In this document: piece after piece, positions 1 through 36,317 of the stretch
Position numbering within the stretch: the first letter of the stretch is position 1
Layout: the number at the start of each line of letters is the position of its first letter
Assembly: GCF_020991365.1 (NCBI RefSeq)
Contig: NZ_JAJLRA010000041.1
Location: 1-36,317 of the forward strand
DNA length: 36,317 bases
Source of the DNA: Streptacidiphilus sp. ASG 303
GTDB lineage: Bacteria > Actinomycetota > Actinomycetes > Streptomycetales > Streptomycetaceae
Reading direction: 5' to 3'
Notes under the pieces: model-generated
Told to the model about the DNA's origin: nothing
Seen by the model: the letters and a program-made list of their open reading frames with translations, nothing else
Databases searched by the model: none
Program-made: the position numbers and the translations under genes

Positions 1-2825
1 CCGCGCCGGGTCCGCGCCCGGCCGCCGGCGCTCCCGCGCCCGGCCCGCGCCCGGCGGCGACGCCGGGTCCGCGCCCGGCGCCGGCCCGTCCGGCGGCTCC
101 GGCCGCGCCCGCGGCGGAGTTCTCCTCGCCCGCTCCGGCCGAGCAGCCGGCCGCCGAGGCCCCGCGCCCGGCCGCCGCGCAGCAGCAGCCGCGCAGCGAG
201 GCGCCGCGCGGTGACGCCCCGCGTCCGGGCGGTGCCCGTCCGGGCCCGCGCCCGTCGGGTCCGCGTCCGGGGAACAACCCCTTCACCTCCAGCAACACCG
301 GCATGGCCCGGCCCGGCGGCGACCGCCGTCAGGGCGGCCCCGCCCAGGGCGCCCCGCGTCCGGGCGGCCAGGGTGCTCCGCGTCCGGGCGGTCCCGGTGC
401 CGGTGCGCCGCGTCCGGGCGGTCCGGGTGCGGGTGCCCCGCGTCCCGGCGGCGCCCCGCGTCCCGGTGGCCAGGGTGCTCCGCGTCCGGGCGGTCCCGGT
501 GCCGGTGCGCCGCGTCCGGGCGGTCCGGGTGCGGGTGCCCCGCGTCCCGGCGGCGCCCCGTCCCCGGGCGGGATGCCGCGGCCGCAGGGCCCGCGTCCCA
601 CGCCCGGCGGCATGCCGCGCCCCAACCCCGGCATGATGCCGCAGCGTCCCGCTGCCGGCCCCCGTCCCGGCCCCGGCGGCCGCGGTCCGGGCGGTCCCGG
701 CGGGCGTCCCGGCGGTCCGGGCGGCCGTCCCGGCGGCGGCGGCTTCGCCGGCCGTCCCGGTGGCGGCGGCGGTGCCGGCCGTCCCGGTACCGGCGGCGGC
801 TTCGGCGGTCCCCGTCCGGGTGGCGGCGGCGGCTTCGGCGGCCCGCGTCCCGGCGGTTTCGGCGGGCGTCCGGGCGGCCCGGGCGGCCGTGGCGGCACGC
901 AGGGCGCCTTCGGCCGCGGTCCGGGCGGGCGTCCGGCGCGCGGTCGCAAGTCGAAGCGGGCGAAGCGCCAGGAGTACGAGGCCATGCAGGCCCCGTCCAT
1001 CGGCGGCGTCATGCTGCCGAGGGGCAACGGCCAGACCGTGCGCCTCTCCCGCGGCGCCTCGCTGACGGACTTCGCGGAGAAGATCAACGCCAACCCGGCG
1101 GCGCTCGTCTCGGTGATGTTCAACCTGGGCGAGATGGTCACCGCGACCCAGTCGGTCTCCGACGAGACGCTGCGGCTGCTCGCCGAGGAGATGGGCTTCG
1201 TCCTGGAGATCGTCTCCCCGGAGGACGAGGACCGCGAGCTGCTCGAGTCGTTCGACATCGAGTTCGGCGAGGACGAGGGCGACGAGGACGACCTCATGGT
1301 CCGTCCGCCGGTCGTCACCGTCATGGGTCACGTCGACCACGGAAAGACCCGCCTGCTGGACGCGATCCGCAAGTCCAACGTGGTGGCGGGCGAGGCCGGC
1401 GGCATCACCCAGCACATCGGCGCCTACCAGGTGACGGCGGAGGTGAACGGCGAGGAGCGTCCGATCACCTTCATCGACACCCCCGGTCACGAGGCGTTCA
1501 CCGCCATGCGTGCCCGTGGTGCCAAGTCCACCGACATCGCGATCCTGGTGGTCGCGGCGAACGACGGCGTCATGCCGCAGACGGTCGAGGCGCTCAACCA
1601 CGCCAAGGCCGCGGGTGTGCCGATCGTGGTCGCGGTCAACAAGATCGACGTCGAGGGCGCCGACCCGACCAAGGTCCGCGGCCAGCTGACCGAGTTCGGC
1701 CTGGTGGCCGAGGAGTACGGCGGCGACACCATGTTCGTCGACATCTCCGCCAAGCAGGGTCTGCACATCGACTCCCTGCTGGAGGCCGTGGTCCTCACCG
1801 CCGACGCCTCGCTCGACCTGCGCGCCAACCCGACGCAGGACGCCCAGGGCATCGCGATCGAGGCCCACCTGGACAAGGGCCGCGGCGCCATGGCGACCGT
1901 CCTGGTCCAGCGCGGCACCCTGCGGGTCGGCGACTCCATGGTCGTCGGCGACGCGTACGGCCGCGTCCGGGCGATGCTGGACGAGAACGGCAACAACGTC
2001 ACCGAGGCGGGCCCGTCCCGTCCGGTGCTGGTGCTCGGTCTCACCTCGGTCCCCCGCGCCGGCGACAACTTCATCGTCGTCGAGGAGGACCGCACCGCCC
2101 GGCAGATCGCCGAGAAGCGGGCCGCCCGCGAGCGCAACGCGGCCTTCGCGCAGCGCCGCGTCCGGATCTCGCTGGAGGACCTGGACAAGGCCATCGCCGC
2201 CGGCTCCATCGAGCAGCTCAACCTCATCATCAAGGGTGACGTCTCCGGTTCCGTGGAGGCCCTGGAGGACGCGCTGCTCAAGCTGGACGTCGGCGAGGAG
2301 GTCGAGCTCCGGATCCTGCACCGCGGTGTGGGTGCCATCACCGAGTCCGACGTGGACCTGGCGATGGGCTCGGACGCCATCATCATCGGCTTCAACGTGC
2401 GGGCCGAGGGCCGTGCACGGACCGCGGCCGACCGCGAGGGCGTCGACATCCGGTACTACTCGGTCATCTACCAGGCGATCGAGGAGATCGAGGCGGCCCT
2501 CAAGGGCATGCTCAAGCCGGAGTACGAGGAGGTCCGCCTGGGCTCCGCGGAGATCCGCGAGGTCTTCCGCTCCTCCAAGTTCGGCAACATCGCCGGTGTC
2601 CTCGTCCGCGAGGGCCTCATCCGCCGCAACGCCAAGGCCCGCCTCATCCGGGACGGCGCCGTGGTGGCGGAGAACCTCACCATCGAGGGCCTGCGTCGCT
2701 TCAAGGACGACGCGACCGAGGTGCGCGAGGGCTTCGAGGCCGGTGTGACCCTGGGGTCGTTCAACGACATCAAGGTCGACGACGTCATCGAGACCTTCGA
2801 GATGCGCGAGAAGCCGCGGGCGTAA
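1..2825 (+). CDS. infB: Translation initiation factor IF-2 (5' end outside the window)
   Basis: IF-2 is the GTPase that brings fMet-tRNA to the 30S subunit and promotes subunit joining. The frame is open to the left edge with no stop, so the N-terminus is missing; about 940 codons are present. The first ~310 codons encode a Pro/Gly/Arg/Ala-rich low-complexity arm typical of actinobacterial IF-2, followed by a basic stretch ([11 protein letters not shown]) and an IF2_N-type helical region. The G domain is complete: GHVDHGKT (1326-1349), the [10 protein letters not shown] switch region, DTPGH (1476-1490) and NKID (1638-1649). The C-terminal part ends in the IF2 C2-type fMet-tRNA-binding region and [10 protein letters not shown] 93-bp direct repeat lies in the low-complexity arm. 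Identity is certain; only the true start cannot be seen. Confidence 0.98.
366..560 (+). repeat. Tandem direct repeat inside infB
   Basis: Bases 366-458 recur exactly at 468-560, an identical 93-bp match with a 102-bp (34-codon) period. The unit encodes a GAPRPGG-rich segment, so a copy-number change keeps the frame. It lies in the disordered N-terminal arm, where length variation should be tolerated. Shorter degenerate GPGGRPGG-type repeats continue to about 900. Confidence 0.9.
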
Positions 2826-2840
2826 GCACGCGGAGGTCGT

Positions 2841-2894
2841 CCGGGGCCGGGCGGCGGAACAGGGGCTTCCCCGAATTCCGTCGCCCGGCCCCGG
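2841..2894 (+). terminator. Nested hairpin after infB
   Basis: A perfect 13-bp stem (2841-2853 with 2882-2894) encloses a smaller GGGG-CTT-CCCC hairpin (2862-2872). It begins 16 bases after the infB stop. There is no U-run, as is usual for streptomycete terminators. It may terminate or attenuate infB transcription ahead of the DUF503 gene, or act as a processing site. Confidence 0.6.
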
Positions 2895-2978
2895 GCGCGC
2901 TGTGTACGGTTCACCGTATGCACCGGCCCGTCCGCGGGCCGCCCTACGAGGCCTCCAGGCCGGCCAGGCCTGTCACAC

Positions 2979-3275
2979 ATGTTCGTGGGAACACTCACCT
3001 TCGACCTGCTCCTCGGCGACGTCCACTCGCTGAAGGGGAAGCGGTCGGTGGTCCGCCCGATCGTGGCCGAGCTCCAGCGCAAGTACGGCGTCAGCGCGGC
3101 CGAGGTCGGGAACCAGCAGCTGCACCGCAGGGCCGAGATCGGCTGCGCGGTGGTGTCCGGCGACGCCGGGCACGTCGGGGAGGTCCTGGACGGCTGCGAG
3201 CGGCTGGTCGCCGGCCGCCCCGAGGTGGAACTGCTCTCCGTGCGGAGGCGGTTCCACGGCGACGACGACGATTGA
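2979..3275 (+). CDS. DUF503 family protein (YlxP-like)
   Basis: This is a 98-aa protein of the DUF503 family, small ferredoxin-fold proteins encoded next to infB and rbfA in many Gram-positive bacteria. Its molecular role is not established; genomic position suggests ribosome maturation or translation. The N-terminal [22 protein letters not shown] and the [12 protein letters not shown] segment are typical of the family. The ATG at 2979 fits the length and N-terminus of homologues, although the upstream bases give only a poor Shine-Dalgarno match. A short perfect dyad, TACGGT-TC-ACCGTA (2905-2918), lies about 60 bases upstream. The hairpin after infB suggests this gene may have some transcription of its own. 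Confidence 0.93.
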
Positions 3276-3429
3276 GGACGATGGAAGGGATGCGGCGCCC
3301 CCGCCGCACCCGAGGACCGAAAGCGCCCCACGGTTGCGGGCGCGGGCCGGTACACCGGGGCCGGGCCCCGGTGCCTCCGGCCGGCCACAGGCGCCGGCCG
3401 GTACCGTGCCCACAGCACGAGGAGGACAC

Positions 3430-3879
3430 GTGACCGACACCGCGAGGGCGCGCAAGCTCGCCGACCGGATCCAGGTGGTCGTCGCGGAGACCCTGGAGCG
3501 GCGGATCAAGGACCCGCGCCTGGGCTTCGTCACCATCACCGACACCCGCGTCACCGGGGACCTGCGGGAGGCCACGGTCTTCTACACGGTCTACGGCGAC
3601 GAGACCGAGCAGGCCGCCACGGCGGCCGCCCTGGAGAGCGCCAAGGGCATCCTGCGCTCCGAGGTCGGACGGCAGACCGGGGTGCGCTTCACCCCGTCGC
3701 TGACGTTCGTCGCGGACGCGGTCCCCGACAACGCCCGCCACATCGACGAGCTGCTCGACCGGGCCCGGATCTCCGACGCCCGGGTGCGGACCGCCGCCGC
3801 CGGGGCCGCCTACGCGGGCGAGGCCGACCCCTACCGGGCCCCCGCCGACGCCGACTCCGCCGACGACGAGGACGCGTAG
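3430..3879 (+). CDS. rbfA: 30S ribosome-binding factor RbfA
   Basis: RbfA is a cold-shock ribosome assembly factor that binds the 30S subunit near helix 1 of 16S rRNA and aids late maturation. The protein is 149 aa, the usual streptomycete length. The GTG at 3430 follows a strong GAGGAGG (3419-3425) and gives [18 protein letters not shown], which matches family N-termini; an upstream GTG at 3334 in the same frame would add an unrelated Pro/Gly-rich stretch. KH-fold signatures include [14 protein letters not shown] and the C-terminal [20 protein letters not shown]. The next gene starts 2 nt after the stop, so the two are probably co-transcribed and translationally coupled. Confidence 0.96.
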
Positions 3880-3881
3880 CC

Positions 3882-5027
3882 GTGGCCGGCGAGCCGCCCG
3901 CGGCAGCCGCCGGGGCGCCCTCCGCCGAGCCGGCGGAGGGCGCCCCCGGCGTCCCGCTGCCCCGGGTCCCGGCCGGGGCCCCCGACGGCTCCGGACCCGA
4001 CGGCTCCGGCTCCGGCGGCCACACCGCCCCCGGCGACCGCGAGTGGGACGAGGTGGTCGCCCTGGTCGCGGCGGCCCGCGAGGTGGACCTGGTCTGCCAC
4101 GTCCGCCCCGACGGGGACGCGCTGGGCTCCGCGCTGGCCGCCGGCCTCGCCCTGCGGTCGCTGGGCCTGCCCGTGCGGGTCTCCTTCGGCGACGACCCGC
4201 AGGTCGTCCCCGCCTCGCTGGCGTTCCTGCCCGGCCAGGAGCTGCTGGTGCCCGCCGCCGAGGTCCCGGACCGGCCCGACCTGGTGATCACCTTCGACGT
4301 CGCCGCCGAGGGCCGCCTGGGCCTGCTGCGGCACAAGGCGCTCGCCGCCCGCGCCACGGTGGTCCTGGACCACCACGCCTCCAACCCCGGCTTCGGCACC
4401 CACCGGCTCATCGACCCGGCCGCCCCCGCCACCGCCGTCCTCGTCGACGAGCTGCTGCGGCGGCTCGGCGTCCCGCTGGACGAGGCGATCGCCACCTGCC
4501 TGTACACCGGCGTGGCCACCGACACCGGCTCCTTCAAGTACCGGGCCACCACCCCCGGGACCCACGAGCTCGCCGGCCGCCTGCTGGCCACCGGCATCCG
4601 GCACGACCTGATCTCCCGCACCCTGTGGGACACCTCCTCCTTCGGCTACCTCAAGGTGCTCTCCGCCGCCCTGGAGCGCGCGGCACTGGACCCGGCGGCC
4701 GCCGACGGCCTGGGGATGGTGTGGACCTGGGTGCCGCACGCGGACCTCGCCGCCCACGGCGTCGCCGTCGAGGAGGTCGAGGGCCTGATCGACGTCGTCC
4801 GGCGCACCGCCGAGGCCGACGTCGCCCTGGTCCTCAAGGAGGACCCCGACGGCACCCTGCGCGGCTCCTCCCGCTCCAAGGGCGCCGTCGACGTGGCCGC
4901 GGCCTGCGGCGCGCTCGACGGCGGCGGCCACGTGCACGCGGCGGGATTCTCCTCCCGGCACGGCCTGGAGCGGACGCTGGAGCTCTTCCGCGGCGCCCTG
5001 CGGCCCTCCGCCGGGCCGCCCGCCTGA
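3882..5027 (+). CDS. DHH/DHHA1 phosphoesterase, NrnA-like (oligoribonuclease / pAp phosphatase)
   Basis: This 381-aa protein belongs to the DHH/DHHA1 family. NrnA homologues degrade nanoRNAs and dephosphorylate 3'-phosphoadenosine 5'-phosphate, using Mn2+ in the cytoplasm. Visible metal-binding motifs are D77-G-D79 (in RPDGDALGS), D139 (ITFDVA), D163-H-H (VLDHHASNP) and D214 (DTGSFKY). The C-terminal DHHA1 domain carries GGGHVHAAGF. Residues 1-48 are a Pro/Ala/Gly-rich extension with no recognised function; the conserved domain begins near residue 50, so an internal start cannot be excluded. The GTG start lies 2 nt after the rbfA stop. The activity assignment rests on family membership only. 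Confidence 0.9.
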   Translation: MAGEPPAAAAGAPSAEPAEGAPGVPLPRVPAGAPDGSGPDGSGSGGHTAPGDREWDEVVALVAAAREVDLVCHVRPDGDALGSALAAGLALRSLGLPVRVSFGDDPQVVPASLAFLPGQELLVPAAEVPDRPDLVITFDVAAEGRLGLLRHKALAARATVVLDHHASNPGFGTHRLIDPAAPATAVLVDELLRRLGVPLDEAIATCLYTGVATDTGSFKYRATTPGTHELAGRLLATGIRHDLISRTLWDTSSFGYLKVLSAALERAALDPAAADGLGMVWTWVPHADLAAHGVAVEEVEGLIDVVRRTAEADVALVLKEDPDGTLRGSSRSKGAVDVAAACGALDGGGHVHAAGFSSRHGLERTLELFRGALRPSAGPPA

Positions 5028-5130
5028 ACCGCCCCCGCACCGGCGGCACCGGGGTCACCGCCGTCACCACCTGCAGCACCCACGATCGAACCGGAAGGGA
5101 AGTGCGGCGCACCCGCGCCGCCGCCACCTG

Positions 5131-6030
5131 ATGAAGCGCAAGGGAACGGGCCCCGACGGCCTGGTCATCGTCGACAAGCCGGCCGGCATCACCTCCCACG
5201 GCGTGGTCGCCCGGCTCCGCCGCCTCGCAGGCACGCGCCGCGTCGGCCACGCCGGCACGCTGGACCCCATGGCGACGGGGGTGCTGGTCATCGGGGTCGA
5301 GAAGGCCACCCGCCTGCTCGGCCACCTCATGCTGACCGACAAGACCTACGAGGCCACCATCCGGCTCGGGCAGACCACCGTCACCGACGACGCCGAGGGC
5401 GAGGTCACCGCGACCGCCTCCGCCGCGCACGTCACCCCGGAGGCCGTCGACGCCGGGATCGCCGCCCTCACCGGCGACATCCTCCAGGTCCCGTCCAAGG
5501 TCAGCGCCATCAAGATCGACGGGAAGCGGTCCTACGCCCTCGTCCGGGAGGGCGAGGAGGTCGAGCTCAAGGCGCGGCCGGTGACCGTCTCCCGCTTCAC
5601 CGTGCACGGGCGGCGGCCCGCCGAGGCCGAGGACGGCACCCCGCTGCTCGACCTCGACGTCACCGTCGACTGCTCCTCCGGCACCTACATCCGGGCCCTC
5701 GCCCGCGACCTCGGCGCCTCCCTGGGCACCGGCGGCCACCTCACGGCGCTGCGCCGCACCCGGGTGGGCCCGTACGGGCTGGAGCAGGCGCGCACCCTGG
5801 AGGAGCTGGAGGAGTCCTTCACCCACCTGCCGATCGAGGAGGCCGCCGCAGCCGCCTTCCCCCGCTGGGACGTCGACGCCGACCAGGCCCGGCTGCTGGC
5901 CAACGGCGTGCGGCTGAAGTCCCCCGGGCTGGAGCCCGGGCCGGTCGCCGTCTTCGGACCCGAGGGCCGCTTCCTCGCCCTGGTGGAGGAGAAGCACGGG
6001 CAGGCCCGGCCCCTGGCGGTCTTCGCCTGA
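5131..6030 (+). CDS. truB: tRNA pseudouridine(55) synthase TruB
   Basis: TruB converts U55 of the tRNA T-loop to pseudouridine. The 299-aa product starts MKRKGTGPDGLVIVDKPAG and carries the catalytic signature GHAGTLDPMATG with the nucleophilic Asp at residue 45. The KTYEATIRLG, GTYIRALARDLG and C-terminal PUA-like segments follow in the usual order. The ATG at 5131 has no good Shine-Dalgarno; a GGAAGGGAAG run lies about 30 bases upstream, too far to act directly. No better in-frame ATG or GTG fits homologues. It follows the DHH gene after 103 bases and precedes ribF, the common infB-rbfA-truB-ribF order. Confidence 0.97.
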   Translation: MKRKGTGPDGLVIVDKPAGITSHGVVARLRRLAGTRRVGHAGTLDPMATGVLVIGVEKATRLLGHLMLTDKTYEATIRLGQTTVTDDAEGEVTATASAAHVTPEAVDAGIAALTGDILQVPSKVSAIKIDGKRSYALVREGEEVELKARPVTVSRFTVHGRRPAEAEDGTPLLDLDVTVDCSSGTYIRALARDLGASLGTGGHLTALRRTRVGPYGLEQARTLEELEESFTHLPIEEAAAAAFPRWDVDADQARLLANGVRLKSPGLEPGPVAVFGPEGRFLALVEEKHGQARPLAVFA

Positions 6031-6122
6031 GGCCTGCCCGCGTCCGTGCCCGTCCGGGCCGGCCCGCCGCACGTCCGGGCGGAGCCGTCCGGTGCGGAGC
6101 CCGGCGGGCGGGCATGGCACGC

Positions 6123-6128
6123 TATAGG
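6123..6128 (+). promoter_or_regulatory. Possible -10 box upstream of ribF
   Basis: TATAGG stands 42 bases before the ribF start in the truB-ribF spacer, which is otherwise extremely GC-rich. No convincing -35 box is visible at 16-18 bp spacing, so this is a weak call. Confidence 0.3.
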
Positions 6129-6170
6129 GGTAGATCGGCGAGCGAGTGTGCGGACAAGGAGCGGGTCAGG

Positions 6171-7124
6171 GTGCAGCGCTGGCGTGGCCTGGAGGAAGTC
6201 CCCGACGGCTGGGGGCGCAGCGTCGTCACCATCGGTTCCTTCGACGGGGTGCACCGGGGGCACCAGTTGATCATCGGACGGGCCGTGGAGCGCGCCCGCG
6301 CCCTGGGCGCGGCCTCCGTGGTCGTCTTCTTCGACCCGCACCCCAGCGAGGTCGTCCGCCCCGGCAGCCACCCGCCGCTGCTCGCCGCCCCGCACCGCCG
6401 GGCCGAGCTCATGGGTGAGCTGGGCGTGGACGCGGTGCTGATCCTCCCGTTCACGCAGGAGTTCTCGCGGGAGACCCCCGAGGAGTTCGTCCGGCAGGTC
6501 CTGGTCGACGCCCTGCACGCGTGCGCCGTCGTGGAGGGGCCCAACTTCCGCTTCGGCCACCGCGCGGCCGGCGACGTCGCCCGCCTCGCCGAGCTGGGGG
6601 AGGAGCACGGCTTCGACGTCGAGGTCGTCGACCTCTACCTCGACGGCCAGGCCGGCGGCGGTGCGCCCTTCTCCTCCACCCTCGCCCGGCGGCTGGTCGC
6701 CGAGGGCGAGATGGGCGGCGCCGCCGAGGTCCTGGGCCGCTGCCACCGGGTCGAGGGCGTCGTGGTGCGCGGGGCCCAGCGCGGCCGCGAGCTCGGCTAC
6801 CCCACGGCCAACGTGGAGACGCTGCCGCACACCGCGATCCCGGCCGACGGCGTGTACGCGGGCTGGCTCACCGCGGACGGTGAGCGCATGCCCGCGGCGA
6901 TCTCGGTCGGTACCAACCCGACCTTCGACGGCACCGCCCGCACCGTGGAGGCGTACGCCATCGACCGGGTCGGCCTGGACCTCTACGGGCTGCACGTGAC
7001 CGTGGACTTCCTGGCCTTCCTGCGCGGCATGGAGCGGTTCGACACCGTCGACGCCCTGCTGGAGCGGATGGCCGACGACGTCAAGCGCGCGCGGGAGCTG
7101 ACGGACGGCCACGACGGCCGCTGA
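6171..7124 (+). CDS. ribF: Bifunctional riboflavin kinase / FAD synthetase
   Basis: RibF phosphorylates riboflavin to FMN and adenylates FMN to FAD. The GTG at 6171 is preceded by AAGGAG (6156-6161, 9-nt spacer) and gives VQRWRGLEEVPDGWGRSV, as in streptomycete homologues; an ATG at 6114 in the same frame has no homologous sequence behind it. The product is 317 aa. The N-terminal nucleotidyltransferase domain has GSFDGVHRGHQ (residues 22-32) and FDPHPSEV. The C-terminal kinase domain has GRELGYPTANV with G209-Y-P-T212 and TVEAYAIDR. It ends the left-hand operon and is followed by a very strong bidirectional terminator. Confidence 0.97.
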   Translation: MQRWRGLEEVPDGWGRSVVTIGSFDGVHRGHQLIIGRAVERARALGAASVVVFFDPHPSEVVRPGSHPPLLAAPHRRAELMGELGVDAVLILPFTQEFSRETPEEFVRQVLVDALHACAVVEGPNFRFGHRAAGDVARLAELGEEHGFDVEVVDLYLDGQAGGGAPFSSTLARRLVAEGEMGGAAEVLGRCHRVEGVVVRGAQRGRELGYPTANVETLPHTAIPADGVYAGWLTADGERMPAAISVGTNPTFDGTARTVEAYAIDRVGLDLYGLHVTVDFLAFLRGMERFDTVDALLERMADDVKRARELTDGHDGR

Positions 7125-7144
7125 CGGCCGGGACGGCCGCCGCA

Positions 7145-7189
7145 CGCCGGAGCCCCGCGACCCGCCGGACGGGTCGCGGGGCTCCGGCG
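7145..7189. terminator. Bidirectional terminator between ribF and the EspI-like gene
   Basis: A perfect 19-bp inverted repeat (7145-7163 with 7171-7189), extendable to 20 bp by G7164-C7170, lies between two convergent genes. There is no U-run, but such GC-only hairpins are the usual terminators in Streptomyces. Confidence 0.88.
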
Positions 7190-7244
7190 CGTTCCGGCCC
7201 GGGTCCGGCGGCCCGCCCCCGGGGCGGCCGCCGGGGACCCGGGG

Positions 7245-9722
7245 TCACTGCTGCGGCGGGGGCGGCGGGTAGCCGTAGCCCTGCGGCGCGTCCTCCGGGC
7301 CGGCCGGTCCGGGACGGCCGTCGTGTCCGGCCTGCTCCGGGAGCCCGGCCTGTCCCGGATGCCCCGGGTGCCCGGGCGGGGGCGGCGGTGCGCCGGGGCC
7401 GGGCGGCTGGGCCCAGCCGGGCGGCATGGACTGCTCCGCCGGCGGCTGCGGAGGCTGCTGCTGGGGGTGGCCGTAGCCGCCGGGCTGCGGCTGGGGGCCG
7501 CCCGGCGCCCCCCAGGGCGCACCCGCCGCCGGACCGCCCGGACCGCCCCACGGCGCACCCTGCTGCGGCGCGCCCGGGTCGCCCCACGGCGCGCCCGCCT
7601 GCTGCGGGGGCGTGCCCGGCTGCCCGCCCCAGGCAGGCCCGCCGGGCATGCCCGGCTGCGCCGGCTGAGGCGGCATCCCCGGCCAGCCGCCCTGCTGCTG
7701 CCACACGCCCGCGGCCTGCTGCGCCCGCTGGAAGTCCTCGGCGACCAGGGCGGCCAGGTCGAAGTAGGCCTCGCGGACCTTGGGCCGCATCATCGCGATG
7801 TCGACCTCGGCGCCGGCCGCCAGGTGCTCGTCGAAGGGCACCACGACCACGCCGCGGCAGCGCGTCTCGAAGTGGGCGACGATGTCCTCGGTCCGGATGA
7901 GCTTGCTCGTCTCGCGCACCCCGGAGACGACCGTGATGGACCGCTGCACCAGGTCCGCGTAGCCGTGCGCGGAGAGCCAGTCGAGGGTGGTGCTGGCGCT
8001 GCTCGCGCCGTCCACGCTGGGCGTGGAGACGATGATCAGCTGGTCGGCGAGGTCGAGCACGCCGCGCATGGCGCTGTAGAGCAGGCCGGTGCCCGAGTCG
8101 GTGAGGATGATCGGGTACTGCCGCCCCAGCACCTCGATGACCCGCCGGTAGTCGGTGTCGTCGAAGGTGGTGGAGACCGCCGGGTCGACGTCGTTGGCGA
8201 GGATCTCCAGGCCGGAGGGGGCCTGGGAGGTGAAGCGCCGGATGTCCATGTAGCTGTTGAGGTGCGGGATCGCGGTCACCAGGTCGCGGATGGTGGCCCC
8301 GGTCTCGCGCCGCACCCGGCGTCCGAGGGTGCCGGCGTCCGGGTTGGCGTCGATGGCGATCACCTTGTCCTGGCGCTCGGTGGCCAGGGTGGCGCCCAGG
8401 GAGGTGGTGGTCGTCGTCTTGCCCACGCCGCCCTTGAGGCTGATCACGGCGATCCGGTAGCAGCTCATCACCGGCGTGCGGATGACCGCCAGCTTGCGCT
8501 GCCGCTCGGCCTCGGCCGCCTTGCCGCCGAACTTGAAGCGCGACTGCTGGCGGCGCTCCTGCGGCTGGCGCCGCAGCAGCCGGTCCGAGGAGAGCTCCAC
8601 CGCCGCGGTGTACCCGAGCGGGGCGCCCGTCGCGCTGCGCTGCGGCGCGCCGCCCTGGAACGCGGCGGGCGGCTCGCCGCCCGGGCCGACCGGGTGGGGG
8701 GCCGCCTGCGGCCAGCCTCCCCGGCGCGGGTCGGCCGGCTGCTGCCGGGGGGCGGGGGCCGGCGGGCCCTGGTACTGCTGCGGGTCGGGGTACTGCTGCG
8801 GGTCGGGGTACTGGGGGCCGGGCTGCTGCGGGCCGGGCTGCTGGGGGTCCGGGTACCCGGGGGTGCGGGGCTGCTGCTCCGGCGCCTGCGGTGCGGGGGC
8901 CTCCGGGCCGGGCGCCCCGGGGCCGTGGGCGCCCCAGGGGGCGTCCGGGCCCGGCCGGCCGCCCGGGAAGGGGCCGGGTGCCTGCGGCTGGTACGGGGGC
9001 TCGGGGGCGGCAGGCTGCTGCGCGGGGCCGGGACCCCACTGCGGCGGCGGGCCGTCGGCCGCCCACGGCGGCGGGACCGGGGCGCCGGGCCCGGACCCCG
9101 CCGACGGGCCGTCGGATCCGGGCCCGGGCGCGGGCGCCGGTGCCGGGTCCTGCAGGTGCGGCGGGAAGGGCGGGGGCGCGGCGGGCCCCGGCTGCTCCCA
9201 GGGCTGCTGCGGCGCGGTGCCCCGCTGCCCGTCCTGCTGCCCGGCCGGTCCCGTCGGACCGGCCTGCGGCTCCGGGCCCTCCCCGGCCGCGGTGCCTGAC
9301 CCGGCCCCGTGCGCGGCGGGCGGCACGGGGGCACCGGCCCGCGGACCGGGCTCGGGCTGCGGTGCGGCCGGCGGCACCGGGGCGGGCGCGGCGTGCTGCT
9401 CCGCCTCGGCGGGCCCGGCGCCGGCGCCGTGCGGTCCCGGCGGCGGGGGGACGGGACCCGGCTCCGCCGCCCGGGCGTCGGCCTGCGGCCCCACCGGGCC
9501 GGGCGCGGACGGGAAGGCGGGACCGGGGGCCGGTGCGGGGGCCGGCGCGTGGGAGGCCGGTGCGGGAGCCGGTGCGGGGGCGGGAGCCTGCTGCGGGGCC
9601 GCCCCGGGCGACTCGTTCTGCGTGTACCAGGCGGGGGGAGTGTAGTCGGGCGCGTCAGACCACTCCTCGTCCTCGTCCGGCGCGTTCTCGCCGACGTAGA
9701 CGCCGTCGCGATCGGTGCTCAA
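7245..9722 (-). CDS. Proline-rich MinD/ParA-like ATPase of the ESX locus (EspI-like)
   Basis: The 825-aa product has three parts: an acidic then Pro/Ala/Gly/Gln-rich arm (about 1-365), a P-loop ATPase of the MinD/ParA/SIMIBI type (about 400-670), and a second Pro/Gly/Gln-rich tail (about 670-825). The deviant Walker A is [10 protein letters not shown] (K430 to K435), followed by [11 protein letters not shown] and an ILTDSGTG switch. YPDPQQ repeats encoded by an 18-bp direct repeat (8773-8808) and APWG-containing repeats mark the two arms. Mycobacterial ESX-1 EspI has the same proline-rich-arm-plus-MinD architecture, and this gene sits at the same kind of locus, so a regulatory ATPase role in type VII secretion is inferred. 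The start is TTG with GGAG 6 nt upstream. The lowest-coordinate end faces a terminator shared with ribF. Confidence 0.85.
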
Positions 9723-10161
9723 CTCGAACTCCCTCTCTCAGCTCCGGCGGGCGGCCGCGTCCGCCTCGTCACCGCCGGTCGTCCCCGTGTCGGCCTCCGG
9801 CCCCTGTCGCCGGGGTCCGGGGTCCGCGGGGCACCAGCCTATGAGCTGTCCCGCGGTGGGGGTAGCCCGGGTCGCGGGGCCCGCCGTCCGCCGGGGCGCG
9901 CCGGGCCCGGCCGGGGCCCGGCGGACGGCGGGGGCGGGATCCGCCCGGACGGGGGAACCGGCCGCGGGCGCACGGGGACGGATCCGTACGCACGCGCCTT
10001 CCCTGACGGTACGTCGGGAACCCCGCGCGCCGCGGCGGCGCGGCACCGGCCGCGGACGGCGCCGCACGGCCGCGCCCCCTCCCGGCCCCCGGCGCCGCAC
10101 GGCAGGGCCGCGGCCGGGGCACGTCCGCCCGGCCCGGACCGGACGACGCGGCCCGCCCGGT
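9723..10161 (-). promoter_or_regulatory. 439-bp spacer upstream of the EspI-like gene
   Basis: No credible gene is seen here. On the minus strand a TAGGCT -10-like box (9841 down to 9836) would start a transcript about 107 nt before the TTG start of the EspI-like gene; no -35 match is visible. An imperfect dyad, TTCCCTGACG-GTA-CGTCGGGAA (9999-10020, one unpaired T), is the clearest structure. The part next to 10161 contains only short GC-rich hairpins, so termination of the upstream eccE unit here is possible but unproven. Confidence 0.35.
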
Positions 10162-10959
10162 TCAGTCCACCCGGCGCGGGGCGCCCAGCAGCTGCGCCTC
10201 GGCGTCCGCCGGGGCGGTCATCACGAACTGGCGCCGCGTCCGCGTCGCCCACAGCGTCACGTTGTCCCCCATCGACGGGAGCGCGGCGACGTCCGCCTCG
10301 GTCAGGTTCATCGTCCGGCCGACCAGCTCGGCCTCCTGGGGCGAGATGCGCTGGATGCCCACCAGGTCGGCGGTGCCCAGCACCCGCTGGGCGTTCGGGC
10401 CCAGGTAGGGCAGGAGCGTCAGCACGGTCTGCCACGGCCCGGCCGACAGCCGGCTGCGGGCCGGGCGGGCGCCGAGGTCGCGCACGACCAGGACCGGCGC
10501 CGACACCGACGGGCCCTGCGGCCCGACCCGGCCGACCTGGTGGACCGTCACGCACGGCTGGCCGCCGCCCGCCGCCTGCGCCATCGGGGCCCACACCTGC
10601 GGCCGGCCCGTCTCGACGGCGACCCGGGCCCCGGTCGCCGCGGCCCGCAGGGCGAGCAGCTGCGCCGTCCACACGCCGCCGACCAGCACGACCTCGTACG
10701 CGGAGGGCCGGAACAGGCCGATCACCGCCGGCTGGTGCTGCGGGTCGACGCCGACGAGCACGCCGTCGTCACCGACCGGCAGCGACAGCGCGTTCAGCTC
10801 CTCGGCGGTCAGCACGTGCCGCTCGCGGCGCGGCCCGCGCAGGCCGAAGCCCGGCCGCACCCGGACGGGGCGGTGCTGCGCCCCGCCCTGCTCCGGGCCC
10901 GGCTGCCCCGCCGGGTGCCGGCCGTCCTGCGGCTGGGGGGTGTACGTCCGGTACGCCAT
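10162..10959 (-). CDS. Unrecognised ESX-locus protein coupled to eccE
   Basis: I do not recognise a named family for this 265-aa protein. It starts MAYRTYTPQPQDG at the ATG that overlaps the eccE stop (TGATG, one shared base), so translation is probably coupled. After a ~45-residue Gln/Pro/Arg-rich N-terminus comes HVLTAEELNALSLPVGDDGV. There is an alternating beta/alpha-looking stretch, EVVLVGGVWTAQLLALRA, resembling a nucleotide-binding-type fold but without a P-loop. It ends GAPRRVD. No signal peptide or membrane helix is visible. From memory, streptomycete ESX loci carry a hypothetical gene at this position next to eccE. A role as a cytosolic partner of the EccE/EccC assembly is a guess from position only. 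Confidence 0.85.
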   Translation of the reverse strand: MAYRTYTPQPQDGRHPAGQPGPEQGGAQHRPVRVRPGFGLRGPRRERHVLTAEELNALSLPVGDDGVLVGVDPQHQPAVIGLFRPSAYEVVLVGGVWTAQLLALRAAATGARVAVETGRPQVWAPMAQAAGGGQPCVTVHQVGRVGPQGPSVSAPVLVVRDLGARPARSRLSAGPWQTVLTLLPYLGPNAQRVLGTADLVGIQRISPQEAELVGRTMNLTEADVAALPSMGDNVTLWATRTRRQFVMTAPADAEAQLLGAPRRVD

Positions 10960-12311
10960 CAGCGGGTCCCTCCCAGGGGCAGAGTGGCGAGCACGCCCGG
11001 GGCCTGCTCCAGGTCCAGCCGCACCAGGCCGGTGCCCGTGCCCTGGGCGCGGGACTCCAGCAGCCGCCCGACCTGGGCGACCTCGCTCTCGCTGCGCGCG
11101 GTCACCCGCAGGTGCCCGGAGACCGCCACCGCACCGCCGGTGCCGCGGCTCGCGGTCAGGCTGAAGGTGGTGGCGAGCGCCGGGAGGCCGGTGAGCAGGT
11201 TCACCAGGTCGGGGGCGGCGATCCGGCCGCCGCTGCCGCCGGGCCGGGTCAGCTGCGGCCAGCGGGAGATCCAGTAGGTGGTGTGCCAGCGGTCGTCGAC
11301 CCGCCAGAACCGGCGGCTCTCCTGGGTGCGGCGGCCCGTGCCCGCGCCGCCGCCGGTGCCCTGGCGGCCCGTGGTGGCGATCGGGTTGACGCAGGCGGAG
11401 GTCGCCAGCGCGGCCGTCAGCTCCCGCTCGTCCAGCACCGTCGCGGTGAAGCCGGCGCCGGTCAGACGGGCGGCGAGCTGGTCCGCGGCGCGCTGCAGGG
11501 CCTTGCGGGCCCCCGCCTCGCCGCCGCCCCGGGCCTCCACCGCGGCCGACGCGTGCTCGGGGTCGAGGCGCAGCGCGACCCAGGTCAGGCGCAGCGAGGG
11601 CGTGGCGGCGCCCTCCGCGAGCTGCCGGTAGGCGCGGGCGGCCAGCGCCTGCTCCGGCAGGTGCGGGGCGGGCGAGGGCTGGGTGTGCTGGACGGCCTGG
11701 ACGGACGTCAGGGGGATGTCGTCGACCTGCAGGGCCGAGGTGAGCACGTCCAGCGGCAGCGGCCGGGCGGTGCGCAGCGGCCGCAGCGGCTCGTCCTTGG
11801 ACTGCACCAGCAGCACGGCGCTCAGGAAGGTGCCGTCGCCGACCATGCCGGTCTCCCGGCGGCCGCGGCGCTGGCCGCCGCTCCCCGGGGCGTCGGTCTC
11901 GGTGGCGTGGGTGCAGGTGCGCAGCGCGGGCTCGATCTCGACGGCGGGCGCGAGGCCCGGGTCGGTGCCGGGCGGCGGCACGTCGCCCGCGGCGGCGCGC
12001 CGGCGGCTGCGCAGCGCGGCGGAGACGCGCAGGTGGTCCGGGAGCGACCGGCCGCGGACCGGTACCAGCGCCACCGCAACGAGCAGCAGCGCGGGGACGG
12101 CCATCGCCCCGGCCACGGCCCTGCCGACGGTCCATCCGACCGCCACCAGGGCGGCCGCGACCTCGACCAGGACCAGCTGCTGAAGCCGCACCGGTCCGCC
12201 GATCCTCCCCGGCCGGGGGTGGACCCGTACGGAGACGGGTGTCCGCGGCGCCGGGTCCGGCGGCCCGTTCCGCGGTGCGCTGCGTCGCTCTGGAGCGGTC
12301 TGGCTTCGCAT
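10959..12311 (-). CDS. eccE: Type VII secretion protein EccE
   Basis: EccE is a peripheral subunit of the ESX inner-membrane complex. The 450-aa product has an N-terminal Arg/Pro-rich cytosolic segment, then two closely spaced hydrophobic helices at about residues 43-87 (VEVAAALVAVGWTVG and AVPALLLVAVALVPV), followed by a large soluble domain. This matches the EccE layout of two transmembrane helices plus a C-terminal domain. The domain includes the RFWRVDDRWHTTYWISRWP stretch typical of actinobacterial EccE. The ATG at 12311 is chosen; the nearest purine-rich run (GAGAGGG) is rather far upstream. The stop overlaps the next gene by one base. It is divergent from eccB, sharing a 203-bp control region. 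Confidence 0.85.
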   Translation of the reverse strand: MRSQTAPERRSAPRNGPPDPAPRTPVSVRVHPRPGRIGGPVRLQQLVLVEVAAALVAVGWTVGRAVAGAMAVPALLLVAVALVPVRGRSLPDHLRVSAALRSRRRAAAGDVPPPGTDPGLAPAVEIEPALRTCTHATETDAPGSGGQRRGRRETGMVGDGTFLSAVLLVQSKDEPLRPLRTARPLPLDVLTSALQVDDIPLTSVQAVQHTQPSPAPHLPEQALAARAYRQLAEGAATPSLRLTWVALRLDPEHASAAVEARGGGEAGARKALQRAADQLAARLTGAGFTATVLDERELTAALATSACVNPIATTGRQGTGGGAGTGRRTQESRRFWRVDDRWHTTYWISRWPQLTRPGGSGGRIAAPDLVNLLTGLPALATTFSLTASRGTGGAVAVSGHLRVTARSESEVAQVGRLLESRAQGTGTGLVRLDLEQAPGVLATLPLGGTR

Positions 12312-12514
12312 CCCCCGAATGACCCTCTCTGGTCGTGAACCGACGGCCGGTTGGCTGATCGCAACACGGTACCCGTACGGTACTCACCGTCCGCCCGCCG
12401 TACCGCACGGGGCTCAACCCCCCGGCGCCCGGGGGCGGTCCGGCCCCGCGGACCCCTGTGCGCGGCGGCCGACGGGGAGAACGGGGCGAGACGGACAGGT
12501 GGGAGACGACGAGG
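12312..12514. promoter_or_regulatory. Divergent promoter region between eccE and eccB
   Basis: This 203-bp region must drive eccE leftward and eccB rightward. It contains ACGGT-ACTC-ACCGT, a perfect 5+5 dyad (12377-12390). TACGGT (12376-12381) could be a rightward -10 with TTGGCT (12351-12356) at a long 19-bp spacing. On the minus strand TACCGT (12371 down to 12366) could serve eccE. A similar dyad, TACGGT-TC-ACCGTA, is found at 2905-2918. All promoter assignments are weak. Confidence 0.4.
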
Positions 12515-14152
12515 ATGGCATCACGTCGGGACGAGCTGAACGCGTACACGTTCGCGCGGCGCCGCACCGTGGGGGCGTTCCTCCAGCCCGCGGGGGGCGG
12601 CAGCGACGAGGACGCCCCGCGCCCGGTGCGGGCGGTGGTGCCCAGCCTGGTGGCGGCCGCCGTGGCGGTCGCCGGCTTCGGCATGTGGGGCATGATCAAG
12701 CCGGCCGCCCCCAAGGGGTGGGACGACGGGAAGTCGATCGTCGTGGGCAAGGAGTCCACCACGCGCTACGTGGTGCTCCCCAACCCTGACAAGCCGTCGG
12801 AGAGGACGCTCTACCCGGTCCTCAACATGGCCTCGGCCCGGCTCGTCCTCGACGCCGACTCCAAGGTGACCTTCGTCGAGGACAAGGTGCTCGACGCCTA
12901 CGGCCGCCACGGCGCCACCATCGGCATCCCCTACGCGCCGGACAAGCTGCCGACGCAGGCCCAGGCGGCGGAGGCCAAGGTCTGGACGGTGTGCGACCGG
13001 CCCGGCGACGACGCCAACCACACCACCGTCAACCAGGCGGTCTTCGTGCTCGACCCCGCGCACGCCGCGGCCCTGCGCAACCCGGGCCTCGTGCTGTCGA
13101 AGGGGAACGCCGCGTACGTGCAGGAGCCGGGCCCGGACGGCCAGGGCGGCGACGAGTACCTGGTGGACGCCGCGGGCGTCAAGCACAGCCTGGGCCGGCC
13201 GGACGCGCGCAACCAGGGCACCCTCACCCTGCGGACCGGCCTGTTCGGCCCCCAGGCCGCGCCGCAGCGGGTGACCCAGCAGTGGCTGGACACCCTCACC
13301 ACGGGCTCGCCCGTCGTCTTCCCCCGGATCCGGGACTACGGGCGCCGGTCCGCCGTCCGGCTGGCGAACCAGGCGGACTCCGTCGTCGGCCGGCTGATGT
13401 CCTTCGACTCCAACAACGACGGCCACCCCGAGGCCCACTACGTCGTCGGCGCGGACCGCCTGTACCAGCTGGACGACTTCCAGCTCCAGCTCTTCCAGAG
13501 CAACCCCGCGATCCAGCAGCTCTACGGCGGCCGGCCGGTCCCCGGCCAGCTCTCCGCGACCGAGCACGCCCGCTGGTCGGGGCCGGTGGGCAACGAGTAC
13601 CGGCTGCAGTCCCCGGCGGACTGGCCCAGGTCCCGTCCCAACGTGGCGGTCAACAGCACCGACCCCGACGGCGGCACCCGCAGCGTCCTGTGCAGCACCT
13701 ACTCGGGCACGGACGAGAAGGGCGCCCCCCGGCGGAGCGTGTGGGCCTCCACCGACTTCCCGGCGCCGGTCACCAACGGCACGGCCAGCGCCCACGTCAC
13801 CCCCGGCACCGGCCTGCTGTACCGGGCCGTGGAGGGGACCCCGGGCACCGGCGGCGCGGGCGCGGACGTCTCGGGCTCGGTTTTCCTGCTGACCGAGGCG
13901 GGCCTGCGCTACCGGGTGGTGGCCAACGGCGACAGCACGGCCAAGAGCTCGGTGCTGCCCCACGGCGGGCAGTCGCCCGACCCGGCGGCCCAGGGCCAGA
14001 CGCCCGGCCAGGCGCAGCAGGGCAACGACGCGCAGGCCAGGCTGGGCTACAAGGACGTGGTGCCGTCGATGGTGCCGAGGGCGTGGTCGGACCTGGTGCC
14101 CGCGGGGCCCAACCTGGACACCAGGTCGGCCCTGCAGCCGCAGACCTCCTGA
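12515..14152 (+). CDS. eccB: Type VII secretion protein EccB
   Basis: EccB is a core subunit of the ESX membrane complex, with one transmembrane helix and a large extracytoplasmic domain. The 545-aa product begins MASRRDELNAYTFARRRTVG, the conserved basic N-terminus; the ATG at 12515 has GGGAG 9 nt upstream, and the upstream in-frame GTG at 12458 adds nothing conserved. The single membrane helix is at about residues 41-61 (VVPSLVAAAVAVAGFGMWGMI). The outer domain contains repeated beta-rich segments and two cysteines, in VWTVCDRPG and RSVLCSTYSG, the pair that forms a disulfide in known EccB structures. It ends with a Gln/Pro-rich stretch and YKDVVPSMVPRAWSDLVP. A strong hairpin follows the stop. 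Confidence 0.95.
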   Translation: MASRRDELNAYTFARRRTVGAFLQPAGGGSDEDAPRPVRAVVPSLVAAAVAVAGFGMWGMIKPAAPKGWDDGKSIVVGKESTTRYVVLPNPDKPSERTLYPVLNMASARLVLDADSKVTFVEDKVLDAYGRHGATIGIPYAPDKLPTQAQAAEAKVWTVCDRPGDDANHTTVNQAVFVLDPAHAAALRNPGLVLSKGNAAYVQEPGPDGQGGDEYLVDAAGVKHSLGRPDARNQGTLTLRTGLFGPQAAPQRVTQQWLDTLTTGSPVVFPRIRDYGRRSAVRLANQADSVVGRLMSFDSNNDGHPEAHYVVGADRLYQLDDFQLQLFQSNPAIQQLYGGRPVPGQLSATEHARWSGPVGNEYRLQSPADWPRSRPNVAVNSTDPDGGTRSVLCSTYSGTDEKGAPRRSVWASTDFPAPVTNGTASAHVTPGTGLLYRAVEGTPGTGGAGADVSGSVFLLTEAGLRYRVVANGDSTAKSSVLPHGGQSPDPAAQGQTPGQAQQGNDAQARLGYKDVVPSMVPRAWSDLVPAGPNLDTRSALQPQTS

Positions 14153-14175
14153 CGTCCCGTCCGCCGTCCTTCTCG

Positions 14176-14218
14176 TGCCGGGCCGGGACCGCGCAGTGCC
14201 TGCGCTCCCGGCCCGGCA
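14176..14218 (+). terminator. Terminator after eccB
   Basis: TGCCGGGCCGGGA (14176-14188) pairs perfectly with 14206-14218, and an inner GCGCAG-TGC-CTGCGC hairpin (14191-14205) continues the stem. It starts 23 bases after the eccB stop, so the esx genes downstream are probably transcribed separately. Confidence 0.85.
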
Positions 14219-14312
14219 GGCCTTCTGACGGAAGGTCAGTCCCGGGTGTCCCCGGCCCCGCCCCGCCCGCCGCGCCGTCTGTCATGGTCCCGTAACCGTC
14301 CCGGGGGCGGTG

Positions 14313-14341
14313 TTGGGGGTGTCGGCGCCGAGGGCTAGAGT
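14313..14341 (+). promoter_or_regulatory. Promoter of the esx pair
   Basis: TTGGGG (14313-14318), 17 bp, then TAGAGT (14336-14341). The -10 matches the streptomycete vegetative consensus TAGRRT; the -35 shares only TTG. Transcription should begin near 14348, leaving an ~85-nt leader before the first Esx gene. Confidence 0.6.
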
Positions 14342-14349
14342 GCTCCTGG

Positions 14350-14366
14350 ACATCACGTCGTGATGT
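14350..14366. promoter_or_regulatory. 17-bp perfect palindrome at the esx transcription start
   Basis: ACATCACG-T-CGTGATGT is an exact 8+1+8 inverted repeat. It covers the first bases of the predicted transcript, where a bound protein would block initiation or early elongation. It is short for a terminator and AT-richer than its surroundings, as expected of an operator. The half-sites have the order TCAC...GTGA, the reverse of a BldD box. Confidence 0.65.
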
Positions 14367-14432
14367 TGACCGGGGGGGTCTGGGACCGCGGGCCGCCCGG
14401 CCAAGTCATCTGTCTCATGGGGGACGTGGAAC

Positions 14433-14744
14433 ATGTCGGGTCAGTTCAGGACCACCGCCGAGGAGATGCGTGCCTTCTCCGGCCGCATCGCCGAGGTCAA
14501 CTCGTCCATCCAGCAGGAGCTCAGCCGCCTGAACAGCCTGGTGAGCTCGATCACCGCCGGCTGGCAGGGCCAGGCCGCCACCGCCTACCACCAGCTCCAG
14601 GAGCGGTGGAACGAGGACGCGACCAAGCTCAACCGCGTCCTGGACGAGATCAAGCAGGCGATCGACGCCACCACGCAGCAGTACTCCGCGACCGAAGAGG
14701 ACCAGCGCTCGTCGCTGAGCAACGTCACCGCGCACTTCGGCTGA
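14433..14744 (+). CDS. WXG100 family type VII secretion substrate (EsxA/EsxB-like), first gene
   Basis: The 103-aa protein is a WXG100 helical hairpin: two long helices joined by a turn at GWQGQAATAYHQLQERW, where the W-x-G motif is seen. WXG100 proteins are exported by ESX systems as dimers and often act as carriers or are needed for substrate release. The C-terminal half carries the export signal YSATE (Y-x-x-x-D/E). There is no Sec signal peptide. ATG follows a GGGGGA purine run. The paired gene follows after 75 bases, so a heterodimer is likely. In S. coelicolor the homologous pair (esxBA) has been reported to be secreted and needed for normal sporulation; which of the two this gene represents is not decided here. 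Confidence 0.95.
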   Translation: MSGQFRTTAEEMRAFSGRIAEVNSSIQQELSRLNSLVSSITAGWQGQAATAYHQLQERWNEDATKLNRVLDEIKQAIDATTQQYSATEEDQRSSLSNVTAHFG

Positions 14745-14819
14745 CCGCTCGCCTCCGCCCGCTGAACCGCAGGCCCGCCACGGGCGGGCCGTGAAGAGCC
14801 TCTCGAACCAGGAGACGTC

Positions 14820-15116
14820 ATGTCCGACGGCCACATCCTCGTCAATTTCAGCACCATCCAGAACGCCGGCTCCGAGGTACGCTCCACCGCGGGCCGCGTC
14901 CAGCAGCAGCTGGACGACCTCAAGGCCGGCGTGCAGCGCATCGCCGCCAGCTGGGAGGGCAAGGCCCAGGAGGGCTACCAGGCCCGCCAGGCCGAGTGGG
15001 ACCGCTCCGCGGCCGACCTCCACCAGGTGCTGAACCAGATCGCCGGCGCGCTGGACAACGCCGCGCAGAGCTACCAGCAGACCGAGAACAAGAACGCCAG
15101 CATCTGGGGTCACTGA
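14820..15116 (+). CDS. WXG100 family type VII secretion substrate (EsxA/EsxB-like), second gene
   Basis: The 98-aa protein is the second WXG100 member, with the turn motif W-E-G in AASWEGKAQEGYQARQAEW and the export motif YQQTE near the C-terminus. It begins MSDGHILVNFSTIQNAG at an ATG preceded by GGAG (CAGGAGACGTC). It lies 75 bases after the first esx gene with no terminator between, and a 16-bp stem-loop follows its stop, so the two form a compact bicistron. Both partners have a YxxxE motif, so the sequence alone does not show which one carries the export signal of the heterodimer. Confidence 0.95.
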   Translation: MSDGHILVNFSTIQNAGSEVRSTAGRVQQQLDDLKAGVQRIAASWEGKAQEGYQARQAEWDRSAADLHQVLNQIAGALDNAAQSYQQTENKNASIWGH

Positions 15117-15130
15117 CCCCGGGCCTGCCG

Positions 15131-15166
15131 GTCAGGGGCGGACGCCCGAGGGCGTCCGCCCCTGAC
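15131..15166 (+). terminator. Terminator after the esx pair
   Basis: A perfect 16-bp stem (15131-15146 with 15151-15166) with a CGAG tetraloop begins 14 bases after the stop of the second esx gene. It should stop most esx transcripts before mycP. Confidence 0.88.
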
Positions 15167-15264
15167 GGCTGTGCGGACACGGGCCGGTCGGCACCGGCCG
15201 GCCGGTGCCGGCCGGCGGACGGGGACCGGCGGACCAGGACCTGGGCGGAAGAGGGGCGGTACGG

Positions 15265-16572
15265 GTGCGCAGGGGCAAGCAGGGGGAGGCCGGCCGTGCG
15301 CGGCGGGCCCTGGGGGGTGCCGCACGGCCCGCGGCCTGCGCCGCGGCCGCGCTCGGCGTGCTCGCGGGCGCGGCGGCCGCCCCCGCGGCGGCGGCCGGTC
15401 CGGCCGGGGGCGGGGACGCGCAGTGGTCGCCGCTGAGCCCGGCGGCCGCGGGCGAGTGCACCTTCCCGTCCGGGAACGTGGCGGCGGTGCCGTGGTCCCT
15501 CCAGCGGGTGGTCCTGGACCAGCTGTGGAGGAACGGCATCACCGGCAAGGGCGTCACCGTCGCGGTGGTCGACACCGGTGTCGACGACGCCAACCCGCAG
15601 CTCCGGGGCGGCAAGGTGCTGCCCGGCGAGGTGCTGCTGACCGACCCGCAGACCAGGAAGCCCGCCACCGGTGGCGCCACGCTGGACCCGGTCGGCCACG
15701 GGACGAAGGTCGCCGGGATCATCGCCGCCCGCCGCAGCCCGGCGACCGGCTTCGTCGGCCTCGCCCCGGACGCGCGGATCCTGCCCATCCGGCAGAACGA
15801 CAGCGAGGGCAGCGGCGACGTCAAGACCCTCACCCGGGCGATCCAGGACGCGGTGAAGGCGCACGCCCAGGTCATCAACATCTCGCAGGACGTCCGCGCC
15901 GGCACCGCGTCGGGCCTCTTCGCCGGCCAGGCCGAGCTGCACCAGGCGGTCCGGTGGGCCGTCTCCAAGGGCGTCGTCGTGGTGGCCTCCTCCGGCAACG
16001 ACGGCAAGGACGCCCCCACCTACCCGGCGGCGTTCCCCGAGGTGATCGCCGTCGGCGCCTCCGACCGCAACAACGAGCGGGCGTCCTTCTCCCAGTACGG
16101 CCCCTTCGTCGACGTCGCCGCCCCCGGCGTGGACATGCTCTCCACCGTGCCCCGCGGCGGCCAGTGCACGGACAACGGGACCAGCTTCTCCGCCCCCTAC
16201 GTGGCGGGCGTCGCGGCCCTGCTCAAGCAGAAGTACCCGCAGTGGACGCCCGCGCAGATCGCCGCCCGCATCGAGCAGACCGCGCAGCGCAACCGCCGCG
16301 ACCGGGACGACTTCACCGGCTGGGGCGTGGTCGACCCGGTGAAGGCCGTCACCTCCGACGCCCCGCCGGCCGCGGCCGCCGTGCCCGACCCGCAGACCGT
16401 GCTGGCGGCCCGGCCCGTCGCCGCGCAGCCGCTCACGCTGGGGGAGTCCCGGGCCGACCGCGACCGCCGCACCGCCACCTACGTGCTGGGCGCCGGCCTG
16501 CTGGGGGTGCTCCTCCTCGGCGGCGGCTCGGTGGTGCTGCGGGACCACCGCCGGCGCCGCCCGACCGCCTGA
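15265..16572 (+). CDS. mycP: Type VII secretion-associated serine protease mycosin
   Basis: Mycosins are membrane-anchored subtilisin-like (S8) proteases on the outer face of ESX complexes; they are needed for secretion and complex stability. The catalytic triad is visible as D103 (VVDTGVD), H145 (GHGTKVAG) and S307 (NGTSFSAPYVAG), with ASSGND for the oxyanion region. The N-terminus is a signal peptide: basic RRGKQGEAGRARRAL, a hydrophobic Ala-rich core, and a likely cleavage near AAAAGPAGG. A C-terminal membrane helix (VLGAGLLGVLLLGG) is followed by the basic anchor RDHRRRR. The GTG at 15265 has GAGGGG 8 nt upstream; a GTG at 15205 in frame would put 20 poorly conserved residues before the signal peptide. 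The protein is 435 aa, the usual size. Confidence 0.95.
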   Translation: MRRGKQGEAGRARRALGGAARPAACAAAALGVLAGAAAAPAAAAGPAGGGDAQWSPLSPAAAGECTFPSGNVAAVPWSLQRVVLDQLWRNGITGKGVTVAVVDTGVDDANPQLRGGKVLPGEVLLTDPQTRKPATGGATLDPVGHGTKVAGIIAARRSPATGFVGLAPDARILPIRQNDSEGSGDVKTLTRAIQDAVKAHAQVINISQDVRAGTASGLFAGQAELHQAVRWAVSKGVVVVASSGNDGKDAPTYPAAFPEVIAVGASDRNNERASFSQYGPFVDVAAPGVDMLSTVPRGGQCTDNGTSFSAPYVAGVAALLKQKYPQWTPAQIAARIEQTAQRNRRDRDDFTGWGVVDPVKAVTSDAPPAAAAVPDPQTVLAARPVAAQPLTLGESRADRDRRTATYVLGAGLLGVLLLGGGSVVLRDHRRRRPTA

Positions 16573-16652
16573 GCCGGCCGCGGCCGGCCCGAACCGGACC
16601 TGGACCTGGACCCGAACCGGACCCGGCCGCCGGCGGCGCCGTCCGTACGACG

Positions 16653-16702
16653 CGACGGCGGAGGGGCGGGACACCACCCGGTGTCCCGCCCCTCCGCCGT
16701 CG
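16653..16702. terminator. Bidirectional terminator between mycP and the permease
   Basis: A 23-bp perfect stem (16653-16675 with 16680-16702) with an ACCC loop lies between convergent genes. It is one of the longest inverted repeats in the window. Confidence 0.9.
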
Positions 16703-16717
16703 TACGCGCCCCCGGGG

Positions 16718-18136
16718 TCAGACCCGCTCGTCCTCGGGGAGCGTGATCACCCAGTGGGTGGCCTGCCGGGGCCGCAGGTAGAGCGCCCAGTACAGCGCCG
16801 CCGCGGCCACGATGCCGCCGGTGACCAGCAGGTCCTGCCCGGTCTGCTGCCACAGCACGTACGCCAGCACCACGATCAGCAGCACCGGGACGGCCGGCCA
16901 CAGCGGCATCCGCCAGGCGGGGGTGTGCTTGTGGTGGTGGCGGCGGGAGAAGAGCGAGGCGACGGCGACCAGGAGGTACATGCCGGTCACGGCCACGCCG
17001 GTGATGCCGCTCAGGTCCTCCACGGGGACGTAGCACAGGACCGCGCCGGGCACGCCGACCGCGAGGGTGGCCACCCAGGGGGAGCCGAAGCGGCCGATGG
17101 TGGAGAAGGCGCGGTTGACCGGCTCCGGCCAGGCGCGGTCGCGGGCGGAGGCGAAGAGCACCCGGGAGTTCTGGATCACCATCACGATGCCCGCGTTGAT
17201 GATCGCCAGCGCGATGCAGAGGCTGATGAAGGTACCGACCGCGGAGTTGCTCCACGTGGTGACCATGCCCGCGATGTCGCCCTCGGCCAGCGTCTTCAGG
17301 TCGGGGGCGCCCACGGTGATGGCGGCGACCGGGACGAGGATGACGGCGGCGGAGATGGCCAGCGTCCACAGCACGGTGCGGGCCACGTTGCGGCGGGGGT
17401 TCTCCAGCTCCTCGGAGAGGTACACCGCGGTGCTGAAGCCCTGGGTGACGAAGAGCGCGATGGCCAGGCCGGTGACGATCGCGCCGACGGACACCGCGGT
17501 GGTGGCGCCGCCGTCGCCCGCGTTGACCCCGTGCAGCAGGGTGGAGGCGCCGCGCTCGCCGTGGGCGAAGCCGAGCACCGCCACCACGGCGGCCGCGACG
17601 ACCTCCAGCACCAGGAAGACGCCCGTGATCCAGGCGTTGGCCCGCAGGTCCAGCAGGCCGGCCAGGGTCGCCAGCAGCATCACCAGGGCGCCCGCCAGCG
17701 GGGCGCTCATGTGGAAGAGCGGCGCCAGGTAGTCGGCGGTGCCCAGCGCGATGATCGGCGGCACGATCATGACCACGATCAGCGACAGGATGAAGACCAC
17801 CCATCCGGTCAGCCGCCCGGCCAGCGTGCCCACCATCGCGTACTCGCCGCCCGCGCTCGGGATCAGGGTGCCCAGCTCGGAGTAGCAGAAGGCGACGGCG
17901 ATGCAGAGCACCGCGCCGATCGCGATGGTGAGGGCGGTGGCGGTGCCGAGGTCCGCGAAGAGGTCCGGCACGATCACGAAGAGGGAGGAGGCCGGCGTCA
18001 CGCAGGAGAGCGTGAGCAGCGTGCCGCCCACCACTCCGATGGAGCGGGTGAGCTTCCGGGAGCCACCGTCGGCCGTCGCGGCCGCCTGCGCGTCCGCGGG
18101 GGCGCCGGTGCGCGGCGGGTGGATGGTGTCGGTCAT
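16718..18136 (-). CDS. APC superfamily amino-acid permease
   Basis: The 472-aa product is an integral membrane protein of the amino acid-polyamine-organocation superfamily. About 12 hydrophobic helices are seen after a ~28-residue cytosolic N-terminus. The first helix region (SIGVVGGTLLTLSCVTPASSLFV) holds the broken-helix Gly-rich substrate site, and CYSELGTLIPSAGGEYAMVG is the family signature around helix 3. FVTQGFSTAVYLSEELENPRRNV is the helix 6 to loop motif. The substrate cannot be read from the sequence. It has no visible link to secretion and splits the ESX locus between mycP and eccC. The start is ATG with no strong Shine-Dalgarno. A promoter and several dyads lie in the AT-richer region upstream. 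Confidence 0.9.
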   Translation of the reverse strand: MTDTIHPPRTGAPADAQAAATADGGSRKLTRSIGVVGGTLLTLSCVTPASSLFVIVPDLFADLGTATALTIAIGAVLCIAVAFCYSELGTLIPSAGGEYAMVGTLAGRLTGWVVFILSLIVVMIVPPIIALGTADYLAPLFHMSAPLAGALVMLLATLAGLLDLRANAWITGVFLVLEVVAAAVVAVLGFAHGERGASTLLHGVNAGDGGATTAVSVGAIVTGLAIALFVTQGFSTAVYLSEELENPRRNVARTVLWTLAISAAVILVPVAAITVGAPDLKTLAEGDIAGMVTTWSNSAVGTFISLCIALAIINAGIVMVIQNSRVLFASARDRAWPEPVNRAFSTIGRFGSPWVATLAVGVPGAVLCYVPVEDLSGITGVAVTGMYLLVAVASLFSRRHHHKHTPAWRMPLWPAVPVLLIVVLAYVLWQQTGQDLLVTGGIVAAAALYWALYLRPRQATHWVITLPEDERV

Positions 18137-18226
18137 GCGGGATCCGATCGGGTCGGCGGGTCTTTCGGGGGAGCGCTATCGCCTCCGGGGCTCTGCGCGG
18201 TCTCTGGTCGGTCGCTCCCGATCCGC

Positions 18227-18256
18227 ATGAAACCTTTGATGAATCATTGGCGTCAA
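18227..18256 (-). promoter_or_regulatory. Candidate promoter of the permease gene
   Basis: On the minus strand TTGACG (18256 down to 18251) is followed after 18 bp by TTTCAT (18232 down to 18227). The -35 is near consensus, the -10 weak. Transcription would start near 18219 and give an ~83-nt leader. Confidence 0.45.
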
Positions 18257-18430
18257 CCCTGGTCGGGCGACGAAATCCGAAGGCCGGACGCGTGAAAACC
18301 ATGCAACTGACGGATGCTCATGGCATCGACCCGCTCGGCCCGCTCTGTTGCGTGCCTTCGATTGCATGGCCGTCGGCCTTTGATGCTGTTGAAGTGCAGG
18401 CTCTCTTCAGGTTAACCTTGAATGAACGAA
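18233..18430. promoter_or_regulatory. AT-richer, dyad-rich control region upstream of the permease
   Basis: This ~200-bp stretch is noticeably less GC-rich than its surroundings and has no coding signal. It contains CCTTTGATG twice (18233-18241 and 18377-18385), GATGC-TCATG-GCATC (18313-18327), and TTCA-GGTTAACC-T-TGAA (18406-18422), whose core GGTTAACC is a perfect palindrome. Such spaced dyads upstream of a transporter suggest regulator binding. The regulator is not in the window. From 18431 to 18603 I see only Pro/Arg-codon-like GC-rich sequence. Confidence 0.5.
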
Positions 18431-18603
18431 GAGGCCCGTGGAGGCCCTCCCCCCGGGCCGCGCCACCGGCCCGCACGGCACGGGAACCGCAGCCCGCACG
18501 TCCGCACCTGCGGCAAGCGTTACGGATCCGAGGCCCGGCCCGGGCCCCCGTCCGCCCTTCGGGACGACCCCCCACCCGCGGACCCCCGCCTGCGGCCTCC
18601 CCA

Positions 18604-18711
18604 CCCGCAGCCCTGCCGCCCCGCGGACCCGCACCCCACCCGCAGGCCTGCCGCCCCGCGGACCCGCACCCCACTCCGCGGACCCGCACCCCACCCGCAG
18701 GCCCGCCACCC
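18604..18711. repeat. Degenerate 36-bp tandem repeats between the permease and eccC
   Basis: Two alternating 18-bp blocks, CGCGGACCCGCACCCCAC (from 18622, 18658, 18678) and a CCCGCAGGCCTGCCGCCCC-type block (18604, 18640, 18694), form a 36-bp period with one partial unit. The repeats are non-coding as far as I can tell and lie beyond the eccC stop. The rest up to 18864 holds nothing recognisable, and no clean terminator was found for eccC. Confidence 0.7.
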
Positions 18712-18864
18712 CCCACGCACACCCGCCGCCCCCCGGCCGGGGCCCGCCCCGCACCCCGCCGGGAGGCCCCGGCGGCCGTCCCGCCGCCCGGGAGACGGCA
18801 GGGGCCGGGGCCCGCGCGCCGCAGCGCGCCGACCCCGGCCCTGTACCGCCTCCGGGCCGCGCCC

Positions 18865-21800
18865 TCAGTGCGAGGGCAGCCAGCCGGTCTGCACCATCTG
18901 GCCGGTGCCGATCCGGCGCGAGACGAAGACGCCCCGGCCCGGCGGCAGCGGCTGCGGCTTCACCGTGCCGAGCAGCGCGCCCTCGTCCTTGTTGCCGGAG
19001 AGGACGACGCCCTGGGCGCCCAGCTCCTTCATGCGCTGCATGACCGGCTCGAACATGGCCCGGCCGGCGCCGCCGGCGCTGCGGGCGATGATCATGCGCA
19101 GGCCGATGTCGCGGGCGAAGGGCAGGAACTCCACCAGCGGCTGGAGCGGGTTGCCCGAGGAGGTGGCGACCAGCTCGTAGTCGTCCACGATCACGAACAT
19201 GTCCTTGCCGGTGTACCAGTTGCGGGCCCGCAGCTGCTCCGGGGTGACGTCCGGGCCGGGCAGGCGGCGGGCGCAGGAGCCGCGCAGCAGCTCCACGATC
19301 TGCTGGAGGGCCGGCTGGGCGGCGGAGTACTCCACCAGGTGGCCCTGCGGCACGGTGCCGAGCAGCGCGCGCCGGTAGTCGGCGACGACGATGCCGGCCT
19401 CGTCGGGGGTGTACCGCTCGGTGATCTGCTTGATCAGCATCCGCAGCACCGCCGACTTGCCGGACTCGCTCTCGCCGAAGACCACGAAGAGCGGGTCGGT
19501 CTCGAAGTTGACGAACACCGGCGACAGCTCGGCCTCGTCGACGCCGAAGGCCACGCCGCGGTCGGGGAACTCGAAGCCCTTGGGCAGCTGGTCCGCGGGG
19601 AGCACGGTCGGCAGCATCCGCACCTGGGGGGCGCGCGGGCCGGTCCAGGCGGCGTCCACGGCCTGCACGAGCTGCGCGACGCCGTCCTGGAGGTCCTCCA
19701 CGGAGGAGGAGCCGTCCATCCGGGGCAGGCCGGCGAGGAAGTGCAGCTTGTCGGGGGTCAGGCCGCGGCCGGGGGCCCCGGCGGGCACGTTCTGCGCGAC
19801 CTTGCGGTCGATCTCGGACTCCATGGAGTCGCCGAGCCGCAGCTCCACGCGGTTCTGCAGCAGGTCCTTCAGCGCGGGGCGGACCTCGGCGTACCGGGAG
19901 GCGGTGACCACCAGGTGGACGCCGTAGCCCAGGCCGCGCTGGGCGATGTCGGCCACGACCGGCTCCAGCAGCTCGAACTCCTGCTTGAAGGTGAGCCAGC
20001 CGTCGATGACCAGGAAGACGTCGCCGAACTGCTCCCCGGGCAGCGAGCCCTGGGCGCGTCGGGTGCGGTAGGTGCCGATGGAGTCGATGCCCTGCGCCCG
20101 GAAGAGCTCCTCGCGCCGGTTGAGGACGCCGTGGACCTCGCTCACCATGCGGCGGACCTTCTCGGCGTCCAGCCGGCCCGCGACCCCGCCGACGTGCGGC
20201 AGCCCCTGCAGGCCGATCATGCCGCCGCCGCCGAAGTCCAGGCAGTAGAACTGCACCTCGGCCGGGGTGTGGGTGAGCGCGAAGCCCGCGACCAGGGTGC
20301 GCATCAGGGTGGACTTGCCCGAGCGGGGGCCGCCGACGACCATGCCGTGGCCGGCCGCGCCGGAGAAGTCCTGGTACATCACGTCGCGCCGCTGCTCGAA
20401 GGGCTTGTCCACGATGCCGACCGGCACCACCAGGCGGCCCAGCGCCCCGTACTCGGGCGCGGTCAGCCCGCGCTCGGGCACGGTCTGCAGCGGCGGCAGC
20501 AGCTGGTCCGCGCTCGGCGCCTCGTCCAGCGGCGGCAGCCACACCTGGTGCGCCGCCGGGCCCTGGCCGACCATCCGCTGCACGATCACGTCCAGCACCG
20601 TGTCCACCAGCGCGTCGTCCTCGCGGTGCTGCTCCGGCTCCGGCTCGACCGCCGCCGGCTCGGCCACCGCCACCTCGGCGGCGGTGAAGAGCACCGGCTG
20701 CCGGCCGGCGACCCGGCCCGTGGAGCGCACCTGCCCGGCCGGGCGGTACGGCCCGGAGACGTACGCCGCCTTGAACCGGTCCATCACGTCGGTGCCGAAC
20801 TTCAGGTAGCCGACACCGGGCACCGGCGGCAGGTGGTAGGCGTCCGGCACGCCCAGCGCCGCCCGCGACTCCGCCGCGGAGAAGGTCCGCAGGCCGATCC
20901 GGTACGACAGGTAGGTGTCCAGGCCGCGCAGGCGGCCCTCCTCCAGGCGCTGCGAGGCCAGCAGCAGGTGCACGCCCAGCGACCGGCCGATGCGGCCGAT
21001 CTGGATGAACATCTCGATGAAGTCGGGCTTGGCGGTCAGCAGCTCGCTGAACTCGTCGATGATCAGCACCAGTGACGGCAGCGGCTCCAGGGCCGCGCCC
21101 GCCGCCCGCGCCCGCTCGTACTCGTGCAGGTTGGCGTAGTTGCCCGCCGAGCGCAGCAGCTCCTGGCGGCGGTTGAGCTCGCCGGTGATCGCGTCGCGCA
21201 TGCGGTCGACGAGGGTGAGCTCCTCCGCCAGGTTGGTGATCACCGCGGAGGTGTGCGGCATCTCCGCCATGCCGGCGAAGGTCGCACCGCCCTTGAAGTC
21301 GGCGAGGACGAAGTTGAGGATCTCCGAGGAGTGCGTCATCGCCAGGCCCAGCACCAGCGTGCGCAGCAGCTCCGACTTGCCGGAACCGGTCGCGCCCACG
21401 CACAGGCCGTGCGGGCCCATGCCCTCCAGCGCGGCCTCCTTGAGGTCCAGCATCACCGGCTCGCCGTTGGCGCCCAGGCCGATCGGCACCCGCAGCTTCT
21501 CGTGCTGGGCCCGCGGCCGCCAGGTGCGGGAGACGTCGATGGAGCCGGCGTCGCCGACGCCCATCAGGTCGGTGAAGTCCAGGTTCGACAGCAGCGGCTC
21601 GTCGTCGCCGCCCGCCGAGATCCGGTACGGCGCCAGCTGGCGCGCCAGCGCCTCCGACTGCCAGGCCGACAGGGTGTCCGGCACGCCCGTGTAGGCGGCG
21701 CCCGACGCCGACTGCAGCAGCAGCTCGTCGGGGGAGACCGTCACCACCAGCGACCCGCTCAGCTCGTCCAGGTCGCCGGGGACGACCTCGATGACGGTGA

Positions 21801-22812
21801 CGCCCTGCAGGCCCTCCGCCCCGGCCAGCACCGAGTCCTGCGGCACCGCCGCGCCGTCGACCACGACCACCACGTGCGGCTGGTCGGGGGCGGGCGTCGC
21901 GTCGCGGTGGAAGCGCGGCCGGCCGGCCAGCTCGTCCGCCAGGAGCTCCTCCAGCTCGCCGAGGCCGGCGGTGATCAGGCGGCGGCTGCCTGCGCCGTCG
22001 CTCTCCTTGCGGTGCTGGGTGTGCGGCAGCCACTTCGCCCACTCCCACTCCTCCGCAGCGCCCGGCGCCGCGGCGAAGGCCACCACCAGGTCGTCGGGGG
22101 AGTGGAGGGTGGTCAGCTGGGCGACCATCGCCCGGACGCTGCCGTACACCGTGTCCGGGTCGCCGCAGACGGTGATGTGGTAGAAGGCGCGCAGCGAGAC
22201 CGCCAGCGGCAGCTCCTGCAGGGTGCCGTGCGAGGCGAGGAAGGTCCGCATCGCCTCCGCGGTCAGCGGCTCCAGCTCGTCCATCGGCGCGGTCTGCGGC
22301 GCCACCAGCGGCGTCGCCAGCTGCTGCGGGCCGCGGCCCAGGCGGATCTGGGCGAAGTCCGGATCCCCCGGCCGCCGCTCCCACAGCCGCCGCCCCTCCG
22401 CGACGATCGACCACAGCTGGTCGGGCTGGGGGTGCAGGTACAGCTGGGCGCCGCGCTGCCGCTCCGCGGTGCGGCGGACCTGGCGGCGCATCTGCGCGAG
22501 GTACTTGAGGTAGTCGCGGCGCTCGTCCGCCATGGCGGAGCCGCCGCCCCGGCGGGCCCGGACGATCTGCCCCACCGCCATGCCGGCGGTGGAGGCGACC
22601 ATCAGGATGCCCATGACCTTCATGGGGCCGGCCGAGCCCGGCATGAAGAAGAACGCCGCCGAGCCGCCCATGCCGAGCAGCGGCAGCATGTTCATCATCC
22701 AGTCGTCGCCGCCCGTGCGGGGCAGCTCCGGCGGGGACTCCAACTGCACCGGCTCGTCCGGCACCGGGGGCGGATAGGCCCTCGGCGGCCGCTTGACGGT
22801 AACCACGCTCAC
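18865..22812 (-). CDS. eccC: Type VII secretion protein EccC (three FtsK/SpoIIIE ATPase modules)
   Basis: EccC is the hexameric motor of the ESX translocon and recognises WXG100 substrates. The 1315-aa chain combines what ESX-1 splits into EccCa and EccCb. Two membrane helices (about residues 35-80, MLPLLGMGGSAAFFFM and MGILMVASTAGMAVGQIV) precede the cytosolic part. Three P-loops are intact: GATGSGKS (K479), GGPRSGKS (K833) and GESESGKS (K1119). Walker B is LVLIIDEF in module 1, VFLVIDGW in module 2 (no Glu) and MFVIVDDY in module 3, fitting the known pattern in which module 1 is the main active ATPase. The GTG at 22812 begins VSVVTVKRPPRAYPP, matching the conserved VKRPPR N-terminus. A second GTG two codons later is also possible, and an in-frame upstream ATG (23013) is not conserved. 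Confidence 0.96.
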   Translation of the reverse strand: MSVVTVKRPPRAYPPPVPDEPVQLESPPELPRTGGDDWMMNMLPLLGMGGSAAFFFMPGSAGPMKVMGILMVASTAGMAVGQIVRARRGGGSAMADERRDYLKYLAQMRRQVRRTAERQRGAQLYLHPQPDQLWSIVAEGRRLWERRPGDPDFAQIRLGRGPQQLATPLVAPQTAPMDELEPLTAEAMRTFLASHGTLQELPLAVSLRAFYHITVCGDPDTVYGSVRAMVAQLTTLHSPDDLVVAFAAAPGAAEEWEWAKWLPHTQHRKESDGAGSRRLITAGLGELEELLADELAGRPRFHRDATPAPDQPHVVVVVDGAAVPQDSVLAGAEGLQGVTVIEVVPGDLDELSGSLVVTVSPDELLLQSASGAAYTGVPDTLSAWQSEALARQLAPYRISAGGDDEPLLSNLDFTDLMGVGDAGSIDVSRTWRPRAQHEKLRVPIGLGANGEPVMLDLKEAALEGMGPHGLCVGATGSGKSELLRTLVLGLAMTHSSEILNFVLADFKGGATFAGMAEMPHTSAVITNLAEELTLVDRMRDAITGELNRRQELLRSAGNYANLHEYERARAAGAALEPLPSLVLIIDEFSELLTAKPDFIEMFIQIGRIGRSLGVHLLLASQRLEEGRLRGLDTYLSYRIGLRTFSAAESRAALGVPDAYHLPPVPGVGYLKFGTDVMDRFKAAYVSGPYRPAGQVRSTGRVAGRQPVLFTAAEVAVAEPAAVEPEPEQHREDDALVDTVLDVIVQRMVGQGPAAHQVWLPPLDEAPSADQLLPPLQTVPERGLTAPEYGALGRLVVPVGIVDKPFEQRRDVMYQDFSGAAGHGMVVGGPRSGKSTLMRTLVAGFALTHTPAEVQFYCLDFGGGGMIGLQGLPHVGGVAGRLDAEKVRRMVSEVHGVLNRREELFRAQGIDSIGTYRTRRAQGSLPGEQFGDVFLVIDGWLTFKQEFELLEPVVADIAQRGLGYGVHLVVTASRYAEVRPALKDLLQNRVELRLGDSMESEIDRKVAQNVPAGAPGRGLTPDKLHFLAGLPRMDGSSSVEDLQDGVAQLVQAVDAAWTGPRAPQVRMLPTVLPADQLPKGFEFPDRGVAFGVDEAELSPVFVNFETDPLFVVFGESESGKSAVLRMLIKQITERYTPDEAGIVVADYRRALLGTVPQGHLVEYSAAQPALQQIVELLRGSCARRLPGPDVTPEQLRARNWYTGKDMFVIVDDYELVATSSGNPLQPLVEFLPFARDIGLRMIIARSAGGAGRAMFEPVMQRMKELGAQGVVLSGNKDEGALLGTVKPQPLPPGRGVFVSRRIGTGQMVQTGWLPSH

Positions 22813-23276
22813 TTCGGCACCAGCCCTCACGCACGCTGTCGATCGAGTCGCTTCGTCGTTTCGCCGGACCGTCGGGCAGCCGCGCAGCGGTGCGTACCCG
22901 GCCGGCCCGGGGCGAGAGCCCCCGTGGCCCCCTCCGCCGACCGCAGGGGTCCGGGACCGGTGAGCCGCGTCCCGCGTCCCTGCGCAGGGGCCGATCCTAC
23001 TGGTACCTGACAACGGGTCGGAGGCCGTCCCCGCACCCGCTCCCCGCCCCCCTCCCGGACCCGCCCGCCGGGCCCGGGCCCCACCCCCGGGCGGCCTCCG
23101 CGCGGCCCCCCGTGGGCCGACGGGCGGTCACCCCGCGCCCGGCGGCGTTCGGTAGGGTGTCCGCGCGCCGGTCCTGCCGGGATGCGGGCATCCCCGGGCG
23201 GGGCGGGCGCGAGGGGCAGACGGGGGCCGCCGCGCCGCCGCGCCCGCATCCGTCCACACAACAAGGGGGAGAACCG
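22813..23276. promoter_or_regulatory. Divergent control region between eccC and eccD
   Basis: This 464-bp spacer has no credible gene. On the minus strand TAGGAT (22999 down to 22994) is a good -10 for eccC, giving a leader of roughly 175 nt. On the plus strand TAGGGT (23153-23158) is a good -10 for eccD, giving a leader of about 115 nt. Neither has a convincing -35. The less GC-rich patch around 22990-23015 (GATCCTACTGGTACCTGACAA) contains the eccC -10 and may bind a regulator. Confidence 0.45.
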
Positions 23277-24752
23277 GTGAGCGCCAGCGCAACGACCGGA
23301 TTCTGCCGGGTCACCGTCGTCGCACCGGACAGCCGGGTCGACGTCGCGCTCCCGGAGGACGTACCGCTCGCCGACGTCTACCCGGAGGTGCTGCGGCTCT
23401 CCGGCCAGACGCAGCCCGAGGGGACGCCGACCGGCTTCCACCTGGTGCGCCGCGACGGCACCGTCCTGGACAGCGGGCTCCCGCTGGCCGCCCAGCAGGT
23501 GCGCGACGGCGACCTGCTGTCGCTGCGCCCGTTCGCCGAGTCGCTGCCCCCGGCCGTCTACGACGACGTCGCCGACGCCGTCGCGACCGCCGTCGAGGCC
23601 GACCGCCGCTTCTGGGGCCCCGAGCTGATGCGGGTCTCCGGCCTGGTCGGCGCGGTGCTGCTGCTGACCCTCATGGGCTTCGCCCTGTGGTTCTCCGACC
23701 TCCGGCACGACATGCACAGCCTCCCCGGCATCCTCGCCGGGGTCACCGCCGTCGTGCTGACCGCCCTCGCCGGCGTCCGCGCCCGCGTCTACGACGACCA
23801 CGGCGCCGCCCTCGCCCTCGGCCTCGCCGCCCTGCCGCACGCGCTCATCGCCGGATCCGGCGTCCTGCCGGTCGCGCACCCCGGCGCCCTGGTGGGCGGC
23901 GGCCCCGGCCGGCTGCAGTTCCTGGTCGGGTGCGTCACCGTCCTCGTGGTCGCGGTCCTCCTGGTGGGCCTGCTGCCGGAGAAGGACTCGGTCTTCGTCG
24001 GCGCCGCCTTCGTGGCCGCCGCCGGCGCCCTGGCCACCTTCGCCGCCGTCCTCGCGGAGGGCACCTCCGCGAGCTCCATCGCCGCCGTCACCGGCACCGC
24101 CGCGGTCGCCGTCACCGGCTTCCTGCCCGGCCTCTCGGCCCGCTTCGCCCGCCTGCCCGTCGGCTTCCACGCCCCCGGCCAGACCCGCGGCCGCGAGCGG
24201 TCCGCCGGCCAGGCCGACCCCGCCGCCGACCGCGAGGCCGTGGAGTACGAGCGGATCGCCGCCCAGGCCCGGCGCGGCCACGAGGTCCTCGTCGGACTGG
24301 TCGGCGGCGCCGCCGCCGTGGTCGTGGGCGCCGGGGCCGTCCTCGGCTTCAGCGACCGCACCTGGCCCGAGGTGCTGGCCCTGGTGCTGGGCGTCGCCAC
24401 CATGCTGCGCGCCCGCCTCTTCCGCTACTCGGCACAGGTCTTCTGCCTGGTCGTGGCGGGTCTGGCCACCCTGGGCCTGCTGATCCTGGGCCTGTCGCTG
24501 CACACCCCGGAGTTCATCCTCTCGGTGCACGCCGGGCCGGAGGCCGACATCCGCACCGTCTGGCTCTCCGCGGCCGTCGCCGCCGGCGCCGCCGTCCTGG
24601 TGGCCGTCGCGCTGGTCGTCCCGCGCCTCGGCGTCTCCCCCTTCTGGGGCCGCATCCTGGACCTGGTGGACGGCCTGGTGCTGGTCGCACTGGTGCCGGT
24701 CACCCTCGCGGTGCTGGACGTCTACGCCACCGTCCGGGGCCTCACCAGCTGA
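23277..24752 (+). CDS. eccD: Type VII secretion protein EccD
   Basis: EccD is the polytopic subunit thought to line the ESX inner-membrane assembly as dimers. The 491-aa product has a ubiquitin-like cytosolic N-domain (about residues 8-85: CRVTVVAPDSRVDVALPEDVPLADVYPEV and GTVLDSG), a linker, and about 11 hydrophobic helices from residue ~120 to the end. The GTG at 23277 follows AAGGGGGAG with 5-nt spacing and starts MSASATTGFCRVTVV; upstream in-frame codons to 22890 lie in the non-coding spacer. A charged cytosolic loop rich in Arg and Glu (RGRERSAGQADPAADREAVEYERI) interrupts the helices near the middle. It is followed by a 13-bp terminator and then rpsO. Confidence 0.93.
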   Translation: MSASATTGFCRVTVVAPDSRVDVALPEDVPLADVYPEVLRLSGQTQPEGTPTGFHLVRRDGTVLDSGLPLAAQQVRDGDLLSLRPFAESLPPAVYDDVADAVATAVEADRRFWGPELMRVSGLVGAVLLLTLMGFALWFSDLRHDMHSLPGILAGVTAVVLTALAGVRARVYDDHGAALALGLAALPHALIAGSGVLPVAHPGALVGGGPGRLQFLVGCVTVLVVAVLLVGLLPEKDSVFVGAAFVAAAGALATFAAVLAEGTSASSIAAVTGTAAVAVTGFLPGLSARFARLPVGFHAPGQTRGRERSAGQADPAADREAVEYERIAAQARRGHEVLVGLVGGAAAVVVGAGAVLGFSDRTWPEVLALVLGVATMLRARLFRYSAQVFCLVVAGLATLGLLILGLSLHTPEFILSVHAGPEADIRTVWLSAAVAAGAAVLVAVALVVPRLGVSPFWGRILDLVDGLVLVALVPVTLAVLDVYATVRGLTS

Positions 24753-24833
24753 ACCGGCCGGGGCCCCGGCGGCCGCGCCGCAATCCCTGCGGCCGCGCCG
24801 GGACCCCCGCGGCCCCCTCGCGACCCGCCGTCC

Positions 24834-24863
24834 GTGCCCGCCGACCGCCCGGTCGGCGGGCAC
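24834..24863 (+). terminator. Terminator after eccD
   Basis: GTGCCCGCCGACC (24834-24846) pairs perfectly with 24851-24863 around a GCCC loop. It lies 81 bases beyond the eccD stop and isolates the ESX locus from rpsO-pnp. The rpsO promoter is expected just after it; TACGCT (24867-24872) is a possible -10 there. Confidence 0.82.
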
Positions 24864-25002
24864 TGGTACGCTTGGTCACCGACCGTCGCCGCAGCCTGCC
24901 CGCACCCGGGCACCGCCGCCGAGGACGGTCCCCCGAGCCGAGTCCACCGAGGTCCTGTGGTGAAGACCAGGACCACTCGGCTGATCACACGAAGGAGTTG
25001 CC

Positions 25003-25293
25003 GTGGCCCTCGACGCCGCCGTCAAGAAGCAGATCATGGCCGAGTTCGGCACCAAGGAGGGCGACACCGGCTCCCCCGAGGTCCAGGTCGCGATGCTGAC
25101 CCGCCGGATCAGCGACCTGACCGAGCACCTCAAGACCCACAAGCACGACCACCACTCCCGCCGGGGCCTGCTGCTCCTGGTCGGCCAGCGCCGCCGCCTG
25201 CTGCAGTACCTGGCCAAGAAGGACATCGAGCGCTTCCGTACGCTCGTCGACCGCCTCGGCATCCGCCGCGGTGCCGCCGGCGGCGCCCGCTAG
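25003..25293 (+). CDS. rpsO: 30S ribosomal protein S15
   Basis: S15 binds the central domain of 16S rRNA early in 30S assembly. The 96-aa product has the full family signature: [33 protein letters not shown] and [21 protein letters not shown]. The last seven residues (GAAGGAR) are a short extension beyond the usual 89-aa form. The GTG at 25003 has an excellent GAAGGAG. The rpsO-pnp order is conserved across bacteria. Confidence 0.98.
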
Positions 25294-25303
25294 CACCCCG
25301 CCC

Positions 25304-25336
25304 GGGGGCGGCCTCCCGTCACGGGAGGCCGCCCCC
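25304..25336 (+). terminator. rpsO-pnp intergenic hairpin
   Basis: A 14-bp perfect stem (25304-25317 with 25323-25336) closes on GTCAC, 10 bases after the rpsO stop. A second hairpin, CCCCGCCCC with GGGGCGGGG plus a bulged extension (25346-25378), follows directly. In S. coelicolor the rpsO-pnp intergenic stem-loop is reported as an RNase III cleavage site, so this may be a processing site or partial terminator rather than a full stop. Confidence 0.75.
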
Positions 25337-25437
25337 GTCGCGCATTCCGGGCCCCCGCCCCTCGGGGCGGGGCCCGGGACGGCGCGCCGCACCCCGCCGG
25401 TATCCCCGTCCCGCAAGCGCGCGGAGGACCCGGTTTG

Positions 25438-25443
25438 TAGGGT
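25438..25443 (+). promoter_or_regulatory. Possible -10 box of a pnp promoter
   Basis: TAGGGT stands in a short AT-richer patch (25433-25456) between the intergenic hairpins and the pnp leader structure. No -35 match is visible at standard spacing. Transcription from here would produce a ~290-nt pnp leader. Confidence 0.35.
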
Positions 25444-25559
25444 GTGGATTTACAGGGTGGAGGGAACGCCCGTGGTGACGGCGCCGCACGGCAGCGGCGC
25501 CGACGGGCACACCCGACACCGCGCGGGCCGCAGGCCTCAAACGGAGGCCGCCCGCACCC

Positions 25560-25665
25560 AGGGGAGCGTCCACCACGCGACCGCCGACTCGGTGCCAGGA
25601 GGCGCCGGTCCTCGGTAGTGGCCGCCGGGCAGCAGCCCGGAGGCTTCGATCGAAGACCGGCCCGG
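25560..25665 (+). ncRNA. Structured pnp 5' leader, candidate Actino-pnp RNA
   Basis: A closing helix CCGGTC (25605-25610) with GACCGG (25655-25660) encloses GCC-CCGGGC-AGCA-GCCCGG-GGC (25621-25644) and CTTC-GATC-GAAG (25644-25655, sharing its last base with the closing helix). An actinobacterial conserved RNA called Actino-pnp has been described in pnp 5' UTRs; position and branched shape agree, but I could not match it to a covariance model. It probably takes part in autoregulation of pnp through RNase processing. Confidence 0.5.
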
Positions 25666-25736
25666 CCGGGGCCGTACCGGACCACCGCGCAGGGGCGCTC
25701 CACCAGGGACGTACGCAGACAGAGGAGATCTTCCTG

Positions 25737-30355
<4,619 letters not shown>

Positions 30356-30361
30356 CCCGCC

Positions 30362-30823
30362 ATGAAGTCCCGCACCGGATTCACCCTGCTCGCCGCCGTC
30401 ATGCTCCTCGCCTGCGCCCTGGTGGTCTTCGAGGGCCTCCAGCTCATCGCCACCGGCAAGCCGGCCGGCATCGGCATCGGCGTCTGCGCCCTCGTCATCC
30501 CCGCGATCGGCGTCTGGTTCCTCTGGAACACCGTCCGCTTCGGCCGCCGCAGCGAGGCCCTGGCCCGCGAGCTGGAGGCCGAGGGCGGCCTGCCCGTCGA
30601 CGAGCTGGAGCGCACCCCGGGCGGCCGCATCGACCGGGCCTCCGCCGACGCCGTCTTCGCGCGCCGCCGCGCCGAGGCGGAGGCCGCCCCGGACGACTGG
30701 CGCGTCTGGTTCCGCCTCGCCGTCGCCTACGCCGACGCCGGGGACGTCCCCCGCGCCCGCAAGGCCATGCAGCGCGCCATCCGCCTCCACGGCGGCCACG
30801 CCCCCGCCGCCGGACGGACCTGA
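30362..30823 (+). CDS. Small membrane protein with a TPR-like C-terminus
   Basis: I do not recognise a named family. The 153-aa product has two hydrophobic helices near the N-terminus (about residues 6-30, FTLLAAVMLLACALVVFEGLQ, and 37-57, GIGVCALVIPAIGVWFLW). A charged linker follows, then one TPR-like helix pair (WRVWFRLAVAYADAGDVPRARKAMQRAIRL). The topology suggests a membrane-anchored cytosolic interaction module. It starts 6 nt after dapB and probably shares its transcript, but nothing visible ties it to lysine synthesis. From memory, streptomycetes carry a similar gene at this site. Confidence 0.85.
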   Translation: MKSRTGFTLLAAVMLLACALVVFEGLQLIATGKPAGIGIGVCALVIPAIGVWFLWNTVRFGRRSEALARELEAEGGLPVDELERTPGGRIDRASADAVFARRRAEAEAAPDDWRVWFRLAVAYADAGDVPRARKAMQRAIRLHGGHAPAAGRT

Positions 30824-30888
30824 CGGGCCCCGGCCGCCCGGCCGCTCCCGGCCGGGACCGGTGCCGCCCCCGCCCCCGCGGCCGGTGA

Positions 30889-30931
30889 CGGGCCCGGGCG
30901 GTGTACGGAGCCCGTACGCCGCCCGGGCCCG
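30889..30931. terminator. Bidirectional terminator between the TPR-like gene and the GNAT gene
   Basis: C30889-G30901 pairs with C30919-G30931, continuing through a T-G wobble into GTACGG-AGC-CCGTAC, for about 20 pairs in total. It lies between convergent genes. Confidence 0.88.
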
Positions 30932-30954
30932 CCCGTCCCCGCGGCCGGGAGGCC

Positions 30955-31734
30955 TCAGCAGGCGATCCGCGCCGCCCCCGGCCCCCCGGCCCGCCGCACG
31001 CCCGCGCCGCCCGGCCGGGAGGCCGGCACCGCCTGACCCGCCTCCCGGGGAGCGGGCAGCACCGGGGCCCCGTACTGCAGCTCCGGCAGCCGGGCCCCGC
31101 CCAGCCGCAGCAGGGTCCGCGAACCGGTCGGCCGCAGCCCGTGCCGCTCGTAGAACGCCCGCGCCCGCATGTTGTCCTCCAGCACCCACAGCACCGTCGA
31201 CGGGTAGCCGTCCGCCGCCAGCCGCCGCCGCGCCTCCTCCAGCAGCAGCGACCCCACCCCCGTCGACCACACCTCCGGGTGCGCGTACAGGGCGTGCAGC
31301 TCGCCCGGCCGCACCCCCTCCGCGGGCAGCGGCAGCGTCGCCCGCGCCGCCCCGCACACCGCGAACGCCACCACCCGGCCGCCCCGCTCCGCCACCAGGT
31401 GGTGCCGGTCCGCAGGACGCTCCCGGAAGTGCCGCAGCGCCCGGGTCAGGGCCTCCGGCCCGTCGTCCATCGCGCCCAGGTACGCGGGCGGCACGATCCC
31501 CCGGTACGCCGCCCGCCACCCCGCCGTGCGCACCCGCAGCACGTCCGCCATGTCCTCCGGGCGGGTGTCCCGGACCACGGCCGGAGTGTGCGCCCCCGCC
31601 CTTTGTGCCGCCGCCCCCTGCCCTGCCGCTTCCTGCCCTGCCGCTTCCTGCGCTGTCGCTTCCTGCGCTGTCGCTTCCTGCGCTGTCGCTTCCTGCGCTG
31701 TCGCTTCCTGCGCTGCCGTCCCCTGCGCGGTCAT
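30955..31734 (-). CDS. GNAT family N-acetyltransferase with a repetitive N-terminus
   Basis: The 259-aa product has a GNAT domain at about residues 50-210: VVRDTRPEDMADVLRVRTAGWR, an acetyl-CoA motif-A region (HPEVWSTGVGSLLLEEA), and NMRARAFYERHGL near the end. The acyl acceptor cannot be predicted. In motif A the usual R/Q-x-x-G-x-G appears as WSTGVG, so the first position is altered. Residues 1-45 are a repeat of ATAQE-type pentapeptides encoded by a 15-bp tandem repeat. The ATG at 31734 follows a very good GAGGAGG on the minus strand, which supports translation of the repeats; a longer frame reaching 32127 would run antisense to thyX. The C-terminal ~40 residues are Pro/Gly/Arg-rich. It is divergent from thyX. 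Confidence 0.88.
   Translation of the reverse strand: MTAQGTAAQEATAQEATAQEATAQEATAQEAAGQEAAGQGAAAQRAGAHTPAVVRDTRPEDMADVLRVRTAGWRAAYRGIVPPAYLGAMDDGPEALTRALRHFRERPADRHHLVAERGGRVVAFAVCGAARATLPLPAEGVRPGELHALYAHPEVWSTGVGSLLLEEARRRLAADGYPSTVLWVLEDNMRARAFYERHGLRPTGSRTLLRLGGARLPELQYGAPVLPAPREAGQAVPASRPGGAGVRRAGGPGAARIAC
31627..31716 (-). repeat. 15-bp tandem repeat in the GNAT N-terminal coding region
   Basis: The plus-strand unit CGCTTCCTGCGCTGT repeats exactly four times (31642-31701) and is flanked on each side by a near-identical unit (31627 and 31702), with degenerate units beyond. It encodes ATAQE/AAGQE pentapeptides. The identity of the units suggests recent slippage expansion. Confidence 0.95.
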
Positions 31735-31957
31735 CCCTGTCCCCTCCTCGGCCCGACGGCCCGTGCAGCCGGGCCTCCGCACCGTGCCTGCCGCCACCGT
31801 GCGCACGAGGATACGAACCGCGGGCCCTCCCGGTTCGCCGACCCGCGCGAACCGCGCGCCGCGCTCCCCCCGGGCCTGCCGAGTCGGCGCGGGAGGCCCC
31901 GGGGGCGCGGGATACGCTGGCCACCGCCGTGCACCCCGCCCCGAGGAGGACCCGCCC

Positions 31958-32689
31958 GTGACCGACGCAGCAGCCCAGCCCCGCTTCCGCGACGACGTGA
32001 CCGTCGAGCTGGTGCGCCACGCCGCCCGCGACAGCGACGTGCTCTGGGCCGCCCGGGTCTCCACGGCCGGGGAGCAGTCCCTGGAGGAGCTGCAGAAGGA
32101 CCCCGAGCGCTCCCGGGGCCTCATCAACTACCTCATGCGCGACCGCCACGGCACGCCCTTCGAGCACAACTCCATGACCTTCTTCGTCAGCGCGCCGATC
32201 TTCGTCTTCCGCGAGTTCCACCGGCACCGGAGCGGATGGTCGTACAACGAGGAGAGCGGCCGCTACCGCGAGCTGCAGCCGGTCTTCTACGTGCCCGGCG
32301 CCGGGCGGAGGCTGGTCCAGCAGGGACGCCCGGGCAAGTACGAGTTCGCCGAGGGCACCGCCGAGCAGTACGGGACGGTCACCGCCGCCATGGAGGACTC
32401 CTACCGGCGCTCGTACGAGGCCTACCGCGAGATGCTCGACGCCGGCGTCGCCCGCGAGGTCGCCCGCGCCGTCCTGCCCGTGGGCCTGTTCAGCTCCATG
32501 TACGCCACCTGCAACGCCCGCTCCCTCATGCACTTCCTGTCGCTGCGCACCAAGGACGAGCGGGCCAAGGTGCCCTCCTTCCCGCAGCGCGAGATCGAGA
32601 TGGTCGCCGAGCTCATGGAGCAGCAGTGGGCCGGGCTGATGCCGCTCACCCACGAGGCGTTCAACGCCCACGGCCGCGTCGCCCCCTGA
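31958..32689 (+). CDS. thyX: FAD-dependent thymidylate synthase ThyX
   Basis: ThyX makes dTMP from dUMP using methylene-tetrahydrofolate and FAD/NADPH, the alternative to ThyA. The 243-aa protein contains the ThyX signature at R89-H90-R91 followed by SGWSYNEESGRY; the RHR-to-Ser distance is one residue longer than the classical RHRX7S. Other conserved parts are HGTPFEHNSMTFFVSAPIFVFREF and SMYATCNARSLMHFLSLR. The GTG at 31958 has GAGGAGG about 9 nt upstream and begins VTDAAAQPRFRDD. A possible -10, TACGCT (31913-31918), precedes it. It lies between dapB and dapA, as in other streptomycetes. Confidence 0.97.
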   Translation: MTDAAAQPRFRDDVTVELVRHAARDSDVLWAARVSTAGEQSLEELQKDPERSRGLINYLMRDRHGTPFEHNSMTFFVSAPIFVFREFHRHRSGWSYNEESGRYRELQPVFYVPGAGRRLVQQGRPGKYEFAEGTAEQYGTVTAAMEDSYRRSYEAYREMLDAGVAREVARAVLPVGLFSSMYATCNARSLMHFLSLRTKDERAKVPSFPQREIEMVAELMEQQWAGLMPLTHEAFNAHGRVAP

Positions 32690-32746
32690 GCGGACCGGGC
32701 CGGTACGGCCGGACCCGCGCACCGGCCCGGGGGCACGCCGGTCCGC
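32690..32746 (+). terminator. Hairpin after thyX
   Basis: GCGGACC (32690-32696) pairs with 32740-32746, and GGGCCGGT (32697-32704) with ACCGGCCC (32721-32728), leaving an 11-base bulge on the 3' side. It begins directly after the thyX stop and is less regular than the other terminators here. Confidence 0.5.
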
Positions 32747-32767
32747 ACCCGGTCGGCCACGTCCGGA

Positions 32768-32796
32768 TTGCGGCCCCTCCTCCCCGTACCTAGGCT
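32768..32796 (+). promoter_or_regulatory. Distal promoter upstream of dapA
   Basis: TTGCGG (32768-32773), 17 bp, TAGGCT (32791-32796). Both boxes fit the vegetative streptomycete type. Transcription would start near 32803, about 225 nt before the dapA ATG and right before a strong stem-loop. Confidence 0.6.
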
Positions 32797-32804
32797 CAAG
32801 TCAC

Positions 32805-32850
32805 GGATTCCGGTGCCGGCTGAACCCCCGAGCAGACGGCACCGGAATCC
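32805..32850 (+). other. Stem-loop at the 5' end of the distal dapA transcript; possible small RNA or leader
   Basis: GGATTCCGGTGCCG (32805-32818) pairs perfectly over 14 bp with 32837-32850. The 18-base apical part can add GCT-GAACCCCCG-AGC, leaving a C5-containing loop. It begins only a few bases after the predicted start site. It could be a leader element of dapA, a small RNA, or a terminator for thyX read-through. From 32851 to 33000 there is only GC-rich sequence without a gene. Confidence 0.5.
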
Positions 32851-33014
32851 CTGCGCACGGCGGGTTCCCCCGGAGATCCTGCGGCCCCGGCCGCGGTCCC
32901 GTGCAGGACCCTCCCGCCCCCGCCCCGCGGGACCGCCCCCGGCGCAGTCCCCCGCCCGGCCCCGGCGGGGCCCCGGCGGCCACCCGCGCCGGGCGCACCC
33001 AGGTCCGCTACGAG

Positions 33015-33020
33015 TAGCGT
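33015..33020 (+). promoter_or_regulatory. Proximal -10 box giving a probably leaderless dapA mRNA
   Basis: TAGCGT ends 7 bases before the dapA ATG (33028), so transcription should begin at or next to the A of the start codon. No -35 match and no Shine-Dalgarno are present, which agrees with a leaderless message of the TANNNT-N7-ATG type common in streptomycetes. Confidence 0.55.
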
Positions 33021-33027
33021 TGGATCC

Positions 33028-33927
33028 ATGGCTCCGACCTCCACCCCTGAGACCCCCTTCGGCCGGGTCCTGACCGCGATGGTGACCCCGTTCGCCGCCG
33101 ACGGCTCCCTCGACCTCGACGGCGCGCAGCGCCTCGCCTCCCACCTCGTCGACGCGGGCAACGACGGCCTCGTCGTCAACGGCACCACCGGCGAGTCCCC
33201 GACCACCGGCGACGCCGAGAAGGCCGACCTGGTCCGCGCGGTCGTGGAGGCCGTCGGCGACCGGGCCCACGTGGTCGCGGGCGTCGGCACCAACGACACC
33301 CGCCACACCGCCGAGCTGGCCCGCCAGGCGGAGGCCGCCGGCGCCCACGGCCTGCTGGTCGTGACCCCGTACTACAGCAAGCCGCCGCAGGAGGGGCTGG
33401 TCCGCCACTTCACGGAGGTCGCCGACGCCACCGGCCTGCCGGTCATGCTGTACGACATCCCCGGCCGCTCCGGCACCGCCATCGGCCACGAGACCCTGGT
33501 GCGCCTCGGCGAGCACCCGCGGATCGTCGCCAACAAGGACGCCAAGGGCGACCTCGGTGCCGCGAGCTGGGCCATCGCCCGCAGCGGCCTCGCCTGGTAC
33601 TCCGGCGACGACATGCTCAACCTGCCGCTGCTCTCCGTGGGCGCCGTCGGCTTCGTCAGCGTCGTGAGCCACCTCGTCACCCCCGAGCTGCGGGCCATGC
33701 TGGACGCCTTCCTCGCCGGCGACCACGCGAAGGCCGCCGCCGTCCACCAGGGCCTGCTCCCCGTCTTCACCGGCATGTTCCGCACCCAGGGCGTCATCAC
33801 CGCCAAGGCCGCCCTCGGCCTGCGGGGACTCCCCGCCGGCCCGCTGCGTCTGCCGCTGGTCGGGGCCACCGACGCGGAGGTCGAGCAGCTCAGGAAGGAT
33901 CTCGCCGACGGCGGGGTACACCTGTAG
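33028..33927 (+). CDS. dapA: 4-hydroxy-tetrahydrodipicolinate synthase
   Basis: DapA condenses pyruvate with aspartate semialdehyde, the first committed step to diaminopimelate and lysine. The 299-aa TIM-barrel protein has GTTGESPTT (52-60), YYSKPPQ (115-121), the catalytic Tyr142 in YDIPGRSG and the Schiff-base Lys170 in VANKDAKGD. The ATG at 33028 matches homologues. There is no Shine-Dalgarno; a -10 box seven bases upstream suggests leaderless translation. Expression may come from two promoters, one producing a long structured leader. It is followed by its own terminator, then rnj. Confidence 0.96.
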   Translation: MAPTSTPETPFGRVLTAMVTPFAADGSLDLDGAQRLASHLVDAGNDGLVVNGTTGESPTTGDAEKADLVRAVVEAVGDRAHVVAGVGTNDTRHTAELARQAEAAGAHGLLVVTPYYSKPPQEGLVRHFTEVADATGLPVMLYDIPGRSGTAIGHETLVRLGEHPRIVANKDAKGDLGAASWAIARSGLAWYSGDDMLNLPLLSVGAVGFVSVVSHLVTPELRAMLDAFLAGDHAKAAAVHQGLLPVFTGMFRTQGVITAKAALGLRGLPAGPLRLPLVGATDAEVEQLRKDLADGGVHL

Positions 33928-33962
33928 CCAGGAGCACCGAGGACGTGCGCGCCCCGGCTCGC

Positions 33963-33993
33963 CGGTTCCCGCCGGACACCCCGGCGGGAACCG
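33963..33993 (+). terminator. Terminator after dapA
   Basis: A 13-bp perfect stem (33963-33975 with 33981-33993) with an ACACC loop, 36 bases after the dapA stop. rnj therefore likely has its own promoter between 33994 and 34135, but I could not identify one. Confidence 0.8.
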
Positions 33994-34147
33994 CCGCAGG
34001 ACCGGAGACGGACGCGAGGCACCGCCCCCAGACCCACCCGCCCCGCCCGAGGGTGGACGACCACCGAAGGAACGACGACACGCGCGCCATGTGCAGCCCG
34101 GGGACGAACCCGCGGCCGCGCGTGGCGCGCGCCGTGAGGAGAGACTT

Positions 34148-35833
34148 TTGAGCCATCCGCATCCGGAACTCGGCCCGCCGCCGGAGCTGCCCGAGGGCGC
34201 GCTGCGCGTGACCCCCCTCGGCGGCCTCGGGGAGATCGGCCGCAACATGACCGTCTTCGAGTACGGCGGCCGCCTGCTCATCGTCGACTGCGGCGTGCTC
34301 TTCCCCGAGGACGAGCAGCCCGGCATCGACCTGATCCTCCCGGACTTCACCACGATCCGGGACCGCCTCGACGCCGTGGACGGCATCGTCCTCACCCACG
34401 GCCACGAGGACCACATCGGCGCCGTCCCCTACCTCCTGCGGGAGAAGCCGGACATCCCGCTGATCGGCTCCAAGCTGACCCTCGCCCTGATCGAGGCCAA
34501 GCTCGCCGAGCACCGCATCCGGCCGTACACCCTGGAGGTCAAGGAGGGGCAGCGCGAGCGCATCGGCCCCTTCGACTGCGAGTTCATCGCGGTCAACCAC
34601 TCCATCCCGGACGCCCTCGCGGTGGCCCTGCGCACCCCGGCGGGCATGGCCGTGTGCACGGGCGACTTCAAGATGGACCAGCTGCCGCTGGACGGCCGCC
34701 TCACCGACCTGCCGGCCTTCGCCCGGCTCGGCGAGGAGGGCATCGACCTGCTGCTGGTGGACTCCACCAACGCCGAGGTCCCCGGCTTCATCCCCCACGA
34801 GCGGGACATCCTGCCCGTGCTGCGGCAGGTCTTCGACAAGGCGGAGCGCCGCATCATCGTGGCCAGTTTCGCCAGCCACGTGCACCGCATCCAGCAGGTG
34901 CTCGACGCCGCGCACGAGTTCGGCCGCAAGGTGGCCTTCGTCGGCCGCTCCATGGTCCGGAACATGGGCATCGCCCGCGACCTCGGCTACCTGCGGGTGC
35001 CGGGCGGGCTGGTCGTCGACGTCAAGGCCCTCAACGACCTCCCCGACGAGGACGTGGTGCTGGTCTGCACCGGGTCGCAGGGCGAGCCGATGGCCGCCCT
35101 CTCCCGGATGGCCAACCGCGACCACCAGATCCGCATCGTCGAAGGCGACACGGTGGTCCTGGCCTCGTCGCTCATCCCGGGCAACGAGAACGCCGTCTAC
35201 CGGGTGATCAACGGCCTCACCCGCTGGGGCGCCAACGTCGTCCACAAGGGCAACGCCAAGGTGCACGTCTCCGGCCACGCCTCGGCCGGCGAGCTGCTCT
35301 ACTTCTTCAACCTCTGCAAGCCGCGCAACCTGATGCCGGTCCACGGCGAGTGGCGCCACCTGCGGGCCGCGGCCGACCTGGGCCGCGCCACGGGCGTCCC
35401 GAAGGACCGGGTGGTCATCGCCGAGGACGGCGTGGTCGTCGACCTGGTCGACGGCGTCGCCCGGATCTCCGGCAAGGTCCAGGCCGGGTACGTGTACGTG
35501 GACGGCTCGTCGGTCGGCGACGTCACCGAGACCTCCCTCAAGGACCGCCGCATCCTCGGTGACGAGGGCATCGTCTCGGTCTTCGTCGTGGTGGACTCCA
35601 CCACGGGCAAGGTCGTCGGCGGCCCCCACCTCCAGGCGCGCGGGTCCGGGATCGACGACGCGGCGTTCGCGCCGGCGATGGCCAAGGTCGAGGAGGCGCT
35701 GGCCCGTGCGGCCCAGGACGGGGTGGCCGAGCCCCGGCAGCTCCAGCAGCTCATCCGGCGCGCGATCGGCAGGTGGGTGTCCGACACCTACCGCCGCCGC
35801 CCGATGATCCTGCCGGTCGTGGTCGAGGTCTGA
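34148..35833 (+). CDS. rnj: Ribonuclease J
   Basis: RNase J is a metallo-beta-lactamase/beta-CASP nuclease with 5'-3' exo- and endonuclease activity in rRNA and mRNA maturation and decay. The 561-aa product has the zinc motif H84-G-H-E-D88-H89, then NHSIPDA, TGDFKMD, the beta-CASP segments VASFASHVHRIQQ and TGSQGEPMAALSRMA, HVSGHAS, and the C-terminal PVHGEWRHLRA and domain ending YRRRPMILPVVVEV. The TTG at 34148, preceded by GAGGAGAG (34136-34143), gives LSHPHPELGPPPELP, which matches streptomycete RNase J; a GTG at 34091 in frame would add 19 unconserved residues. A short upstream frame ends in TGA overlapping the TTG. A terminator follows. Confidence 0.96.
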   Translation: MSHPHPELGPPPELPEGALRVTPLGGLGEIGRNMTVFEYGGRLLIVDCGVLFPEDEQPGIDLILPDFTTIRDRLDAVDGIVLTHGHEDHIGAVPYLLREKPDIPLIGSKLTLALIEAKLAEHRIRPYTLEVKEGQRERIGPFDCEFIAVNHSIPDALAVALRTPAGMAVCTGDFKMDQLPLDGRLTDLPAFARLGEEGIDLLLVDSTNAEVPGFIPHERDILPVLRQVFDKAERRIIVASFASHVHRIQQVLDAAHEFGRKVAFVGRSMVRNMGIARDLGYLRVPGGLVVDVKALNDLPDEDVVLVCTGSQGEPMAALSRMANRDHQIRIVEGDTVVLASSLIPGNENAVYRVINGLTRWGANVVHKGNAKVHVSGHASAGELLYFFNLCKPRNLMPVHGEWRHLRAAADLGRATGVPKDRVVIAEDGVVVDLVDGVARISGKVQAGYVYVDGSSVGDVTETSLKDRRILGDEGIVSVFVVVDSTTGKVVGGPHLQARGSGIDDAAFAPAMAKVEEALARAAQDGVAEPRQLQQLIRRAIGRWVSDTYRRRPMILPVVVEV

Positions 35834-35845
35834 CCTGCGGCAACG

Positions 35846-35899
35846 GGAGAGGGCCGGTCCCGGGGTGACTCCGGCGTGACCCCGGGACCGGCCCTCTCC
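35846..35899 (+). terminator. Terminator after rnj
   Basis: A 21-bp perfect stem (35846-35866 with 35879-35899) around a 12-base loop, 12 bases after the rnj stop and 32 bases before the rRNA promoter. It isolates the rRNA operon from rnj read-through. Confidence 0.92.
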
Positions 35900-35931
35900 G
35901 CGTCCCGCCGCCGTCGGCGCCGACTCGGCGC

Positions 35932-35960
35932 TTGACAGCCTCCGGGACGGCTACTAAAGT
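35932..35960 (+). promoter_or_regulatory. rRNA operon promoter (upstream-most)
   Basis: TTGACA (35932-35937), 17 bp, TAAAGT (35955-35960). This is the closest match to the vegetative consensus in the window, as expected for a streptomycete rRNA operon, which usually has several tandem promoters. It sits in an abruptly AT-richer segment. Confidence 0.88.
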
Positions 35961-36317
35961 TCTTCGAGCTGCCTGTAGAGGGAACCGGGCGCGCGGGATG
36001 CGCGGCCGTCCTCCGGGGAGCCAACCCAGTGACAGGAACACCGTTTCGAAGCAATTCGAACCGGATGATTGTCGCGGGCCGGAAGGCGAAAATGACTCGC
36101 AGAGCGATCTGATAGAGTCGGAAAGCGCCGGAAGGCGAAAGCAGGAAAACGCAGGAACCCCGCCGGCGGGGGTCAGCGAAGCGGAGAGAGACACTCCGCG
36201 GGTCTGATAAGCTGGAGACACGGAAGAACGAAGCGCCCGGAGGGGCCCGCAGGGGCCGCGAAGGAAGCGTCCGTTCCTTGAGAACTCAACAGCGTGCCAA
36301 AAGTCAACGCCAGATAT
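35961..36317 (+). promoter_or_regulatory. Pre-16S rRNA leader with further promoter boxes and boxA-like antitermination element
   Basis: No protein gene is present. Further -10-like boxes are TAGAGT (36113-36118, with AATGAC 16 bp upstream) and TAAGCT (36208-36213). CCGGAAGGCGAAA occurs twice, 49 bp apart (36079-36091 and 36128-36140). TTCGAA-GCAA-TTCGAA is a small hairpin (36045-36060). Near the right edge AAGGAA-GCGTCCG-TTCCTT (36261-36279) precedes TTGAGAACTCAACAGCGTGC (from 36279), which resembles the conserved boxA region of actinobacterial rrn leaders. The 16S gene would begin roughly 200-300 bases past the window by analogy with known operons. Confidence 0.82.

Follow-up and report, generated by a model that had tools for sequence, protein, structure and literature searches.

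Stem-loops at the very 5' end of bacterial mRNAs, for which that of ompA gives the type, are known as stabilising elements, and leaders in which a hairpin sequesters the Shine-Dalgarno sequence form a class of translational control. To our knowledge, the control of type VII secretion substrates has been little explored outside the mycobacteria. Passages of one article (PMC7509114) describe the ability of 5' stem-loops to stabilise bacterial mRNAs and name those of Acinetobacter recA and Helicobacter vacA; a section of another (PMC3997798) deals with 5' roadblocks against the exonuclease RNase J1 in Bacillus. Among the cis-regulatory RNA motifs of Rfam, those of actinobacteria (mraW, msiK and others) are listed in part of a third (PMC2864571). 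The main text of this 2010 list of candidate structured RNAs contains neither ESAT nor WXG nor "type VII", and "esx" does not occur in the main text, tables aside, of a transcription map of S. coelicolor (PMC4681348). A search of the literature by title and opening of the abstract, with few subscription journals covered, returned no paper on an esx leader RNA.

The locus considered here carries a candidate structured 5' leader of an esx operon, which has no match in Rfam and is of a known general kind. The window (the whole stretch of 36,317 nucleotides that was analysed) contains, in this order and as identified by Pfam, EccB, two WXG100 proteins and a subtilase; the gene calls of the initial annotation, with EccB ahead of a pair of esx genes coding for WXG100 proteins, were thus right. 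The features to which the text refers are the following:

14177 to 14217, + strand: large inverted repeat after eccB, terminator-like, without a T run (arms read; fold of 14165-14235)
14313 to 14318, + strand: -35 element TTGGGG (read from the sequence)
14336 to 14341, + strand: -10 element TAGAGT, 17 nt after the -35 element (read from the sequence)
14349 to 14367, + strand: hairpin P1, GACATCAC-GTC-GTGATGTT, containing the palindrome at 14350-14366 (covariation, G.U excess, fold)
14370 to 14400, + strand: hairpin P2, with an outer stem of CCGGG (14370-14374) and CCCGG (14396-14400) and an inner stem of 14377-14382 with 14389-14394 (minimum-energy fold)
14412 to 14425, + strand: hairpin P3, GTCTC-ATGG-GGGAC (GTCTCATGGGGGAC), near-invariant, able to fold over the presumed ribosome-binding sequence
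14419 to 14424, + strand: presumed Shine-Dalgarno sequence GGGGGA, 8 nt before the start codon (sequence and conserved position; putative function)
14433 to 14744, + strand: first esx gene, termed esxB, coding for a WXG100 protein of 103 aa (P0001; Pfam PF06013, E 4.3e-22)
14820 to 15116, + strand: second esx gene, coding for a WXG100 protein of 98 aa (P0002; Pfam PF06013, E 1.6e-20)
15131 to 15166, + strand: large inverted repeat after the esx pair, terminator-like, without a T run (arms read; fold of 15115-15185)

With the stabilising stem-loops of the ompA type (PMC7509114, in the passages cited) this leader shares a hairpin in the 5' UTR, which in the esx case lies at the predicted first bases, ahead of the gene for a secreted product. 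It differs from them in adding two further hairpins, the last of which lies over the presumed ribosome-binding site, and in having been seen only at the esx genes of one family; stabilisation is here a predicted role. Like the leaders that sequester a Shine-Dalgarno sequence, it has a segment, GUCUC, that can pair with a GGGAC overlapping the GGGGGA; however, the stability of P3 is only moderate (-4.0 kcal/mol for its core of 14 nt, -7.6 kcal/mol with the extension present in Kitasatospora) and we found no switching partner for it. With mraW, msiK and the other Rfam motifs it has in common that it is a candidate structured RNA arising from actinobacterial comparative genomics (PMC2864571, in the part cited), but unlike them it matches no Rfam family. 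The Rfam 15 covariance models gave no match at gathering score at six loci, and the relaxed scans returned three matches in the window at 14150-14900 and two over 14 loci, all far below the gathering scores.

The palindrome contained in P1, ACATCACG-T-CGTGATGT, or ACATCACGTCGTGATGT when written in full, is perfect over its 17 bp (14350-14366) and is separated by 8 nt from the end of TAGAGT. Sequence, coordinates and spacings of the -35 element, the -10 element and the palindrome, as given in the initial annotation, all proved exact on re-reading and by exact match. From the position of the -10 element, esx transcription is predicted to start at about 14348-14349. That the palindrome sits at the predicted start of an esx promoter was borne out, and this promoter is conserved: TGTTGGG followed 14-22 nt on by a TANNNT box is found by script count in 70 of 91 esxB upstream regions, and TAVAGT occupies the -10 place in 78 of the 91. 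A consensus scan of 13900-15300 listed no promoter by its sigma-70 consensus.

The 91 leaders come from 99 genomes with an esxB match at E<=1e-30, 90 of them fetched and nine unfetched, to which L042 was added; L037-L041, from the search that gave L042, were dropped as duplicates. Six leaders with no -10 element in the scripted range were left out of the alignments. Among the remaining 85, GTCTCATGGGG is held by 80, or 54 once near-duplicates are removed. Alignment A1 is made of 41 of these 54, and alignment A2 of eight of the other 13 together with the near-duplicates L062 and L084 (ragged ends); L087, L091, L094, L096 and L099 are in neither. For the counts of hairpins after the -10 element and of predicted pairing, five leaders were added to the 85, and 85 of the resulting 90 hold GTCTCATGGGG.

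P1 (-8.2 kcal/mol for 14349-14368) is well kept among the 41 aligned leaders, where 95.4% of cells are paired and four of the eight pairs have changed on both sides. Its place is taken in genera g10 and g7 by a helix of other sequence (GGCGTC-7-GATGCC, for example), two of whose six pairs are doubly changed. The start of the helix lies 6-8 nt beyond the -10 element in 27 of the 32 distinct perfect hairpins, a constancy that is expected if the helix is tied to the transcription start. Of 90 family esxB leaders, 79 are predicted to form a strong hairpin that begins 4-12 nt beyond the -10 element, as against 121 of 450 base-shuffled leaders.

P2 was chosen by us from single-sequence folds and is absent from the RNAalifold consensus of A1, which holds P1 and P3. 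Its outer stem has four of six pairs changed on both sides in the 41 leaders, with 84.1% of cells paired, and its Watson-Crick pairs have changed 14 times to other mismatches and five times to A.C versus 12 times to G.U. When P1, P2 and P3 are scored jointly in the 41 leaders against shuffles, which related sequences can exceed without any structure, 46 cells are doubly changed versus 16.3 (none of 500 shuffles reaches 46), and the covariation score is 0.203 versus 0.143 (none of 500), with 0.031-0.085 in slid registers. With the same reservation about shuffles, coarser measures are weaker: eight pairs are doubly changed versus 5.4 (12 of 500 reach eight), and further pair types number 21 versus 19.3 (81 of 500 reach 21). 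The covariation terms of RNAalifold are weak (-0.53 for A1, +0.34 for A2), and the window's own leader folds no better than its shuffles (z -0.32). As comparison among relatives shows, P1 and P2 change in the way that RNA helices would, downstream of a conserved promoter.

P3 behaves differently. Loop included, it is identical in 40 of the 41 rows of A1, which represent genera g1, g3, g4 and g14, and because it hardly varies it gives almost no covariation evidence. The exact 14-mer is present in 119 of 394 family genomes, versus none for a reversed-pattern control, and is found there at 123 places, 109 before an esxB and 14 not. The figure of 109 combines 79 places identified by script in the fetched leaders, eight for which coordinates were compared by eye in the unfetched genomes, and 22 of 36 others assigned by tblastn. 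Second matches in three Peterkaempfera genomes (L137-L139) do not adjoin an esxB and are taken as chance. As would be expected of a leader that sequesters its Shine-Dalgarno sequence, pairing of the presumed ribosome-binding sequence is predicted, with an ensemble mean above 0.5 in 77 of the 85 leaders that hold GTCTCATGGGG. The pairing of P3 itself exceeds 0.5 in only 46 of these 85; it is 0.90 in the leader of the window and 0.12 in each of its two congeners, in which the site is taken up by other pairings.

Two observations concern the same segment. Several leaders (L048, L088, L164 and L170) keep CATGGGGGA right before the start codon, at the place that corresponds to 14419-14424 in the window, in the absence of the GTCTC arm; CATGGGGGA therefore seems constrained beyond its pairing in the hairpin. 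An upstream open reading frame beginning at the ATG inside P3 (ATGGGGGAC) was considered and rejected: translated at 20 loci, it runs at the esx loci into esxB out of frame, and both its length and its product differ.

Taken by itself, the palindrome does not clearly exceed chance. Perfect 8-1-8 palindromes number 10 in the window, where 3.4 are expected at 75% GC, a count that would suit a chance palindrome devoid of function; it is position and conservation that lift this one above chance. The palindrome is letter-identical in all three genomes compared of Peterkaempfera, the window's genus, while the flanks differ in parts. One of the three (G002) yields the same stretch of contig as L037, a record of P. 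griseoplana, which NCBI assigns to the Streptomycetaceae. Its place at the promoter is moreover conserved, with compensatory change, in other genera, and a meaningless repeat is for this reason hardly credible. The initial annotation had viewed the palindrome as a candidate operator, to be abandoned if close relatives failed to conserve it, which is not what the three genomes show. According to this proposal, the palindrome would be bound in its double-stranded form by a dimeric repressor, which at the start site would block RNA polymerase. A perfect 17-bp dyad that covers the predicted start and is identical in the three genomes of the genus is what such a protein might recognise. Yet the spacer between the half-sites, which in an operator should be constant over orthologous promoters, ranges from 3 to 8 nt (the P1 loop in the 32 distinct perfect hairpins), and the arms change in compensation. 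The departures from pairing are also not neutral as to strand. Reconstructed by simple parsimony on the tree of the esxB reading frame, and with small counts, the changes of Watson-Crick pairs in P1 comprise 21 to G.U, six to A.C, six double changes and five to other mismatches. The inner six pairs account for 13 of the changes to G.U versus a single one to A.C, and five of the six A.C events sit in the two outermost pairs (one-sided sign tests: 0.003 over all pairs, 21 of 27; 0.0009 over the inner six, 13 of 14). Because in double-stranded DNA G.T and A.C are one and the same change seen on opposite strands, such an excess argues against an operator; a helix kept through compensatory changes and with G.U tolerated is what one looks for in a 5'-terminal stabilising stem-loop of an RNA. 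Further copies of the core, TCACGNCGTGA, which the annotation had suggested seeking in the genome, are at chance level (five sites versus 4.6 expected), although an excess is not obligatory for an operator. The full site has in the 7.0 Mb genome one other occurrence within three mismatches, with three, and none within two. Covariation of the half-sites, which had been put forward as a sign of an operator, does exist, but it cannot separate the two possibilities, since an RNA hairpin predicts it too. A palindrome at a start site can thus be a feature of the RNA, and half-site covariation alone proves no operator. When the second compensating helix in the leader is added to the variable spacer, the strand asymmetry and the chance-level number of copies, an operator at this site appears very unlikely, and the pattern of change of P1 across relatives seems to suit an RNA hairpin more than a repressor-binding site in the DNA.

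The palindrome is probably the DNA image of P1, a hairpin formed by the bases with which the esx mRNA begins and the first of three in the leader, with P1 shielding the 5' end and P3 tuning or gating translation. Transcription would start at the P1 stem or one base before it. Such a start would leave the esx mRNA with little or no single-stranded 5' end, and the paired end would shield the message from 5'-end-dependent decay. At the other end of the leader, P3 would pair the GGGGGA ribosome-binding sequence with the conserved GUCUC. Translation initiation would then compete with P3, and since initiation must open the hairpin, the amount of Esx protein could be tuned or gated. With the hairpin to account for it, the palindrome is explained with no need for a dimeric DNA-binding repressor. 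In accompanying esxB and preserving its helices through changes of sequence, the leader offers a concrete, testable point of post-transcriptional control. One may speculate, with considerable reserve, that the esxB leader of the Streptomycetaceae represents an unnamed family of cis-regulatory RNAs, whose three hairpins, including the near-invariant one at the ribosome-binding site, adjust the production of type VII substrates post-transcriptionally, perhaps according to the state of secretion.

A more elaborate form of control can be envisioned, in which the three-hairpin RNA would bind a ligand or a protein (an Esx dimer, a part of the secretion machine or a ribonuclease, for instance) and switch P3 in such a way that substrate synthesis follows secretion. 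The near-identity of P3 and its loop over four genera exceeds what a ribosome-binding site alone would need, and 109 of the 123 places where the motif occurs are esxB leaders. A sensor of this sort is nonetheless unlikely, given that the aligned leaders display no conserved unpaired core other than the P3 loop, that P1 and P2 have loops of variable sequence and length, and that no Rfam family is matched. It is also worth considering that the leader might be cut off to become an independent small RNA of some 80 nt, as its compactness and its own predicted promoter could suggest. We regard this as highly improbable, however, for at the same 109 places the motif is joined to esxB, the presumed ribosome-binding site forms the end of the unit, and among the 150 candidates scored, of 20827 from its own genome, model R1 matches one copy, the esx leader itself. 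This single match also speaks against a regulon of the leader.

The leader measures about 84 nt and accompanies the first esx gene in Peterkaempfera, in Kitasatospora and in several related genera of the Streptomycetaceae. The exact P3 14-mer is missing from 11 of the 91 leaders: L078 and L079, which have small changes, and nine leaders of genus g10 (L048, L049, L053, L056, L060, L065, L088, L089 and L093), which have neither the GTCTC arm nor the standard P1. A structural variant is seen in L087, L091, L094 and L096, where the P3 motif is kept and a different, longer 5' stem-loop lies near the predicted start. The comparison also took in 12 of 23 matches from wider genera and distant paralogues within the family. 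In L176 and L165 among them, a P3-like hairpin is kept and another hairpin folds at the 5' end; these two divergent genera maintain the arms of P3 while other bases change (GGGAU in L176, loop ACAGG in L165), which lends support to P3 as a hairpin. L166 and L167 have a hairpin after a TANAGT-like box and no P3, and another seven of the 12 bear no clear likeness to the leader. One wider genus (L164) keeps P1 and loses the 5' arm of P3. The other WXG100-like match in the window's own genome (L008) has no such leader in the 300 nt read. Outside the family, a more distant esxB-like match (f30) is present in three of 246 genomes of the class, and the leader is found with none of the three. A search of 197 genomes of the order with model R1 gave four matches; its stricter filters missed known copies (G055 and G082 carry the P3 motif), so that it says little about range. 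In genome G013 of genus g12, two copies of esxB lie on opposite strands about 0.53 Mb apart and have identical leaders (L154 and L155), which suggests a recent duplication of the esx locus in that genus.

Lastly, the initial annotation had placed terminators after eccB and after the esx pair, and had deduced from them that the pair appears to be controlled apart from the secretion machine. The inverted repeats at these two places are indeed very strong (-47.6 and -52.9 kcal/mol for the folded stretches 14165-14235 and 15115-15185), but both are devoid of a T run, and a consensus terminator scan of 13900-15300 gave no terminator on the + strand and listed neither of them. Because repeats of this strength flank the esx pair, its separate transcription is plausible; of the initial interpretation, it is the operator that is disfavoured. 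The repeat at 15131-15166 is long and nearly uninterrupted, and exemplifies terminator-like repeats that lack a U tract. Another perfect inverted repeat, GGCCCGCC-ACG-GGCGGGCC, lies between the two esx genes at 14772-14790 and may form an intercistronic stem-loop.
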